A stretch of DNA of 64,000 bases from Pseudomonas poae (GTDB lineage Bacteria; Pseudomonadota; Gammaproteobacteria; Pseudomonadales; Pseudomonadaceae): contig CP110972.1 in the NCBI GenBank assembly GCA_028869255.1, positions 1,927,001 to 1,991,000 of the forward strand, read 5' to 3'. Below, piece after piece: positions 1 through 64,000 of the stretch. A program made the position numbers and the translations under genes. The notes under the pieces are model-generated. The model had not been told where the DNA came from. It ran no database searches and saw nothing but the letters and a program-made list of their open reading frames with translations. Numbering within the stretch: position 1 is the first letter of the stretch; every line of letters starts with the position of its first letter.

Positions 1-509
1 GGCGTGCGCGAGGTGATCAGCGTCCAGCCATTGGCCTTGCACTGCTTGACCTCGGCATCTACCCAACCGGCGGCACCGGCGTTTTCCAGGTCGATGCGCA
101 CGCTTTTGTAGGAGGTCAGGGTCTTGCCCTTGATCACGCCCGCATCGATCAGCGCCCACGGCCCGTGACAGATTGCGGCCACGGTTTTGCCGGCCTTGAC
201 GAAGTCGTTGATCAGCCGCAGCGCGGCAGCGTCCTGGCGCAGGGTGTCGGCGTTGACGGTGCCGCCGGGGATCACCAGCGCGTCAAAGTCGCTGCTGGCC
301 ACGTCCGACAGTTGCACGTCGGACTCCACGGTTTGGTCCTTTTCGGTGTCGCCGACAAAGGTCTGGGTGGTGCCGCCTTTGCTGGAACCGTGGGTTACCG
401 TCGCGCCGTAGCCGCGCAATGCTTCCAGAGGCTTGAGCAGCTCGTCGCGTTCGATGCCGGTGTTGGAGGTGATGATCAGGATGTGCTTGCCGTTGAGTGT
501 CGAACTCAT
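1..509 (-). CDS. PfpI/DJ-1 family type 1 glutamine amidotransferase-like protein (3' end outside window)
   Basis: The reverse strand reads from ATG at 509 off the window edge; about 169 codons are visible with no stop. The N-terminus (MSSTLNGKHILIITSN) is the first beta strand of the class I amidotransferase fold. About residue 108 onward comes ICHGPW, the nucleophile-elbow motif of PfpI/YhbO/DJ-1 proteins with its Cys. An earlier segment VIPGGTVNAD fits the family GG-loop. Relatives act as chaperones, glyoxalases or proteases on damaged proteins; the substrate here cannot be told. The C-terminus lies outside the window, so the last catalytic elements are not seen. Confidence 0.85.
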   Translation of the reverse strand, partial: MSSTLNGKHILIITSNTGIERDELLKPLEALRGYGATVTHGSSKGGTTQTFVGDTEKDQTVESDVQLSDVASSDFDALVIPGGTVNADTLRQDAAALRLINDFVKAGKTVAAICHGPWALIDAGVIKGKTLTSYKSVRIDLENAGAAGWVDAEVKQCKANGWTLITSRT

Positions 510-711
510 GATTGAGTGTCTCCCGATGGGTGGATTGCAGAAACGATATGGGGAGTGGATCGAGTTCGAGCGGCAAAGGTTTAAATTAATTTGCGCTTAT
601 TTCTCCAATGGTCAGTCACGGCAATTTCCTTGAACTATCAACATCTGAAGGCCTCTGCTGCATAGGTGCCTGCGGCTTTTTGCAGGGCTTGAACAACCAG
701 GAGAATTCAAC

Positions 712-936
712 GTGACCGATCACCAGACTGCCGATAAAACCCCAGACCCCATCAGCTCCGAACAGGCGCAAAAAGGCACGGACAAAGCCGCCAAGGGCGA
801 GACCCTGGAGCACCCGAACCCCAAGACCGAAACGGTCGATAAGGTGCTCACCCCTACGTCGATAAAACAAACCGAGCGCCAGACCGACGCCATCAACGAG
901 CAGGCCGCCAAGGTCGAGCGTAAGTTGGGCCACTGA
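712..936 (+). CDS. Small hydrophilic protein of unknown function
   Basis: A 74-residue product starting at GTG, with a good ribosome site (AGGAGA about 6 nt upstream). It is very polar and rich in Lys, Glu, Thr and Gln, with no membrane segment, no Cys and no hydrophobic core, so it is probably disordered or helical in part (C-terminal TERQTDAINEQAAKVERKLG). It ends 2 nt before the ATG of the next gene at 939, so the two are probably co-translated. I do not recognise a family. Codon use matches the surroundings. Confidence 0.7.
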   Translation: MTDHQTADKTPDPISSEQAQKGTDKAAKGETLEHPNPKTETVDKVLTPTSIKQTERQTDAINEQAAKVERKLGH

Positions 937-938
937 GC

Positions 939-1370
939 ATGGCCAAGGCTATTTCGGCGTCTGAACTGGGCATCGAGCTCAAGCCCGAGGATGACGCCGG
1001 CCTGTTCAAGTGGTTTGTCGCCAGCTTCCTGATGGGCAAGCGCATCCAGGCGCCCATTGCGGCGCAGGCGTACAGAGTGATTGTCGAGGAACAGGGGCGC
1101 GATACGCCGCGCAAGCTGCAGCACTGCACGTCGCGTGAGCTGGTCTCGATGCTGGGGCGTGCGCATTACGTGCGTTACGACGAGTCCACCGCTCAGCGCC
1201 TGTTGGACCTGAGCGCCAAGCTCAACGCCGAGTACGCCGGCAAGATCACCCACATCCGCAGCGCCAGCGAAGACCGCCAGGCGTTCGAAAAACGCCTGGG
1301 GGAATTCGACGGCGTGGGGCCCAAGACCATCGAGATTTTCATGCGCGATGCGGCGAAGGTGTTGTTTTGA
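939..1370 (+). CDS. Small helix-hairpin-helix (HhH-GPD-like) protein
   Basis: A 143-residue product. Near the C-terminus (about residues 122-136) is FDGVGPKTIEIFMRD, a helix-hairpin-helix with the GVGPKT turn of the endonuclease III/AlkA superfamily. The N-terminal part (FKWFVASFLMGKRIQAPIAA) resembles the first helices of HhH-GPD glycosylases. The protein is shorter than a full glycosylase (about 200 residues) and stops about 10 residues after the HhH, so the catalytic Asp usually about 20 residues later is absent. It may bind DNA without cleaving. It lies 2 nt after the small hydrophilic gene. Confidence 0.7.
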   Translation: MAKAISASELGIELKPEDDAGLFKWFVASFLMGKRIQAPIAAQAYRVIVEEQGRDTPRKLQHCTSRELVSMLGRAHYVRYDESTAQRLLDLSAKLNAEYAGKITHIRSASEDRQAFEKRLGEFDGVGPKTIEIFMRDAAKVLF

Positions 1371-1384
1371 AGGCTGCGCCGTCC

Positions 1385-2170
1385 TTACTCGACCTCCACC
1401 CGCAGTACTTCCAAGCCTAACTGCTCATACGCCTCCACACTCGGCACATGCCACTCGGTGATCAGTGTGTGGATGCGATTGCAGGGCGCGACCACAAAGG
1501 GTTCTACCGCCCCCAGTTTGTCCGCCAGGGTCACCGCTATCACATGCGAGGCACTGTCGAGCAAGGCTTGTTTGACCGCCACCTCATCAAAATGCAGCGA
1601 GCTGATGCCCACTTGCGGATGCAGTGCGCACACGCCGGTAAACAGCAGGTCGGCCTTGATGCTCTGGATCAGGCGCACGGCTTCCTGGCCGCTGGTGGAC
1701 AAGGTGGCCGGGTTGAGCTGGCCACCGGCGAGGATTACTTTTACCTCGGGATGGTCCGCCAGGGCGATGGCAATCATCGGGGACGGCGTAACCACGGTAA
1801 GGCGGATCGAACGCGGCAATGACTGGGCGATCTGCAACGTGGTGGAGCCGGAATCGAACAGCACAATTTGCCCATCTTCAACGCGTTCAGCCGCCAGTTG
1901 TGCCAGGCGGCGCTTGGCCTCGTTGGTCTCGCCGACACGGGTGAAGAAGTCTTTGCCGGTGTCTTTGGGCCGGGGCAGGGCGCCGCCGTGCACGCGCTGC
2001 AACAGGCCGGCCGCGGCCAGTTCACCGAGGTCGCGGCGGATGGTGTCCTGGGACACGGCAAAATGCTCCACCAGTTCTGCGGCGGTGACTTTGCCGTCGC
2101 GTTCCAGTAGCAGCAGGATTTTTTGTTTGCGCAGTGAAGGCAGGTCGATGGCTTGATGAGTGCTGTGCAT
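1385..2170 (-). CDS. DeoR/GlpR-family transcriptional regulator
   Basis: A 261-residue protein. Residues about 12-68 form the DeoR winged helix (KILLLLERDGKVTAAELVEHF, then SQDTIRRDLGELAAAGLLQRVHGGAL, the family signature). The rest is a DeoRC sugar-phosphate sensor domain containing DSGSTTLQIA and VILAGGQLNPATLSTSG. DeoR-type proteins usually repress an adjacent metabolic operon until a phosphorylated sugar or related ligand binds. It is divergent from the 2-hydroxy-acid oxidase gene at 2292, with 121 bp between the starts, so that gene is the likely target. The ligand is not predictable. Confidence 0.9.
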   Translation of the reverse strand: MHSTHQAIDLPSLRKQKILLLLERDGKVTAAELVEHFAVSQDTIRRDLGELAAAGLLQRVHGGALPRPKDTGKDFFTRVGETNEAKRRLAQLAAERVEDGQIVLFDSGSTTLQIAQSLPRSIRLTVVTPSPMIAIALADHPEVKVILAGGQLNPATLSTSGQEAVRLIQSIKADLLFTGVCALHPQVGISSLHFDEVAVKQALLDSASHVIAVTLADKLGAVEPFVVAPCNRIHTLITEWHVPSVEAYEQLGLEVLRVEVE

Positions 2171-2291
2171 GGTTTTGCGCTTTTTTGCGGGTTTGTGCGA
2201 GGTTAGTCGCCGGCCGATATAAACGCAATGGCTGGTTGCGCAGCCGATGGGCGGTTACTCTCAGTGTTCAGTTCAGGGAGAGGTGACCTAG

Positions 2292-3452
2292 ATGTCGTTG
2301 ATCACAACCATCGAAGACTTACGCAAGCTGGCGCAAAAACGTGTCCCACGGATGTTTTACGACTACGCCGATTCCGGCTCCTGGACTGAGAGCACCTACC
2401 GGGCGAACGAGAGCGATTTTGCCCGCATCAAGTTTCGCCAGCGGGTGGCGCGCAATATCGACGAGCGCTCGATCCGCGCCAGCATGATCGGCCAGGACAT
2501 GGCCATGCCGGTCGCCCTCGCTCCCACGGGCCTGGCCGGCATGCAGCATGCCGATGGCGAGATTCTCACGGCCCGCGCCGCCGCCGCGTTTGGCCTGCGC
2601 TATACCTTGTCGACCATGAGTATCTGTTCGCTGGAAGACATTGCCGAGCACGTTGGCCAGCCGTTCTGGTTCCAGCTGTATGTGATGCGCGACCGCGCCT
2701 TTATCGAGCAATTGATCGAGCGCGCCAAGGCGGCCGGTGTGGATGCACTGGTGCTGACCCTGGACCTGCAGATTCTCGGGCAACGCCACAAGGACCTGAT
2801 CAACGGACTGTCGGCGCCACCCAGGCTGACCGTGCCGAATATCCTCAACATGATGACCAAGCCGCGCTGGGTGATGGGCATGCTCGGCACCAAACGCCAC
2901 GGGTTCGGCAATATCGTCGGGCATGTCAAAGGCGTGGCGGACATGAGCTCGCTGTCGTCATGGACCGCCCAGCAATTCGACCCACGGCTGAGCTGGGACG
3001 ATGTGGAGTGGATCAAGAAGTGCTGGGGCGGCAAGCTGATCATCAAGGGCATCCTCGATGTAGAGGACGCACGCCTGGCGGCGAACTCCGGCGCCGATGC
3101 ATTGGTGGTGAGCAACCACGGTGGCCGCCAGCTGGATGGCGCACCGTCGAGCATCAGCCAACTGCCGGCGATTGTAGAGGCGGTGGGCGAGCGCATCGAA
3201 GTGTGGCTGGACGGCGGCATTCGTTCCGGCCAGGACGTACTCAAGGCGATGGCGTTGGGCGCCAAAGGCACCATGATCGGGCGGCCGCATTTGTATGGTT
3301 TGGGCGCGATGGGTGAGGCAGGGGTGACCAAGGCGCTTGAGATCATCGCCCGCGAGCTCGATGTATCGATGGCGCTGTGTGGCTATAACGATATACGCGA
3401 TGTGAATCGGGAGATTTTGTTGCCCGGCACCTTTCCCGAAAACGGTTTTTGA
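2292..3452 (+). CDS. lldD: FMN-dependent L-lactate dehydrogenase / 2-hydroxy-acid oxidase (LldD-like)
   Basis: A 386-residue protein matching the full FMN-dependent alpha-hydroxy-acid dehydrogenase barrel. Visible motifs are APTGLAGM near residue 77, the FMN-binding LVLTLD near 154, the catalytic SNHGGRQLDGAPSS near 274-287 (active-site His, substrate-binding Arg) and WLDGGIRSGQDVLKA near 303. Members oxidise L-lactate or related 2-hydroxy acids to 2-oxo acids and pass electrons to quinones or oxygen. The gene stands alone beside a DeoR regulator, without lactate permease or lldR, so the substrate may be a lactate analogue rather than L-lactate itself. Confidence 0.87.
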   Translation: MSLITTIEDLRKLAQKRVPRMFYDYADSGSWTESTYRANESDFARIKFRQRVARNIDERSIRASMIGQDMAMPVALAPTGLAGMQHADGEILTARAAAAFGLRYTLSTMSICSLEDIAEHVGQPFWFQLYVMRDRAFIEQLIERAKAAGVDALVLTLDLQILGQRHKDLINGLSAPPRLTVPNILNMMTKPRWVMGMLGTKRHGFGNIVGHVKGVADMSSLSSWTAQQFDPRLSWDDVEWIKKCWGGKLIIKGILDVEDARLAANSGADALVVSNHGGRQLDGAPSSISQLPAIVEAVGERIEVWLDGGIRSGQDVLKAMALGAKGTMIGRPHLYGLGAMGEAGVTKALEIIARELDVSMALCGYNDIRDVNREILLPGTFPENGF

Positions 3453-3596
3453 GCAAAAAAATCGTAAAAAATTAAAAAGAGTTGTCCACGAAAACCGTGG
3501 GTATCTCTGTGGATAACTTTGCGAAGGCCCGGCAGGGTTGGCGATTTAACCTTCGGTTAATATTTGATCAAATTCTGACGAGGGCCAGTATGGGCA

Positions 3597-3627
3597 GGGT
3601 TTGCGCTTGACAGGCAAGCGCGAACCC
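3597..3627. terminator. Strong hairpin between convergent genes, likely terminator
   Basis: A 13-bp stem with one mismatch (GGGTTTGCGCTTG pairs with CAAGCGCGAACCC) around a 5-nt loop. It lies between the convergent oxidase (stop 3452) and hydrolase (stop 3646) genes. There is no U-run on either side, so its role as a terminator is inferred from position and stability only. Confidence 0.5.
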
Positions 3628-3645
3628 AGTGCCGAAAAGTGGTTT

Positions 3646-4572
3646 TTATGAGTCGCCGTTGTGGCCTGTGGAGTGCGTCACCACCTGCGCCGGCATTTTC
3701 TCTCGCATCAGCTTTTCCAATGCCTGAGCATAATTGCGACCGGCCAGGCTCATGCTGTTGTTATGTGTGGCGCCGGGTACCAGCAGTAACCGTTTGGGTT
3801 CCTGGGCGGCTTCAAACAATTGCTGGCTGAAACGCGGCGGCACGTACTGATCGGCAAGGCCGTGCACCACCAGCAGCGGCATATGCACGTCGGCAATTTT
3901 GTCGATGGAATCGAACTTCTGCGACAGCAACCAGCGCACCGGCAATGAGGTGTTGGCTACCGCCGTGGCTACATCCGCCAGGGAGGTGAAGGTTGATTCG
4001 ATTACCAGCCCGCGCACCGGTAGCGGCGTTTGCTTGCCCAGCTCGGCGGCCAGGTCGATGGCCACCGCGCCACCCAGGGAGTGGCCGTAGATCAGGCGTT
4101 TGCCCGGGTCGGGTTGCAGCACCTGGAAGCGTTCCCAGGCGATGCGCGCGTCTTCGTAGACGCTGGTTTCCGACGGCAAATCACCGTGGCTCTGGCCGAA
4201 ACCGCGATAGTCGATGGCCAGCACCGAGTAACCCAATGCATGCAATTGCTCGATGCGAAACAACTGCCCGGTAAGGTTCCAGCGCACGCCATGCAGGTAC
4301 AGAATCGCCGGCGCGTCCGGCTTGGCCGCCGGGTACCACCAGCCATGAATGTTCTGCCCCGATTTGAAACTGGCGGGCTTGAGTTCGAACTCCTGCACGG
4401 CCTTGGGCAAGCCGCTGTACCAACTGGCGGTGCCGGGTTCTATACGAAACACCAGCTCGCGCTCCTTGTGTTGCAGCGCGGCGCACCCCACCGGCAGGCC
4501 GACGATCAGCAACGCCATGCACAGCAGGGGCAGCCAGCGCAGGCTCAGGCGAGACAGAAAACGAGAGTGCAT
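3646..4572 (-). CDS. Alpha/beta hydrolase with N-terminal export or lipoprotein signal
   Basis: A 308-residue protein. The N-terminus has basic residues, a hydrophobic stretch (residues about 14-28) and LPVGC, an imperfect lipobox, so it may be a periplasmic lipoprotein. The body is an alpha/beta hydrolase: ILYLHG oxyanion region near residue 91, DYRGFGQS, nucleophile elbow GHSLGG near 165, an Asp in HGLADQYVPP and a His in GATHNN near 269. This is the BEM46/YfhR-like subgroup; the substrate is unknown. It is transcribed towards the oxidase gene. Confidence 0.85.
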   Translation of the reverse strand: MHSRFLSRLSLRWLPLLCMALLIVGLPVGCAALQHKERELVFRIEPGTASWYSGLPKAVQEFELKPASFKSGQNIHGWWYPAAKPDAPAILYLHGVRWNLTGQLFRIEQLHALGYSVLAIDYRGFGQSHGDLPSETSVYEDARIAWERFQVLQPDPGKRLIYGHSLGGAVAIDLAAELGKQTPLPVRGLVIESTFTSLADVATAVANTSLPVRWLLSQKFDSIDKIADVHMPLLVVHGLADQYVPPRFSQQLFEAAQEPKRLLLVPGATHNNSMSLAGRNYAQALEKLMREKMPAQVVTHSTGHNGDS

Positions 4573-4735
4573 GAAGGTTCCATGGGCAAAGGTGAAGCAG
4601 GGTTTTTACCAGATGGCCTGGGCGGGCAGGAATTAATTCGACGGTCGCCCACCGGGATTGCTTGCAAAGTGTTACAGCATTGAACAACCCACGCCCGGGT
4701 TGTTAGGGTGGGCGGCCGAACAGGAGAGCAAGCAC

Positions 4736-5581
4736 ATGGATTTCACAGGCAAAACTGCGATTGTCACCGGCGGCGCACGCGGGTTGGGGCTCAGCTATGC
4801 ACGGGCGCTGGCCCAGGCGGGTGCCCGAGTGGTGATCAGCGACATCGGCGCCGACAGCGTGGGCGCAGGCAGCGACGCTTCGGTGGTGCAGGCGGCGGCC
4901 CAGGCGCTGCAAGCCGAAGGGCTGGCGGTGATCGGGCACGGCGGCGACGTGTCCACGGATGAGGGCTGCCGGCAACTGATCGCCTCTGCCATCGAGGCAC
5001 ACGGGCAGCTCGATATCCTGATTCATAACGCCGGCTGGGTCGGTTACCAGAACATTCAAGACCTGGATGCCGCGTTCCTGCAACGCGCCATGGACATCAA
5101 CCTGTACGCGCCGCTGTGGCTGTGCAAACACGCCTGGCCGCACCTGCTGCGTTCATCTGCGCCGCGCATCATTCTCACCACCTCCGACCGGGCCATGTAT
5201 GCGCAGTATGAGCAGACCGGCCTGGTGGCCTACAGTGCCGGCAAGATGGCGCAGTTGGGCATCATGAATGCGCTGAGCCATGAGGGCACCGAGGCCGGCA
5301 TCAAGGTCAATGCGATTTCGCCGGTGGCCAAGACGCGCATGTGGGGCGTCACCGAAGCGCCGGATGAGCTCAAGCCGGAGTGGGTGACGCCGGGGGTGGT
5401 GTTTCTTGCTTCCGCGCAGTGCCTGGACACGGGCTACATCCTGCGTGCCAGCAATGGGCAATTCACTGCCACGCGTTTCACTGAAAACCCTGGGGTGGAT
5501 TACCCGCGAGACCTGGCACGGGTCAGGGCCGGCACTGCTGAAGCCGTTGCCGCTGCGTGGCACCACATCAAACAAGCGTGA
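4736..5581 (+). CDS. Short-chain dehydrogenase/reductase (SDR)
   Basis: A 281-residue protein. I start it at ATG 4736, preceded by AGGAGAG, because the protein then begins [13 protein letters not shown] as classical SDRs do. The cofactor motif TGGARGLG is at residues 11-18, the structural HNAGW near 96, the catalytic Ser region TTSDRAM near 143 and the catalytic YSAGK near 161-165. The form with an insert between the first strand and helix resembles the multifunctional-enzyme-type 3-hydroxyacyl-CoA dehydrogenases. It reduces or oxidises a carbonyl/alcohol with NAD(P); the substrate is unknown. The Nudix gene starts 5 nt downstream. Confidence 0.88.
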
Positions 5582-5586
5582 ACCCT

Positions 5587-6200
5587 ATGACCTCTTTGAG
5601 CAAAGCCCCCGCCATGGATAACAACCCCGTTCGTATTACTGCCGAACAGACCCTTTCTGACAACTGGTATGTGTTGAAGAAGTACACCTTTGACCTGCGC
5701 CGCCGCGATGGCAGTTGGCAAACCCAGACCCGCGAGGTGTATGACCGGGGCAATGGCGCGACTTTGCTGCTGTACAACCGTGAGCAGCGCACGGTGCTGC
5801 TGATTCGCCAGTTTCGTCTGCCTACGTTTGTCAATGATTACCCCGGTTACCTGATCGAAGCGGCGGCGGGGTTGTTGGACAATGCGAGCCCTGAAGAGCG
5901 TATTCGCCTGGAGGCTGAGGAAGAGACCGGGTATCGCGTAGGGCATGTGGAGAAGATCTATGCGGCGTTCATGAGCCCGGGGTCGGTGACTGAGCGGGTT
6001 CACTTTTTTATGGGTGAGTATCAGCCGGGGGATCGGGTTGGCGCTGGCGGGGGCTGGAGGAGGAGGGGGAGGATATCGAGGTGCTTGAGTTGGGGTTTGA
6101 GCAGGCGTTGGGGATGGTGCGCAGTGGGGAGATTGTGGATGGGAAGACCATTATGTTGTTGCAGCATTTGGAGTTGAGGATGTTGAGGGAGGGGTGGTGA
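5587..6200 (+). pseudogene. Nudix hydrolase of NudK/ADP-ribose type, frameshifted
   Basis: From ATG 5587 the reading is a NudK-like Nudix protein ([21 protein letters not shown], then [19 protein letters not shown]). It changes to nonsense after the residues DRVGAGGG. One base out of phase the family C-terminus continues ([20 protein letters not shown] up to the TGA at 6198). Adding one G to the G5 run at 6049-6053 would restore about 204 codons. NudK-type enzymes hydrolyse GDP-mannose or ADP-ribose. The Nudix box also has Leu in place of the usual Arg of the RE pair (IRLEAEEE), which could weaken catalysis independently. The frameshift may be real or a sequencing error. Confidence 0.8.
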
Positions 6201-6242
6201 CGGGGTTGGGTGTCTATCCGTGCCTGCGGTAACGGCCTCCTA

Positions 6243-6572
6243 GGGTTCCGCTCTTACAGCGGGTCATTATCACGATCAAAAGCCTCGGTAAGGATGTAGG
6301 CAAAGCAAAGCGAGGCGACCTGATGCTTGAAGCCGTACTCGGTTCAAATGTGGGAGCTGGCCTGCGAAAGCATCAACTCGGTTTGCCTGACGTACCGAGT
6401 TGCCAGCATCGCAGGCAAGCCAGCGCCCACAGAAAAGCACCTCATGGCGGCGGCCCACGGATTCAAGTCGGAGTGCTGGCACACCGAGCCTAAGCGAGGT
6501 GTCGAGTGGTGGGGCACGAGCGCTTTTACTTTCAGAAAGACCCAAAAGTAACCCGCTGTAAGAGCGGAACCC
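6243..6572. repeat. 330-bp element bounded by perfect 22-bp inverted repeats (MITE-like)
   Basis: Positions 6243-6264 (GGGTTCCGCTCTTACAGCGG and two more bases) are the exact reverse complement of 6551-6572. The similarity extends weakly outward (GGCC on both sides). The inside has no convincing gene; short open frames read through low-information sequence and include a REP pair at 6350-6431. The gap between the Nudix gene and the ABM gene (about 500 bp) is largely this element. It looks like a small non-autonomous or decayed repeat of the kind scattered in Pseudomonas genomes. Confidence 0.65.
6350..6431. repeat. REP doublet (inverted pair)
   Basis: An inverted pair of REP units with the core GTGGGAGCTGG...GCGAAAG at the left and its imperfect complement TCGCAGGCAAGCCAGC at the right. 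It is nested inside the 22-bp inverted-repeat element. Confidence 0.75.
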
Positions 6573-6698
6573 ATAGTGGCCATCACCCAAATAACGGATA
6601 GGTACCCACCCCCCAAACAGCACGTACATCCAATTTTTCCCCACCCCATCCCCCGCAAACTCCCTCATCGCTGAAATTTCAAGGCAGAGGGGCAAACC

Positions 6699-7289
6699 AT
6701 GGACCCAGCACTCAAAACCGGGCCCGACGAAGTCGTCACCCTGGTCGTCAAACACCTGATCAAACAAGGCCGCGAAGCCGACTACGAAGCCTGGCTGCGC
6801 CGTATCGTGCGCATCGCCGGCGACCGCCCAGGTCACCTCGGCGTGGATGTAGTACGCAGCAAACAGAACGGCCTGGCCCTGTTCACCTGCGTATTGCGCT
6901 ACCGCTCCACCGATGACCTGGAAACCTGGCTCGACTCGCCCGAGCGCAAAACCCTGATCACCGAAGCCACGCCCATGCTAGCCGACGGCGACAAGACCGA
7001 AATCGGTGGCCTCAACGAATTCTGGTTCAACCCCGAGAGCGAAAACGCCGCCAAGCCGCCGCGCTGGAAGCAGGCCGTGGTCACCCTGTGCGTGATCCTG
7101 CCGCTGACCTTGCTCGTACCGATTGTGTGGGGCCCGATCCTGCGCCTGCACCCATTCCTGTCCAACTACGTCGTCGCCACCTTCCTGGTGACGGTGACCA
7201 TCGTGGTGCTGGTGGTCTACCTGCTGATGCCGGCGGCCACCCGTCTGTTCGCTCCCTGGCTCGAAGCCTCTGTAAAGGAAACCCTATGA
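6699..7289 (+). CDS. Antibiotic-biosynthesis-monooxygenase (ABM) domain protein with C-terminal membrane anchor
   Basis: A 196-residue protein. Residues about 13-100 form a ferredoxin-like ABM/dimeric alpha-beta barrel domain (VVKHLIKQGREADYEAWLRR, then GHLGVDVV). After a short linker come two hydrophobic helices (about 127-146 and 156-177), so the domain is held on the inner membrane. ABM domains act as small monooxygenases or quinone/aldehyde-binding domains. The stop overlaps the start of the amidohydrolase gene by 4 nt (ATGA), so the two are translationally coupled. Confidence 0.82.
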   Translation: MDPALKTGPDEVVTLVVKHLIKQGREADYEAWLRRIVRIAGDRPGHLGVDVVRSKQNGLALFTCVLRYRSTDDLETWLDSPERKTLITEATPMLADGDKTEIGGLNEFWFNPESENAAKPPRWKQAVVTLCVILPLTLLVPIVWGPILRLHPFLSNYVVATFLVTVTIVVLVVYLLMPAATRLFAPWLEASVKETL

Positions 7290-9124
7290 ACGCCGATCTG
7301 ATCCTGTTCAATGGCCAGTTCCACACTGTGGACCGTGAGAACCCCCGCGCGACCGCCGTCGCCATCCACCAAGGGCGCTTCGTGGCCGTCGGCACCGACG
7401 GTGAGGCCATGGCCCTGCGTGGCAGCGCCACCCAGGTGATCGACCTTAAGGGGCGCACGGTGATTCCCGGCCTTAACGACTCGCACCTGCACCTGATCCG
7501 TGGCGGGTTGAACTACAACCTCGAACTGCGCTGGGAAGGCGTGCCGTCCCTGGCCGATGCCCTGCGCATGCTCAAGGACCAGGCTGACCGCACCCCCACG
7601 CCGCAATGGGTGCGCGTGGTCGGCGGCTGGAACGAATTCCAGTTCGCCGAAAAACGCATGCCCACCCTGGAAGAACTCAACCAGGCCGCGCCGGACACTC
7701 CGGTGTTCGTGCTGCATCTGTACGATCGCGCCTTGCTCAACCGCGCTGCCCTGCGCGTGGCCGGTTACACCAAAGACACGCCGAACCCGCCGGGCGGCGA
7801 GATTGTGCGTGACAGCAACGGCAACCCCACCGGCATGCTGGTGGCGCGGCCCAACGCAATGATTCTGTATTCGACCCTGGCCAAGGGCCCGAAACTGCCG
7901 CTCGAATATCAGGTCAACTCGACCCGCCAGTTTATGCGCGAGCTCAACCGCCTCGGCCTTACCAGCGCCATCGATGCCGGCGGTGGTTTCCAGAACTACC
8001 CCGATGACTACGCGGTGATCGAGCAACTGGCCAAGGACGAACAGCTGACGGTGCGCATCGCCTACAACCTGTTCACCCAGAAGCCCAAGGAAGAACTCAG
8101 CGACTTCAAGAACTGGACCGGCAGCGTCACCCTGCACCAGGGCGATGACTACCTGCGCCACAACGGCGCCGGCGAAATGCTGGTGTTTTCGGCCGCCGAC
8201 TTCGAGGACTTCCTGGAGCCGCGCCCCGATCTGCCGCTGACCATGGAGCAGGAACTGGAGCCGGTGGTGCGGCATCTGGTGGAGCAGCGCTGGCCGTTCC
8301 GTCTGCACGCCACCTATGACGAATCGATCTCGCGCATGCTCGACGTGTTCGAGAAGGTCAACCGCGACATTCCGTTCAACGGCCTGCCGTGGTTCTTCGA
8401 CCATGCCGAAACCATCACCCCGCAAAACATCGAGCGGGTGCGCGCCCTCGGCGGTGGTATTGCGATCCAGGACCGCATGGCGTTCCAGGGCGAATACTTT
8501 GTGGAGCGTTACGGCGCCAAGGCCGCCGAAGCCACGCCGCCGATCAAGCGCATGCTCGCCGAAGGCGTACCGGTGGGGGCGGGCACCGATGCCACGCGGG
8601 TGTCGAGCTACAACCCGTGGACCTCGCTGTACTGGATGGTCAGCGGCCGCACGGTGGGTGGCCTGGAGCTGCACGCCGAAGGCTTGCCGCGCCTGACTGC
8701 GCTGGAACTGTTTACCCATGGCAGCGCCTGGTTCTCGTCCGAGCAGGGCAAGAAAGGCCAGATCAAGGTCGGGCAACTGGCGGACGTCGCCGCGCTCTCG
8801 GCGGATTTTTTCAGTGTCGATGAAGAAGCCATCAAGTGGATCGAATCGGTGCTGACAGTGGTCGGCGGCAAGGTGGTGTATGGCGCCGGCGACTTCGAGG
8901 ATTACGCACCGCCGCGTGTGCCGGTGCTGCCGGACTGGTCGCCGGTGGTCAAGGTGCCGGGGCACTGGCGTCCGACTTCACCTTTGCAAGCCCAGGTTCA
9001 CCAATGCAGCGGCCCTTGCGGCGTGCATTCCCACAGCCATGAAAAGGCCCGGCTTTCCAGCGTACCTGTCAGCGACTTCCAGGGTTTCTGGGGCGCGTTT
9101 GGCTGTTCGTGTTTTGCTTTCTGA
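7286..9124 (+). CDS. Amidohydrolase family 3 (YtcJ-like) metal-dependent hydrolase
   Basis: A 612-residue protein. ATG 7286 overlaps the ABM stop. The N-terminal composite domain (LILFNGQFHTVDRENPRATA) leads to VIPGLNDSHLHL near residue 62, the metal-binding HxH of the amidohydrolase superfamily. Further metal or catalytic candidates are FRLHATYD near 336, FDHAET near 372 and GAGTDATRVSSYNP near 431. The C-terminal tail is Cys/His-rich (CSGPCGVHSHSH) and ends in a Cys-containing hydrophobic segment, unusual for the family. Members hydrolyse amide or ester bonds of small molecules; the substrate is unknown. An isochorismatase-like gene follows 21 nt later. Confidence 0.87.
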   Translation: MNADLILFNGQFHTVDRENPRATAVAIHQGRFVAVGTDGEAMALRGSATQVIDLKGRTVIPGLNDSHLHLIRGGLNYNLELRWEGVPSLADALRMLKDQADRTPTPQWVRVVGGWNEFQFAEKRMPTLEELNQAAPDTPVFVLHLYDRALLNRAALRVAGYTKDTPNPPGGEIVRDSNGNPTGMLVARPNAMILYSTLAKGPKLPLEYQVNSTRQFMRELNRLGLTSAIDAGGGFQNYPDDYAVIEQLAKDEQLTVRIAYNLFTQKPKEELSDFKNWTGSVTLHQGDDYLRHNGAGEMLVFSAADFEDFLEPRPDLPLTMEQELEPVVRHLVEQRWPFRLHATYDESISRMLDVFEKVNRDIPFNGLPWFFDHAETITPQNIERVRALGGGIAIQDRMAFQGEYFVERYGAKAAEATPPIKRMLAEGVPVGAGTDATRVSSYNPWTSLYWMVSGRTVGGLELHAEGLPRLTALELFTHGSAWFSSEQGKKGQIKVGQLADVAALSADFFSVDEEAIKWIESVLTVVGGKVVYGAGDFEDYAPPRVPVLPDWSPVVKVPGHWRPTSPLQAQVHQCSGPCGVHSHSHEKARLSSVPVSDFQGFWGAFGCSCFAF

Positions 9125-9145
9125 AAACCCCAAAGGAGTTAACCC

Positions 9146-9763
9146 ATGACTTACTCGCGCTTGAACAAAGATGATGCAGTGGTGCTGTTGGTGGATCACC
9201 AGACCGGCTTGATCTCGCTGGTGCAGGATTTCTCCCCCAACGAATTCAAGAACAACGTACTGGCCCTGGCCGACTTGGCGAAGTTCTTCAAGCTGCCGAC
9301 CATTCTGACCACCAGCTTTGAATCCGGCCCGAATGGCCCGCTGGTGCCCGAGTTGAAAGAGATGTTCCCCGACGCGCCGTACATCCCGCGCCCTGGCCAG
9401 ATCAACGCCTGGGACAACGAAGACTTCGTCAAGGCAGTCAAGGCTACCGGCCGTAAGCAATTGATCATCGCGGGTGTGGTCACCGACGTTTGCGTGGCGT
9501 TCCCAACCTTGTGCGCCCTGGCCGAAGGCTTCGAAGTGTTCGTGGTCACGGATGCTTCCGGTACCTTCAACGAAGCGGTGCAGCGGGCTTCCTGGGCCCG
9601 CATGAGCGCAGCGGGCGCGCACTTGGTGAACTGGTTCTCCGTGGCCTGCGAGCTGCAGATCGACTGGCGCAACGACATGGAAGGCCTGGCCAACCTGCTG
9701 TCCCAGCGCATCCCCAACTACCGCAACCTGATGAACAGCTACTCGGCATTCACTGCCAAGTAA
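9146..9763 (+). CDS. ycaC: YcaC-like cysteine hydrolase (isochorismatase superfamily)
   Basis: A 205-residue protein with the catalytic triad of the isochorismatase-like hydrolases: Asp in LLVDHQTG near residue 17, Lys in the EDFVKAVKATG region, and nucleophilic Cys in GVVTDVCVAFP near 118. A strong ribosome site (AAAGGAG) precedes the ATG. It matches the E. coli YcaC subgroup, for which the natural substrate is unclear. As the third gene after the ABM protein and the amidohydrolase, it may act on the same small amide substrate. Confidence 0.88.
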   Translation: MTYSRLNKDDAVVLLVDHQTGLISLVQDFSPNEFKNNVLALADLAKFFKLPTILTTSFESGPNGPLVPELKEMFPDAPYIPRPGQINAWDNEDFVKAVKATGRKQLIIAGVVTDVCVAFPTLCALAEGFEVFVVTDASGTFNEAVQRASWARMSAAGAHLVNWFSVACELQIDWRNDMEGLANLLSQRIPNYRNLMNSYSAFTAK

Positions 9764-9792
9764 CCGGTTCTGCATGACACCGCTGCTCAAGT

Positions 9793-9880
9793 GTGGGAGC
9801 GGGCTTGCTCGCGAATACGCAGTGTCAGTCGATAGATCAATTGACTGATCCAGCGCATTCGCGAGCAAGCCCGCTCCCAC
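9793..9880. repeat. REP doublet
   Basis: Two inverted REP units (GTGGGAGCGGGCTTGCTCGC on the left and its complement on the right) with about 45 bp between them, after the YcaC stop. Possibly the transcript end for that operon. Confidence 0.9.
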
Positions 9881-9945
9881 ATTTTATTTTGTGGTGTGGC
9901 CACTGACAGGCTATAAATCAGCCGATCGTCCACCGAGAAGCGACA

Positions 9946-10827
9946 ATGAACCCCTTCGAAGACATGCGCCTGTTCTGCCAGGTCATGGAGTCCGGCAGCT
10001 TTACCGCCGCCGCCGAACAGCTCGGCCTGTCCAAGCAATTTGTCAGCCGCCGCCTGATCCAGCTGGAGGATCGCCTCGGCGTGCGCCTGCTCAACCGCTC
10101 CACGCGCCGCCTGGATGTCACGCCCCTGGGGCAGAGTTACTACGAATCGGCCTTGCGCCTGCTCGGTGAAGTCGAGCAAGTGGAGCAGGGCATCGCCGGG
10201 CAGAACAGCGAGCCGCGTGGCACCCTGCGCCTCAGTGCGCCGCTGTCGTTTGCCATGGCGCACCTGGGCTGTCTGTTACCGCTGTTTTTGCAGCGCCACC
10301 CGCAGGTGTCGGTGGAAGTCGATCTCAGCGACCGCCCCGTGGACCTGATCGGCGAAGGCTATGACCTGGTGCTGCGCATCGGCACCCTGGAAGACTCCAC
10401 CTTGATTGCCCGCCGTATCGCGAGTATTCCACGGGTGTATTGCGCGAGCCCGGAGTACCTGGCGTTGCGTGGCACCCCGCAAAAACCCGATGACCTCGCC
10501 GAGCATGACTGCCTGCCCTACGGCCATGGCCGCCAGGTGCAATGGCGCTTCAAAGGCAAGTTGCAGGCACTGAATGTCAGCGGGCGCATGCGGGTGAATA
10601 ACGGCGATCTGCTGCGCGATACCGCCATCGCGGGTCTAGGGGTCACGTATTTGCCGACGTTTATCGTCGGCGATGCCTTGAAAGACGGGCGCCTGGTCAC
10701 CGTACTGGATGACTTCGCCCCCGAGGCCCTGACCCTGTCGGCGGTGTATCCCCAGCACCGGCAAAGCTCACGGCCGGTGCAGGCACTGGTGGAGTTCCTG
10801 CGCGAGCGCCTGTCTAGTGGCTGTTGA
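9946..10827 (+). CDS. LysR-family transcriptional regulator
   Basis: A 293-residue protein with the LysR helix-turn-helix at residues 3-62 (MRLFCQVMESGSFTAAAEQL, then LSKQFVSRRLIQLEDRLGVRLLNRSTRR). A substrate-binding domain follows, with the CrgA/PBP2 pattern (LRLSAPLSFAMAHLGCLLPLF). Such regulators usually control neighbouring catabolic or oxidoreductase genes. The preceding hydrolase genes end 182 bp upstream on the same strand, across a REP pair, so it is not clearly their regulator. The 3' end overlaps the convergent AraC gene by 14 bp. Confidence 0.92.
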   Translation: MNPFEDMRLFCQVMESGSFTAAAEQLGLSKQFVSRRLIQLEDRLGVRLLNRSTRRLDVTPLGQSYYESALRLLGEVEQVEQGIAGQNSEPRGTLRLSAPLSFAMAHLGCLLPLFLQRHPQVSVEVDLSDRPVDLIGEGYDLVLRIGTLEDSTLIARRIASIPRVYCASPEYLALRGTPQKPDDLAEHDCLPYGHGRQVQWRFKGKLQALNVSGRMRVNNGDLLRDTAIAGLGVTYLPTFIVGDALKDGRLVTVLDDFAPEALTLSAVYPQHRQSSRPVQALVEFLRERLSSGC

Positions 10828-11860
10828 ACAGCTGACGGATCAGGTTCGGCGTGCTGCCGGTCCAGCGCTTGAATGAGCGTCGGAAGTTGGCCGCATCGTT
10901 GAAGTTCAGGTATGCGGCCACTTCCTCATTGCTGTAGCCCTTGACCTGATACAGGTGCAACGCCACCTGCTTGCGCACGCGGTCCACCTGTTGCTGATAG
11001 CCGGTGTCGTGCTTGTGCAGCTTGCGCTTGAGGGTCGCCGGGCTCATGGCGAAGGCTTGGGCGGCCTGCTCCAGGCTGGGCGGCTGGCGAACCTGATCGC
11101 GCAAGTAGTCGTAGAGGCAGTCGAGAAAACTGCCGGCAAAGCCCAACTGTTCGATCTGCTCGCAGGCTTGCCGGCGGGCGACCTGGCCGGCGGTGGCCGA
11201 TGCGCCGGGCCAGGCATGGGTAAGGTATTCGCGGGGGATGCACAGCATGTCCAGCGGGCGTTCGAAGCGTGTGCCTTCCCCCAGATGCACCCAGTACTGC
11301 TCGACATAACGCGGTTCGGCATGGCTGAAACTGCACGCCCAGGGCAGGCGCTCGCCGCTGAGCCATTGGCTCATGGCAACCAGCGAGGTCATGCTGGCCT
11401 CCAGCAGGAAGCGCCAGTGCTCGCCGGCACCGCAACTGTCCAGCCAATACAGGTAGGCATGGTGCTCATCCAGCTCCAGCTGCAGGGTGACCAAGGGGCT
11501 GAGCAGCACCTGTTGCTGGATCAGGATGTCCAGCGCCTGATGCAGGTTCTGTGCATGGCCCAGGGCATGGCTGGCCGCACCGTAATAGCCGGGTAGCAGG
11601 CGCTGGCCAAACAGAAAACTGCTGTCGTCGGCGTCGAGTAATTTACGGCTGTTGCCGATCAACCCAAAAAATTGCTGCGGGCTCAAGCGCGCCTGGCCGG
11701 CCAGGATGTCCTCGTGGAACAGCCCGGTGCCGCGCAGCAGGCGATGACTGTCGATGTCACGGGACAAGGCCAGGTCGATCAGCGTGGCGGGTTGGTAATG
11801 CCCCGGGATAAAGCGGCTGTCGCTCTCGTACCAACTGGTTTTCACGGCCATCTCAGGCAC
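10814..11860 (-). CDS. AraC-family transcriptional regulator (OruR-like architecture)
   Basis: A 348-residue protein. Residues about 20-210 form the Arabinose_bd-type N-terminal domain of the OruR/MmsR group. Two AraC helix-turn-helix units follow at the C-terminus (QAAQAFAMSPATLKRKLHKH and YSNEEVAAYLNFNDAANFRR, ending FKRWTGSTPNLIRQLF). It lies downstream of the membrane GGDEF gene on the same strand and overlaps it by 8 bp, so they are one transcription unit. It may sense an amino acid or related ligand; targets are unknown. Confidence 0.9.
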   Translation of the reverse strand: MPEMAVKTSWYESDSRFIPGHYQPATLIDLALSRDIDSHRLLRGTGLFHEDILAGQARLSPQQFFGLIGNSRKLLDADDSSFLFGQRLLPGYYGAASHALGHAQNLHQALDILIQQQVLLSPLVTLQLELDEHHAYLYWLDSCGAGEHWRFLLEASMTSLVAMSQWLSGERLPWACSFSHAEPRYVEQYWVHLGEGTRFERPLDMLCIPREYLTHAWPGASATAGQVARRQACEQIEQLGFAGSFLDCLYDYLRDQVRQPPSLEQAAQAFAMSPATLKRKLHKHDTGYQQQVDRVRKQVALHLYQVKGYSNEEVAAYLNFNDAANFRRSFKRWTGSTPNLIRQLFNSH

Positions 11861-12767
11861 TTTTCGCCAGTGGTTGCTTGGCCCTGGCGAGCGCCAGGTT
11901 CAGGCGCTTGAGCAAGTCGTGGGGCGGTTCATCCAGGGCCATCACCACGGTGGTGGTCGCCGCCAATTGCAGGCGCTCACCGTGCAGCCGGGTTTTGTGG
12001 GCCAGGCCGCGTACCGCTTGCTGCAACTCCAGCGCGAGCCCTTGGGCCTGGCGCTCGCCGGTATTGGGCAGCAGCACCACAAAACGGTCGCCGGCCAGAC
12101 GACACAGCAGGTCCTGGCGGCGCAGGTTGAGCAACAGCAAATGGCTGAGCGCCTGTAACACCGCGTCGCCCTCGGCATGCCCGTAGGCCTGGTTGATGGC
12201 GGCGAAATTGTCCAGGTCCAGGGCCAGCAGCGACAGTGGTTGCTGCTGCTCGCGGCTGTCTTGCAGGCTGTCGGCCAGCTGGCGCTTGAGGTAATCGGCG
12301 CCGGCCAGGGGCGTGAGTTTGTCGAACAACCGGTGCTCGCGGAACAGCCGCTCGCGCTTCTCCATTTGCGCGCTGATCGCCAGCTGTTCGCGGTGCCAGT
12401 GGTAGATGCCGATGGTCAGCAGGATCATGCCCACCGGCATCGGCCCGGACTCCAGCCAGTGGTCCCAGGTGATGCTGTCGGGCAGGCGGATAAATTCGTC
12501 GAGGCTGTCGATCCACCACGAGAAAAAGATGCACGACAGGCCCAGCGCCAGGTAATTGGTGACGCGCCCGGCGGGGCGGCTTTTCAGCACCAGCCCCAGC
12601 CAGACCAGGGCGAGCAGGGCGGAGCCGCCTTCGCCGAAGATATCCAGCCATACCCATTCGCTGACGGTTTTCAGCTCGCCGCAGGCCAGGTGCAGGATCA
12701 GGCCGAGATTGGCGGCGACCAGCAGCAGGATGAGTTTCCAGCGGTGAGGTTTGAGCACGCAAAACAT
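11853..12767 (-). CDS. Membrane protein with degenerate GGDEF domain
   Basis: A 304-residue protein. Residues about 1-130 contain four to five hydrophobic helices (LILLLVAANLGLILHLACGE, LLALVWLGLVL, YLALGLSCIFFSWW, VGMILLTIGIYHW). Residues about 140-300 are a diguanylate-cyclase-type GGDEF fold (LTPLAGADYLKRQL, LALDLDNFAAINQAYGHAEG). The signature itself reads AGDRF, so the Glu that binds the catalytic metal is replaced by Arg. The DNFAAINQAYGH part that binds guanine is kept. It is probably not an active cyclase but may still bind nucleotide. It overlaps the AraC gene downstream by 8 bp. Confidence 0.85.
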   Translation of the reverse strand: MFCVLKPHRWKLILLLVAANLGLILHLACGELKTVSEWVWLDIFGEGGSALLALVWLGLVLKSRPAGRVTNYLALGLSCIFFSWWIDSLDEFIRLPDSITWDHWLESGPMPVGMILLTIGIYHWHREQLAISAQMEKRERLFREHRLFDKLTPLAGADYLKRQLADSLQDSREQQQPLSLLALDLDNFAAINQAYGHAEGDAVLQALSHLLLLNLRRQDLLCRLAGDRFVVLLPNTGERQAQGLALELQQAVRGLAHKTRLHGERLQLAATTTVVMALDEPPHDLLKRLNLALARAKQPLAKSA

Positions 12768-12898
12768 GGCCGCGAGTCCTTGGGTAAATAAGCGATGGGC
12801 GCCAGCACAGCAGATGCATGTGACGGTTGCGTGACGCTGGGGGTGGGTCGAATCAGCTCATGGCATAAATACATTTTTCAGACAAACACAGATCCAAT

Positions 12899-12985
12899 GT
12901 GGGAGCTGGCTTGCCTGCGAAAGCGCTCTGTCTGCTAGAGCTGGATTAGCTGATCCACCGCTATCGCAGGCAAGCCAGCTCCCAC
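12899..12985. repeat. REP doublet
   Basis: An inverted pair of the second REP type (GTGGGAGCTGGCTTGCCTGC and its complement) in the 388-bp gap between the GGDEF gene and the TonB receptor. The rest of this gap holds the Pho-box-like promoter at 13065-13098. Confidence 0.9.
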
Positions 12986-13064
12986 ATTGGATTGGAGTCA
13001 ATTCAGCTCATTTGTTCGCTTCAAGCCCCTCTAAGCCCCGGTTTACAGTGCTTCCCGCCACCCC

Positions 13065-13098
13065 CTGTCACAGAACCGTCATCCCCCACCCCTAGCTT
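13065..13098 (+). promoter_or_regulatory. Pho-box-like PhoB site with -10 element upstream of phytate operon
   Basis: Two 7-bp direct repeats CTGTCAC and CCGTCAT, each 6/7 to the PhoB half-site CTGTCAT, are separated by AGAA. This is the 7-4-7 layout of a Pho box (13065-13082). Ten bases later is TAGCTT (13093-13098), at the spacing expected for the -10 of a PhoB-activated promoter that lacks a -35. The receptor ATG is 73 bp past the box. Phosphate-starvation control fits a phytase operon. Confidence 0.7.
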
Positions 13099-13155
13099 GC
13101 CCTCCCAGTTGCCGGGCCTCTTGCCTGGCGCCAACGGATTCTTGGGGAGGATTGC

Positions 13156-15669
13156 ATGTACAAGCGCACCGGGCTCTTAAGCTTCACGCTTACCGCCTTG
13201 GCCCTGGCGATGGCCAGCGAGCGGCTCAATGCAGCCGAGGCGGCCGCCACCGAGCATGTCGAAGTGGTCGGCCAGGCCGCCGCCATCGACCAGGCGCTCA
13301 AAGAACAGCGCAGCTCCGACAGCATCAAGAGTGTGGTGCATGCCGACGGCGTGGCCCAGTTGCCGGATGAAAACGTCGCCGAAGCGGTGCAGCGCCTGCC
13401 GGGTATCAGCGTGGAACGCGACCAGGGCGAAGGGCGTTTTGTCAGCGTGCGCGGCCTGGGCCCCGACCTCAACAGCGTGACCATCAACGGCACCCTGGTG
13501 CCCGCGCCGGAAAGCGCACGGCGTGCCGTGGCCCTTGATGTATTGCCCTCGGAGCTGGTGCAGTCGCTGTCGGTGATCAAGACCCTCACCCCGGACATGG
13601 ACGCCAATTCCCTCGGCGGCACCGTCGATGTGCAAAGCCTGTCGGCCTTCGATCACAAGGGTCTGTTCTACACCGGCAGCACCGAAGCCAGCTACGACAA
13701 GAACACCCACCAGACCAGCCCGAAATTCTCCGGTGCCGCCAGCAACCGCTTCAGCCTCGGCGACGGCATCGATAACTTCGGCGTGGCCGCGGCGCTCAGT
13801 TGGCAGAAGCGCGACTTCGGCTCCGACAACGTCGAAACCGGCGGCGCCTGGGACTTCACCGACGGCGCCAAACTCAACGAGTTCGAACAACGCGACTACG
13901 ACATCAGCCGCGAACGCGCCGGCGGTGGCCTGAACTTCGACTACAAGCCCGATGACCTCAGCAGCTACTACCTGCGCACCCTCTACAGCCGCTACACAGA
14001 CACTGAAACCCGCAACTCCACCAGCATCGAGTTTGCCGACCCCCAAGCCCCCGGCGAGCTGGGCGATGCCGAGGGCAAGCGCAAGCTGAAGAACCGCGAG
14101 GAAACCCAGAAGATCCAGTCCTACGTGTTCGGCGGCGAGCGCATGCTCGGCCTGTGGACCTTAAGCGGCCAGGCCGGCTACAGCCAATCCAGCGAAGACA
14201 GCCCGGCCCATATCGCCGGTGCCACCTTCGACGGCGGGGATTTCGCCAACAGCGGCTTTTATGACCAGGACAAACCGCGCCCGATCATCGGTGCCGGCTT
14301 CTACGATGCCAGCAACTTCACCCTCGACAAAGTCGATTGGGAAAAACAGAACACCAAGGACACCGAGAAAAACCTGCGTCTGGACCTGGCCCGTGACTAT
14401 GACCTGAGCGGCTATGCGTCCCAGGTCAAATTCGGCGGCAAGGTCAGCCGCCGTCACAAGGACAACGACCTGGAGGCCTGGGTATACGAAGACTTCGACA
14501 CCCAGGGCTTTACCGACGACCAACTCAACCTCACGCGGTTCCAGAAGGGCAGCGTCGACTATCGCCTCGGCAATTACGGCCCCGGCATCAGCCCCAGCGC
14601 CATCAAGCAGCTGATCGGCAGCCTCAACCCGGCGGACTTTTATGACGCCACCGAATCGCGGGTCAACGACTACACCATCCGCGAAGACATCAACGCCGGC
14701 TACCTGATGAACACCCTCGATATCGACGACTGGCGCTTTATTGCCGGCCTGCGTTACGAGGGCACCGAGTTCGAAGCCAAGGGCACCGGCGCCACCGATG
14801 GCGTGTTCACTGATACCGCGACCAAGCGCCGATATCACCACTGGCTGCCGGGCCTGCATGCGCGTTACCAGATCAACAAGAACACCCAGTTGCGCGCGGC
14901 CTGGACCAAATCCGTGGTGCGCCCGACCTTCGGCCAGCTGGCCCCGGGGTTTGTGATCGACGATGACGAGGCGACCTTCGGCAACCCGGACCTCAAGCCC
15001 CTGGAGTCGAGCAACCTGGACCTGGGCATCGAACACTTTATGGGTCGCGCCGGTACCGTGTCGGCGTTCGTGTTCTACAAAGACATCAAAAACTTCGTCT
15101 ACAACACCGACCTCGCCGGGACCGGCGCCTGGACCAACTTCGCCGAGGCTCACACCTACGCCAACGGCGACAGCGCCAAGCTCTATGGCCTGGAACTGGC
15201 TTACTCGCAGAAATTCGACTGGCTGCCGGCGCCCTGGAACGGCCTGCTGATCGGCGCCAACAGCACCTTCAGCCGCTCCAGCGCGGATATCGAAGGCTTC
15301 GACGCTGCCAGCGGCACCAACCGTAAACGCAACATCAGCCTGCCCAACCAGTCGGACACCGTCGGCAACCTGATGCTCGGCTGGGAAGACGACAAGCTGA
15401 GCCTGCGCCTGTCGGCCAACTACAAGTCGGCCTACCTGTACGAGCTGGCCTCGATCAATGACAAGGCCCACGACCTGCACGTCGACGCGCAGACCTTCGT
15501 CGATTTCAGCGCACGCTACTCGCTGACCAAGAACCTGCAAGTCAGCTTCGAGGCCCAGAACCTCACCGACGAGTCGTACTTCGTCTACACCGGCCACCGC
15601 AGCTACAACGGCCAATACGAAGAGTACGGCCCCACCTACAAGCTCGGCCTGACCTTCACCCATTTCTGA
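13156..15669 (+). CDS. TonB-dependent receptor, likely for phytate or a phytate-linked ligand
   Basis: An 837-residue outer-membrane protein with a signal peptide (residues 1-26, cleaved near LNA). A plug domain follows (VAEAVQRLPGISVERDQGEG, then FVSVRGLGPDLNSVTINGT), with the VRGLG form of the Caulobacter-type TonB receptor subfamily (LDVLPSELVQSLSVIKTLTP). The rest is a beta barrel ending in a C-terminal Phe (GLTFTHF). It is followed by a phytase and its own Ton system, and preceded by a Pho-box-like site. I infer it imports inositol phosphates or products of phytate hydrolysis. Confidence 0.88.
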   Translation: MYKRTGLLSFTLTALALAMASERLNAAEAAATEHVEVVGQAAAIDQALKEQRSSDSIKSVVHADGVAQLPDENVAEAVQRLPGISVERDQGEGRFVSVRGLGPDLNSVTINGTLVPAPESARRAVALDVLPSELVQSLSVIKTLTPDMDANSLGGTVDVQSLSAFDHKGLFYTGSTEASYDKNTHQTSPKFSGAASNRFSLGDGIDNFGVAAALSWQKRDFGSDNVETGGAWDFTDGAKLNEFEQRDYDISRERAGGGLNFDYKPDDLSSYYLRTLYSRYTDTETRNSTSIEFADPQAPGELGDAEGKRKLKNREETQKIQSYVFGGERMLGLWTLSGQAGYSQSSEDSPAHIAGATFDGGDFANSGFYDQDKPRPIIGAGFYDASNFTLDKVDWEKQNTKDTEKNLRLDLARDYDLSGYASQVKFGGKVSRRHKDNDLEAWVYEDFDTQGFTDDQLNLTRFQKGSVDYRLGNYGPGISPSAIKQLIGSLNPADFYDATESRVNDYTIREDINAGYLMNTLDIDDWRFIAGLRYEGTEFEAKGTGATDGVFTDTATKRRYHHWLPGLHARYQINKNTQLRAAWTKSVVRPTFGQLAPGFVIDDDEATFGNPDLKPLESSNLDLGIEHFMGRAGTVSAFVFYKDIKNFVYNTDLAGTGAWTNFAEAHTYANGDSAKLYGLELAYSQKFDWLPAPWNGLLIGANSTFSRSSADIEGFDAASGTNRKRNISLPNQSDTVGNLMLGWEDDKLSLRLSANYKSAYLYELASINDKAHDLHVDAQTFVDFSARYSLTKNLQVSFEAQNLTDESYFVYTGHRSYNGQYEEYGPTYKLGLTFTHF

Positions 15670-15671
15670 GC

Positions 15672-15701
15672 ATGTGGGAGCTGGCAGGCCAGCTCCCACA
15701 T
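15672..15701. repeat. Perfect short palindrome (REP fragment) between receptor and phytase genes
   Basis: ATGTGGGAGCTGG, a 4-nt loop, then its exact complement: a 13-bp stem that begins 3 nt after the receptor stop codon. It is a compact REP-derived hairpin. It could stabilise the receptor mRNA or lower read-through into the phytase gene. Confidence 0.75.
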
Positions 15702-15736
15702 TAGATCTCCATTGTTTTCGAAGGACTTGTTTGTTC

Positions 15737-17602
15737 ATGAGAATTTCCAAGCTGTACCTGCTGATCGCCCTGGCCACCTGTGGCCACGCCATGGCCGCTG
15801 ATTTGGCCCTGAGCCCCTGGGCCCCCAGCCTGAATGCCGAGGCGGTGGCCTTCCTGCCCAACGGCAGCGAACGCCTGGCCGCCGGCACCCGTGACGGCCT
15901 GCAACTGCTCGACAACAAGGGCGCCGAACTGGCGCGTTTCAACGGCAATTTCAGCAGCCTCGACACCCGTGCCGTCGGTGCCCAGGTGCTGGTGGCCAGC
16001 CTCGACAATGATCGCCAGCAAGCCCTGCTGATCTACCTGGATACCGCCACCAAAAACTTCGGCAAGCCCCTGTACCTGCCCACCCGCGATTACCCGGTGA
16101 ACGGCCTGTGCCTGTACCGCGACTCGGCGGCCAACCTGTTTGTGTTTCTGGTGGGTGAGGAGGGCAAGGGCGAGCAATGGCTGGTAGGCAATGGCTCGAC
16201 ACTGCTGACCGAACCCCAGCGCGTACGCGGTGTGCCATTGCCGCCGTCGGCGCAGTTTTGCCAGGTGGATGACGCGTCGAATCAACTGGTGGTGAATGAA
16301 GAGAATGTCGGCTGGTGGGCCTACCCGGCGCACCCGGAAGCCGATGTCAAACGCACCCCGGTGGCCCTGTTCGACAACCCCAAGCGTGAGGCCGGCGCCA
16401 TGGCGCTGGTGCCGGGCGGTGTGGTCACGCTGGACCCGAAGACCGCGCAACTGCACCTGTTCCAGCAAACCGGCGAGCGCTGGGTGGAGCAAGCGAGCCT
16501 GAGCCTGCCCGGCCTGAAAGAGCCAGAACAACTGGCGGTCAACGGCCGGCAGTTGCTGGTGCGTGACGACGACAGCGGCAAGCTGTACCAGGCCACGCTT
16601 GGCTGGCAGGCCAAGCCGGTCGCGGCGGCGCCGGTGCTGCCGGAAGTCGCGGCGCTGCGCCAGAGCGACCCGGTCGGCCGTCAGGGGGATGCGGCAGATG
16701 ACCCGGCGATCTGGATAAACCCCGCGCAACCGGCACATAGCCGCGTGCTCGGCACCAACAAGAAGCAGGGCCTGCTGACCTATGACCTCGATGGTAAGCT
16801 GTTGCAGGAACTGGCGGTGGGCCGGCTCAACAACGTTGATGTACGTCCCAACTTCAAGCTCGGCCAGCAAACGGTCGACCTGGCCGTGGCGAGCAATCGC
16901 GATCACAACAGCCTGAGCCTGTTCAGCATTGACCGTCAGAGCGGCGAGCTGCGCGAAGCGGGTGAAGTCTCCACGCCGCTCAAGGAAATTTACGGCATCT
17001 GCCTGTTCCAGCCGACCAGCGGTGAGATCTACGCGATTGCCAACGGCAAGGACGGCACCTTTTTGCAATACCGCCTGAGCGCGCCGGACGGCCGTGTGCA
17101 GGGCGAGCTGGTGCGCCAGTTCAAGGTCGACAGCCAGCCCGAAGGCTGTGTGGCCGACGACCAGCGCCAGCGCCTGTTTATCGGCGAGGAAGACGTGGGC
17201 GTATGGGCCGTGGATGCCCGCGCCGACCAGCCGGCAACCCTGACCAGCGTGATCAAGGTTGGCGCGCAATTGCATGCGGACGTCGAGGGGCTGGCGCTGT
17301 ATCAGAGCGACAAACGCGATTACCTGGTGATCTCCAGCCAAGGCAATGACAGCTACCTGGTGGTGGATGCCGAACCACCGTTTGCCGCGCACGGCGCTTT
17401 CCGCGTTGGCCTGAACGCCGCCGCCGGCATCGATGGTGCCTCGGAAACCGACGGCCTGGAAGTGACCGCCATCAACCTTGGCGGGCCATGGAACCAGGGC
17501 ATGCTGGTGGTGCAGGACGGCCGCAAGCGCATGCCCGAGCAAACCCAGAACTTCAAGTTTGTGCCTTGGGCCGATGTGACCCGCGGCCTGAAATTGCCCT
17601 GA
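15737..17602 (+). CDS. Beta-propeller phytase (3-phytase) with degenerate N-terminal second domain
   Basis: A 621-residue secreted protein. ATG 15737 gives a clean signal peptide (MRISKLYLLIALATCGHAMA). Residues about 305-621 match the calcium-dependent beta-propeller phytase fold: DDPAIWINP, RVLGTNKKQGLLTYDLDG, YGICLFQPTSGEIYAIANGK, PEGCVADDQRQRLFIGEEDV and DVEGLALY. Residues about 25-300 are a weaker copy (NGLCLYRDSAANLFVFLVGE, NQLVVNEENVGWW) that lacks the DDPAIW motif, as in known dual-domain phytases. It removes phosphate from phytate, in the periplasm or outside the cell. Confidence 0.9.
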   Translation: MRISKLYLLIALATCGHAMAADLALSPWAPSLNAEAVAFLPNGSERLAAGTRDGLQLLDNKGAELARFNGNFSSLDTRAVGAQVLVASLDNDRQQALLIYLDTATKNFGKPLYLPTRDYPVNGLCLYRDSAANLFVFLVGEEGKGEQWLVGNGSTLLTEPQRVRGVPLPPSAQFCQVDDASNQLVVNEENVGWWAYPAHPEADVKRTPVALFDNPKREAGAMALVPGGVVTLDPKTAQLHLFQQTGERWVEQASLSLPGLKEPEQLAVNGRQLLVRDDDSGKLYQATLGWQAKPVAAAPVLPEVAALRQSDPVGRQGDAADDPAIWINPAQPAHSRVLGTNKKQGLLTYDLDGKLLQELAVGRLNNVDVRPNFKLGQQTVDLAVASNRDHNSLSLFSIDRQSGELREAGEVSTPLKEIYGICLFQPTSGEIYAIANGKDGTFLQYRLSAPDGRVQGELVRQFKVDSQPEGCVADDQRQRLFIGEEDVGVWAVDARADQPATLTSVIKVGAQLHADVEGLALYQSDKRDYLVISSQGNDSYLVVDAEPPFAAHGAFRVGLNAAAGIDGASETDGLEVTAINLGGPWNQGMLVVQDGRKRMPEQTQNFKFVPWADVTRGLKLP

Positions 17603-17649
17603 GCCGTCATCACTCGGTCATCAGTTTTCATTCGAATAGGAGATCCACC

Positions 17650-18342
17650 ATGCACGCGACGATGGAACATATGACGATCTGGGGCCTTATCAGCGACGCC
17701 AGCCTGTTGGTCAAGGCCGTGATGGTCACCTTGCTGCTGGCGTCATTGCTCAGCTGGTACCTGATCATCCAGCGCGGCGGCGTATTGCGCCGCCTGGAGC
17801 GCCAGATGAACGCCTTTACCCAGCGCTTTCGTGCAGCGCCCGACTTGCAGGTGCTGTACCGCGAAACCGTGCAAGCGGGCGAGGCTGGCGTCGCGCCGAT
17901 TTTTCTCGCCGGCGTGCAGGAATACCAGCACCTGCATAACCATGACCCGGCGGTGCTGGAAGGCGTGGAGCGCGCCTTGCAGGTGGCGATCACCGAGCAG
18001 GAAGTCGAGTTGGAAAAGGGCCTGCAATTTCTTGCGACGGTGGGGTCGGTCAGCCCCTACATCGGCCTGTTCGGCACGGTGTGGGGCATCATGAATTCGT
18101 TCCTGGGGCTGTCCCAGGTGCAGCAGGCGACCTTGTCCACCGTCGCGCCGGGCATTGCCGAAGCGCTGATCGCCACGGCCATCGGCCTGTTTGCCGCCAT
18201 CCCTGCGGTGATCGCCTATAACCGTTTTGCGGCGCGCAGCCAGACCTTGCTGACCCGCTACTACGCCTTCGGCAACGAGCTGCAAGTGCGTTTGCACCGC
18301 ACCCTGCGCGGTACGCCGATCAACCTGGCCGCGGCCGCCTGA
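17650..18342 (+). CDS. TolQ/ExbB-type proton channel subunit
   Basis: A 230-residue inner-membrane protein with three membrane helices (about 12-38, 130-155 and 168-192) and the MotA/TolQ/ExbB motifs GLFGTVWGIMNSF and ATAIGLFAAIPAVIAYN. The N-terminus (LISDASLLVKAVMVTLLLAS) is closer to TolQ than to ExbB. The start is ATG 17650, 6-10 nt after GGAG. With the TolR-like subunit it would form a proton channel driving the TonB protein encoded downstream. It lies in the phytase operon, far from any pal-tol genes, so it is probably a specialised paralogue. Confidence 0.9.
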   Translation: MHATMEHMTIWGLISDASLLVKAVMVTLLLASLLSWYLIIQRGGVLRRLERQMNAFTQRFRAAPDLQVLYRETVQAGEAGVAPIFLAGVQEYQHLHNHDPAVLEGVERALQVAITEQEVELEKGLQFLATVGSVSPYIGLFGTVWGIMNSFLGLSQVQQATLSTVAPGIAEALIATAIGLFAAIPAVIAYNRFAARSQTLLTRYYAFGNELQVRLHRTLRGTPINLAAAA

Positions 18343-18356
18343 ACAGGAGCGCTCCC

Positions 18357-18803
18357 ATGCTAGTAAGGCCGCAACGCAAGCACGGGCCCAAGGCCGAGAT
18401 GAACGTGGTGCCGTATATCGACGTGATGCTGGTGCTGCTGGTGATCTTTATGGTTACTGCGCCGATGCTGACCCAGGGGGTGAAAATCGACCTGCCCAAG
18501 GTCGCCGCCGAGGCACTGGCCACCGACACCCGTCAGCAGATTCTGACGCTGTCGGTAAAGGCCGATGGCGGTTACTACTGGAACCTGGGCGCTGAACTCG
18601 ACACCCGGCACCAGACCGACAGCGCCGTGACCCTGGATGAAATGGGTGCCAAGGTCATGCAAGTGGTGGCGGCCCGCAGCGACACCCAGGTGTACATCCG
18701 CGCCGACGATAACGCCGGTTATGGCCGCGTGGTGGCCGCCATGGCGGTGCTGCAAAAAGGCGGTGTAAGCAACCTGGGGCTGGTGACCGAGGCCCCGCAA
18801 TGA
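18357..18803 (+). CDS. TolR/ExbD-type subunit
   Basis: A 148-residue protein with one N-terminal membrane helix, the family pattern MNVVPYIDVMLVLLVIFMVT with the channel Asp at residue 22, and a periplasmic domain ending VLQKGGVSNLGLVTE, typical of TolR/ExbD. It begins 14 nt after the TolQ-like stop and overlaps the TonB start by 4 nt, so the three are one operon. Confidence 0.92.
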   Translation: MLVRPQRKHGPKAEMNVVPYIDVMLVLLVIFMVTAPMLTQGVKIDLPKVAAEALATDTRQQILTLSVKADGGYYWNLGAELDTRHQTDSAVTLDEMGAKVMQVVAARSDTQVYIRADDNAGYGRVVAAMAVLQKGGVSNLGLVTEAPQ

Positions 18804-19567
18804 CGGCGATGATCATGCACAGCCCAACGCTTGCGATGGCGCCCCGGGACAACGCCGGGTTCTGGAGAAACAGCGTTGCTGCAAGCCTGGCGGTGGCCCT
18901 GCACGTGGGCGTGCTGGCAGTGCTGATGCTGGGCTGGGCACCGCAGGAACCGGCAGTGGAGGCGCCACGGGTGATGCACACCCAACTGGTGATGATGCCC
19001 CCGGCGCCTGCCCCGGCGCCAGAGCCGGTGGCCGTTGCGCCGCCACCGCCGGAACCGGTCGCGATACCGGTTCCGGTGAAGCCCAGCGTCGACCCACAGA
19101 TCCAGGCGCAAAAACTCGAGAAGGCCGCCCTGGCGCGCAAGCGGGTCGAGGAAAGGCAAGTCGAGCAACAGCAGCAGCGCCTGGCCACCGAACAACGCAA
19201 CCGTGAGCTTGCGCAACAGCGCCTGGCCGAACAACGCCTGGCAGCGGAAAAAGCCCGCGCCGCCACACCCGTGCCCGCCCCGACACCGGCCTTCGACACC
19301 CGCCAGTACCAACCCTTGAGCAAGGAGGCCCCGGACTACCCCGAGCGCGCCCTGGACAAGAACATCGAAGGCGACTGCTCGGTGGAGTACACCGTGAACC
19401 CACAAGGCCGCGTGGAAAACCCCAAGGTGCTGGACGGCTGCCACCCGCTGTTTATCCGACCGTCACTGGCGGCGGCGAACACCTTCCGCTACCAGCCAAG
19501 AATCGTTGACGGCAAGCCCGTGGCCGTGCCGGCGGTGCGCAATACCTTCCACTACCGCATCAAGTGA
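18800..19567 (+). CDS. TonB-family energy transducer
   Basis: A 255-residue protein: a short cytoplasmic start, a membrane helix (about 24-45, SVAASLAVALHVGVLAVLML), a Pro/Val/Ala-rich stretch (about 65-98), a Gln/Arg/Glu-rich coiled coil (about 105-158, closer to TolA than to TonB), then a TonB C-terminal domain (DYPERALDKNIEGDCSVEYT to NTFHYRIK) with two Cys that may pair. It would span the periplasm and contact the TonB box of the phytate receptor. It is the last gene of the operon; a REP pair follows 20 bp later. Confidence 0.9.
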   Translation: MTAMIMHSPTLAMAPRDNAGFWRNSVAASLAVALHVGVLAVLMLGWAPQEPAVEAPRVMHTQLVMMPPAPAPAPEPVAVAPPPPEPVAIPVPVKPSVDPQIQAQKLEKAALARKRVEERQVEQQQQRLATEQRNRELAQQRLAEQRLAAEKARAATPVPAPTPAFDTRQYQPLSKEAPDYPERALDKNIEGDCSVEYTVNPQGRVENPKVLDGCHPLFIRPSLAAANTFRYQPRIVDGKPVAVPAVRNTFHYRIK

Positions 19568-19587
19568 TGCCTCACCCACGAGCCAAT

Positions 19588-19674
19588 GTGGGAGCGGGCT
19601 TGCTCGCGAAAGCGGGGTGTCAGTCAGCAGATCTGATACTGACACACCGCTTTCACGAGCAAGCCCGCTCCCAC
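19588..19674. repeat. REP doublet
   Basis: An inverted REP pair between the convergent TonB and 2-hydroxyacid dehydrogenase genes, a usual transcript-end position. Confidence 0.9.
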
Positions 19675-19694
19675 ATTTTGACCTTTATCAGGCG

Positions 19695-20642
19695 TTATGA
19701 ATTCGCCAGGTTCGCCAGCGTCCGGCCGTCGATATACCGCTCCAGATTCGCCAGAAAGGTATCCGCAATCTCGTTGCGGCTATTGGTCGAAATCGCCGAC
19801 GTATGCGGCGACAGCCTCACCCTTGGGTGGGTGTACAACGGATGCCCATCCGGCAGTGGCTCCGGCTCGGTCACGTCCAGCGACGCGAGCCCGATCTGCC
19901 CGTTATCCAGCGCTTCCAACAGCGCCGCCTGATCCAGCAGGCCGCCCCGTGCGATGTTGATCAAGTGCAACCCCGGCTTGGCGCTGCCCAGCACGTCACG
20001 GTTGATGATATGCCGGGTGGCTTCGGTCAGCGGGGCGGCCACCACCAGGTGGTCGGCGCGGGCGAACAGGTCGTGGATATCCGTGGCGGCTTCTACGCCT
20101 TCGACGCCAAATGGCGCCTGGCTTTGCCGCAAAGCCACGACCTTGATCCCGAGTGCCAGGGCCTTGTGCGCCAGGCTTGCGCCAATCGCGCCAAACCCGA
20201 GGATGCCCAGGGTGGTGCCCTTGAGCGGGCGCAGGGGGGTGAAATTCCACTGCGCGTCCTTCACCCAGATATCCGGCAAGTGCTTGGACGCGGCAAAGAT
20301 CGCCGCCAGGGCGAATTCGGCCAGGTTATCGGCCGCGCTGCCGCGAGAGGTGGTCACCGGTGGGCCGTTGAACAGCCAGTGCGGGTAAAAGTCGATGCCC
20401 GACGAGACCAGATGCACCCATTGCGCGCCGTATGGCCAGCCCGGTGGCGGGGTGTCCGGGGCGGTGTAGCCGCGCACGTTGATCGGGCGCAGCAACAGGA
20501 TATTGGCCTGCGGCGGCAGGTCGCTCGGCACGCCTGCGGGTACGCCGATCACCTGGGCGTCGGGCCGGATCGCGGCTAGGCGCTCGCGAAGTACGTCGTT
20601 GTAATCTTCGTCCAACTGGCTGGCAATAATCACCTGACTCAT
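19695..20642 (-). CDS. D-isomer-specific 2-hydroxyacid dehydrogenase family protein
   Basis: A 315-residue protein; ATG 20642 overlaps the stop of the preceding flavoprotein gene (ATGA). The Rossmann motif GILGFGAIG is near residue 142. The catalytic Arg is in INIARGGLLD near 228, the Glu in VTEPEPLP near 257 and the His in LSPHTSA near 277. The three catalytic residues and NAD site of the family are present. It would reduce or oxidise a 2-hydroxy/2-keto acid. As the last gene of a sulfur-linked operon it may process the carbon skeleton left after desulfonation; this is inference. Confidence 0.87.
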   Translation of the reverse strand: MSQVIIASQLDEDYNDVLRERLAAIRPDAQVIGVPAGVPSDLPPQANILLLRPINVRGYTAPDTPPPGWPYGAQWVHLVSSGIDFYPHWLFNGPPVTTSRGSAADNLAEFALAAIFAASKHLPDIWVKDAQWNFTPLRPLKGTTLGILGFGAIGASLAHKALALGIKVVALRQSQAPFGVEGVEAATDIHDLFARADHLVVAAPLTEATRHIINRDVLGSAKPGLHLINIARGGLLDQAALLEALDNGQIGLASLDVTEPEPLPDGHPLYTHPRVRLSPHTSAISTNSRNEIADTFLANLERYIDGRTLANLANS

Positions 20643-21808
20643 GTGCGTTCCTTCTGGCGTTGGGCGAACACGCTTTTGCCGACGCCTTGCAGCACGGCGT
20701 CGTTCTGTGGGGTATGCACGCGGCTGCACAACACGTCGCGGTAATGCCGTTGCAGCGGGCTATGGCGCGACAGGCCGGGGTTGCCGGAGGCCTCGATGGC
20801 CAGCTCGACCGCACGGATAGCATTGTTGGTCACCAGGTACTTCAACTGCGCGGCGTTGGCCGCCGGGGTGTGGCCTTCGGCGGCGGCGTCGAGCAGGCTG
20901 CGGTTGGCAAACAGCAGGGTGTCGATATGGCCGACGGTTTCCTGAAAACGCGGCAACGTCGACAGCGCGGCGCCGAGGTTGGACGGCTTGCGCGCCTCCA
21001 GCCAATTCACCAGCCAGTCCCGTGCAGCCTGGGCCACTGCGTCATACACCGACGACAGCAATACCGACATCCACAGGAACCCGTCGCCATCCAGCTCCGG
21101 CTGCGGCGCGCTCCAGGGGCTCACGCTGACGGCGTGGTCGAGAGGTACCAGCACATTGTCGAGCACCACTTCATGGCTGCAGGTGGCGCGCATGCCCAAG
21201 TGGTCCCAGGTGTCGATGATGCTCACCCCCGGGCTGTCCTTGGGCACCAGCCAGGCGCCCACCAGCGGGTCGGCGTCATCGCTGCGCGCCCATACGCTGA
21301 ACCAGCTCAGGCCATGGCTGCCAGTGGAGTAGATCTTGCGCCCGCTGATGCGCCAGCCTTCGGCCGTACGCACGGCGGTGGTCGCCGGCAACCCGCCTCG
21401 CGCCGGAGTGCCGAGGTCGGGTTCGACGCGCAGTGCGTTGATCAAAGCGCCATGGCGTACCGCGTCCTCGGCGACCTGTACACGCAGGTGCTGAGGCCAG
21501 GTTTTGCTGTCTTGCAGACGGGTGTGCTGCAGGTACTGCATCACCAGAATCAGCGCGGTGGACGGCTCACCCTTGGCAATCGCACTGATCGCCTTGCGCG
21601 CCTGGGGCAGGCTGGCACCACCGCCGCCCAGGGCCTTGGGCACGGTGAGGGCCACCAGGCCGTGCTCCTGCAGCAGCTTGAAGTTGGCGTGGGGGAAGGC
21701 GCCGCTCTCGTCATACAGGTGCGCGGTGCTCGCCAGCTCGGCGCTGAGGCGTTCGAGCAGGGCTTCGAAGTTGGCGACTTCTACGGAGCGTAGAGACGGT
21801 TGGGTCAT
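20639..21808 (-). CDS. Acyl-CoA-dehydrogenase-like flavoprotein (SfnB/DszC-type)
   Basis: A 389-residue protein with the acyl-CoA dehydrogenase fold: N-terminal helices (LQEHGLVALTVPKALGGGGA), the middle barrel (GWRISGRKIYSTGSHGLSWF, LGMRATCSHEVVLDNVLVP) and C-terminal helices (IEASGNPGLSRHSPLQRHYRD). There is no clear catalytic Glu of true dehydrogenases. Members found in sulfur loci (SfnB, DszC) act as flavin monooxygenases on sulfur compounds, so I favour that role. It overlaps the 2-hydroxyacid dehydrogenase by 4 nt. Confidence 0.82.
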   Translation of the reverse strand: MTQPSLRSVEVANFEALLERLSAELASTAHLYDESGAFPHANFKLLQEHGLVALTVPKALGGGGASLPQARKAISAIAKGEPSTALILVMQYLQHTRLQDSKTWPQHLRVQVAEDAVRHGALINALRVEPDLGTPARGGLPATTAVRTAEGWRISGRKIYSTGSHGLSWFSVWARSDDADPLVGAWLVPKDSPGVSIIDTWDHLGMRATCSHEVVLDNVLVPLDHAVSVSPWSAPQPELDGDGFLWMSVLLSSVYDAVAQAARDWLVNWLEARKPSNLGAALSTLPRFQETVGHIDTLLFANRSLLDAAAEGHTPAANAAQLKYLVTNNAIRAVELAIEASGNPGLSRHSPLQRHYRDVLCSRVHTPQNDAVLQGVGKSVFAQRQKERT

Positions 21809-21829
21809 AAGAATGTACTCGGTAAAAAT

Positions 21830-21917
21830 GTGGGAGCGGGCTTGCTCGCGAATGCGGTGGTTCAGTTAATAAATATGTTTTCTGACATACCGCATTCGCG
21901 AGCAAGCCCGCTCCCAC
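21830..21917. repeat. REP doublet
   Basis: An inverted REP pair between the peroxiredoxin-like gene (stop 21932) and the flavoprotein gene (start 21808), inside a run of same-strand genes. Confidence 0.9.
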
Positions 21918-21931
21918 AGGGGATTGTGGTC

Positions 21932-22615
21932 TCAGATAGCGATGCGCACAGGCTGCTGGCCCAACAAGCGCTCCACCACCTGCAACACCGGCTCGGCCTC
22001 TGTGCGCACCAACCAGTCCGGGCTCACTTCCACGTACGCCACGGTGCCGTCCCCGGCGATCACCACCACGGTCGGTTGCGGCAACTCCCAGGTGCCGGTG
22101 CCGGTGGTTTCACCAATGTGGTTGCCCTTGGCCAACGCAGCATTGCGTGAAGCCTCGTCGAAGCTGTAGAGGATGCCCAGGCGGCGCCCGAGGTTGTTGT
22201 CGGGGTCACTGGCCACCAGCAATGGCAAGGTGTGGCGGGTCTTGATCTCCACCAGGCGTTCAGGCACTTGCGGGCTCACTGCCACCAGCGGCACTCCCAG
22301 CTCACGCAGGCGCGGATAGAGTTGGCGCGCGTAATAGGGCAGGGCGATGTTGCACGCCGGGCACCCGGCAAAGCGGAAAAAAATCAGCACCGCCGGGCCG
22401 TCGGCCAGCAACAGGTCACGGCTGAGCTCGCCGCCTTCCACGTTAAGCAACGTGAACGGGTCCAGTTCATCGCCGACCTGCACGTAGTCCTCAGGCCGTG
22501 CTTCATCGACCAGGCGCTGGCGCTGGTCGATATTGATCTGCAACGCCGCCGGTGCCCAGGTGGCTACGCGCTCGGCATGCAGGTCGGCCAATTGGCGGTT
22601 GAGGGATTCGCTCAT
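21932..22615 (-). CDS. Peroxiredoxin-like (AhpC/TSA) thioredoxin-fold protein
   Basis: A 227-residue protein. The thioredoxin-fold core starts near residue 45; [20 protein letters not shown] near 80-98 carries a CxxC pair like the peroxiredoxin-like family. Helical N-terminal residues (1-40) are typical of this subgroup. No signal peptide, so it is cytoplasmic. It overlaps the upstream flavin monooxygenase gene by 4 nt. In sulfonate loci such proteins may deal with peroxide made by uncoupled flavin monooxygenases or reduce sulfur intermediates. Confidence 0.83.
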
Positions 22616-23961
22616 GCCAGCGCCTCCTGTGCTTCTTCAACCTCGGCGGCGACGCTGTTGCGGTTGGCTGGCACCTCCAGGCCGAGGTTGTCGCGCAGGG
22701 TGTGGCCGGTGTACTCGGTGCGGAACAGACCGCGCTGTTGCAGCACCGGCACCACCAGTTCGGTGAAGTATTGCAAGCCGTCCGGCAGCACCGAATTGAT
22801 GATGAACCCATCGCTGGCGCCGCGCTCGAACCAAGTCTGGATCGCATCGGCGACCTGCTCCGGGGTGCCGACAAAATCACGTTTGGGGCGTGAGAAACGC
22901 AGCGCCACTTCGCGCAGGGTCAGGCCCTCGTCCCTGGCCAGTTGCTTGATGCGGTCGGAGCCGCCTTTCTGGCTGTTGGAACCCAGGTCGCCGAGCTCCG
23001 GGAAGGGTTCGTCCAGCGGGTATTTGCTGAAATCATGGTCATTGAATGGACGGCCGAGCGCAACGATCGCGTCTTCCACGGTGACCAGCTCCACCGCCTG
23101 CTGATAGCGGCTTTCCACCTCGGCCTCATCGCGCCCCACAATCGGGCGGATACCCGGCAGGATCGACAGGCTGTCGGGGTCACGGCCAAAGCCTTTGGCG
23201 CGGCGTTTCAGGTCCTGGGTGTAGGCCAGGCCTTCCTCAATGCTTTCCACATGCACAAAGATTGCGTCGGAGTTCTGCGCCGCGAAATTGCGCCCGTCTT
23301 CCGAAGTGCCCGCCTGGAAAATCACCGGTTGGCCCTGGCGCGAACGCGCGATATTCAGCGGGCCCTTGACCGAGAAAAACTCGCCCTTGTGATTCAGCGC
23401 ATGCAGCTTGCTCGGGGTAAAAAACTCGCCGCTTTGCTTGTTATAGGCAAAGGCGTCGTCTTCCCAGGAGTCCCACAGGCCCTTGACCACGTTCAAGTGC
23501 TCCTTGGCGATGCGGTAGCGCACGGCGTGCGGCGGGTGCTCGGCTTTGCCGAAGTTGTCGGCGGTGCCGCTCAGCCAGGAGGTGACCACGTTCCAGCCGG
23601 CGCGGCCGCCGCTGATATGGTCCAGGGACGAGAACTGACGCGCCACCTGGTAGGGCTCGGTGTAGCTGACGGTCACGGTGGCCACCAGGCCGATATTCGT
23701 GGTCAACGCGGCGAGGGCCGAGAGAATGGTCAGCGGCTCGAAGCGGTTCAGGTAGTGCGGGCTGGATTTGGCGTGGATATGCAGGCTGTCGGCGATAAAC
23801 ACGAAGTCGAATTTGGCGGCTTCGGCCAGTTCAGTCTGCTGCTTGTAGAAACCGAAGCTGGTGCTGGCATTCGGTTGGGCGTTCGGGTGGCGCCATTCGC
23901 CCCAGCCGTGGCCGACTCCGTGGACCATTGCACCCAATTTCAGATGGCGTGGCTTGCTCAT
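22612..23961 (-). CDS. LLM-class FMN-dependent monooxygenase (NtaA/SnaA/DszA type)
   Basis: A 449-residue luciferase-like protein. The start ([20 protein letters not shown]) and length match the NtaA/SnaA/DszA branch. Other marks are [36 protein letters not shown] and [15 protein letters not shown]. These enzymes use FMNH2 from a separate reductase to oxygenate nitrogen or sulfur compounds; DszA opens sulfones. The gene follows the binding-protein gene by 14 nt. No flavin reductase gene is seen in the locus. Confidence 0.88.
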
Positions 23962-23975
23962 GTTCTGCTCCTGTA

Positions 23976-24950
23976 TCAGCGCGATGCTTGGGAAAGTGGG
24001 ACACGCTTGGCGTTAAAGCTCTTGTCGAAGCCCTGGGACACGTCGATGTGCTTGGTCAGCAGGCCTTCTTGTTGGTAGGTGTCGGCGGTCGCTTGCAAAC
24101 CGCGGATAACTGAATCGTCGATGGCCACCGGGGTCAGGCGAGTGTCCTTGGCCACTTCCACATGCACCGCCAGCGGCAGGCCGGTGATCTTGGCCTGGGC
24201 GGCGGCGTATTCATTGGGATGGGTGTTGGCCCAGGCGTAGGCGCGGTCCAGCCGCGCAACAAAATCGTCCAGCTGCGGGCGCTTGTCGGCGATGGCCTGG
24301 CTGGTGGCGGCGAGGTACAGGTGATTGCTCAACAGCTGGTTGCCGCTGATCAGCACGCGCGCCTGGCTTTGCGAGGTGACCACGGTGGTGTACGGGTCCC
24401 AAGTGGCCCAGGCGTCGGCGGTGCCGTTATCCAGCACCAGGCGCGACTCGCTGGGCAGCAGGAAAATGAACTGCACATCCTGGGTGGTCAGCCCGGCGCT
24501 GGCCAGGGCCTTGATTGCCAGGTAGTGCCCGATGGACCCACGCCCGGTGACGATCTTCTTGCCCTTGAGGTCGGCCACCGTCTTGATCGGCGAATCCTTG
24601 GGCACCAGCACGGCGGTGGTGTTACGCCCTTCGGCGTGGATGATGCTGACCACCTTGAGCGACGCGCCGGCGCCGAGGGCGAACACGTAAGGCGCATCGC
24701 CCAAGGCGCCGATATCCACAGCGCCGGCATTCAGGGCTTCGCCCAGAGGCGAGGCGGACGGGAATTCCGACCACTGGATTTCATAGGGCACATTTTTGCT
24801 TTCGCCGGAGACCTCCAGCAGCGCCTTGATCGTGGATTTCTGATTGGCCACCCGCAGCGGTTGCAGGTCGGCAGCGTGGGCGGCAGACGCCAGGCCAAGG
24901 GCCAGGGCGGTACCCAGGAGCAGGCGTTTGAATGGGGTGCTAAAGACCAT
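23976..24950 (-). CDS. asfC: Aliphatic/aryl sulfonate-type ABC substrate-binding protein (AsfC/SsuA-like)
   Basis: A 324-residue periplasmic protein. I start at ATG 24950, since it gives a signal peptide ([20 protein letters not shown] to SAAHA) and has GGAG upstream. The mature part is an SsuA/NMT1-like binding protein: [58 protein letters not shown] and [11 protein letters not shown]. The order flavoprotein, ferredoxin, binding protein matches asfABC, known for arylsulfonate use in Pseudomonas putida, hence the tentative symbol. Its permease and ATPase are probably the genes at 36268-37849. Confidence 0.83.
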
Positions 24951-24960
24951 GGGATGCAGG

Positions 24961-25015
24961 CTCCAGGCAGATCTAAAAAGGGCTTTGGTTACCTCCGCCT
25001 GGAGAAGGGGTCGGT
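24961..25015 (-). promoter_or_regulatory. Leader element A: GC-rich motif with possible SD-masking switch
   Basis: Read on the minus strand, 25015-24992 is ACCGACCCCTTCTCC followed by AGGCGGAGG. CTCCAGGC (25004-24997) can form a small hairpin with its own GGAG. It can instead pair over 8 bp with GCCTGGAG (24968-24961), which contains the ribosome site of the binding-protein gene. The two pairings exclude each other. Similar motifs precede the TauD and SsuD-like genes. Confidence 0.5.
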
Positions 25016-25060
25016 GAGGGGTTAACGTTATTCCCATAAAAACTCGCTGTGAAGTTCTTT

Positions 25061-25085
25061 TTGGTTATAAGTTAATTATTAAAAT
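25061..25085 (-). promoter_or_regulatory. AT-rich operator-like motif, copy 1
   Basis: On the minus strand it reads TAATAATTAACTTATAACC, one of four close copies in the sulfur locus. It is 111-135 bp upstream of the binding-protein start, where a CysB/LysR-type activator site would lie. Confidence 0.6.
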
Positions 25086-25106
25086 AATTGATTATGTATT
25101 GTCTGA

Positions 25107-25472
25107 TTATTCTCTAAATGCATTTGGTGGTATGCCGCGTGCCACTGCGAAAATCCCGTCCATGCGCCAATGTTCATTGCGATGGCGTGGGTCATCCGCC
25201 CATTCATCCCAGCCGGAATCCCGTCGGTACTGGCCGAGCAGGCCCGCTTCACGCACCGCCACCGGGTCGGGATGGCGCAGTTGCTCAACGTCCGGGTCGA
25301 CGTACAGCGCGTCGCTGCTGCAATACAACTCGCACATGAAACAGGTCTGGCACGCCTGCTGCTCGGCGATGCGCAGCGTGCCCTGGGCGTTCAGCGCCAG
25401 CACATTGGTGGGGCACACCGCGACGCACTGGCCGCAGCCGTTGCACAGGTCGGAGTAGATCAGTTCGAGCAT
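25107..25472 (-). CDS. asfB: 4Fe-4S ferredoxin partner of the flavoprotein (AsfB-like)
   Basis: A 121-residue protein, using ATG 25472 with GAGGA upstream (an ATG at 25499 also exists but has no ribosome site). Two clusters are visible: CNGCGQCVAVCP near residues 10-21 and CQTCFMCELYC near 40-50, a two-[4Fe-4S] ferredoxin. The C-terminal 70 residues (GWDEWADDPRHRNEHWRMDG) are an extension rich in Trp/Asp/Arg. It lies directly after the flavoprotein gene and should pass electrons to or from it, as in AsfAB or AprAB pairs. Confidence 0.85.
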   Translation of the reverse strand: MLELIYSDLCNGCGQCVAVCPTNVLALNAQGTLRIAEQQACQTCFMCELYCSSDALYVDPDVEQLRHPDPVAVREAGLLGQYRRDSGWDEWADDPRHRNEHWRMDGIFAVARGIPPNAFRE

Positions 25473-25499
25473 GGTTGGAGTCCTCGCCACAGGGGGCAT

Positions 25500-27023
25500 T
25501 CATTGGCTGGATAAAAGTGGATCGAAGCGCGCTTGGACGTGCGCCACGCCGGACAGCCGCAGATGCGCGTCATACAGGGCGCTCTGCACAGGAGTGTCGC
25601 TGCGTTGATGCATGCCGCGACTCTCCTTGCGCAGGGCGGCGGCGGTGTAGCACCAGCGGGCGGTGGCGGCCATGGCGGCGGTTTCGCGGGCGCGCAGGGG
25701 GTTAACGGTGGGGGAAGCGCCTGCGCTGACCTGGTCCCAGATGTTGTCCAGTTCACGCAGTGAGCGTTGCAATTGACCGCCTGAGCGAAACAGGTTTTTG
25801 TCCAGCGGGTGGACTTCGGCCTGGATGCGTCGAAGCAGTTCAGCATCGCCACCCGCAGCGCCGTCGAAGCCGCGCAGTGCGCCGTGATACGCCAGCCTGA
25901 GGCGAGCCAGTTGCGCCGCGCCACGCCCGGCCCATTGCCCGGTGGACAAGGCCCACGCCGAGTTCTGTGCGCCGCCGCCGGAGGTGGCGCCGGCAATCGG
26001 CTCGCGGCTGGCGGCATCACCGGCGGCGAATACGCCGGGCACTGTGGTCTGGCAATCGTCGTCGATCAGCCGTAAACCGCCGACACCGCGGATGGTGCCC
26101 TCGGGGTGCAGGGTCACGGCAAATCGCTCGCGATACGGGTCAACCCCGCGTCGGTCAAACGGCAACATCAGGTTGGGTTGGATGCTCGGCAGTTGGGCGC
26201 GGATGTGCGGCGGTACCTGGTTCAGGCGGCAATACACCGGGCCATTCAGCAGGGCCTTGGCCAGGTCCTCGGTGAAGCCTGGGCCGGTGGCGATCCCCAG
26301 CGGGCGGTCCGCTGCATCGAAGTATTCGCCGAAGCTGTAGACCATCGAGCGGGTCATGCTGCTGCCCGCGGCCGCAATGCAGTAGTAGTTGGAAAACTCC
26401 ATGCCCGACAGCTCGGCGCCGGCTTCGGCCGCCATCAGGTAGCCGTCGCCGGTGTTGGTATGGCTGCCCAGCAGGCGCGAGAGGAACGCACAACCGCCGG
26501 TGGCCAGCACCACCGCGCCGGCGCGGATCAACCAGTCGCCCCCGGCCTGGCGCCGCCAACCGCGTGCGCCGACGACTGCGCCGTGGTCGTCACGCAGCAG
26601 TTCCAGGGCGGGGTGGTGATCGAGAATGGTCACGCCGTTGTCGAGCACCCGACGGCGCAGGCCGCGCAGGTATTCCGGGCCGCGCAGGCCACGGTACTGG
26701 GTCTCGCCCTGTTCGTTCTGCGGGAAGTCGTAGTAGTCGCGCAGGCCCGGCAGGCTGGTCCAGGTGGTGTCGATGGCGCGGGCCATCCAGCGCGCATCGG
26801 CCAGGCCGAAGGCGGTGGCCAGGCGTTTGTCGATCGCGGCTTCGCGGGCGTCTGGCGCCACCCACCAGTGGCCGGGGCCGGCGGTAGCGGTGACGCCGCT
26901 GGTGCCGCAGTAGCCCTTGTCCACCAGGATCACCTTGACGCCTTCGCAGGCGGCGCCGATGGCGGCCCAGGTGCCCGCCAGGCCACCGCCGACGATCAAT
27001 ACATCACAGCTCAATTCAGTCAT
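25500..27023 (-). CDS. asfA: FAD-dependent oxidoreductase, fumarate reductase/APS reductase alpha type (AsfA-like)
   Basis: A 507-residue protein from ATG 27023, 10 nt after the receptor stop codon. The FAD-binding motif DVLIVGGGLAGTWAAIGAA is at residues 7-25 and a second dinucleotide stretch AVVLATGGCAFLSRLLGS is near 180. Near the C-terminal third come GGLRLIDDDCQTTVPGVFAA and GDAASREPIAGATSGGG, typical of the fumarate-reductase/AprA flavoproteins. The paired ferredoxin gene and downstream binding protein match asfABC, needed for arylsulfonate sulfur use. The reaction may be reductive C-S cleavage or electron supply to an oxygenase; this is unresolved. Confidence 0.85.
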   Translation of the reverse strand: MTELSCDVLIVGGGLAGTWAAIGAACEGVKVILVDKGYCGTSGVTATAGPGHWWVAPDAREAAIDKRLATAFGLADARWMARAIDTTWTSLPGLRDYYDFPQNEQGETQYRGLRGPEYLRGLRRRVLDNGVTILDHHPALELLRDDHGAVVGARGWRRQAGGDWLIRAGAVVLATGGCAFLSRLLGSHTNTGDGYLMAAEAGAELSGMEFSNYYCIAAAGSSMTRSMVYSFGEYFDAADRPLGIATGPGFTEDLAKALLNGPVYCRLNQVPPHIRAQLPSIQPNLMLPFDRRGVDPYRERFAVTLHPEGTIRGVGGLRLIDDDCQTTVPGVFAAGDAASREPIAGATSGGGAQNSAWALSTGQWAGRGAAQLARLRLAYHGALRGFDGAAGGDAELLRRIQAEVHPLDKNLFRSGGQLQRSLRELDNIWDQVSAGASPTVNPLRARETAAMAATARWCYTAAALRKESRGMHQRSDTPVQSALYDAHLRLSGVAHVQARFDPLLSSQ

Positions 27024-27033
27024 CACCCAGCCC

Positions 27034-29487
27034 TCAGAAGTTGTACGCCAGGCGTGTGTAGTAATACGCGCCGCCGAAGCCGAACGGCGAGAACTGCCCG
27101 TATTCATAGGCGCCGCCCCAGTCCTTGATACCTTTTTTGTCCGGGTACACGTTGAACAGGTTGTTGGCGCCCAGGGCCACGGTGAAGTGCTTGCTGATGT
27201 CGTAGGCGGCGTCGACATCGCTGATCCATTTGGCGCTGAACTTGCGATCGTTGATGGGGTTGTTGTCGCCCTCGGTGTAGCTGCCGAAGCGGGTCAGGGC
27301 CAGGTTGAGGGTGTAGGCGGTGACCTTCCAGTTGGCGGCCAGGATCAGTTTGGATTGCGGGGTGGCGACGGTCAGGTCCTTTTGCAGGCGCCGGTCGAAG
27401 ATCTGGTAATTGGAGCCCAGGCTGGCAAGTGCGGGCGGGGTGTCCTGGAGTTTTTCGATCCTGGTCTGGTTCCAGTTATAGGCCAGGCTCCAGCGCACCT
27501 GGCCGTACTGGTCCAGTTGCTGGCGGTATTCGTTGATGATGTCGATGCCACGGGTGCGGGTGTCGACGGCGTTGGTGTAGTACTGCGCATACAGGCCCGG
27601 CGACAGGCCGTTGGCGACCAGGATCTGCGACACCGCATGGCCGCCGAGCAGGCTGGTGGAGACGATGCGGTCACGAATGCCGATCTGGTACAGGTCGGTG
27701 GTCAGGCGGTAATTCGGGGTCGGCTCGTAGGTGAAACCGAGGCTGTAGTTCAGCGACTTCTCGGGTTTGAGTTTTTCCGCACCCAGGGCCTGGGCTTCGG
27801 CGGTGTCCACCGGCAGCACCTTGACCGGCACCGAGACCTGCTGGCCGTTGACCACGCCGCCGGAGGTGAAGGTGGACGAGGCGTAAATGGTCTGGGCCAA
27901 CGACGGCGCACGAAAGCCATTGTTGATCGTGCCGCGCAGGGCAAATTCAGGCGTGAGCTTGAAGCGTGTCGACAGCTTGCCACTCCAGGTACTGCCGATG
28001 TCCTGGGTGTAGCGCTCGTAGCGGGCGGCGGCTCCGATGTACCAGCGGTCGGTGACGTCCAGCCCCAGGTCGAGGTAGCTGGCGACGTTGCTGCGGCTGA
28101 TTTCGCCGGCATCCGCGGTGCTGGTACCGTTGTACGACGCCAGGCCCGGCAGGGGCGTCTGCCCGGCGAACGGTCCGCTGGGCAGCACGTAATTGCCGGG
28201 GGTATACGACGCATAGTCACCGGCCTCGATCTGGTATTTCTCCCAGCGATACTCAAAGCCGAACGCGGTTTGCAGCGGGTGGCTCAGGCCTATATCGAAG
28301 GTGCGGCTGAGGTCCAGGTTGTTGGTCCACTGGTCGAAGATCTGCGAGGCCAGGTTAAAGGATGTGGGGCTTGTCGGCCCCAGCGACGGGTTGAGGGTGT
28401 TGTTGGCATTGAGGGTGGAATCGTCTTCGCCCCAGGTGGAGCTGATGTCGTAATCCCAGCCGCCGACAAGTCCCTTGAAGCCGCCGGCCACCTGGAAATC
28501 CTTGGTGCGGTTGCGCCGCTGGGCGTGGATGCCGTCGGGGTAGGGCGTGTTCGGGTCGCCGGCCAGCGAGGTGATTTCGTTGGGGCGGTAGTTGCCGGTG
28601 ACCTTGGTGGTTTCCATATAGCTGGCGGTGGAGAACGAGTAGAACTTGAGGTCGTCCTGCAGCGGCAATTCGAGGTTGTAGCTGGCGTTGGTGACCTTTT
28701 CGCGGCCCAGGCCGTAGCTGGGGTTCCAGCCGTGGCGGCTGACGCTCTGGTCACGGCTGTCGGGCGCGGCGGCGGTGCCGTAGAGGCGGCCGGTGGCGCT
28801 GCCGGTGCGGTTGAAAGGCTCCTGCTCCTTGCTGTCCAGCGCCAGGTTGGCGAAGCCGTCGTTGGGCAGGGCCAGGCCGTAGTTGACGGTTTGGTGCACG
28901 GTGTCGCCGTCGCCCGCGCCGTAGCGACCGAACGAGGTTTCGGCGCTGCCGCCGCTGTCGTTTTCCTTGAGGATGATATTGATCACCCCGGCAATCGCAT
29001 CCGAACCGTATTGCGCGGAGGCGCCGTCGCGCAGCACTTCGATATGATCGATGGCCGACACCGGGATCAGGTCCAGGTTGACCGGCACCGCCGCCGTGCC
29101 GATGCGCGCCAGGTTGTTGATCAGCGCGGTGTTGTGGCGGCGTTTGCCGTTGACCAGCACCAGCACCTGGTCCCCGGATAGCCCGCGCATGGTCACCCCG
29201 CGCACCGACCACGAGGTGCCGCCGCCGTTGATTGCCGGCAGGTTGAACGACGGCAGCAGACGCGCCAGCAGTTCCTTGAGGCCGACCTTGCCGCTGGCCT
29301 GCAGTTGTTCGGCACTGATCACATCGATCGGCGAGGGGCTGTCGGCGATGGTGCGGGCCTGGTTGCCACGGTTGCCGGTAACGACCACGGTGCCGAGGGT
29401 TTTGTCGGGGGCTTCGGCGTGGGCCGGCAGGCTGACGGCAAGCAAGCTCAACGCGGCTGCGCAGTATTGAAAGCGAATTGGGGGCAT
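27034..29487 (-). CDS. TonB-dependent receptor of the sulfur locus
   Basis: An 817-residue outer-membrane receptor. Signal peptide (residues 1-24, ending LPAHA). TonB-box-like LGTVVVTGN near 31. Plug domain with PIDVISAEQLQASG, MRGLSGDQVLVLVNGKRRHN and DHIEVLRDGASAQYGSDAIA. The barrel ends in YYYTRLAYNF, with a C-terminal Phe. It is the first gene before the asfAB-like pair, so it probably brings a sulfonate or sulfate ester too large for porins across the outer membrane. No iron-related neighbours are seen. Confidence 0.9.
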   Translation of the reverse strand: MPPIRFQYCAAALSLLAVSLPAHAEAPDKTLGTVVVTGNRGNQARTIADSPSPIDVISAEQLQASGKVGLKELLARLLPSFNLPAINGGGTSWSVRGVTMRGLSGDQVLVLVNGKRRHNTALINNLARIGTAAVPVNLDLIPVSAIDHIEVLRDGASAQYGSDAIAGVINIILKENDSGGSAETSFGRYGAGDGDTVHQTVNYGLALPNDGFANLALDSKEQEPFNRTGSATGRLYGTAAAPDSRDQSVSRHGWNPSYGLGREKVTNASYNLELPLQDDLKFYSFSTASYMETTKVTGNYRPNEITSLAGDPNTPYPDGIHAQRRNRTKDFQVAGGFKGLVGGWDYDISSTWGEDDSTLNANNTLNPSLGPTSPTSFNLASQIFDQWTNNLDLSRTFDIGLSHPLQTAFGFEYRWEKYQIEAGDYASYTPGNYVLPSGPFAGQTPLPGLASYNGTSTADAGEISRSNVASYLDLGLDVTDRWYIGAAARYERYTQDIGSTWSGKLSTRFKLTPEFALRGTINNGFRAPSLAQTIYASSTFTSGGVVNGQQVSVPVKVLPVDTAEAQALGAEKLKPEKSLNYSLGFTYEPTPNYRLTTDLYQIGIRDRIVSTSLLGGHAVSQILVANGLSPGLYAQYYTNAVDTRTRGIDIINEYRQQLDQYGQVRWSLAYNWNQTRIEKLQDTPPALASLGSNYQIFDRRLQKDLTVATPQSKLILAANWKVTAYTLNLALTRFGSYTEGDNNPINDRKFSAKWISDVDAAYDISKHFTVALGANNLFNVYPDKKGIKDWGGAYEYGQFSPFGFGGAYYYTRLAYNF

Positions 29488-29528
29488 GGAGCAGATTCCT
29501 GAAGACGATAGAACGCCGCCGACCCCCT

Positions 29529-29615
29529 GTGGGAGCGGGCTTGCTCGCGAATACGGTGTGTCAGCTACACATGGGCAGGCTGAACCACCGCTTTCGCGAG
29601 CAAGCCCGCTCCCAC
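29529..29615. repeat. REP doublet
   Basis: An inverted REP pair in the gap between the TauD-like gene (stop 29647) and the receptor gene (start 29487), separating two same-strand operons. Confidence 0.9.
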
Positions 29616-29646
29616 ATTGGATCTGTGTTGGGCTTTGAAAAAATGA

Positions 29647-30477
29647 TCAGGCCGCGTTGGCAGCCCTTACCCGATGCGGAATATCGTCATAGGCAATCAG
29701 CACCCGTTCCATACGGCGCGGGTAGTCGCCGTAGTTGTAGACCGGGTAGTGCAGGGTGGAGCGGTTGTCCCAGAACGCCACCGAGCCGGGGCGCCATTTG
29801 AAGCGTACCTGGTGTTCCGGTTTGTTGAATTCTTGCAGCAGGCGGTCGATCAGTTGCTTGCTTTGCTGGGGTGTCCAACCGATCACCGAGGGGTTCTGCG
29901 AGAAGTTGATGAACAGGCCGTCCTCACCGGTTTCCGGGTGGGTGCGCACCAGCGGGTGGGCGAGGATCGGGTAGTCGTAGCCGACCTTGTCCAGGGCCTT
30001 CTTGAAGTCGTGCACCACGTAGAGGTTGTCGATTTCGTCGCGCAGTTCATCCGGCAGCGCCCGGTAGACGGCGCCGGTGTCGGCCCACAGGGTGTCGCCG
30101 CCGACTTCCGGCAGATCCACCGCACGCAGTACCGCGCCGAGGGTGGGTTGCAGCAGCCAGCTGGTGTCGGTGTGCCAACGCCCGCTGGTGCGCGGGCCAT
30201 AGAGCTTGCGCTCGTCCTGGGCTTCGATCAGGTGCGCCTGGGGGCGCGCCGGGTCGTTTTGCTGGGTGGTGGGGTGCACGTACAGCTCGCCGAATTCCTT
30301 GGCGAAGGCGATCTGCTGTTCGGTGCTGATGGCCTGGTCGCGAAAGAACAGCACCTTGTGCGTGAGCAACAGTTGGCGCAGTTCGTCGCGCAGGGCCGAG
30401 GTCAGCGGCCGGCGCAGGTCGATACCGGCGATTTCGGCGCCGATGGTGGGTTCCAGGCGGGTGATATGCAGGGTCAT
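29647..30477 (-). CDS. TauD/TfdA-family 2-oxoglutarate-dependent dioxygenase
   Basis: A 276-residue non-heme iron enzyme. The iron ligands are visible as HTDTSW near residue 110 (HxD) and the distal His in RSTLHYPV near 248. The 2-oxoglutarate-binding Arg is in YPRRMERV near 260. The start (ITRLEPTIGAEIAGIDLRRP) is the family hallmark. Members release sulfite from taurine (TauD) or open alkyl sulfates (AtsK). The position in this locus fits a sulfonate or sulfate-ester substrate. A GC-rich leader element lies 28 nt upstream of the ATG. Confidence 0.9.
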   Translation of the reverse strand: MTLHITRLEPTIGAEIAGIDLRRPLTSALRDELRQLLLTHKVLFFRDQAISTEQQIAFAKEFGELYVHPTTQQNDPARPQAHLIEAQDERKLYGPRTSGRWHTDTSWLLQPTLGAVLRAVDLPEVGGDTLWADTGAVYRALPDELRDEIDNLYVVHDFKKALDKVGYDYPILAHPLVRTHPETGEDGLFINFSQNPSVIGWTPQQSKQLIDRLLQEFNKPEHQVRFKWRPGSVAFWDNRSTLHYPVYNYGDYPRRMERVLIAYDDIPHRVRAANAA

Positions 30478-30505
30478 GCGGGTGTCCTCTCGTGTGTGGG
30501 TTCAG

Positions 30506-30528
30506 CCTCCGCCTGGAGAGGGGTCGGA
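30506..30528 (-). promoter_or_regulatory. Leader element B upstream of TauD-like gene
   Basis: On the minus strand it reads TCCGACCCCTCTCC then AGGCGGAGG, nearly identical to element A. Its CCTCTC can pair with GAGAGG, the ribosome site of the TauD-like gene, so again the element could mask translation start. Confidence 0.5.
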
Positions 30529-30572
30529 TGTAGGGCCTGCACCCGTGGTGGATGCAGGCGGGGTTGGGTGGA

Positions 30573-32156
30573 TCAGATCACGTAGAAACCATGGGTGCCG
30601 TCGCGGGCCAGTTGGTCGACCAGGCCGAATTCCCAATCCAGGTACGCCTGCATGGCTTCCTTGGGGTTGTCGGTGCCTTCGTACGGGCGGCGGTAGCGGT
30701 CGATACGCGGCGAAGCCAGGTGGGTTTCACCTTCTTCCAGCGGTAACTGCGCGTTGATCCAGCCGGCCGTGCCGTCCTGCAGCAGGAACACTTGCTTGCC
30801 GGTGATGGCCTCGACCTCGGCCACCGCCAGACGCGCCAGTTGGCTGCTGCCGCAGGTCAGCACATGACGCTGCGCGGCAGGCACTTTGGCCAAGGCAGCG
30901 GGCAGTTGCGCACGCAGCGCCCACCAGGCACCGGGGATATGGCGTTTTACATAGTTGGCGCTGGCGGTGAAATCCAGCACCACGGTGTCGCCATGGCCCA
31001 GCCAGTCGGCGAGGGTGTGCGGGCTGATCAGCTCGGCCTGGGGCGGGGTGGGCACCGGGGCAACCCAGGCACCTTTTTCGCTGAAATGAGCCGCTTGCAA
31101 ATCATCCAGTACATGCACTTCCCAGCCCAGTTGGGCCAGCCAGGAGGCGGACATATTGGCGCGCACGCCATCGTCATCCGCCAGCACCAGCCGCGCACCG
31201 CGTACGCTGGCGACATGGTCGGTTTCCTGCACCAGTTGACCGCCCGGCGTGGAGCGTGCGCCGGGCAGGTGGCCGGCTTCGAATTCTTCCGGGGTACGCA
31301 CATCGAACAGGTAGGTGGTGCGCGTGGTTTGCTGCTGCCAGGCGTGCAGGTCGGCCAGGCTGGCGCGGCCAACACGGGCCTTGTCGGCGACGCGGCGCGC
31401 ATCGACGGCGGCGATCTGGCGATGTTCCTCCGAGGTCGGTGCAAAGCGGCGCGACTGGCCGTGGGCGAGTTTCTGCCCGGCCAGGGTCCAGCCGATGGTG
31501 CCATTGCGCAGCGCCGAGACCGGGTTGGCCACGCCGGCATTGATCAGCGATTGGGTGCCGATAATGCTGCGGGTGCGCCCTGCGCAGTTGACGATGATGC
31601 GGGTGGCCGGGTCCGGCGCCAGTTCACGGGCGCGTAACACCAGTTCGGCACCGGGTACGCTGATGCCGGTGGGGATGCTCATGGTCTGGTATTCGTCGAA
31701 ACGGCGGGCGTCGAGCACCACCACATCGGCCTGGCTGTCGAGCAGCGCTTGCACTTCTTCAGCCGCCAGCGATGGGGTGTGGCGCTCGCTTTCCACCAGT
31801 TCGCCGAAGGCTTTGCTCGGCACGTTGACGTCGATAAACAGCTCGCCACCGGCCTTGCGCCAACCCTCCAGCCCACCTTCAAGCAGGCTGACCTGGGTGT
31901 AGCCCAGTGCGATCAGGGTGTGCGCGGCGCGGGCGGCCAGGCCCTCACCGTTGTCGTAGACGACGACCTGGGTATCGCGCCGTGGAATGCGCGAATACAC
32001 CTCCAGTTCCAGCTTGGACAGCGGGATATTTGCCGCGAACAGCGGGTGGGACTCGGCAAACGGCGCTTCTTCGCGCACGTCGACCAGGGCGACTTCTGCA
32101 GAGTCCAACAGGGCCTGGCGAATCAGGGCGAAGCGGGTAGTCGATACGGTGCTCAT
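30573..32156 (-). CDS. Four-domain rhodanese (thiosulfate sulfurtransferase-like)
   Basis: A 527-residue protein built of four rhodanese repeats (about 1-110, 120-245, 260-370 and 375-480). Active-site loops differ: repeat 1 YDNGEGLAARA and repeat 3 ADDDGVRANMSA have no Cys; repeat 2 VNCAGRTRSIIG and repeat 4 TCGSSQLARLAV have it. So two active and two inactive domains alternate. Rhodaneses move sulfane sulfur between carriers. Its start overlaps the stop of the thiol dioxygenase gene by 4 nt, which suggests it handles a product of that enzyme or related persulfides. The same pairing exists in P. aeruginosa (PA2602-PA2603) as I recall. Confidence 0.88.
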   Translation of the reverse strand: MSTVSTTRFALIRQALLDSAEVALVDVREEAPFAESHPLFAANIPLSKLELEVYSRIPRRDTQVVVYDNGEGLAARAAHTLIALGYTQVSLLEGGLEGWRKAGGELFIDVNVPSKAFGELVESERHTPSLAAEEVQALLDSQADVVVLDARRFDEYQTMSIPTGISVPGAELVLRARELAPDPATRIIVNCAGRTRSIIGTQSLINAGVANPVSALRNGTIGWTLAGQKLAHGQSRRFAPTSEEHRQIAAVDARRVADKARVGRASLADLHAWQQQTTRTTYLFDVRTPEEFEAGHLPGARSTPGGQLVQETDHVASVRGARLVLADDDGVRANMSASWLAQLGWEVHVLDDLQAAHFSEKGAWVAPVPTPPQAELISPHTLADWLGHGDTVVLDFTASANYVKRHIPGAWWALRAQLPAALAKVPAAQRHVLTCGSSQLARLAVAEVEAITGKQVFLLQDGTAGWINAQLPLEEGETHLASPRIDRYRRPYEGTDNPKEAMQAYLDWEFGLVDQLARDGTHGFYVI

Positions 32157-32764
32157 AGGGCAGGGCTCTTTTCTTTGGACAAATCCCAGATATTCGGGAG
32201 GTAGGCGTTGGAATAACCGGAGATAAACAGTTTCTCGCTGCCGTCGGGCTGGTACACCGCACGGCGCACCGCACCGATATTGGCGCCGTACACATGAATA
32301 CTGATGGACACCTGGTCGCTGTGGGCATTGCTCACCTGGTGGATATCGCCGACCTTGGGCGACACCGCCTCAACCTGGCCCGGCACCAATTGAATCGGCT
32401 TGCCCTCGGCAACCAGACTGCCGTCGGGGGCGCGCTCGAAACCCTGGGAAAATTCCGCCCCGCGCAACATGCCGATCAAACCCCACACCCGGTGGTCGTG
32501 AATCGGTGTGCTTTGCCCCGGGCCCCACACAAAGCTGACGATGCTGAAGCGCTGGCGCGAATCGGCATGCAACAGGAACTGCTGGTAGCGCTCGGGGTCG
32601 GGTTGGGCAAATTCGTCGGGGAGCCAGTCATCATGGCTGACCAGTTGCGCCAGCAGCTTGCCGCCACGGTGCAACAGGTCGCCTTCGCGTGGATTGCCGT
32701 CGATCAATTCCGCCAGGGCGCCTATAAAGGCTCTGAGTCTCTCGGGGTGTCGGGCCTGGGTCAT
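32153..32764 (-). CDS. Thiol dioxygenase, 3-mercaptopropionate dioxygenase type
   Basis: A 203-residue cupin. The iron ligands are the two His of PIHDHRVWG (near residues 88-96) and a third His in GDIHQVSN near 140. The stretch WGPGQSTPIHDH has Gln where cysteine dioxygenases have Arg, the mark of the 3-mercaptopropionate (Gln-type) group such as P. aeruginosa PA2602. It inserts O2 into a thiol to give a sulfinate. It is the first gene of the operon with the rhodanese. An operator-like motif lies 66-90 bp upstream of the start. Confidence 0.88.
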   Translation of the reverse strand: MTQARHPERLRAFIGALAELIDGNPREGDLLHRGGKLLAQLVSHDDWLPDEFAQPDPERYQQFLLHADSRQRFSIVSFVWGPGQSTPIHDHRVWGLIGMLRGAEFSQGFERAPDGSLVAEGKPIQLVPGQVEAVSPKVGDIHQVSNAHSDQVSISIHVYGANIGAVRRAVYQPDGSEKLFISGYSNAYLPNIWDLSKEKSPAL

Positions 32765-32829
32765 GGCACTTCCAATGTTCGGTGGTGATGGGTTTATCTA
32801 AGCATAATGTTTATAGTTAATATGCTATT

Positions 32830-32854
32830 TTTTAATGATTAGCTTATAGCCGAA
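32830..32854 (+). promoter_or_regulatory. AT-rich operator-like motif, copy 2
   Basis: On the plus strand it reads TAATGATTAGCTTATAGCC within a longer T-rich stretch. It lies between the divergent thiol dioxygenase (start 32764) and LysR (start 32978) genes, so it may control both. Confidence 0.6.
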
Positions 32855-32977
32855 GGTAATTTAGAACCGACCTGCATAGCGTTAGACGTTATCGATTGCA
32901 GCGCGGGCTATCCAGGCAGCGTTCCTGCAACTATGCTTCGCACACATCTTAATGACTGTTCTCTATGTGCGGCCCAA

Positions 32978-33883
32978 ATGAAAATTGACGATATCGATGC
33001 CTTTGTCGAAGTGATTCGTTGCCAGTCCATCAGCCATGCCGCCGAGTCGTTGCAACTGACCCAGCCGGCGATTACCCGCCGCGTGCAGAACTTCGAGCAG
33101 GCGCTGGGGGTGGAGTTGTTCGACCGTAACACCAAGCCCCTCAAACCTACGCTGATCGGCACCCGCGTTTATGAGCAATGCCGGCTGATCCTGCGCGAGA
33201 TGGACGCCCTGCGCGAACTGGTGGCCACCGATGCACCGCCGACCGGCCTGTTGCGCCTGGGCGTGCCGCAGACCATTGGCGATGTGGTGTTGCTGGATGC
33301 GCTCAAGCACCTGCGCACCGAATACCCTGACTTGCGCGCCCAGGTCGCCACCGGCTGGGGCAGCCAGCTGGTGGGCAAGATCGAGCGCGGCGAGCTGGAT
33401 GCGGCGGCGGCGCTGTTCCCTGCGGGCAAGATCTTCCCGGATAACGTGGTCGGCGAGTCCATTGGCAAGATGGAATTGGTGGTGGTCTGCGCCAAGGCCC
33501 AGTTGCCGAAAAAGCCTTGCAAGCTGGCGGACGTGTACCAGAACGGTTGGATTCTGAACCCGGACGGCTGCGGTTTCCGTGCGGGTCTGCAGCGCACCTT
33601 GTCCGACCAGGGCCTGGCGCTGCGGGTGAATCTGGAAACCTTCGGTACCGAGCTGCAGTTGGGCCTGGTGGCTGACGGGCTGGGTCTGGGCCTGGTGCCA
33701 CGGCCATTGCTGGAGCGCAGCGCCCACCGTGAACAACTGGCGGTGATGCCGCTCAAGGACTTCAAACCGGTGATGGACCTGTGGCTGATCTACCCACACT
33801 TCCTCGGCAACCTGCAGGGGCCGGTGGATGCCTTCGGCAAGCTGGTGGCGGCGTCGCTGCACAAGATCCGCAACGCGGCCTGA
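32978..33883 (+). CDS. LysR-family regulator of the sulfur locus
   Basis: A 301-residue protein, using ATG 32978 because the LysR helix-turn-helix starts directly (IDDIDAFVEVIRCQSISHAA, then LTQPAITRRVQNFEQALGVELFDRN). The effector domain follows (LLRLGVPQTIGDVVLLDALK, FGTELQLGLVADGLGLGLVP). It is divergent from the thiol dioxygenase gene. Motif copies 2 and 3 flank it on both sides. It is the natural candidate for binding the four AT-rich sites, though CysB is an alternative. Confidence 0.9.
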   Translation: MKIDDIDAFVEVIRCQSISHAAESLQLTQPAITRRVQNFEQALGVELFDRNTKPLKPTLIGTRVYEQCRLILREMDALRELVATDAPPTGLLRLGVPQTIGDVVLLDALKHLRTEYPDLRAQVATGWGSQLVGKIERGELDAAAALFPAGKIFPDNVVGESIGKMELVVVCAKAQLPKKPCKLADVYQNGWILNPDGCGFRAGLQRTLSDQGLALRVNLETFGTELQLGLVADGLGLGLVPRPLLERSAHREQLAVMPLKDFKPVMDLWLIYPHFLGNLQGPVDAFGKLVAASLHKIRNAA

Positions 33884-33896
33884 GGATCATAAAAAA

Positions 33897-33915
33897 TATA
33901 ATAATTAGCTTAGAT
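33897..33915 (+). promoter_or_regulatory. AT-rich operator-like motif, copy 3
   Basis: TATAATAATTAGCTTAGAT on the plus strand, just after the LysR stop and 79-97 bp before the aldolase-like gene start. Confidence 0.5.
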
Positions 33916-33993
33916 TAAAATGTGCTTTTTATTATTTTTTTGCATCCCCTAGGCTTGCCTGGAAGTCCTTAAGGCCATCCAGGAAGTTTTGCC

Positions 33994-34788
33994 ATGAGCA
34001 GCGTCACCTCGATCTCCAGTGTCTCCAGCAATGTTCGCCAGCGCGTCACTCCAGAAGAATGGGAAGTGCGCGTGAAACTGGCCGCCGCCTATCGCCTGGC
34101 GGCCTTGTACAAGTGGACCGACCATATCTACACCCATTTCTCCGCCCGCGTGCCGGGGCCGGAGGAGCATTTCCTGATCAACGCCTTCGGGTTGTTGTTC
34201 GATGAAATCAGCGCGTCCAACCTGGTCAAGGTCGACCTCGACGGCACCCTCGTCGATGACCCCACCGGCCTTGGCATCAACTACGCCGGCTACGTGATCC
34301 ACAGCGCCATCCACGGTGCGCGCCACGACTTGCAAGCGGTGCTGCACACGCACACCCGCGACGGCATTGCGGTGTCGGCGCAGAAAGACGGCCTGCTGCC
34401 GATCTCCCAGCACGCCATTGGTTTTTCCGGGCGCGTGGCGTACCACGGCTATGAAGGCATCGCGCTCGACCTGGACGAGCGTGAGCGGTTGGTGGCGGAT
34501 TTGGGCGACAAGAGCGTGATGATCCTGCGCAACCATGGCTTGCTGACGGCGGGAGTGAGCGTTGAGCACGCCTTTCAGCAACTGCAGCAGTTGGAGCGTG
34601 CCTGCAATATCCAGGTCGCGGCGCAGGCGGCAGGGAATGCGGAATTGATCTTCCCGCCCGCGCAAGTGGTGGCGAAAGTCGAAGAACAGGCCAAGGCGCA
34701 CAGCAGCGGCGAAGGCCCGGGGGTGGCGCGGCATTGGAATGCGTTGATTCGGCAGTTGGAGCGTAGCGATACCGACTACAAAAACTGA
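33994..34788 (+). CDS. Class II aldolase/adducin-family protein
   Basis: A 264-residue protein with the class II aldolase fold. Metal ligands are the paired His of VLHTHTRDG near 117 and the His of ILRNHGLL near 178; FSARVPGPEEHFLINAFGLL is the phosphate-loop region. Members carry out retro-aldol cleavage, epimerisation or decarboxylation of short sugars. In the sulfur locus it might split a sulfo-sugar-like or hydroxy-sulfonate intermediate. Motif copy 3 lies upstream, so it probably belongs to the same regulon. Confidence 0.85.
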   Translation: MSSVTSISSVSSNVRQRVTPEEWEVRVKLAAAYRLAALYKWTDHIYTHFSARVPGPEEHFLINAFGLLFDEISASNLVKVDLDGTLVDDPTGLGINYAGYVIHSAIHGARHDLQAVLHTHTRDGIAVSAQKDGLLPISQHAIGFSGRVAYHGYEGIALDLDERERLVADLGDKSVMILRNHGLLTAGVSVEHAFQQLQQLERACNIQVAAQAAGNAELIFPPAQVVAKVEEQAKAHSSGEGPGVARHWNALIRQLERSDTDYKN

Positions 34789-34806
34789 TTTGAAATAGGG
34801 GTCCCT

Positions 34807-34893
34807 GTGGAGCGGGCTTGCTCGCGAAGGCGGAGTATCAGTCACCGGGTACATTGACTGATTCACCGCTTTCGCGAGCAAGCCCGCTCCCAC
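34807..34893. repeat. REP doublet (left unit with one G missing)
   Basis: An inverted REP pair between convergent aldolase-like and SsuD-like genes. The left arm reads GTGGAGCGGG instead of GTGGGAGCGGG. It is the last REP seen in the window; the exopolysaccharide half has none. Confidence 0.85.
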
Positions 34894-34912
34894 ATTTGTA
34901 TCGGCGGTGCGT

Positions 34913-35995
34913 TCAAGCGACCTGTTTGGCCTGCTCGCGCTCTGCGATCAGCTGGCGGGTGAGGGGGATCAAGCGCTTGCCGTAATCAATCGCATCATTG
35001 AGCGGATCAAACCCACGGATCAGGAACGTGGTAATCCCCAGGTCGTAGTAATCCACCAGCGCCTCAGCCACTTGCTCAGCCGTGCCCACCAGCGAGGTCG
35101 AGTTACCCTGCGCCCCCAGCAACCCGGCAATCGCGGTCCACAAGCGCTTATCCAGCCGCGACCCTTGCGCCGCTGCCGCCAGCAACCGCCGCGAGCCCTC
35201 ATTCGGCGGTTCACGCCGTACAAAGCCATTCTTCTCGGCCAGCGCTGTGGCCTGCTGCAGGATGTTCTCGGCACGCGCCCATGCCAGTTCTTCGGTCTCG
35301 GCGAGGATAGGGCGCAGCGACAAACTGAAGCGAATCGTACGCCCATGCTTGGCCGCTTCGGCGCGCACCTGGGTCACGATCTCGCGCACCTGCTCATAGG
35401 TTTCACCCCACAGCGCGTACACGTCGGCATGTTTGCCCGCCACTTCGATTGCCGCCTGGGAGGAGCCGCCAAAATACAGCGGGATATGCGGCTGCTGCGG
35501 CGACTTCACCGTGGAGTGCGCGCCTTCGACCTGGTAGTAGGTGCCGGTAAAGTCGAACGGCTGTTCGCTGGTCCATTCCTGGCGCACCACGCTCAGGTAC
35601 TCGTCGGTGCGGGCATAGCGTTCGTCTTTGCCGATATGGCTGCCATCGGCGCGCAGCTCGCGGTCGTCGCCGCCGGTGATGATATGCACGGCCGTGCGCC
35701 CGCCGTTGAATACATCCAAAGTGGTGAACTGGCGTGCAGCCAGGGTGGGCTGGGAAAAGCCTGGGCGGTGGGCAATCAGGAATTGCAGCTTTTTGGTGAC
35801 GCTGGCGGCATGGGAGGCGATCAGCGTGCTGTCCGGGCTATTGGAGTGGAACGCCACCAGGGCGCGGTCGAACCCCGCCTCTTCGTGGGCGCGGGCCACC
35901 GTTTCCACGTAGTCCGGTTGCAGGGTAGGGCCGCTGCGCGGGTGGATCTCGGAAGCGTGATGGCCGCCAATATAGCCGATGAATTCAATGCTCAT
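34913..35995 (-). CDS. SsuD-like FMNH2-dependent alkanesulfonate monooxygenase
   Basis: A 360-residue luciferase-family protein close to SsuD in length and motifs: FIGYIGGHHASEIHPR, LQFLIAHRPGFSQPTLAARQ, NGGRTAVHIITGGDDRELRA, IPLYFGGSSQAAIEVAGKHA and TTFLIRGFDP. SsuD releases sulfite and an aldehyde from alkanesulfonates with FMNH2 from SsuE. No ssuE is seen in the window. It is divergent from the permease gene at 36268; the 272-bp gap holds motif copy 4 and leader element C. Confidence 0.9.
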   Translation of the reverse strand: MSIEFIGYIGGHHASEIHPRSGPTLQPDYVETVARAHEEAGFDRALVAFHSNSPDSTLIASHAASVTKKLQFLIAHRPGFSQPTLAARQFTTLDVFNGGRTAVHIITGGDDRELRADGSHIGKDERYARTDEYLSVVRQEWTSEQPFDFTGTYYQVEGAHSTVKSPQQPHIPLYFGGSSQAAIEVAGKHADVYALWGETYEQVREIVTQVRAEAAKHGRTIRFSLSLRPILAETEELAWARAENILQQATALAEKNGFVRREPPNEGSRRLLAAAAQGSRLDKRLWTAIAGLLGAQGNSTSLVGTAEQVAEALVDYYDLGITTFLIRGFDPLNDAIDYGKRLIPLTRQLIAEREQAKQVA

Positions 35996-36025
35996 GGTCT
36001 GTCCTTGTCGAGTGCGGGATTAACA

Positions 36026-36048
36026 CCTCCACCGGGCAGGGGGTCGGT
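36026..36048 (-). promoter_or_regulatory. Leader element C upstream of SsuD-like gene
   Basis: On the minus strand it reads ACCGACCCCCTGCCC then GGTGGAGG, the third copy of the leader motif, 30 nt before the ATG. Here the small stem of copy A is not kept, so a DNA-level role is also possible. Confidence 0.45.
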
Positions 36049-36095
36049 TATTCGCGTCCAAAGTAGGGGCAGGGGCAGGGCCTGTAAAATGCCGA

Positions 36096-36120
36096 TTGGT
36101 TCTAACCTAATTATTAAAAA
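36096..36120 (-). promoter_or_regulatory. AT-rich operator-like motif, copy 4
   Basis: On the minus strand it reads TAATAATTAGGTTAGAACC, 101-125 bp upstream of the SsuD-like start and about 150 bp upstream of the divergent permease start. Confidence 0.6.
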
Positions 36121-36267
36121 GCAGAATCATAAATTGTTTGATGTATCAGTAATTTGCATGTTGAGTGCATTAGGTTATTCCCAGAAAGACTTTCACGGCG
36201 GTTTTTTATGCGATTAGCATAAATCTGCAGCGGCGTTCCCGGCCGTGTCTTTTGAAAAGGAAGCCTG

Positions 36268-37089
36268 ATGAGCGAGACGATCATCCTCAATAAAGTCGAG
36301 GGTCAAACCAAGGCGGCGCGTAAATGGCACACCCCCGACGCCTTGCTGCGGCTGATCAGCCCAATCGTGTTGTTGCTGCTGTGGGAGTTGGCCTCGCAAC
36401 TGGGCTGGCTGCCGTCGCGCATCATCGCGGCGCCTTCGCAGATCGGCGGCACGTTGTGGGCGATGATTGCCTCCGGGGAGTTGGGCAAGCATTTGCTGGT
36501 GTCCCTGCAGCGCGCCTTGTTCGGCTTGAGCATCGGCGTCAGCATCGGTGTGGTGGCGGCGTTGATCACCGGCCTGTCGCGGCGCGGCGAGGTGATCCTC
36601 GATTCGCCGATGCAGATGCTGCGCACTATCCCGTCCCTGGCGCTGGTGCCACTGTTTATCCTGTGGTTCGGCATCGGTGAGTTCACCAAAATTGCGCTGA
36701 TCGTCACCGGCACCACCTTCCCGGTGTACCTCAACCTCTTCGCCGGCATCCGCAATATCGACCCCAAGCTGATCGAGGCCGCCAACACCCTGGGCCTCAA
36801 CCGTCGCGAGCTGATCTGGCATGTGATTTTACCGGGGTCGTTGCCGTCGTTTTTTGTTGGCCTGCGCTATGCCCTGGGCATCTCGTGGCTGGCCCTGGTG
36901 TTTGTCGAGCAGATCAACACCACTGCGGGCATCGGCTTCCTGGCCAGTGACGCCCGCGATTTCATGCGCACCGACGTGATCGTGATTTGCCTGCTGATCT
37001 ACAGCGTGCTCGGCCTGTTGATCGACGGCCTGATCCGCACCCTCGAACGCTTTGCCCTGGCCTGGCGCCCAACCTTTGTGAGGAACTGA
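36268..37089 (+). CDS. ABC transporter permease, SsuC/TauC type
   Basis: A 273-residue inner-membrane protein with six predicted helices and the binding-protein-dependent transport signature EAANTLGLNRRELIWHVILP near residues 171-190 (EAA loop). The length and sequence (VLLLLWELASQLGWLPSRII, LRTIPSLALVPLFILWFGIG) fit the nitrate/sulfonate/taurine group. The ATPase gene starts 1 nt after its stop. No binding-protein gene is adjacent; the one at 23976-24950 is the likely partner. Confidence 0.92.
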   Translation: MSETIILNKVEGQTKAARKWHTPDALLRLISPIVLLLLWELASQLGWLPSRIIAAPSQIGGTLWAMIASGELGKHLLVSLQRALFGLSIGVSIGVVAALITGLSRRGEVILDSPMQMLRTIPSLALVPLFILWFGIGEFTKIALIVTGTTFPVYLNLFAGIRNIDPKLIEAANTLGLNRRELIWHVILPGSLPSFFVGLRYALGISWLALVFVEQINTTAGIGFLASDARDFMRTDVIVICLLIYSVLGLLIDGLIRTLERFALAWRPTFVRN

Positions 37090-37090
37090 C

Positions 37091-37849
37091 ATGTCGACGA
37101 TAGAAGCGCCGGTGCAACTGCGTAACGTGGTGCGCCAGTTCGGCCAGCAGCGGGTCATCGATGGCCTGGACCTGGACATCGCCCCCGGCGAGTTTGTGGC
37201 CTTGCTCGGCGCCAGCGGTTCGGGCAAAACTACCTTGCTGCGCAGCCTGGCCGGGCTGGACAGTATCGACAGCGGCCAGTTGCGCGTGCCCAAGGCGCGG
37301 GCGGCGGTGTTTCAGGAGCCGCGCCTGATGCCGTGGAAGCGTGCCTGGAAAAACGTCATCCTCGGCCTGCGCATTCCCGACGCCAAGGCGCGTGCGGTGC
37401 AAGCCTTGACCGAAGTCGGCCTGGCGCATCGCCTGGACGCCTACCCCGCGACGCTCTCCGGTGGCGAAGCGCAACGCGTGGCCCTGGCCCGTGGCCTGGT
37501 GCGTGAACCCAAGCTGCTGTTGTTGGATGAACCCTTCGCCGCCCTCGATGCCCTGACCCGCATCAAAATGCACCGCCTGATCATCGAACTGTGGCGCAGG
37601 CACACCCCGGCGGTGCTGCTGGTGACCCATGATGTGGATGAAGCGATCCTGCTGGCCGACCGCGTGATTGTGCTGGCCGATGGCAAGATCGCCGAGCAAC
37701 TGCGCATCGATTTGCCACGTGCGCGGGACACCGGCCAGGCAGGTTTTCAGGCGATCCGTGCACGCCTGTTGAGCCTGCTGGGGGTGGACGTTGAAGCGCA
37801 GGCGGTACGGCCGGCCGAGGTCAATTTGCGGCGCGTTGCCCACGGCTGA
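37091..37849 (+). CDS. ABC transporter ATPase, SsuB/TauB type
   Basis: A 252-residue ATPase with Walker A GASGSGKTT near residue 40, Q-loop in VFQEPRLMPWK, signature LSGGEAQRVALARGL near 121, Walker B LLLLDEPFAALD near 143 and switch His in LLVTHDVDEA. It would power the permease next to it for sulfonate import. The 85-bp gap after its stop separates the sulfur locus from the exopolysaccharide region. Confidence 0.93.
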   Translation: MSTIEAPVQLRNVVRQFGQQRVIDGLDLDIAPGEFVALLGASGSGKTTLLRSLAGLDSIDSGQLRVPKARAAVFQEPRLMPWKRAWKNVILGLRIPDAKARAVQALTEVGLAHRLDAYPATLSGGEAQRVALARGLVREPKLLLLDEPFAALDALTRIKMHRLIIELWRRHTPAVLLVTHDVDEAILLADRVIVLADGKIAEQLRIDLPRARDTGQAGFQAIRARLLSLLGVDVEAQAVRPAEVNLRRVAHG

Positions 37850-37933
37850 AGACTGACCATCGATAACGTTGTAATTTTCCCGGGGCTGAGGTCTGATGGG
37901 CGCCGAAACGGGCACGTCAACGGCTGGGGAATT

Positions 37934-38554
37934 ATGCGGGCAGAACTTGCACACTATGGCGGCATTACCGTCATGATTCCGGCCGCACTGATCATTGCCG
38001 TGTGGTTAAGATATTCCAACCCCTCGGCGTTGCGGGCCTGGGTAATAACGGTCGGTATTACTTATTCGATTGTTGCGTTCAGTAAGTTGCTGTTCAAAGG
38101 CTGGGGCTTATCGTTTCAACACGTGGACATTGCGGTACTAAGTGGCCATGCCATGAACACCTGTTTAATGCTGACGGCGGGACTAAGTCTGGTGGCGCGC
38201 CAGTTCAACCCGGCCTTGCGCTGGCCGGCGGCATTCTCGGGTTTATTGCTCGGCGGCTGGTTCAGTGCCTATTGCGTCGCACCGTATATTCACCCGCGTA
38301 ACGAGGCGTTGGCGGGTGCTGTGTTGGGAGCGGCTGCGGCCATTGCGTTTCTATGGCGAATAGACGCCACCGAGGTCAAGCTGGCGCCCAGGTTTATCGG
38401 TGCCGGCCTGGTGGTGTTGCTGGCCTGCGCGCTGGTGCCCAAATACAACGCCGAATTGCTGCTTAACCGCGTCGCAGTGAGCCTCTCCGGTGCCGAGCAG
38501 GCTTATCAAGAGCCTTCCTGGCGACTGGGCGCGGCGCACAGGCCCGCCGAGTAA
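37934..38554 (+). CDS. Membrane protein with PAP2-like features
   Basis: A 206-residue protein with about five hydrophobic helices. The segments FSKLLFKGWG, LSGHAMNTCLML and a later AYCVAPYIHPRNEALAGAVL recall the K-x6-RP, PSGH and H-x3-D motifs of PAP2 lipid phosphatases, but the match is partial. It might dephosphorylate a lipid carrier such as undecaprenyl pyrophosphate, which would suit the polysaccharide genes nearby. The codon mix is slightly more AT-rich than the flanks. The 3' end overlaps the convergent small gene by 49 bp. Confidence 0.6.
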   Translation: MRAELAHYGGITVMIPAALIIAVWLRYSNPSALRAWVITVGITYSIVAFSKLLFKGWGLSFQHVDIAVLSGHAMNTCLMLTAGLSLVARQFNPALRWPAAFSGLLLGGWFSAYCVAPYIHPRNEALAGAVLGAAAAIAFLWRIDATEVKLAPRFIGAGLVVLLACALVPKYNAELLLNRVAVSLSGAEQAYQEPSWRLGAAHRPAE

Positions 38555-38838
38555 GTCACCAGGTCCAGCGCCAGGTGGCTCTCCACCATCAGCCCCAGCA
38601 ACACCGTCTGCGCGTTGAAACGCCGCACATCATTGCGCCGGCACGCGCCCCTCATCTGCTTGAACAGCGTGTCAGTGATTTGCTGCGGCGAGCTGCCTTG
38701 CAAGCGGTCCAGCCAATGGCCAATCACCTGCGTATTGCGCGTGTACTGCGCGGGCGAGGCCGGTTCACCGAACCCTTCGAACAGCCCCGTGAGTTTTCTC
38801 AGCGCATGCCCGCGCCGCAAATCCCCCAGCAGGCTCAT
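38506..38838 (-). CDS. Small protein of unknown function
   Basis: A 110-residue soluble protein (MSLLGDLRRGHALRKLTGLF, then NTQVIGHWLDRLQGSSPQQI). It is mostly helical, with no signal peptide. Its ATG overlaps the stop of the upstream small gene by 4 nt, so they form a two-gene unit. I recognise no family. The last 49 bp overlap the PAP2-like gene on the other strand, which raises the chance that its C-terminus is not conserved. Confidence 0.6.
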   Translation of the reverse strand: MSLLGDLRRGHALRKLTGLFEGFGEPASPAQYTRNTQVIGHWLDRLQGSSPQQITDTLFKQMRGACRRNDVRRFNAQTVLLGLMVESHLALDLVTYSAGLCAAPSRQEGS

Positions 38839-39143
38839 GGCCGCTCCTCGGTGCCGGAGATGTTCGCCAGCAACTCAGCGGTCTTGACCTGCATGAACTG
38901 GCTGTCACCCCGGCTCTCCACGCACAGGCACACCGACAGTGCATCGCTCACCTGCAACTTGAAGCGCCAATCGGCGAAGACCATGGACAGGCCGGCGCCG
39001 GATTCGTCGCTGTCCAGCGAGTTGTCGGCATACAGCACCTGCATGCGCTCGACGACGCGGGTCGAGTTATTCACTTCGACATGAATATTTCCCGAAGAAG
39101 GAAATAGGCCAATACGCTCTACCAATAACTTTGAAGTGTTCAT
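38835..39143 (-). CDS. Small protein of unknown function
   Basis: A 102-residue soluble protein, with ATG 39143 chosen for the AGGGACGG ribosome site. The sequence alternates polar and hydrophobic residues (NIHVEVNNSTRVVERMQVLY, MVFADWRFKLQVSDALSVCL), which suggests a small beta-rich domain. It is coupled to the next small gene (4-nt overlap). The start is divergent from the exopolysaccharide operon, with a 229-bp AT-rich gap between, so both may share regulation. Confidence 0.6.
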   Translation of the reverse strand: MNTSKLLVERIGLFPSSGNIHVEVNNSTRVVERMQVLYADNSLDSDESGAGLSMVFADWRFKLQVSDALSVCLCVESRGDSQFMQVKTAELLANISGTEERP

Positions 39144-39372
39144 GGCCGTCCCTTCGCTATTGCATTCAGTCGGCACTTTATTATGCGAAAGTGAAAAAGT
39201 GCGCGAATGTTATTTTTAGTCGGTTAGTGGCGGATTGTTATTTTTTGTCTTGCGCGATAGATAGTCGATGTTTATCCGCTGTGTTCATAATTGCGCCGTA
39301 GTTAGTTGCTGGCTTTTAAATAAGGTCGTCCCTTTTGCCGAAGAATAAGTGTGCGGTGCATGGGAGGTTGCC

Positions 39373-39813
39373 TTGTTCAAAAAGATATTGATTGTGTGCA
39401 TCGGCAACATCTGCCGCAGCCCCACGGCAGAGCATTTGCTGGGTGTCGCGCTGGCGCCGTCCGGGATCCAGGTGAGTTCGGCTGGCCTGGCCGCCTTGCG
39501 TGATCATCCGCTGGAACCGACGGCCGGCCAGGTGCTGCAGGAACACGGGCATGTGCCCCCGGCACACAAGGCGCGCCAGCTCGATGCTGGGGCCGTGAGC
39601 GAGGCCGACCTGATCCTGGTGATGGAGCAGCGGCACATCGACAGTGTGCTCAGCCTCGCGCCCGAAGCCCGGGGCAAGGTGTTCCTGCTGGGCAAGTGGC
39701 AGCACGACCGCGAGATCACCGACCCCTATCGCCAGGGCAAGCCTGCCTTTGTGCAGGCCTATGCATTGATCGAACAGGCCGCACAGGCCTGGGCCCAGCG
39801 CCTGGCGCGCTGA
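39373..39813 (+). CDS. wzb: Low-molecular-weight protein tyrosine phosphatase (Wzb-like)
   Basis: A 146-residue protein. I prefer the TTG at 39373 because GGGAGG lies 6 nt upstream and the protein then begins MFKKILIVCIGNICRSPTAE as Wzb does; an ATG at 39349 would add eight residues. The catalytic P-loop CIGNICRS is at residues 9-16 and the general-acid Asp lies in ITDPYRQGK near 115. It removes phosphate from the Tyr cluster of the Wzc-like kinase encoded next, allowing chain assembly to cycle. Confidence 0.92.
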   Translation: MFKKILIVCIGNICRSPTAEHLLGVALAPSGIQVSSAGLAALRDHPLEPTAGQVLQEHGHVPPAHKARQLDAGAVSEADLILVMEQRHIDSVLSLAPEARGKVFLLGKWQHDREITDPYRQGKPAFVQAYALIEQAAQAWAQRLAR

Positions 39814-39854
39814 TGCTCCCTCTTTAAATGATTGCAAGGACGAAGACGCGATTT

Positions 39855-42074
39855 ATGTATTCACCCCAGAACGCTTCCCCGGATAGCCCCCACCGCGACG
39901 AGATCGACGTGCTCGGCATGCTCGGCACCTTGATCGATCACAAATGGCTGATTGCAGGCATTACCGGCACGTGCATGCTGGTCGGTGCGGCCTATGCCAT
40001 CCTGGCGGCGCCGGTGTACCAGGCGAATGCGTTGATCCAGGTGGAGCCGAAAAAGAACGACATGCTCGGCTTCTCCGACGTCAGCAGCCTGCTGGGCAAG
40101 GAATCGCCGGCGGTGACGGAGATCGAGCTGATCAAGTCGCGCACCATCATCGGCAAGACCGTCGATACCCTGGCGTTGGATATCACCATCACGCCCCAGC
40201 ATTTTCCGTTGATCGGCGGCTTTCTGGCGCGGCGTTATGTGCCCGAACAGGCGGGCGATATTGCGCCTGCGTTGTTGGGTTTCAGCCGTTATTCGGCGGG
40301 TGGCGAGCGCCTGGCGCTGACCACGCTGAACCTGCCCACCGCGTTGCTCGGCACCACGCTGGTACTGGTGGCCGGCGAGGGCCAGGCCTATACGTTGTTT
40401 GATGAAGACGGCCAGCAGATCGCTGCGGGCCGCGTCGGTGAGCCGTTTGCCGCCGCGGGCGTCGAGGTGCTGATCAAGGAGCTGCGGGCCAACCCTGGCG
40501 CGCATTTCAAGATCGTGCGCAAGCCGCGCCTGGACACCGTGGCGGACTACCAGGACTTGCTGACCGTGATCGAACGCGGCAAGGAATCGGGGATCATCAG
40601 CCTGTCCCTGGAGAGCACGCGCCCGGCCTTGGCAGTGCGTACGCTCAACGAAATCTCCAAGCTGTATGTGAAGCAGAACGTCGATCGTACGTCGGCCGAG
40701 GCGGCGCAAAGCCTGTCGTTCCTCAATGATCAATTGCCCCAGGTACGGCGTGATCTGGAGAAGGCCGAAAACGCCTTGAACCGCTTCCAGACCCGCAGCA
40801 AATCCATCGACATCAGCCTGGAAGCCAAGGCTGTGCTTGACCAAGTGGTGGCCCTGGACACCGGCATTTCCGAACTCAAGCTGCAGCAAGCCGAGATGGA
40901 CCGCAAGTTCACACCCCAGCACCCAGCCTACCGCGCCTTGATCGCCAAGCTCGCCGAGCTCAACGCCAAGCAGGCGCAGATGACCAAGCGCGTCGAAGGC
41001 TTGCCCAGCACCCAGCAGGAATTGCTCAGCCTGACCCGCGACGTACAAGTGGGCACCGAGATCTACACCCAGTTGCTCAACCGCTCCCAGGAGCTGGACG
41101 TGATGCGCGCCGGCACGGTGGGCAACGTGCGCCTGATCGACAACGCCGACGTCAACCTGAGCAAACCGGTAGCGCCGCGCAAGCTGATTGTGGTGCTGCT
41201 GGCGATGTTGCTGGGCGGCATGCTTTCGGTGGGCCTGGTGCTGGTGCGCAACTTGATGAACCGTGGCCTGGAAAGCCCGGATGAGATCGAGAAACTGGGC
41301 CTGCCGGTGTACGCCTCGATTCCCTTCAGCCTGTTGCAAAAGGCCGAGGAAATCACCGCCGTCAAGCAGCGCTCCAGCGCGCCGACGCTGTTGGCGATCA
41401 ACCACCCCCATGACCTGGTGATGGAGGCCATGCGCAGCCTGCGCACCAGCCTGCATTTCGCCATGCTTGAAGCCAAGAACAATCGGTTGATGATCAGCGG
41501 CCCGAGCCCCGAGGTGGGCAAGACATTTGTCTCGGCCAACCTGGCGGCAATTGTCGCGCAGTCGGGCCAGCGCGTGCTGCTGATCGATGCCGATATGCGC
41601 AAGGGCTACCTGCACAAGATGCTGGGCAAGGCGGTGGAAGCCGGGCTCTCCGACCTGCTGGCCAAGCGCTGTGACTTGCAGGAAGCGGTTCATCCAACGG
41701 CGGTGGAGCGCTTTGATTTTATCGGCCGTGGGCAGATCCCGCCCAACCCGTCCGAGCTGCTGATGCACCCCAATTTTGCGGCATTGCTGGCCGAAGTCAG
41801 CGGGCGTTATGACCTGGTAATCATTGATACGCCGCCGTTGCTGGCCGTGACCGATGCCGCCATTGTCGGGCGCCAGGCGGGCACCAGCCTCTTGGTGACA
41901 CGGTTTGGCGTGAACTCGGCGAAGGAAATCGAGCTGACCCTGCGGCGCTTTCATCAAAACGGCATCGAGCTCAAGGGTGCGATCTTCAATGGCGTGGAAA
42001 AACGCCGTTCCGCCAGCTACGGCTATGGCGACTACGGCTACTACAGCTACGCCTACCAGTCCGACAAGGCCTGA
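39855..42074 (+). CDS. wzc: Wzc-like polysaccharide co-polymerase / BY-kinase
   Basis: A 739-residue inner-membrane protein with the Wzz domain first (membrane helix about 28-48; then VYQANALIQVEPKKNDMLGF), a coiled coil about 280-350 and a second helix about 442-465. The cytoplasmic kinase has Walker A GPSPEVGKT near 550, Walker A' LLIDADMRKG near 577 and Walker B LVIIDTPPL near 655. The tail has seven Tyr (SYGYGDYGYYSYAYQSD), the autophosphorylation cluster. It controls chain length and export. An in-frame ATG at 39828 is a possible alternative start. Confidence 0.93.
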   Translation: MYSPQNASPDSPHRDEIDVLGMLGTLIDHKWLIAGITGTCMLVGAAYAILAAPVYQANALIQVEPKKNDMLGFSDVSSLLGKESPAVTEIELIKSRTIIGKTVDTLALDITITPQHFPLIGGFLARRYVPEQAGDIAPALLGFSRYSAGGERLALTTLNLPTALLGTTLVLVAGEGQAYTLFDEDGQQIAAGRVGEPFAAAGVEVLIKELRANPGAHFKIVRKPRLDTVADYQDLLTVIERGKESGIISLSLESTRPALAVRTLNEISKLYVKQNVDRTSAEAAQSLSFLNDQLPQVRRDLEKAENALNRFQTRSKSIDISLEAKAVLDQVVALDTGISELKLQQAEMDRKFTPQHPAYRALIAKLAELNAKQAQMTKRVEGLPSTQQELLSLTRDVQVGTEIYTQLLNRSQELDVMRAGTVGNVRLIDNADVNLSKPVAPRKLIVVLLAMLLGGMLSVGLVLVRNLMNRGLESPDEIEKLGLPVYASIPFSLLQKAEEITAVKQRSSAPTLLAINHPHDLVMEAMRSLRTSLHFAMLEAKNNRLMISGPSPEVGKTFVSANLAAIVAQSGQRVLLIDADMRKGYLHKMLGKAVEAGLSDLLAKRCDLQEAVHPTAVERFDFIGRGQIPPNPSELLMHPNFAALLAEVSGRYDLVIIDTPPLLAVTDAAIVGRQAGTSLLVTRFGVNSAKEIELTLRRFHQNGIELKGAIFNGVEKRRSASYGYGDYGYYSYAYQSDKA

Positions 42075-42080
42075 CGAGCT

Positions 42081-43394
42081 ATGGACAAGGTGCTTGAAAT
42101 GCCTCGTTCGTTGGCACGTCGTTTTCGCCTCAACGTGCTGAGCTACGGCTACACGCAACTGGTGACGCTGGCGGCGCAACTGGTGCTGGTGCCGTTCTTT
42201 TTGCACGCCTGGGGCACGGGGCGCTATGCCGATTGGCTGGTGCTCACCGGGATCCCGTCGATGCTCAGCCTGCTGGACCTGGGCGTGGCGCAGGCCTCGG
42301 CCACCAGTGCCACCTTGCGCGCCAGCCAGGGCGATGTGCCCGGTGCACGGCGCAGTGTGCAGACCGCGCTGGCGTTCACCCTGGCGGTGGTCGCGCTGGT
42401 GCTGCTGTTCGCCCTGATCCTGGGCCAGTGGCTCGACTGGGTGGGGCTGCTCGGGCTCAAGACCCTGACGCACGAGCAGGCCGGGCTGGTGGTGGTGTTC
42501 ATGTCCGGCTACCTGTGCACCCGGTTGCTGGGCGGGCCGATCGAGGCCTGGTTTCGCACCATCGACAGGACCGTGGGCGGGGTCTTTATCATGGCCAACC
42601 GCAGGACCCTGGATATTCTGCTGTCCATCGGCGTGTTGCTGCTGGGCGGCTCTGAACTGCAATTGGCCCAGGGCATGTTCTTCAGCCAAGTGCTGTTTTT
42701 GGTGCTGGTGACTCTGTTTGTGCGGCGCATTTCGCCTTGGCCGTTGCTGGGGCTGGCGTCGGCGTCGTGGGCCGAGTTTCGCGCCATCTGGAAACCGGCG
42801 GTGGGCAGCGCAGCGATCCCGCTGGCCCAGGCGATTACCTTGCAAGGCGGCCTGCAGGTGCTCAACCAGATCGCCGGCCCGGCGGTGGTGGTGGGCTACA
42901 CCATGGCGCGCACCTTGATGCGCCTGATCATCCAGTTGGGCATCACCTGCAGCAACGCGCTGACGCCGGAGATTTCGCGGCTGGCCGGGCGCGGCGAGTT
43001 CGAGCAGGCGCGGCGCTTTACCCAGCGTGCCAGCACCCTGGTGCTGGGCCTGTGTGTGCTGGTGTATGCCGCCGGTATCTGGGCCGGGCCGCAGATCATT
43101 CTGCTGTGGAGCCATGCCTTGGTGCAGGTCGACCGTGTGTCGTTGGCGTTGATCGGTGCACATACGGTGTTGAATGTGGCGTGGTTCATCCTCGCGGCGA
43201 TGCTGATTTCGACCAACCGCCACACCGGCGCGTCGCTGATCTACGCCTTGAGCAGCCTGGCGGCGTTGTTGCTGTGGCTGGCGTGCAAGACGCTGATCGA
43301 CCCGCTGCTCGGCGCGTCGCTGCTGTTGGCGCTGCCGGAGCTGGTGATGCTGGTGTATTTGCGGCTGATCCGTACCGGGGAGGTGGGCCCATGA
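42081..43394 (+). CDS. wzx: Wzx-type polysaccharide flippase
   Basis: A 437-residue protein with about 12 hydrophobic helices, of the oligosaccharide flippase/MATE-like group (FRLNVLSYGYTQLVTLAAQL, MLSLLDLGVAQASATSATLR). It would flip the lipid-linked repeat unit to the periplasmic face. It begins 6 nt after the Wzc stop and overlaps the polymerase start by 4 nt. Confidence 0.87.
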   Translation: MDKVLEMPRSLARRFRLNVLSYGYTQLVTLAAQLVLVPFFLHAWGTGRYADWLVLTGIPSMLSLLDLGVAQASATSATLRASQGDVPGARRSVQTALAFTLAVVALVLLFALILGQWLDWVGLLGLKTLTHEQAGLVVVFMSGYLCTRLLGGPIEAWFRTIDRTVGGVFIMANRRTLDILLSIGVLLLGGSELQLAQGMFFSQVLFLVLVTLFVRRISPWPLLGLASASWAEFRAIWKPAVGSAAIPLAQAITLQGGLQVLNQIAGPAVVVGYTMARTLMRLIIQLGITCSNALTPEISRLAGRGEFEQARRFTQRASTLVLGLCVLVYAAGIWAGPQIILLWSHALVQVDRVSLALIGAHTVLNVAWFILAAMLISTNRHTGASLIYALSSLAALLLWLACKTLIDPLLGASLLLALPELVMLVYLRLIRTGEVGP

Positions 43395-44569
43395 TGCTGT
43401 CCCAGGCGCGCCTGACGCTCTATTTGCCGCTGACGTTTTTCGCCTTGCCCCTGGCGCTCAGCAACAACCTGTCGCAGCCCTTGGCGTTGCTGCTGTTGCT
43501 GCCGTTTGTGGTGTATGCGGCACGCGGTTTTACCCGGGCGGTGCCGTTGCTGGCGTTGGTGGTGGCGTCGAGTGTGCTGCAGGTGCTGGTGTCCAGCGGC
43601 GCGAAAATCTCGCTGTACCAGTTTCTGCGTTCCGGCATTCCGTTTTTCTATTTTGTGCTGCTGCTGGCCGGCTACAGCTATATGCTGGCGAATGTGGAAA
43701 AGATCGCTCGTGCCCACAGCCCCAACTATCGCCGCATCCTCGATCGGGTCATCTATATTTTCGCCCTCGGCCAGTTGCTGCAAGTCAGCCTGTACGGGGT
43801 GGGGATCGACCTGACCAACGCCGCGTCCAAGTCCAGCGACGAGGTCGGGCGGATCATGTTGTTCCCCACCAGCTCGGTGGTGCTGTTGTTTTTCTACGCG
43901 TGTTGCCAGCGCAAGATCGGCTTGATGCTGATCCTCGCGGTCACGCTGCTGGCGGCGGGGTCCAAGACCATCCTCGCGGCGATGGCCGTGATGATCCTGT
44001 TGTCGGCCATCACCCAGCGCAAGCTCAAATCCCTCGCGGTATTGGTGGTGGCCATGGGCGCGCTGAGCACCCTGACGTTCTATGCCAGCCCCTTGGCGGT
44101 GTCGCGCTTTGCCACGTACCTGTTCGAGGAAAAGGGCGAGGACGTGACCCGTGCCTTCGAGATCGCGCATGCCAAGGAATCGTTTCTGGAGAACCCGGCC
44201 ACGGTGTTTCTCGGCAATGGCCTGGCCAAGCAGCTGACCCCCGGTGTGCCGACCAATGACGAGCGCTGGTTCGAGAACTCCAAGTTCGATATCGAGAATG
44301 GCTACTGGGGCGTGATCGCCAAGCTGGGAGTGGTCGGGGTGGCGCTGTTCGGCCTGCTGTTCAGCAGCTTGCCGCGCAACCCGGTCTCGCTGGCGGTGAT
44401 CGCGATCCTGCTGATTTTCTCGTTCAAGACCAGCTACCAGTTCTTCACCACCTTCGATGGCAGTTATTTGCTGGTGTGGTCGATGTTTATCGGCCTGCTC
44501 AATAAACCCGTGCCTGCACGCCAGACGGCACCTCCCTCACACTCTTTGTTAAGACAGGCTGGATCATGA
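43391..44569 (+). CDS. wzy: Wzy-like polysaccharide polymerase
   Basis: A 392-residue membrane protein with 10-11 hydrophobic helices and a larger periplasmic loop near residues 235-300 (FEEKGEDVTRAFEIAHAKES, then NDERWFENSKFDIENGYWGV). The sequence is typical of highly variable O-antigen/EPS polymerases, so the call rests on topology, the loop and position after Wzx. ATG 43391 overlaps the flippase stop by 4 nt. Confidence 0.8.
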   Translation: MMLSQARLTLYLPLTFFALPLALSNNLSQPLALLLLLPFVVYAARGFTRAVPLLALVVASSVLQVLVSSGAKISLYQFLRSGIPFFYFVLLLAGYSYMLANVEKIARAHSPNYRRILDRVIYIFALGQLLQVSLYGVGIDLTNAASKSSDEVGRIMLFPTSSVVLLFFYACCQRKIGLMLILAVTLLAAGSKTILAAMAVMILLSAITQRKLKSLAVLVVAMGALSTLTFYASPLAVSRFATYLFEEKGEDVTRAFEIAHAKESFLENPATVFLGNGLAKQLTPGVPTNDERWFENSKFDIENGYWGVIAKLGVVGVALFGLLFSSLPRNPVSLAVIAILLIFSFKTSYQFFTTFDGSYLLVWSMFIGLLNKPVPARQTAPPSHSLLRQAGS

Positions 44570-45729
44570 GCGCAGCGGCACACCCCATCAGGGCCGGGAT
44601 ACTGACCTACCATTTCAGCGAGAACTTCGGCGCCGTGCTGCAAGCCTATGCCTTGCAGCGCTGGTTGCAGCAACAGGGCTTGCAGGTATGCCTGATCAAC
44701 TACCATCCGGCCTATGTCGAGGATGGCAGCGAGATTCGGCAACTGTTCGACCCGCGCCAGCTCAAGGCCAACCTCAAGGCGCTGTACCTCAAGGCCCTGG
44801 CGTTGAAAACCCAGGTGCTGGGGCCCAATGCCCAGTCGCGGCAGTTCCAGGCGTTCAAGGCGCGCTTCCTGAATATCCAGGAACCGCGTTATGCCCGCGC
44901 CGACCAACTGCATCAGGCCGTCGCCGGCCAACAGTTGTTGGTGGCCGGCAGTGACCAGATCTGGAACCCCTCGGGGCAGACCGGCCTGGACCCTGCGTAT
45001 TTCCTGGCGTTCGACTGCGACAAAGCGACCCGGCGGATCTCCTACGCCGCCAGTTTCGGCAAGGAACACCTGGAGCCTGAGTACCACGCTGAAGCCGAGG
45101 GCCTGCTCAAGCAGTTGTCGGCGATCAGCGTGCGCGAGGAGAGCGGGGTGAGCATCGTGCAGCAGGTGTCGGGGCTGGCCGCGCAGTGCGTGCCCGACCC
45201 GACGCTGTTGCACCGCGACTATTCGGCACTGCTCGCTACCTCCACCCAGACCCGCACCGGCCACGTGTTCTGCTACGCGCTGCGTACCGGCGTGGGCGTG
45301 CGTGAAGTGGCGCAGGCACTCTCGCGGCATGTGGCGGGGCCGATTGTTTCACCGTACAACGCGCACCGGCGCTGGCGGCAGATCGGGCAGACCGTGCAGG
45401 TGGGCCCGCAGGACTGGCTCAAGTTGCTCAAGGAGAGCGCCTACGTGGTGACCAATTCTTTCCATGCCACGGTGTTCGCAATCATCTTTGAGAAGCCGTT
45501 TATCGCTGTGGGCTTGCCGGGCACCAAGGCGTCGCTGAATGCCCGGGTGCGCAACCTGCTGCAGAAGCTGGAACTGTCCCAGCGCTTTCTGCCGGCCGAC
45601 GACGCGGGCCAGGTGCAGGCGCTGATCGCGGCCCCTATCGACTGGGTGGGCGTGCGCGCCCGGCGCCAGGCGCTGCAGCAGGTGGGCGAGCGCTACCTGT
45701 TGGAACAGCTGGCGGCAGTCCAGCCATGA
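44566..45729 (+). CDS. Polysaccharide pyruvyl transferase family protein
   Basis: A 387-residue cytoplasmic protein. The N-terminal AGILTYHFSENFGAVLQAYA and the C-terminal VTNSFHATVFAIIFEKPFIA are the hallmarks of the PS_pyruv_trans/CsaB/WcaK family. It would add pyruvate as a ketal from phosphoenolpyruvate to a sugar of the repeat unit, giving the polymer negative charge. It overlaps both neighbours by 4 nt. Confidence 0.87.
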   Translation: MSAAAHPIRAGILTYHFSENFGAVLQAYALQRWLQQQGLQVCLINYHPAYVEDGSEIRQLFDPRQLKANLKALYLKALALKTQVLGPNAQSRQFQAFKARFLNIQEPRYARADQLHQAVAGQQLLVAGSDQIWNPSGQTGLDPAYFLAFDCDKATRRISYAASFGKEHLEPEYHAEAEGLLKQLSAISVREESGVSIVQQVSGLAAQCVPDPTLLHRDYSALLATSTQTRTGHVFCYALRTGVGVREVAQALSRHVAGPIVSPYNAHRRWRQIGQTVQVGPQDWLKLLKESAYVVTNSFHATVFAIIFEKPFIAVGLPGTKASLNARVRNLLQKLELSQRFLPADDAGQVQALIAAPIDWVGVRARRQALQQVGERYLLEQLAAVQP

Positions 45730-46277
45730 GCGATTTTGCGCAGCTCAAGTATGTCGACACCTTGCCCCGCAGCGACAAGGCCCGGCGCCTGGTGTGGGGC
45801 ATCGTCTATCAGCTGCTGTTCCGGCCCACGCCACGCTGGATGCTGCACGGCTGGCGCAGTTGGTTGCTGCGCCGCTTTGGCGCCAAGGTCGGCGTCGGCT
45901 GCCGGATCGCGCCCACGTGCAGTATCTGGGCGCCATGGAACCTGGAAATCGGCGACTACACCGCCATCGCCGACGGCGTGGATGTGTACGCCATGGCCAG
46001 GATCACCCTGGGCTCCAAGGTCGCCATCAGCCAACGCAGCTTCCTGTGCACCGGCACCCACGACACCCGCAGCCTGCTACGGCCCTTGGTAACCCGCGAG
46101 ATCCTGATCAAGGACCACGTATGGGTTGCCGCCGAGGCCTTTATCCACCCCGGCTGCGTGCTGGAGGAGGGCTGCGTGGTGGGCGCGCGGTCGGTGGTCA
46201 CCGCCAGCCTGCCGGCCTGGATGATTTGCGTCGGTGCGCCATGCCGCCCCCTCAAACCGAGAGACATCGCACTATGA
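45726..46277 (+). CDS. wcaF: WcaF-like O-acetyltransferase (left-handed beta-helix)
   Basis: A 183-residue protein. Hexapeptide repeats run from about residue 55 (IGDYTAIADGVDVYAMARIT, LIKDHVWVAAEAFIHPGCVL) to AWMICVGAPCRPLKPR, as in WcaF/NodL-type acetyltransferases. The His in FLCTGTHDT near 111 is the likely catalytic base. It would acetylate a sugar of the repeat unit with acetyl-CoA. It overlaps the next gene by 4 nt. Confidence 0.88.
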   Translation: MSDFAQLKYVDTLPRSDKARRLVWGIVYQLLFRPTPRWMLHGWRSWLLRRFGAKVGVGCRIAPTCSIWAPWNLEIGDYTAIADGVDVYAMARITLGSKVAISQRSFLCTGTHDTRSLLRPLVTREILIKDHVWVAAEAFIHPGCVLEEGCVVGARSVVTASLPAWMICVGAPCRPLKPRDIAL

Positions 46278-47251
46278 AACAGGTGAAACGCATGATGGAT
46301 AAGGCATGGAAGTTGATGTTTTTCGTCAGCGAGTTCTTTCGCGACATGCTCACGTTTATTCGCCACAACGGTTACTCGCCGCTGGAGAGCCGCAACAAGA
46401 AGCTGTTCTACAAGATCCTGATCGAAACCCACACCGTGGAGAAGGGCCTGTCCCTCAAGGAGCCCAAGCCGTTGTTCGGCAAGGACAAGATCAACGGCAT
46501 CATCCACATGCTCAACGAGTACGACCGCACGTATTCGGCCTTGCCGCTGGAGATGGCCCTCGGCGCCTTCCAGGGTTACCTCGACCTGCATCGCACCCTC
46601 GGCATCAGTGACGATTTCCTGTTTTACCTGGATGCCTATGTGGAGCACCTCAAGCGCGACGGCACCCTCGGCACGGGCGGCATCAAGCGCGCCGCGCCGT
46701 GGCTGGGCAATGGCGGGCTGGATGCCAAGGCGTTCCTGCAGTCGCGCTCCAGTTGCCGGATGTTCCAGGCCGGCAAGATCGACAGCCGCCTGCTGACGTC
46801 ACTGGTGGAGCTGGCGCAGTCGTCACCCTCGCAGTGCAACCGCCAGTCGTCGCGGGTGCATGTGTACCAGGACCGCAGGGTGATCGCGCAGCTGCTCAAC
46901 CTGCAAGGCGGCTCGCGTGGCTTTGCGCAGTCGGTGGACAACCTGTTTGTGGTCACCTCCGAAGTCACCGCCTGGGGCGGCGCCGGCCAGCGTAACCAAC
47001 TGTATGTGGACGGCGCACTGTTTTCCATGGGCCTGCTGCTGGCGTGCCACGCCAATGGCCTGGGGGCGTGCCCGCTGAACCTGGCGATCCTCAATTCGGT
47101 GGAAAAGAAGATCCGCACCCTCGGCGCCATCCCGGCCAGCGAGCGGCTGATCATGATGATCGCCGTGGGGCTGCCGCTGGAAAGCCATTTCCGGGCCGCG
47201 CGTTCGCCGCGCAGGCTCACCACCGAAGTCCTGCAACTGCACGGTGGCTGA
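46274..47251 (+). CDS. Nitroreductase-family protein of the exopolysaccharide operon
   Basis: A 325-residue protein. Residues about 150-320 carry a nitroreductase-like FMN domain (QSRSSCRMFQAGKIDSRLLT, SPSQCNRQSSRVHVY, FSMGLLLACHANGLGACPLN). The N-terminal 150 residues are helical (LFYKILIETHTVEKGLSLKE) and are a known companion of such proteins in polysaccharide clusters. The role is not established; a redox modification of a sugar or quinone is possible. The 4-nt overlap with the upstream stop shows it is an operon member. Confidence 0.82.
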   Translation: MKQVKRMMDKAWKLMFFVSEFFRDMLTFIRHNGYSPLESRNKKLFYKILIETHTVEKGLSLKEPKPLFGKDKINGIIHMLNEYDRTYSALPLEMALGAFQGYLDLHRTLGISDDFLFYLDAYVEHLKRDGTLGTGGIKRAAPWLGNGGLDAKAFLQSRSSCRMFQAGKIDSRLLTSLVELAQSSPSQCNRQSSRVHVYQDRRVIAQLLNLQGGSRGFAQSVDNLFVVTSEVTAWGGAGQRNQLYVDGALFSMGLLLACHANGLGACPLNLAILNSVEKKIRTLGAIPASERLIMMIAVGLPLESHFRAARSPRRLTTEVLQLHGG

Positions 47252-47252
47252 G

Positions 47253-48188
47253 ATGACGCGTGAAACCGTGAGTGTGATCATCCTGACCTATAACGAAAGC
47301 CTGCATATCGCCCGGGCGATCGACTCGGTGCGGGCCTTCAGTGATGAAGTGCTGGTGGTGGATTCGTTTTCCACCGACGACACCTGCGACATCGCCCGGC
47401 GCCACGGTGCGCTGGTGGTGCAGCACGCGTTCGTCAACCAGGCCAAGCAGTTCCAGTGGGCCATGGACCATCTGCCGATTACCGGCAATTGGACGATGCG
47501 CCTGGACGCCGATGAAATCATCGAGGCCGACCTCGCCGCCGCGATCAATACCCGGCTGCCGACATTGGCCCGCGATATCACCGGTATCAACTTCAAGCGC
47601 AAACATATTTTCATGGGCCGCTGGGTGCGCCATGGCGGGCGTTACCCGCTGAAGATGCTGCGATTGTGGCGCACCGGCCTGGGGCGCATGGAAGACCGCT
47701 GGATGGACGAGCACATCTCGGTCGCCGAGGGCCGCACCATCACCCTGGACGGCGGGTTTGCCGACCATAACCTGCATGACCTGACCTTCTTCACCCACAA
47801 GCACAACCAGTACGCCACCCGCGAAGCGATTGAAGTGCTCAACGCACGGCTGGGGCTGTTTTCGATCCGCGACGAACTGCACAGCGGGCAGAGTTCGTTC
47901 CAGGCCAGAACCAAGCGCCTGGTCAAGAACCGCCTGTACAACCGGGTGCCGTTCACCCTGAGTTCCACTGCGTATTTCCTGTGGCGCTACATCATCCAGC
48001 TGGGGTTTCTCGATGGCCGCAGCGGCCTGGTCTATCACCTGCTCCAGGGGTATTGGTACCGGTTTCTGGTGGGCGCCAAAGTGCTCGAACTGGAAACCGC
48101 GATTGCTCACTTAAACGACAAGGAAGCCATTGTCCGGGAACTCTCGAAGTTGACCGGGCATAACTTGAACCTGCCCACACCGAAGTAA
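47253..48188 (+). CDS. Family 2 glycosyltransferase (WcaE/WaaE-like)
   Basis: A 311-residue protein. The GT-A start VSVIILTYNESLHIARAID, then VLVVDSFSTDDTCDIARRHG, and the DxD-type metal site RLDADEIIE near residue 86. The C-terminal part (YFLWRYIIQLGFLDGRSGLV) suggests peripheral membrane association. It adds one sugar of the repeat unit; donor and acceptor unknown. I use ATG 47253; a GTG at 47244 is in frame. Confidence 0.88.
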   Translation: MTRETVSVIILTYNESLHIARAIDSVRAFSDEVLVVDSFSTDDTCDIARRHGALVVQHAFVNQAKQFQWAMDHLPITGNWTMRLDADEIIEADLAAAINTRLPTLARDITGINFKRKHIFMGRWVRHGGRYPLKMLRLWRTGLGRMEDRWMDEHISVAEGRTITLDGGFADHNLHDLTFFTHKHNQYATREAIEVLNARLGLFSIRDELHSGQSSFQARTKRLVKNRLYNRVPFTLSSTAYFLWRYIIQLGFLDGRSGLVYHLLQGYWYRFLVGAKVLELETAIAHLNDKEAIVRELSKLTGHNLNLPTPK

Positions 48189-48257
48189 CCGAGCGTTTTT
48201 AACAAACACCCAAGTTTGGGTGTCGGCCCTCGCTCGCCTATCAATTGGGAGACAGAC

Positions 48258-49379
48258 ATGAACAAAGTTGCGCTTATCACCGGGATTACCGGTCAGGACG
48301 GCTCGTACCTGGCGGAGCTGCTGCTGGAAAAAGGCTACACCGTGCACGGCCTCAAGCGCCGTTCATCGTCGTTCAACACCCAGCGCATCGATCACATTTA
48401 CCAGGACCCGCAAGCCCTGCATAAAAACCTGATCCTGCACTACGGCGACCTGGCGGATTCGTCGAACCTGACGCGCATCATCCAGCAGATCCAGCCCGAC
48501 GAAATCTACAACCTGGGCGCCCAGTCCCATGTCGCCGTGAGCTTTGATTCGCCGGAATACACCGCCGATGTGGACGCCCTGGGCACCTTGCGCATCCTCG
48601 AAGCGATCCGTCTGCTGGGCCTGGAAAAGAAAACCCGGTTCTACCAGGCCTCGACCTCCGAGCTGTACGGCCTGGTGCAGGAAACCCCGCAGAAGGAAAC
48701 CACGCCGTTCTACCCGCGCTCGCCGTACGCGGTGGCCAAGCTGTACGCGTACTGGATCACTGTGAACTTTCGCGAAGCGTACGGGCTGTATGCGTGCAAC
48801 GGCATTCTGTTCAACCACGAGTCGCCACGTCGTGGTGAAACCTTCGTGACGCGCAAGATCACCCGCGCCCTGACCAACATCGCCCTGGGCCTGGAGCAGT
48901 GCCTGTACATGGGCAACATGGACGCGCTGCGTGACTGGGGCCACGCCAAGGACTACGTGCGCATGCAGTGGATGATGCTGCAGCAGGACAGCCCCGAGGA
49001 CTTTGTGATCGCCACCGGCGTGCAGTATTCGGTGCGGGATTTCATTCGCTGGTCGGCGGCGGAACTGGGGCTGCGCCTGCGGTTTGTCGGCGAGGGCGTG
49101 GAGGAAGTGGCGGTGGTCGAGCAGATCGACGGCGAGCTGGCGCCCGGCATTCTGGTGGGGGATGTGATTGTGCGCGTGGACCCGCGTTACTTCCGCCCGG
49201 CGGAAGTCGAGACGCTGCTGGGTGACCCGTCCAAGGCCAAACAGAAGCTTGGCTGGACCCCGGAAATCAGCGCCCAGGAAATGTGCGCGGAGATGGTCCG
49301 TGAAGACCTGAAAATCGCCCAGCGCCACGCCTTGTTGCGCATGCACGGCCACGACGCGCCGATTGCCGTGGAGAACTGA
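48258..49379 (+). CDS. gmd: GDP-mannose 4,6-dehydratase
   Basis: A 373-residue extended SDR. NAD(P) motif [19 protein letters not shown] at residues 8-26, [15 protein letters not shown], catalytic Thr region QASTSELYG near 133, [14 protein letters not shown] with the YxxxK pair near 157-161, and [17 protein letters not shown]. It turns GDP-D-mannose into GDP-4-keto-6-deoxymannose, the first step to GDP-L-fucose. ATG 48258 has GGGAGA upstream. Confidence 0.96.
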
Positions 49380-49381
49380 GC

Positions 49382-50359
49382 ATGGCACGTGATCTTGATG
49401 CGCGGATCTTTGTCGCCGGCCATCGCGGCATGGTCGGTTCGGCCATCGTGCGGCGCCTGTGGGCCCTGGGCTACACGCAGATCCTCATGGCCGGCCGCGA
49501 TGAACTGGACCTGCTCGACCCGGCGGCGGTGCACGCGTACTTCACCGCACAGCGCGTGACCCAGGTGTACCTGGCGGCGGCCAAGGTCGGTGGGATTCAC
49601 GCGAATGCCACTTACCCGGCCGACTTCATCTACCAGAACCTGATGATCCAGGCCAATGTGATCCACGCGGCTCACCGCCATGGCGTGGAAAAACTGTTGT
49701 TCCTCGGCTCATCCTGCATCTACCCGGTGAGTGCGCCGCAGCCGATGATCGAGGCGGTGTTGCTGGACGGTGCGCTGGAGCCCACCAACGAACCCTACGC
49801 CGTGGCCAAGATCGCCGGGATCAAGTTGTGCGAGAGCTACAACCGTCAGCATGGTCGTGATTACCGCAGCGTGATGCCCACTAACCTGTACGGGCCTGGC
49901 GACAATTACCATCCCGAAAACAGCCACGTGATCGCGGCCTTGCTACGGCGCTTCCATGAAGCCACGCAGCGTGGTGATGAAGAGGTGCTGATCTGGGGCA
50001 GCGGCCGGCCTCGGCGCGAGTTTCTGCATGTGGACGACATGGCCGCGGCCAGCGTGCATGTGATGGAACTGAGCCCCGAGCGCTATCGCGAGCAGACCCA
50101 GCCGATGTGCTCGCACCTGAACGTCGGCACTGGCGTGGATTGCACCATTGCCGAGCTGGCCCAGGCGCTGGTGCGCGTCACGGGCTTCAAGGGGCGCTTG
50201 CGCTTTGATGCGAACAAGCCCGACGGCGCGCCGCGCAAGTTGCTGGATGTGAGCCGCATCAACGCCCTGGGCTGGGAAGCCTACGTGCCGCTGGAGGAGG
50301 GCCTGCGCGATGCCTACAACGCCTATCTCGCGGCCCTCGAACAGCCTCGGGGCCAGTGA
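49382..50359 (+). CDS. fcl: GDP-L-fucose synthase (epimerase/reductase)
   Basis: A 325-residue [20 protein letters not shown] near residue 9-25, FLGSSCIYP near 107, [18 protein letters not shown] with catalytic Tyr/Lys near 137-141, and [20 protein letters not shown]. It converts the gmd product to GDP-L-fucose by epimerisation and reduction. It follows gmd by 2 nt. The polymer therefore probably contains L-fucose, like colanic acid. Confidence 0.95.
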
Positions 50360-51568
50360 TGAAGATCCTTCTGTACGGCATCAATTACAGCCCGGAGCTT
50401 ACCGGCATCGGCAAATACAGCGGGGAGCAGGCACGCTGGCTGGCAGGTCAGGGGGCACTCGGTGCGGGTGGTGACGGCGCCGCCGTATTACCCGCAGTGG
50501 CAGGTGGGCGAGGGCTATTCGCCGTGGCGTTATCGCAGCGAACAGGATGAGGGCGTGACGGTGATTCGCTGCCCGCTGTATGTGCCGCGTCAACCCGGCG
50601 CATTGACCCGGCTGCTGCACCTGATGAGCTTTTCCGCCAGCTCGTCGCTGGCGGTGCTGGGCCAACTGCGCTGGAAACCCGACCTGGTGATCCTGGTGGT
50701 GCCCACCCTGTTTTGTGCGCCCCAGGCGCTGTTGCTGGCCAAGCTCAGCGGCGCGCGCTCGGTGCTGCATATCCAGGATTATGAAGTGGATGCGATGTTC
50801 GGCCTGGGCATCGGCGGCGGCTCGCTGATGCGGCGTGTGGCGCTGGGGATCGAGCGCTGGCTGTTGCGGCGGTTCGACCGGGTGTCGACGATTTCCAGCG
50901 GCATGCTCGACAAGGCCCGTGGCAAAGGGGTGCACAGCAAGCGGCTGTTGTTCTTTCCCAACTGGTCGGAGACCGCACGCTTTCGCAAGGTGGCCCGCAA
51001 CCGTGCGCTGCTGCAGCGTTTGGGGGTGCCGGCCGGTGCGCGAGTGTTGTTGTACTCGGGCAACATCGGCGAGAAGCAGGGCCTGGAACTGATCCTCGAT
51101 GCCGCTCAGGTCCATGCCGAGAATGCCGAGTTGGTGTTTCTGATTGTCGGCCAGGGCACGGGCAAGGCGCGCTTGCTCGATCGCGTGCAGCGCGACGGCC
51201 TGCGCAACGTGCTGTTTGCGCCCTTGCAGGCGTATGAAGACTTGCCGGCACTGTTGGCCTCGGCCGACGCGCACCTGGTGATCCAGAAACGCGGGGTGGC
51301 CGACGCGGTGTTGCCCTCCAAGCTCACCAATATTCTGGCGGTAGGCGGCAACGCGATTATCACGGCCGACCCCGACACCACCCTCGGCCGGCTGTGCGAG
51401 ACGCACCCGGGCATTGCGGTGCTGATCGAACCGGAGTCAGTGGCGGCACTGAATGCCGGCATCGAGCGGGTGCTGGCATTGCCCGCGCGCAATGAGGTGG
51501 CGTTGAGTTACGCCAAGGAGTTCCTCGACAAGGAACGCATTCTGCAACGTTTTCTGGCACAGGTTTGA
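50359..51568 (+). pseudogene. wcaI: WcaI-like (colanic acid) glycosyltransferase, split by a one-base frameshift
   Basis: ATG 50359 opens a WcaI N-terminus ([20 protein letters not shown] to WLAGQG) that breaks at a G5 run at 50451-50455. With one G fewer the frame continues as HSVRVVTAPPYYPQWQVGEG and on to the TGA at 51568, giving about 403 residues, full length. Later motifs such as VLHIQDYEVDAMFGLGI, LYSGNIGEKQGLELILDAAQ and AVLPSKLTNILAVGGNA are intact. If real, the shift removes a glycosyltransferase of the operon; it may also be phase variation or an assembly error. Confidence 0.88.
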
Positions 51569-51573
51569 CCGGT

Positions 51574-52032
51574 ATGTGGCTTGATTTACCGACCTTCCAA
51601 ACGGTCGTGGCGTCGACGCCGCTGGTGGCGATCGACCTGGTGGTGCGCAATAGCCGTGGCGATGCCCTGTTGGGGCTGCGGGTCAACCGCCCGGCCTATG
51701 GTTTCTGGTTTGTGCCCGGTGGGCGTATCCAGAAGAACGAAAGCCTGGACAACGCCTTTCGGCGCATCACCCGTGAAGAACTGGGGCGGCCCTTCGAACG
51801 CGCCAACGCCCGGCTGCTGGGGGTGTTCGAGCACTTTTACGATGACAGCGTGTTCGCCAACGCCGGGTGCGGGCCGGACACCCACTATGTGGTGCTCAGC
51901 TATTGCCTGGAGCTGGTTGACGATCAGCCCTTGCAGCCACCCACGGAGCAACACCAGCAGTACCGCTGGTGGCCCCAGGATGAACTGCGTTTCAGCACGC
52001 GGGTGCATGAACACACCCGCGCCTATTTCTGA
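51574..52032 (+). CDS. gmm: GDP-mannose mannosyl hydrolase (Gmm)
   Basis: A 152-residue Nudix-fold protein with the modified box GGRIQKNESLDNAFRRITRE of GDP-mannose hydrolases, near residues 49-68, rather than the classic Nudix signature. It hydrolyses GDP-mannose (or GDP-glucose) to GDP and sugar and may tune the GDP-mannose/GDP-fucose supply, as in colanic acid clusters. ATG 51574 starts 5 nt after the wcaI stop. Confidence 0.9.
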   Translation: MWLDLPTFQTVVASTPLVAIDLVVRNSRGDALLGLRVNRPAYGFWFVPGGRIQKNESLDNAFRRITREELGRPFERANARLLGVFEHFYDDSVFANAGCGPDTHYVVLSYCLELVDDQPLQPPTEQHQQYRWWPQDELRFSTRVHEHTRAYF

Positions 52033-52053
52033 CTCTCTCCCGAGGATGCTCTG

Positions 52054-53463
52054 ATGTTATTACCGGTGATCATGGCGGGCGGTTCCGGGTCGCGCCTGTG
52101 GCCGCTTTCGCGGCAGTTGAACCCCAAGCAGTTCCTGCGTCTGACCGATGCGAACCTGTCGATGCTGCAGCAGACCATCACGCGGCTGGAGGGCGCCAAC
52201 GTCGCCCTGCCGCAATTGATCTGCAACGAACAGCACCGCTTCTTGGTGGCCGAACAGTTGCGCCAGTTGGGCATGGAGCAGGCGAGCATCCTGCTGGAGC
52301 CGGTCGGCCGCAACACCGCACCGGCCATCGCCCTGGCGGCGTGCAAGGCGGTGGCCGAGGCCCAGGACCCGATCCTATTGGTGCTGGCGGCGGACCACCT
52401 GATCGAAAATGTCCCGGCGTTTCATGCCAGCCTTGAAGTGGCGTTGCCGCTGGCCCGTGACGGCAAGCTGGTGACGTTCGGCATCCACCCCACCAGTGCC
52501 CACACCGGCTACGGCTATATCGAGCAGGGCGCGGCAGTGGGAGAGGGCGGTTACCGGGTCAAGCGCTTTGTCGAAAAACCGGATGCCGCCACGGCTGCGG
52601 CGTATGTGGCTGGCGGTGCGTATTACTGGAACAGCGGCATGTTCATGTTCCGCGCCAGCCGTTACCTGCAAGAGCTTGCGCGCTTTCAGCCGGCGATCCT
52701 CGAAGCCTGCCGCGTGGCGCTGGAGGGCGGCAGCCAGGACCTGCCGTTTACCCGGGTGCACGCCGCCACCTTTGCGGCCTGCCCGGACGATTCCATCGAC
52801 TACGCCGTGATGGAGAAAACCGCCGATGCGGTGATGGTGCCGTTGCAGGCCGGCTGGAGCGATATCGGCTCGTGGTCGGCGCTGTGGGAGGCCAGTGCAA
52901 AAGACCCCAGCGGTAACGTGATACGCGGTGACGGGTTGGCGCTGGACACGCGCAACACCTACGTACACGCCGACAGCCGATTGGTGGCCACCGTGGGCGT
53001 GCAGGACCTGATCATCGTCGAGACCAAGGACGCGGTGCTGGTCGCCCACAAGGACCAGGTGCAGCAGGTCAAAACTATCGTCGACCAGCTCAAGCAGACC
53101 GGGCGCCCGGAACACCTCAACCATCGCGAGGTGTATCGGCCGTGGGGCATGTATGACTCGGTTGACAACGGCCAGCGCTACCAGGTCAAGCGCATCACCG
53201 TGAAACCGGGGGCCAAGTTGTCGGTGCAGATGCATCACCACCGCGCCGAGCATTGGATCGTGGTCAGCGGCACGGCGCGGGTCACCAATGGCGACCAGAC
53301 CTACCTGGTCTCGGAAAACCAGTCGACCTATATCCCCATCGGCCAGGTGCACGCCCTGGAAAATCCCGGGGTGATCGCGCTGGAGTTGATCGAGGTGCAG
53401 TCGGGCTCTTATTTGGGCGAGGACGATATTGTGCGCTTTGAAGATAAGTACGGCAGGGCCTGA
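52054..53463 (+). CDS. manC: Mannose-1-phosphate guanylyltransferase / mannose-6-phosphate isomerase (type II, ManC/CpsB-like)
   Basis: A 469-residue bifunctional enzyme. The N-terminal nucleotidyltransferase has [20 protein letters not shown] at residues 2-21 and [14 protein letters not shown] near 170. The C-terminal cupin isomerase has [20 protein letters not shown] near 390 and the metal-binding His cluster. It makes GDP-mannose from mannose-6-phosphate via the guanylyl step (and isomerises fructose-6-phosphate), feeding gmd. It starts 21 nt after gmm. Confidence 0.95.
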
Positions 53464-53642
53464 AGTTTTCCGACAATTAATAACATTTTAAATAACGGGC
53501 CGCGTCGCAATGTAGTGAGGGCCGGGCGCTTCACCGGAAAAACGTTATTTTCAATTATTCAGCAAAAAGTTCTCAGTCTGGTGCGCTGTTTAGTTGAATG
53601 GCACTATCGGCCTGACTACTCACTGACGATAAGGAGTCTGTT

Positions 53643-53882
53643 ATGAGAAAGCCACTGGCTATTATGGTGCTCAGTCTCTTGAGTACGTGCGTGCTGGCTG
53701 CCGAGGACCCGTTGGGGCTCGACACCGCCGTGGTCGGGTCTGTGACAGTCGGGGAAACCCTGCTGGTCGGCAGCGCGATCATCGCCGGCGTGGCCGCTGC
53801 CTCCAATAGCGGCGGCAGTTCCAACGGCGGCACTACCACCGGCACTACCGGCACGACCGGCACCACAGGTACCGGCAACTAA
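53643..53882 (+). CDS. yjbE: YjbE-like small secreted Gly/Thr-rich protein
   Basis: A 79-residue product with a signal peptide (MRKPLAIMVLSLLSTCVLAA) followed by a short hydrophobic core and a low-complexity tail (NSGGSSNGG, then repeats of TTG ending GTGN). The composition and its position before an export lipoprotein and yjbFGH-like genes match E. coli YjbE of the yjbEFGH exopolysaccharide operon. The function is not established. A 179-bp gap upstream, with an AAGGAG ribosome site, could hold a separate promoter. Confidence 0.78.
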   Translation: MRKPLAIMVLSLLSTCVLAAEDPLGLDTAVVGSVTVGETLLVGSAIIAGVAAASNSGGSSNGGTTTGTTGTTGTTGTGN

Positions 53883-53970
53883 GTTGTAAACCTTCCGCTT
53901 TTCAGGCCGCTTGGAATCCCCACCCAAGTGGTCTTTTTTTCTTGTCGATTATCGCGAGTGTCCTAGCACT

Positions 53971-55083
53971 ATGATGCGTATTTTTTCTGTCGCGGCCGTG
54001 GCCGCTGCATTGTTGCAAGGTTGCATGTTTGCGCCGGGTCAATATATGGATACAGCGACCCTGACCGACGAGGGTGGGCCTGAAAGTAGTCGCGTGGATT
54101 TAATACCGATTACGCCAAAGTTATTGGCGATGGAGGCAGCCACGCAAGTACCTTATTCAATTGCACCGGAACTATTGAGTTATAAACCGGGCCCGTACTT
54201 GATTGGCGCAAATGATGCGCTGTATATCACCGTATGGGATCACCCGGAACTCACCGCGCCTTCGGGCCCGCAGCAACAGATCGACGCCAACGGGCGGCTG
54301 GTGAGCCCCGAGGGCAACCTGTTTTATCCCTATGTGGGCGAGGTCGTGGCCAAGGGCCGCTCGATTGAAGCGTTGCGCAGCGAAATCACCGACAAGCTGC
54401 GCCAATACATCGACAGCCCTCAGGTGGACATCAGCGTGTTGCGGTTTGCCAGCCAGAAAGTGGTGATCAGCGGCGCGGTGATCAAGGCCGGCCCCGTGCC
54501 GATCACCACCATTGCGATGAATGTCTCGGAAGCGCTGGGTGCCGCCGGCATCGACCCGCTGAATGCCGATTTATCGAACCTCACGCTCACCCGTGGCGGC
54601 AAGCGCTACACCCTCGACCTCGACACGCTGAACCTGGCGTCGTCGCGCTTGAATGACGTTTACCTCAAGGACGGCGACCAGCTGTACCTGGCCTACAACG
54701 ACCGCAAGCGCATCTATGTGATGGGCGAGGTCATGCAGCCCCGTGCCCTGAGTTTCAAGACCCGTAGCATGAACCTCTCCGACGTGCTGGGCTCGGTGGG
54801 CGGGGTCAACCAGAACACCTCCAACGCCGACGCCATCTACGTGATTCGCGGTGCACAGAACATCGATGTGGAACCGGCCAAGGTGTTCCAGCTGCAAGCC
54901 CAATCGCCCTCGGCCATGGCCCTGGCGACGCGCTTTGACGTGCAGCCCCAGGACGTGGTGTTTGTCGGCCCGGCGAATATCACGCGCTGGAACCGCTTTA
55001 TCAGCCAATTGGTGCCGTCCGCTTCGATCATCGGCATTGGCGCATCGACCCAGAACAACCTGAGCGAAGCCAGCAGCCGATAA
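53971..55083 (+). CDS. wza: Outer-membrane polysaccharide export lipoprotein (Wza/GfcE-like)
   Basis: A 370-residue protein. I start at ATG 53971 (a second ATG follows directly), which gives a lipoprotein signal with lipobox LLQGC at residues about 14-18. The Poly_export domain follows (YLIGANDALYITVWDHPELT, FYPYVGEVVAKGRSIEALRS) and then SLBB domains (VVISGAVIKAGPVPITTIAM, RIYVMGEVMQPRALSFKTRS). It would form the outer-membrane channel working with Wzc. It lies 88 bp after the yjbE-like gene. Confidence 0.92.
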   Translation: MMRIFSVAAVAAALLQGCMFAPGQYMDTATLTDEGGPESSRVDLIPITPKLLAMEAATQVPYSIAPELLSYKPGPYLIGANDALYITVWDHPELTAPSGPQQQIDANGRLVSPEGNLFYPYVGEVVAKGRSIEALRSEITDKLRQYIDSPQVDISVLRFASQKVVISGAVIKAGPVPITTIAMNVSEALGAAGIDPLNADLSNLTLTRGGKRYTLDLDTLNLASSRLNDVYLKDGDQLYLAYNDRKRIYVMGEVMQPRALSFKTRSMNLSDVLGSVGGVNQNTSNADAIYVIRGAQNIDVEPAKVFQLQAQSPSAMALATRFDVQPQDVVFVGPANITRWNRFISQLVPSASIIGIGASTQNNLSEASSR

Positions 55084-55095
55084 GGTGGAACCGCT

Positions 55096-55755
55096 GTGAA
55101 CAGTCTGAAAATCGCTACTTATGCGGGGTTGGCGTGGCTGTTGAGTGGCTGCAATCCGCTGATGACGGCCTCCCTCGATACGTTCAAGGCGGCCGTTGGC
55201 GGGCCGGCGCCGCTGGCATTGACCCAGGCCCAGGTGGATGCGGTGCCGTTTCCCCAGATCAAGGTCACCACGGTGTCCAGCGAAGGGGTGATGGCGCTGA
55301 TTCGTCGGCGTGAAGACCTGCAGTTCTGGGTCGCTTCCGGCAAACAAGTACTGTTGCTGCGCGACGGCCTGGTGGTGCGCACCGTGGGCCTGGGCGCCGA
55401 CCTCGATGGCACGCGCTGGCAGGGCCAGTCGCCGTTTCAGCTGGGGCTGCACCGGGTGCCGGAGGGCTATCGCAGCACCCGGCAGATCGACCTGGTAGGC
55501 GGCTATCGGCTGGGTATCGGCGTGACCAGTCGCATGAGCCGCAAAGGCATGGAGACGCTGCAGATTCTCGGCAAACCCTACGCCTTGCTGCGGGTCGACG
55601 AAGACGTCGCGGTCGACGCCCTGGGCTTTACGGCGCGCAACCGCTACTGGGTTGACCCCGCCAACGGTTTTATCGTGCAGAGCGAGCAGCACCTCACGCC
55701 CAGCCTGACCTTGACCATCACCCAACTGCAGCCCACTCGCAAGGATGCCCCATGA
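55096..55755 (+). CDS. yjbF: GfcB/YjbF-like lipoprotein
   Basis: A 219-residue lipoprotein starting at GTG 55096 with AAGGTGGA upstream. Lipobox LLSGC is at about residues 15-19. The body (LQFWVASGKQVLLLRDGLVV, RTVGLGADLDGT) matches the YjbF/GfcB group (DUF2886-like) seen in group 4 capsule and yjb operons. The role in export is not established. It overlaps the next gene by 4 nt. Confidence 0.85.
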   Translation: MNSLKIATYAGLAWLLSGCNPLMTASLDTFKAAVGGPAPLALTQAQVDAVPFPQIKVTTVSSEGVMALIRRREDLQFWVASGKQVLLLRDGLVVRTVGLGADLDGTRWQGQSPFQLGLHRVPEGYRSTRQIDLVGGYRLGIGVTSRMSRKGMETLQILGKPYALLRVDEDVAVDALGFTARNRYWVDPANGFIVQSEQHLTPSLTLTITQLQPTRKDAP

Positions 55756-56522
55756 ATGTTCGAAAACTCGCGGCGCTGGCGCTGCTGTGCAGCTGCGCCC
55801 CAGTGTGCGTGGCCGCCAGCCTGACCGTCAGTGGCCAGGTGGCGCATGCGGGTCCGGTGCCGTTACAGGCCGGGGCCCGCTTGCTGGATGCGATCAGCGC
55901 AGCACAACCGGATGCCCAGGGCTATTGGCTGGCGGCAGCCTGGCTGCACACGCCGTTGCTGGAGCGCCAGACGCGGCTCAAGGCCGGCGTGTTGTTTGAC
56001 CTGGACACCCTGCGCCAGGCCGCCCTGGCCGCCGGGCGCGAGCGCCGGGCGCAGGCGGCGGCGCAGCTCTATCAACAGGTGCAGGCATTGCCGGTGACCG
56101 GTCGGCAGATGGTCGTGTTGGACCCGGTGGCGGTGGAGGTCGGCTTTGCGCCCAACCTCCCGGTCAGCGACGGCGACCGCCTGATCTACCCGCCGCGCCC
56201 CGACAGCGTACGCGTGCTGGGCGCCGTCGCGGCAGCCTGCACCTTGGCGTTCCAACCGATGCACAAGGCCCGCGACTACCTGCGCGCCTGCCCGCCGATG
56301 GCGCAGGCGGATGCCGACTACCTGTGGCTGATCCAGCCCGACGGGCGTGTCACGCGCCTGGGCATCGCCGCGTGGAACCGCGAAGAGGGCGCGCCACCCG
56401 CGCCCGGCAGCACGCTGCTGGTGCCGATTCGCAGCGACGACCTGAACCCGCCCACCCCTGAACTGAATCAACAACTGGCCGAGTTTCTTGCCACCCAACC
56501 CCTGGCTGAGGTCACGCCTTGA
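55752..56522 (+). CDS. yjbG: GfcC/YjbG-like capsule biosynthesis protein
   Basis: A 256-residue periplasmic protein with a signal peptide (MNVRKLAALALLCSCAPVCV, cleavage near AA). The middle has GARLLDAISAAQPDAQGYWL and NLPVSDGDRLIYPPRPDSVR, fitting two ubiquitin-like domains and the C-terminal helix of GfcC. The family may assist the Wza channel. Overlaps on both sides by 4 nt show that it is part of the operon. Confidence 0.87.
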   Translation: MNVRKLAALALLCSCAPVCVAASLTVSGQVAHAGPVPLQAGARLLDAISAAQPDAQGYWLAAAWLHTPLLERQTRLKAGVLFDLDTLRQAALAAGRERRAQAAAQLYQQVQALPVTGRQMVVLDPVAVEVGFAPNLPVSDGDRLIYPPRPDSVRVLGAVAAACTLAFQPMHKARDYLRACPPMAQADADYLWLIQPDGRVTRLGIAAWNREEGAPPAPGSTLLVPIRSDDLNPPTPELNQQLAEFLATQPLAEVTP

Positions 56523-58593
56523 AATTATGTATTGCGGCCGTGCTACTGGTGCCTTGCGGCGTCGTGCATGGCGATCCCCGTTACACCCAGAGTGATTTTG
56601 GCGGCGTAGGGCTGCTGCAGACCCCCACCGCACGTATGGCGCCAACCGGCGAACTCAGCGTGAATGCCAACCGCACCGAGCCCTACAGCCGCTACAGTTT
56701 TTCGGCGCAGCCGCTGGACTGGCTGGAAGGCACCTTTCGCTACACCGCAATCACCAACCGGCCATACGGCGCCGAGTCGTTCAGCGGTGGCCAGAGCTAC
56801 AAGGACAAGGCCGTCGACGCCAAAGTGCGCCTGTATCAGGAAAGCCACTGGCTGCCCGAGGTGGCGCTGGGGTTTATGGACTTGGGCGGTACGGGGCTGT
56901 TTTCCAGCGAGTACCTGGTGGCCAACAAACGCTACGGTGATCTGGATTTCAGTGCCGGCATCGCCTGGGGCTACCTCGGCAGTCGCGGTGATTTCGCCAA
57001 CCCGTTGGGCGCGCTGGATGATCGCTTCAAGGAGCGCCCCACCGCCGAAGGCTCCGGCAGTTTCTCCAACGGCTACTTTCGTGGGCGACCTGCGTTGTTC
57101 GGCGGTGTCGCCTACCAGACACCCTGGGCGCCGCTGAGCCTCAAGCTCGAAGTGGAAGGCAACGACTACAAGAACGAGCCCCGCGATAACAGCTTTCGCC
57201 AGGACTCGCCGGTCAACCTGGGGCTGGTCTACAAAGTCGCCGACTCCATCGACGTGAGCGCAGCCTGGGAGCGGGGCAACACCGCGATGTTCGGGATTAC
57301 CCTGCACACCAACTTCGTCAGCCGCAAGGCGCCGGTCAAAACCTATGACCCACCCGCGCCCAAGCTGCCGGTGGTGGTGCCGACCACGCCGATGGACCAA
57401 GTGGACTGGGCTGCCGTGTCCCAGCGCCTGCATGACAATGCCGGCTATAACGTGCAGCGCATCGCCCAGCGCGGGCCGGAGCTGTTGGTGTATGGCGAAC
57501 AGCAGCGCTATTTTTACAGCGCCAAGGCCGTGGGCCGCGCCAGCCGGATCCTGGATAACAGCGTCAATGACCAGATCGACTGGTTCACCCTGGTGAGCGA
57601 GCGCTATGCAATGCCGATCGAGGAAACCAGCGTGCCGCGCCAGACCTTTCGCGAGGTGGTCAACAACCGCGAAAACCTGCAGGACCTGCACCGGCAGATA
57701 GAGGTCAACCGCGCCAGCAGCAACACCCAGACTGTGCTTTATACCCAGCCCCCCAAACCCTTCAGCTATGGCCTGGGCCTTGGCTACAAGCAAAACGTCG
57801 GTGGGCCGGATGGCTTGCTTTATCAGGTTTCCGCCGACCTCGACGCCGAGTACCGTTTTACCCGCAACACCTGGTGGAGTGGCCTGCTCAGCGTCAACCT
57901 GCTGAACAACTACGACGGCTTCACCTACGATGCGCCCAGCGGCCTGCCCCGGGTCCGCACCGACCTGCGCAAGTACATGACCAGTTCCGAGGTGACCTTG
58001 CCCACCTTCCAGCTCAACCATGCGGCGCGGCTGGACCAGGACCTGTACGGCATGGTCTATGGCGGGCTGTTGGAGTCGATGTACGCCGGTGTCGGCAGTG
58101 AAGTGTTGTACCGCCCCATGGGCCAGCGCTGGGCGTTGGGGGCGGACCTCAACTACGTGCGCCAACGCGGGTTCGAGCAGGATTTCAGTCTGCGCGATTA
58201 CCGCACCGTCACCGGACACATCACCGGCTATACCGATCTGCCGTTCAATATCCAGGGCGCGTTGAGCGTCGGCCGCTACCTGGCCAGGGACTGGGGGCCA
58301 CCCTGGACCTGTCGCGGGAGTTCAACAATGGCGTGCGTATCGGCGCATGGATCACCCGTACCAACGTGTCCAAGGAAGACTTTGGCGAAGGCAGCTTCGA
58401 CAAGGGCCTGTACCTGTCCATTCCCTTTGATGAGTTGATGAGCCTGTCGACCATGCGCCGCGCCAACCTGGTGTGGGCGCCACTGACCCGCGATGGCGGG
58501 GCGCGCTTGAACCGTGCCTATTCACTGCATTCGATGACCGATGGACGCGACAGTGATCTGTTCTACAAGAACCTCGACAAGATCACCGAGTAA
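56519..58593 (+). pseudogene. yjbH: YjbH/GfcD-like outer-membrane protein, 3' part frameshifted
   Basis: TTG 56519 (overlapping the previous stop) opens a signal peptide (MKLCIAAVLLVPCGVVHG) and YjbH sequence (DFGGVGLLQTPTARMAPTGE, LSLKLEVEGNDYKNEP). After RYLARDWG the frame is lost and ends at 58438. One base out of phase the family C-terminus continues (ATLDLSREFNNGVRIGAWIT, then FGEGSFDKGLYLSIPFDEL) to the TAA at 58593. One added G in the G5 run at 58293-58297 would restore about 692 codons, the expected length. Either the C-terminal barrel is lost or the base call is wrong. Confidence 0.88.
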
Positions 58594-58599
58594 GGCGGG

Positions 58600-58624
58600 A
58601 AGGGGGCATGCAGCCCCCCTTTTG
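58600..58624 (+). terminator. Rho-independent terminator of the exopolysaccharide operon
   Basis: AAGGGGGCATGCAGCCCCCC followed by TTTT: a 6-7 bp GC stem with an 8-base loop and U-run, directly after the yjbH stop. It also faces the end of the convergent wcaJ gene, so it may serve both. Confidence 0.85.
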
Positions 58625-58627
58625 TGG

Positions 58628-60019
58628 TCAGTAGATATCTTTGGACAGCAGCGTAAACGGCGTCTTGATCAGGATCTTGATATCCAGCCACAGCGACCAG
58701 GTGTTGATATAGCGCAGGTCGATATCGACACGCCGCTGCATCTTCTCCAGCGTCTCGGTTTCGCCTCGGCAGCCACTGATCTGCGCCAGGCCGGTAATGC
58801 CGGGCTTGATGCGATGGCGCGCCATGTACGCGTGGATTTTACCCAGGTAGTAATCGTTGTGCGCAATCGCATGGGGGCGTGGCCCCACCAAAGCCATCGT
58901 GCCTTGCAGCACGTTGAACAACTGCGGCAATTCATCGATGGACGTACGGCGGATAAACCGGCCCACCGGGGTAATACGCGAATCGTTACGGCTGGCCTGG
59001 CGCACTTCGTGGTCGTCATGCACACGCATCGAGCGAAACTTCCAGACCTTGATCACCTGGCCATTCCAGCCGTGGCGGTCCTGCTTGAAGATCACCGGGC
59101 CGGGGGAGGTGAGCTTGATCAGCAGGGCGAACAGCAGCAACACCGGGCTCAGTAGGATGATCGCCAGCAGGGCGATGCTCTTGTCCAGCAGCGATTTGCT
59201 CAGGGCGGCGGTGGGGCGGCTGGTCAGCGGGCTTTCGTTGAGGAAAATCGCCGGCAGCCCGTCGACTTCGGCCACGCAATGGTTGAGCAGCAGCATGTTA
59301 TTGAGGTCGGGCACCCAGATCACGTCCACGCTGATATCCAGCAGGTTGAGGTAGAGCGCCTCGATGTGCGTGGCGTCCTGCAGTGAATGGGTGATGTAGA
59401 GCCGGCGAATACCGTGTTGCCTGATCAATTGCGGCAATTGCGGCAGCTCGCCGAGTACCGGGGAGGGCGCGCTCTGGGCAGCGTCGGTGTGGCTACCGAC
59501 GAGGCCGACCAGGGGCGAGCGTTTTTGCCGGGAAAGGGTTTTGGCCAGGTCCACGGCAAGCTTGCCAGTGCCCACGATCAGCGACTTATGCCGCTCGTGA
59601 AGTTGGCGATGGTAATACCGGGACAGGCTGTGCAACGGTATATAAAACAGTGCCAATAACGGATAACTAATAGCGGCCCACAGTAATAGGATTTCCGCGG
59701 GGAATAACGCGTCGGCATTACACGCAATGCCCACCGCAAACAATATACCCATCGTCAGCAACCAGCCCATGAACAGTCGCCCGAGGCCCACCGCATAGTC
59801 ATCTTTTTTGCTATAAACATCACACAGGCTATACGCCGGCAGTGAGGCCAATATGGTAAAGGCGGCCAACACGCGGTAGTTATATTCAAGTTGTCCGGTT
59901 TTTAACACGACCAACATAAACAACAGTGCAACGACCAGGCTGGATGCGAGCATCCACTGGCCCCAGAACGTTAAACCCTTGGGGGTCAGGTTGCGATGCA
60001 TTCTAGTGTTATTCAGCAT
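58628..60019 (-). CDS. wcaJ: Undecaprenyl-phosphate glucose phosphotransferase (WcaJ-like)
   Basis: A 463-residue membrane protein starting at ATG 60019, with GGGAGCA upstream. It has four N-terminal helices, a CoA-binding-like central domain (LIVGTGKLAVDLAKTLSRQK), a fifth hydrophobic segment (SIALLAIILLSPVLLLFALL) and the bacterial sugar transferase domain: KFRSMRVHDDHE, TPVGRFIRRTSIDELPQLFN and GITGLAQISGCRGETETLEK. It loads glucose-1-phosphate onto undecaprenyl phosphate to start the repeat unit. It is transcribed opposite to the main operon. Confidence 0.94.
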   Translation of the reverse strand: MLNNTRMHRNLTPKGLTFWGQWMLASSLVVALLFMLVVLKTGQLEYNYRVLAAFTILASLPAYSLCDVYSKKDDYAVGLGRLFMGWLLTMGILFAVGIACNADALFPAEILLLWAAISYPLLALFYIPLHSLSRYYHRQLHERHKSLIVGTGKLAVDLAKTLSRQKRSPLVGLVGSHTDAAQSAPSPVLGELPQLPQLIRQHGIRRLYITHSLQDATHIEALYLNLLDISVDVIWVPDLNNMLLLNHCVAEVDGLPAIFLNESPLTSRPTAALSKSLLDKSIALLAIILLSPVLLLFALLIKLTSPGPVIFKQDRHGWNGQVIKVWKFRSMRVHDDHEVRQASRNDSRITPVGRFIRRTSIDELPQLFNVLQGTMALVGPRPHAIAHNDYYLGKIHAYMARHRIKPGITGLAQISGCRGETETLEKMQRRVDIDLRYINTWSLWLDIKILIKTPFTLLSKDIY

Positions 60020-60263
60020 AGTTCTGCTCCCGGTGGTGACCACGCACGTGGTGGCAGGGTTTAAGCATCAAGCGGCAATGCCGCACTAAAACGACAGGCA
60101 CGCGCAAGCGCGTACCCATGGATAGTAATGAACAGACGGGGGCAATGGCTGACGAGTTATAACAAGGTCAGCGGCATATTATTATAAGAGGGTGTTATAA
60201 AAAGGCAGGTAGAAGAGGGTGGTAATAGGCAGGGTGAGCGGAAAGTTCCAAGCTGTTTTTATT

Positions 60264-60875
60264 TTAACGACGTGGTTGTGTCAGCTCTAACGGCTTTTTG
60301 ATTTTCTGCGTTAAACAATAGCCGCGGTTTCTGACCGCTCGGAACAGTCGTTCGCCATCATTCACGCGCTTGAATTTTTCCTGCAGTCGACTCAAGCACA
60401 TTTCCAGCCCTCGGTATAGTTCTGGCTCGCGACCTATATTGCGAATCAACTCTTCCTTGCTGACCACACGCTCTTCATGGTGCAACATCTTTTTAATAAG
60501 GGCCGACTCAATGGTGGTCAGTGAAATGCGCAAGCCGCCCTTGACCAGTGTTCGGTCATGTTGCGTCAGCAGCCAGAAATCCTGAGGATATAGCGCGGTT
60601 CTGTCGGCGTTTATTTCCGCAGTGCGAGTATGGTTATTGGGCGTGCTGTCTTGTTCGTTGGGCATTTCTTGCCGCGCAGAGCTAGACGGTTTTGAGAGCA
60701 GACTGATGCTGTGGGTAATGACGTAGGTGTTTAAACGTGGGCGGCTCGGCTGCAGGTAGGGAAGCACCGCCGAGGTAGTTAGGTCGTACTGGAATAACTC
60801 TGCATTGGGGGTGAAGTCCTGCAGTGCTATCGCCGGAAGTGTCGCAGTGAAGGCGTGTTTCTTGAGGGAGCTCAT
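60264..60875 (-). CDS. Winged-helix (OmpR-type C-terminal domain) regulator without receiver
   Basis: A 203-residue protein from ATG 60875. Residues about 105-195 form an OmpR/PhoB-type winged helix (LTTIESALIKKMLHHEERVV, SKEELIRNIGREPELYRGLE, RLFRAVRNRGYCL). The N-terminal 100 residues contain no receiver or membrane segment and are probably flexible. It lies 31 nt after the EAL-like gene and 244 bp before wcaJ on the same strand, so it may control exopolysaccharide genes. Confidence 0.85.
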   Translation of the reverse strand: MSSLKKHAFTATLPAIALQDFTPNAELFQYDLTTSAVLPYLQPSRPRLNTYVITHSISLLSKPSSSARQEMPNEQDSTPNNHTRTAEINADRTALYPQDFWLLTQHDRTLVKGGLRISLTTIESALIKKMLHHEERVVSKEELIRNIGREPELYRGLEMCLSRLQEKFKRVNDGERLFRAVRNRGYCLTQKIKKPLELTQPRR

Positions 60876-60906
60876 AGTGTCCACCGATATCAGGAAGGTG
60901 CAGTTG

Positions 60907-61599
60907 TTATAGGCAGTCAGCAGGGGAGTAATAACCGCCCTGAAAGTATTCGAACGGCAAGTTTTTAGCCAGCATTGCGCTGTCGGCGAATTCGACAGAG
61001 TCGGCGATGAAGCGCACCCCTGTCGCATTGATCAGCTCCAGCATGCGGTCGTAGAGGCGATCAAACAAACCTGAGCGCGTATTGAGGCTCAGCCGGAGGG
61101 CGGAATCCGGAAAGGGCATCTTTATGTAGTCGTAGAGCTTCAGATCGATCAGCAGGTCTACCGGCTTTGTATCGAGTGTGTAGTTGTTGTAGGCCAGCGT
61201 GATACCTCGCTGGTCTTTCAACTTATACAACTGGCGCACCATGGCGCGGCGTTCGACCGGGCCGGGCAGGGTCTCCAGGGGGTTGTCGATACTGAGGGTC
61301 AGCGGCTGGTTATGTTTTTCCAATGACTGGGCGGTCTGAATAATTGCCGTGAATACGTCGTCGTTCATCACGGCAGACTGACCAATGCGCAAAAATTTGT
61401 GATTGACCGCATGGCCGAGGCTTTTGGGTAGTTTGCGCCGTGGGTGGATATGCTTCAGTGCCTCTTTATAGGCACTTTCCAGTTCCTCGCCCACGACCCT
61501 GAATTCACTGCCCCACAAGAGATGGCTGCGATCAACAATCGCCTGCCGGGCAATCTTTAAGTCCGGCGTATCTGCACAGGATATTTTTTCGCTATTCAC
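60907..61599 (-). CDS. Degenerate EAL-domain protein
   Basis: A 230-residue protein using GTG 61599, which has GGGAGAGG upstream and overlaps the preceding stop by 8 bp. The EAL fold is recognisable: IARQAIVDRSHLLWGSEFRV near residue 16, LAYNNYTLDTKPVDLLIDLK near 140, YIKMPF, then FIADSVEFADSAMLA and FEYFQGGYYSPAD at the end. The signature E-x-L is gone, the DDFG motif reads NNYT and AEGVE reads ADSVE. It should not cleave c-di-GMP; a binding or protein-contact role is likely. Confidence 0.82.
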   Translation of the reverse strand: MNSEKISCADTPDLKIARQAIVDRSHLLWGSEFRVVGEELESAYKEALKHIHPRRKLPKSLGHAVNHKFLRIGQSAVMNDDVFTAIIQTAQSLEKHNQPLTLSIDNPLETLPGPVERRAMVRQLYKLKDQRGITLAYNNYTLDTKPVDLLIDLKLYDYIKMPFPDSALRLSLNTRSGLFDRLYDRMLELINATGVRFIADSVEFADSAMLAKNLPFEYFQGGYYSPADCL

Positions 61600-62317
61600 C
61601 GTTCGACCTCTCCCTGGTGGGTTGCAAATGGCTGGCACTTATAAGGCCCCGGCTTAGTTTGTAACCGTAGCCGCGAATGTTCTGGATGATATTTTCGCCG
61701 TAGTGCGCCTTTATCTTGCTGCGCAAGCGGCTGATGGACTTTTCCAATGCGCGGGAGTCGTAGTACTTGGTATTAAGCCCCATCACACCCGCGATCTCAT
61801 TATGACTGAGCAGTCGGTTCTGGATGAGGGCTTCCAGCACTTTCATTTCGACAAAGGATATTTCCAGCTTTTTGCCATCGCCATAAATGCACATGCGGTC
61901 TTGATCCAGTATCAGGCCACAATGGGGCTGTGCGTTCTCGCTGAGAAAGTCATCGAACAGGCTTAATTTTTTTTCGGGGGAAGTTTCTACCACCTTGACG
62001 CAGTAATCCGCACCGGCCAAGTAGTATTTGGTTTTGCTCAGGGTGGAAGCGAAGGTGACGACAACAAATATCGTAGAGCCGGGGTGCTCGTCTCGGGTTT
62101 TTCTTATTATGTCCAGCGTTTGCTGGCTGGCCGAGGGTGTATCGATTTCTATAATGATGGCACGGTAATATCCGTGGCTTTCCTGGGTGTCGGTTAGTTG
62201 CCCGTAGCAACGTGTGTCGACTTTTAAATTATTCGCTACAGTGCGAACTAGAAGCGCCCGAAAGTCCTCCGATTTGGAAGGGGTCCGCGCAATAGCGAGG
62301 ACGTTGGAAAAATGCAT
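61592..62317 (-). CDS. OmpR-like regulator with atypical receiver domain
   Basis: A 241-residue protein from ATG 62317 (GGGAG upstream). Residues 1-125 have receiver topology (NVLAIARTPSKSEDFRALLV, RAIIIEIDTPSASQQTLDII, TIFVVVTFAS, YYLAGADYCVKVVE). The acidic pair after the first strand is missing and the phosphorylation site reads IIIEID, with Glu where Asp is expected. The Thr and Lys switch residues are kept. Residues about 140-230 are a winged helix (ISFVEMKVLEALIQNRLLSH, ALEKSISRLRSKIKAHYGEN, IRGYGYKLSR). It leads a three-gene regulator unit next to the exopolysaccharide genes. Confidence 0.85.
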   Translation of the reverse strand: MHFSNVLAIARTPSKSEDFRALLVRTVANNLKVDTRCYGQLTDTQESHGYYRAIIIEIDTPSASQQTLDIIRKTRDEHPGSTIFVVVTFASTLSKTKYYLAGADYCVKVVETSPEKKLSLFDDFLSENAQPHCGLILDQDRMCIYGDGKKLEISFVEMKVLEALIQNRLLSHNEIAGVMGLNTKYYDSRALEKSISRLRSKIKAHYGENIIQNIRGYGYKLSRGLISASHLQPTRERSNGE

Positions 62318-62751
62318 AACCCTACTCCCTTTTCCGGCATGCAAGGCCGTCAGTTCAATCGCCGCTAGCGTTTAGATACTAATCGAATTGATTACGCTAA
62401 AACGTGACAAATTTTAACATTCGCCACTTTGTTTTTACGAGCAGGAAGGGGTAATAGGCGGATGTTGCGAGGGCGTTTGTACGAACTTACACATAGGCTA
62501 GTGCAAATTTTTAGTGCTCGATAAGTATTTTAGCCCAAACGATTTTTTGATTGTGCAGGGTGATATCCCGGGCCATCTTAACCAGCAAAGGCCCTTGGGG
62601 CGCAGCAATCAGGGGATGAGAGCGGTTCCCATCGCGCCTCGGCTTTCCGGTTGGGGGGCTTTCGGATTGATTCAGCGCCGTATTCAGGCGCGGCAGCAGA
62701 TCGGCAAGCGATGCTGTAGGTGGGCCGCGACCCGCATTAATCGCGGGCGAA
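62318..62751. other. 434-bp intergenic region without a convincing gene
   Basis: The part near 62340-62500 is AT-rich (AATCGAATTGATT, ACAAATTTTAACATT) and should carry the promoter of the regulator trio. The part from 62520 to 62750 is GC-rich and open in some frames, but none has a start codon with a ribosome site and a recognisable product. Confidence 0.5.
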
Positions 62752-62780
62752 AAAAAACCGGCTGATCAGGCCGGTTTGGG
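62752..62780 (-). terminator. Rho-independent terminator of the repeat-protein gene
   Basis: On the minus strand AAACCGGCC, TGATCA-type loop, GGCCGGTTT-like arm, then a run of eight T. It lies 22 nt after the stop codon at 62803. Confidence 0.9.
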
Positions 62781-62802
62781 GTGCCCCGCAAACAACATGG
62801 GG

Positions 62803-63189
62803 TTAAGCGTTATTACCTTGCAGACGGTCAGCACCACCTTCGGCCAGACCGCGTTCCTGCAGACGGTCAGCACCGCCTTCGGCCAGACCGCGTTCCTGCA
62901 GACGGTCAGCACCACCTTCGGCCAGACCACGTTCCTGCAGACGTTCAGCACCGCCTTCGGCCAGACCGCGTTCCTGCAGACGGTCAGCACCGCCTTCGGC
63001 CAGACCACGTTCCTGCAAGCGATCAGCACCGCCTTCAGCGAAACGGTTGCCTTGCAGGCGGTCCGAACCGCCTTCAGCAACACGGCTTTCGATCAGGCGA
63101 TCCGAACCGCCTTCAGCAACTACAGGGTGAGCAAATGCGTTTGCAGCGAGTACCGAGAAAGCAAGGCTAAGCAAGATTTGGCGTTTCAT
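62803..63189 (-). CDS. Secreted protein of eight 13-residue AEGG-ADRL repeats
   Basis: A 128-residue product with a signal peptide (MKRQILLSLAFSVLAANAFA). Eight repeats of the form AEGGADRLQERGL follow; the first two carry Ser for Ala, and one has Glu for Asp. The mature protein is almost only repeats, rich in Gly, Glu, Arg and Leu with no Cys. I know of similar Pseudomonas proteins but no firm function. The gene stands alone, with its own terminator. A role at the surface or in the matrix is possible. An open frame on the other strand is a by-product of the repeats. Confidence 0.82.
   Translation of the reverse strand: MKRQILLSLAFSVLAANAFAHPVVAEGGSDRLIESRVAEGGSDRLQGNRFAEGGADRLQERGLAEGGADRLQERGLAEGGAERLQERGLAEGGADRLQERGLAEGGADRLQERGLAEGGADRLQGNNA
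62817..63130. repeat. Eight tandem 39-bp repeats inside the secreted-protein gene
   Basis: Units start at 62821 and every 39 bp after it (62860, 62899, 62938, 62977, 63016, 63055, 63094). The five central units are nearly identical; the ones coding the N-terminal repeats have diverged. Since 39 is a multiple of three, gain or loss of units keeps the frame. Confidence 0.9.
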
Positions 63190-63297
63190 GAGGGTGTGCT
63201 CCGAGTGTTTTAGTTGGGTGTTGCCTGGTATGGGTTGGATGTTACGCGTTGCATTTTTTTAGAGAACTTCATTGCGCTGATGGTGACTATCGACGCC

Positions 63298-63327
63298 GGC
63301 GATGGCTCGTTCTGACGGACCATCGCC
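63298..63327 (-). terminator. Hairpin after the pirin gene
   Basis: A perfect 8-bp stem (GGCGATGG with CCATCGCC) 8 bp after the pirin stop codon at 63335. No clear U-run follows, so termination is only suggested. Confidence 0.4.
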
Positions 63328-63334
63328 GAGTCGG

Positions 63335-64000
63335 TCATGGCATCTGCGGCCGTTCCTGAGGGCGCAGGTCAAACACCAGCACCTCGGCATCCTCGCCCTG
63401 GCTCAGGCGAATCTGGCGCTCATCCCGCACCCGGGCGCCGTCACCTTCCTGCAAGCGCTGGCCGTTGATTTCAACGCTGCCCCTGGCCACGTGGATGTAC
63501 ACATGGCGGTCCGGCGGCAGGTCCAGGCTCGCGGCCTCGTCCCCGTTGAACAGCCCGGCATACACTCGCGCATCCTGGCGCACGCTCAGGGAACCGTCGG
63601 TGCCGTCCGGCGAGATGATCAACTGCAGGCGCCCACGTTTCTGCGCTTCGCTGAAGTGCTCTTGCTGGTAGCGCGGTTCGGCACCGGCCACGGCGGGCAC
63701 GATCCAGATTTGCAGGAAGTGCACGCCCAGGCGTTGGCTGTGGTTGAACTCGCTGTGGGCCACGCCACTGCCGGCGCTCATCAGTTGCACGTCGCCCGGG
63801 CGAATCACCGAGCCGGTGCCCAGGGTGTCCTTGTGTTCCAGGGCGCCTTCAAGCACATAGGAGAAAATCTCCATGTCGCGGTGCGGGTGCTGGCCGAAGC
63901 CTTTACCGGCGGCGACGCGGTCATCGTTGATCACCAGCAGGTCGGAAAAGCCCTGTTCGTCGGGGTTCCAGTAGTTGGCGAACGAGAAGGTGTGGAACGA
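63335..64000 (-). CDS. Pirin family protein (5' end outside window)
   Basis: At least 222 codons, open to the window edge. The metal-binding cupin motif reads GFGQHPHRDMEIFSYVLEGA with its His pair, then VAHSEFNHSQ and the Glu-containing second cupin part; the C-terminal half includes HVYIHVARGSVEINGQ. It belongs to the bicupin pirins of the YhhW type, some of which act as quercetin 2,3-dioxygenases; others are transcription cofactors. The first residues visible (SFHTFSFANYWNPD) are near the usual start, so few residues are missing. Confidence 0.92.
   Translation of the reverse strand, partial: SFHTFSFANYWNPDEQGFSDLLVINDDRVAAGKGFGQHPHRDMEIFSYVLEGALEHKDTLGTGSVIRPGDVQLMSAGSGVAHSEFNHSQRLGVHFLQIWIVPAVAGAEPRYQQEHFSEAQKRGRLQLIISPDGTDGSLSVRQDARVYAGLFNGDEAASLDLPPDRHVYIHVARGSVEINGQRLQEGDGARVRDERQIRLSQGEDAEVLVFDLRPQERPQMP

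Follow-up and report, generated by a model that had tools for sequence, protein, structure and literature searches.

Our comparative analysis indicates that sulfur-scavenging mRNAs of Pseudomonadaceae probably carry a very small, new cis-acting RNA element that controls translation of the next gene. The element is 22 nt long and has a constant core, CCGACCCC...CMNGGYGGAGG, and a variable loop. For most of the gene families concerned, the loop and the family's own ribosome-binding site appear complementary, a match that is well supported. The genes 3' of the element fall in nine families, four of which are recognisable organosulfur types (SsuA-like, SsuD-like, TauD and NtaA/DmoA-type monooxygenase).

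In the window, that is the whole stretch of 64,000 nucleotides of Pseudomonas poae DNA analysed here, the pattern CCGACCCC-N4-9-GGNGGAGG has three matches, all on the minus strand: 25014-24992 (copy A, spacer 7), 30527-30506 (copy B, spacer 6) and 36047-36026 (copy C, spacer 6). The preliminary description had reported a leader element shared by three sulfur genes, and indeed there are exactly three CCGACCCC-N6-7-GGNGGAGG copies 28-41 nt upstream of their ATGs, the distance from GGAGG being 41 nt in copy A, 28 nt in copy B and 30 nt in copy C. A chance origin is ruled out by the lack of any match in 100 dinucleotide-preserving shuffles, by further copies in the genome and by a reversed-pattern control. 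The CCGACCCC half-site alone occurs 11 times in the window against 3.7 expected, and thus means little by itself. We also rejected a protein-coding repeat, since spacer length varies by a single base and every copy stands ahead of a gene start. Two more exact copies lie beyond the window (L001 and L005), upstream of a class II aldolase and a TonB receptor gene, making five in the P. poae genome altogether. The features of the three window loci are as follows.

23976..24950, minus strand: SsuA/AsfC-like sulfonate-binding protein gene, 3' of copy A (TIGR01728, 205.8 bits against a cut-off of 163.5)
24961..24968, minus strand: copy A ribosome-site segment GCCTGGAG, perfect complement of CTCCAGGC (25004-24997)
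24992..25014, minus strand: copy A core, CCGACCCC-TTCTCCA-GGCGGAGG (R1 E = 1.6e-6)
25025..25054, minus strand: copy A predicted promoter, with half-site CTTCACAG (25054-25047) and -10 box TAACGT (25030-25025)
29647..30477, minus strand: TauD-family dioxygenase gene, 3' of copy B (Pfam PF02668)
30486..30491, minus strand: copy B ribosome site GAGAGG, complement of CCTCTC (30521-30516)
30506..30527, minus strand: copy B core, CCGACCCC-TCTCCA-GGCGGAGG, between operon genes (R1 E = 1.3e-5)
30536..30558, minus strand: short hairpin CCTGCATCCACCACGGGTGCAGG, seen in the sequence between the stop of a rhodanese-like gene (30575-30573) and copy B
34913..35995, minus strand: SsuD-like FMN-dependent monooxygenase gene, 3' of copy C (TIGR03565, 251.8 bits, under the equivalog cut-off of 518.2)
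35999..36006, minus strand: copy C ribosome site AAGGACAG, to which the loop CTGCCC is only imperfectly complementary
36026..36047, minus strand: copy C core, CCGACCCC-CTGCCC-GGTGGAGG (R1 E = 9.8e-7)
36060..36090, minus strand: copy C predicted promoter, with half-site ATTTTACAG (36090-36082) and -10 box TACTTT (36065-36060)

The two pairings first proposed for copies A and B are both present, and in copy A the minimum-free-energy fold of the leader joins CTCCAGGC to GCCTGGAG. Copy C had been said not to keep the pairing; in line with this, its loop has one mismatch against GGACAG, and the SsuD family as a whole does not keep the pairing either. The mechanical open reading frame after copy A opens at ATG 25037, just 5' of the predicted -10 box; we placed the gene start at 24950 because the start common to homologues and the ribosome site point there. 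The TauD-family gene scores 230.8 bits against the taurine dioxygenase model NF007104, under its cut-off of 313. One of 11 close SsuA-like orthologues (L261) lacks the element, and it also lacks a GCCTGGAG-like site. The element is missing from six of 11 close SsuD orthologues, whose ribosome sites look much like those of the orthologues that have it.

We compared each loop with its own and with permuted downstream segments in 97 instances grouped into 17 classes (the nine families, and eight loci from other genera that each stand singly). Own pairing gave -9.39 kcal/mol against -7.50 (sd 0.36) when permuted, and none of 20,000 permutations was as good; for flanking control segments, the counts were 9,628 (upstream) and 6,818 (further downstream) of 20,000. 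When the nine families were taken alone and all 362,880 permutations enumerated, a single one, the real arrangement counting itself, reached the observed value for own pairs (controls: 360,579 and 143,672), and 57 did so for all within-family pairs. Because ribosome sites are rich in purines and the loop is rich in C, pairing by chance becomes more likely; the permutations take this composition into account, but the related species counted in them are not independent. At single-base resolution, the loop base before GG and the base before the ribosome-site GGA form Watson-Crick pairs in 32 of 69 cases, against 18.9 when permuted (0 of 20,000), with T-A in 7/7, A-T in 24/39 and C-G in only 1/23. 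In 66 of the 96 leaders compared, the native element is predicted to contact the ribosome site more than a swapped one does (means of 0.37 and 0.22), total predicted ribosome-site pairing being almost equal (0.57 versus 0.53). By fold z-score, L006 alone is convincing (-3.56) and copy A suggestive (-1.84); copies B and C and L007 fold no better than shuffles.

The family-specific complementarity that a riboswitch platform calls for is thus present, except in the SsuD family taken alone. In this family, the second largest with 20 of the 97 instances, loops pair more strongly with the segments of other families (-8.03 kcal/mol) than with their own (-6.23 kcal/mol), and we found no loop-ribosome-site covariation within it. 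Pairing is also patchy in class 6.

The element appears restricted in its distribution. We counted 167 matches to the pattern across 199 Pseudomonas genomes, where its reversed form gave 8, and the relatives that we judged convincing all come from Pseudomonadaceae, apart from one unclassified gammaproteobacterium. Plant-associated species such as P. chlororaphis are among the carriers. A search at class level covered 229 genomes; it applied strict filters, scored 31 candidates in each genome and returned nothing beyond the element's own genome and L112 (E 0.0014), and L112 looks coding. The named scan yielded at least 120 loci; among the matches listed, 30 belong to Pseudomonas or Stutzerimonas, one to a gamma proteobacterium (L18) and 89 to other taxa. 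The last have an upstream AT content of at most 0.53, and of the 57 examined, 50 fall within long frames free of stops, which says little about coding, since true copies pass this test too. From the matches listed in a one-mismatch search of 149 genomes we chose 16 loci (14 with one mismatch, two exact), of which two, L281 with one mismatch and the exact match L291, are real elements and the other 14 look coding.

Fifteen core bases are nearly invariant, which is built into the search pattern and is backed by the one-mismatch searches. Among the matches listed from the 149 genomes we found no covariation inside the core hairpin, its positions being nearly invariant, and the real variants L281, L257, L106 and L107 show no compensating change. 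A core structure supported by covariation, as expected of a riboswitch, was therefore not found. The hairpin itself is weak (-2.8 to -4.4 kcal/mol in its GA form, -4.0 to -5.3 in the best folds; 25 of 97 instances listed). The GGYGG segment is common to this hairpin and to the helix that masks the ribosome site, so that the two are mutually exclusive. As to the covariation across homologues on which the preliminary description had staked its proposal, loops match ribosome sites by family and the core hairpin shows none.

AT-rich DNA precedes the element in 94 of 122 instances; 89 of these contain a TANNNT box, which in 81 ends 9-13 nt 5' of the element. The predicted -10 boxes of copies A and C fit this arrangement (10 and 12 nt, respectively), and we infer that the copy A half-site belongs to CysB. 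The remaining 28 copies, including 8/9 of TauD and 10/24 of SsuA-like genes, are not promoter-like by what is a crude AT threshold (among them L185, whose truncated upstream DNA is the sole reason for its being counted here, and L170, which seems to be misfiled). Copy B is one of them, with an upstream AT content of 0.40 and no promoter-like sequence in this survey. The -10-like boxes, together with the copies between operon genes, predict that the element lies in the transcribed leader. The alternative of a DNA element, also raised at the outset, would make it a transcription-factor site just 3' of a sulfur-starvation promoter start. It would account for the tight spacing from the box, but the 28 copies are not tied to a promoter in this way, a similar promoter is retained in five SsuD orthologues that have no element, and a DNA site does not predict the loop-ribosome-site match. 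The family-specific match and the copies without promoter-like sequence together make a DNA-only site unlikely, and we regard the transcription-factor reading as very improbable.

In the translational mechanism that we favor, the element would sit at the 5' end of the mRNA or between two of its genes and act on the next gene. The variable loop, often with GGYGG, would pair with the family's own ribosome-binding site, which would presumably be masked in cells. In a hypothetical alternative hairpin, GGYGG would pair with the upstream CCGACC(CC) and free the ribosome site, making a two-state translational switch possible; equally hypothetical are whatever would read the core, be it a factor or a metabolite, and the direction in which translation would change. 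Of the switch suggested originally, the ability to mask ribosome sites is well supported, given the family-specific loop match, the predicted transcription and the copies that lack promoter-like sequence. Regulation between two states in response to a signal would be hypothetical, the core hairpin that would form the other state being weak on its own and free of covariation.

Two sub-cases of this mechanism differ in what would read the core. An RNA-binding protein or a trans-acting small RNA could recognise it and open or lock the ribosome site, which would suit its strict sequence conservation with little structure and the SsuD leaders that keep the core without the pairing. However, both core halves are conserved, which exceeds what a typical small-RNA seed needs, and we consider this sub-case possible, if on the unlikely side. 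Instead, the core could form an aptamer that binds a metabolite reporting sulfur status, perhaps cysteine, sulfide or a precursor of cysteine like O-acetylserine, with the loop-ribosome-site helix as expression platform. A near-invariant core (so by pattern construction) beside a family-specific platform, mutually exclusive helices sharing GGYGG, and diverse genes that probably belong to one starvation response are consistent with such a riboswitch; the mere 22 nt, a core hairpin weak against strong masking helices, the lack of core covariation and SsuD copies without a platform make it rather doubtful. The same doubt attaches to its fullest version, a previously undescribed class of riboswitch, ~22 nt long and placed at the very 5' end of mRNAs, that would sense a sulfur-starvation metabolite, with a loop tailored per family, atop CysB-type transcription control. 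As a further alternative, GGAGG, a perfect Shine-Dalgarno core, could be a ribosome standby site where the 30S subunit lands before reaching the masked true site, and in some leaders could directly serve a small upstream ORF. GGAGG is invariant in the pattern-selected set, and five FAD-oxidase leaders carry a GGAGG-CAA-ATG-GAT upstream ORF, with cysteine at codon 4 in three. Yet the standby reading leaves the invariance of CCGACCCC unexplained, and most other leaders, judged by eye, have no start codon closely 3' of GGAGG; we hold it to be improbable.

Cysteine-codon leader peptides regulate sulfur genes in other bacteria, and a few element leaders (L029, L048, L052, L056 and L138) resemble them in having cysteine codons early in an upstream ORF, whereas most listed leaders, by eye, do not. 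We translated upstream ORFs for three of the nine families and a few other loci, and judged the remaining leaders by eye; an upstream ORF occurs only in a subset, and we rejected a general, conserved one of the kind that leader-peptide attenuation would call for. Translational riboswitches such as SAM-II and preQ1 mask the Shine-Dalgarno sequence. Our element is like them in its short constant core in a 5' leader, its gene-specific ribosome-site pairing and its related genes, and unlike them in having no Rfam overlap and no covariation in the core hairpin, and in that its aptamer fold and ligand would be hypothetical. ROSE-like RNA thermometers also mask the ribosome site. They occur in Pseudomonas, according to excerpts of PMC3669281, and share with the element control of translation by leader RNA, which for the element is proposed from sequence. 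They differ from its strict C/G-rich core, which recurs 5' of sulfur genes and has no Rfam match.

Indeed, the Rfam 15 covariance models gave no match overlapping the element at E up to 1 in positions 24000-37500 of the window and seven related loci, in agreement with the earlier remark that no named riboswitch is recognisable. Weak microRNA-named matches in the window fall on two palindromes. In the open-access journal papers searched, we found no description of the element. Pseudomonas cis-regulatory candidates in excerpts of PMC2864571 (gabT, livK, sucA-II, rmf, gyrA, Pseudomon-1 and others) are, as excerpted, likewise lineage-restricted RNA motifs from comparative genomics. They differ in that the words sulfonate, taurine, tauD and sulfur are absent from the paper's main text, and no Rfam family fits our element.

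As one genome carries five copies, the hypothesis lends itself to a direct test. To our knowledge, organosulfur use by Pseudomonas has so far been explained at the level of transcription. If the translational mechanism is correct, nine gene families would share a second layer of regulation, the targets of the element would be listed, and the element would be among the smallest candidate RNA switches.

The preliminary description had reported a pattern, CCGACCCC-N6-7-GGNGGAGG, before three sulfur genes, and all three copies are indeed present in the window on the coding strand; shuffled windows contained none.

Copies of the element in the window:
Copy A: minus strand, the coding strand; SsuA/AsfC-like binding protein gene, its ATG 41 nt downstream
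Copy B: minus strand, the coding strand; TauD-family dioxygenase gene, its ATG 28 nt downstream
Copy C: minus strand, the coding strand; SsuD-like monooxygenase gene, its ATG 30 nt downstream

Beyond the window, the genome holds two further exact copies (none of the reversed control pattern). Downstream of one (L001/L006) comes a class II aldolase gene, and upstream a monooxygenase-like ORF; the other (L005/L007) precedes a TonB-dependent receptor gene. A covariance model built on 73 related sites recovered the same five copies from this genome, each at E < 5e-5; its next match (E 0.004) lies in protein-like sequence and its last (E 1.8) is weak. Judging from the common leader, the aldolase and receptor genes may serve sulfur uptake. 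A plasmid record of Pseudomonas antarctica (NZ_CP015601.1:42410-42509) contains a relative of the copy A leader region, at 78% identity.

Across the genus, the pattern occurs in 78 of 199 Pseudomonas genomes, with 167 matches versus 8 for the control. We sorted 98 distinct instances, drawn from part of these matches and annotated on representatives, by their downstream genes, which form nine families plus single cases.

Genes downstream of the 98 instances:
SsuA-like binding protein: 24
SsuD-like monooxygenase: 20
TauD family: 9
TonB receptors, two families: 8 and 6
Class II aldolase: 6
NtaA/DmoA-family monooxygenase: 6
FAD amine-oxidase-like protein: 5
Flavoprotein of fumarate-reductase type: 4
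Single cases: L059; L070, an aminotransferase; 8 coding chance matches, excluded

Among 59 Pseudomonadaceae genomes, 20 gave model matches at E <= 0.1, and leaders convincing by eye were confined to our own genome, G083 and four genomes from three other genera (G250, G211, G208 and G224). A named scan returned at least 120 loci; among the matches listed, 30 belong to Pseudomonas or Stutzerimonas kirkiae, one, in a record labelled gamma proteobacterium L18, is similar to the aldolase leader, and the remaining 89 look like chance matches. In window 24000-37500 and in seven related loci, no match to an Rfam 15 family overlaps the element, and we found no description of it in the literature searched, including word searches through the body text of four papers on motif discovery (PMC11109978, PMC8632094, PMC2864571, PMC6429828).

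Where does the element lie in the transcript? Upstream DNA is AT-rich in 94 of 122 instances, 87 of which carry a TTTCACAG-like half-site that we assign, by inference, to CysB. A TANNNT box is present in 89 of the 94, and in 81 its end lies 9–13 nt before the element's first C, so that, at the typical box-to-start spacing, transcription is predicted to begin a few nucleotides before the element. The other 28, lacking promoter-like DNA by this crude AT measure (L185 only through cut-off upstream DNA, and L170 apparently misfiled), include 8 of 9 TauD and 10 of 24 SsuA-like copies. Between copy B and the rhodanese-like gene that precedes it lies a small hairpin. Orthologue comparison indicates that promoter and element are separable: close SsuD orthologues keep the element in 5 of 11 cases, and a similar promoter persists in 5 of the 6 without it. 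Close SsuA-like orthologues (>=61% identity) keep it in 10 of 11, once as the variant L257, and five more distant matches all lack it.

The loop varies from gene family to gene family, and its variation follows the ribosome site. When C5-C8, loop and GGN were paired against nt 13–60 downstream (97 instances in 17 classes, made up of the nine families plus eight single loci from other genera), the mean was -9.39 kcal/mol for own partners versus -7.50 (sd 0.36) for permuted ones, a value reached in none of 20,000 permutations; class-level controls with upstream DNA and with nt 71–118 were null. For the nine families alone, only one of all 362,880 permutations, the real arrangement itself, reached the own pairs, and 57 did so in a stricter test using all within-family pairs; the nine-family controls were null.

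Loop/ribosome-site pairings:
Aldolase: CCCCTCGCA/TGCGAGGGG
SsuA-like: CTCCAGGC/GCCTGGAG
TauD: CCTCTC/GAGAGG
L111, a single locus: TCTCCGGT/ACCGGAGA

At the loop position before GG, pairs are T-A in 7 of 7 T cases, A-T in 24 of 39 A cases and C-G in only 1 of 23 C cases; of these 23, at least 15 are SsuD copies, and some have a shifted register. Overall, 32 of 69 are Watson-Crick versus 18.9 expected (0 of 20,000 permutations), and both T-A and A-T occur inside the SsuA-like family and inside the flavoprotein family. The helix mostly extends into GGYGG (G1 paired in 84 and G2 in 87 of the 95 instances, among 122, that pair at -8 kcal/mol or better). Because GGYGG could alternatively pair with the upstream CCGACC, two exclusive states are possible. 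In three leaders of related genera (L089, L105 and L107), inspection by eye shows that GGTGGAGG is complementary to another partner than the ribosome site, a segment resembling CTTCCACC or GCTTCCACC some 25 nt further downstream.

Several observations argue against masking. For SsuD copies, pairing is weaker with own segments (-6.23) than with those of other families (-8.03), and SsuD orthologues without the element have similar ribosome sites to those with it. Predicted folds of B, C and L007 all pair element and ribosome site, and are no better than folds of shuffles. When elements were swapped between leaders, predicted contact with the ribosome site fell only moderately (0.37 native, 0.22 swapped; the native value was the larger in 66 of 96 leaders), and total ribosome-site pairing stayed nearly unchanged (0.57 to 0.53). 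What the sequences support best is an ability of the leader RNA to mask the ribosome site in most of the gene families.

The hairpin of the core is weak and could fold in two ways. Only one of 14 one-mismatch loci examined is a real element (L281), and the true core variants L281, L257, L106 and L107 show no compensation. It therefore seems to be the sequence of the core that a partner recognises.

Short upstream ORFs accompany some leaders. In five aldolase-type loci with long 5′ regions (L006:4954-5010, L011, L045, L054 and L156), the masked ribosome site belongs to a mini-ORF of three codons (MTT, MTT, MQT, MST and MQT, then stop), and in L049 and L077 the aldolase start itself occupies this place. 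Leaders of the FAD-oxidase family, as well as L052 and L138, have a short ORF that begins 2–5 nt past GGAGG (L029, L048, L050, L056, L057, L138 and L052); several have early cysteines (MDFC, MDLC, MDSC, MDFCC), which brings cysteine-sensing leader peptides to mind. Within the window, adjoining genes at 29647-32764 form an unusual sulfur set, coding for a cysteine-dioxygenase-like protein, another with four rhodanese stretches and a dioxygenase of the TauD family. Long inverted repeats at 29521-29623 and 34809-34890 (84% and 92% complementary, with a common arm that contains GGAGCGGGCTTGCTCGCGAA), which we take to be REP-like, attract weak microRNA-named Rfam matches.

We class the element, on sequence grounds, as a probable cis-acting translational leader RNA and as a riboswitch candidate only. 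The leader would mask the ribosome site until a partner or a ribosome releases it: a metabolite may bind the core, as in a riboswitch, a protein or small RNA may act instead, or a ribosome may land at the invariant GGAGG. The genes come from different pathways but probably share one starvation response, which would make a general signal of sulfur status a likelier trigger than a substrate.
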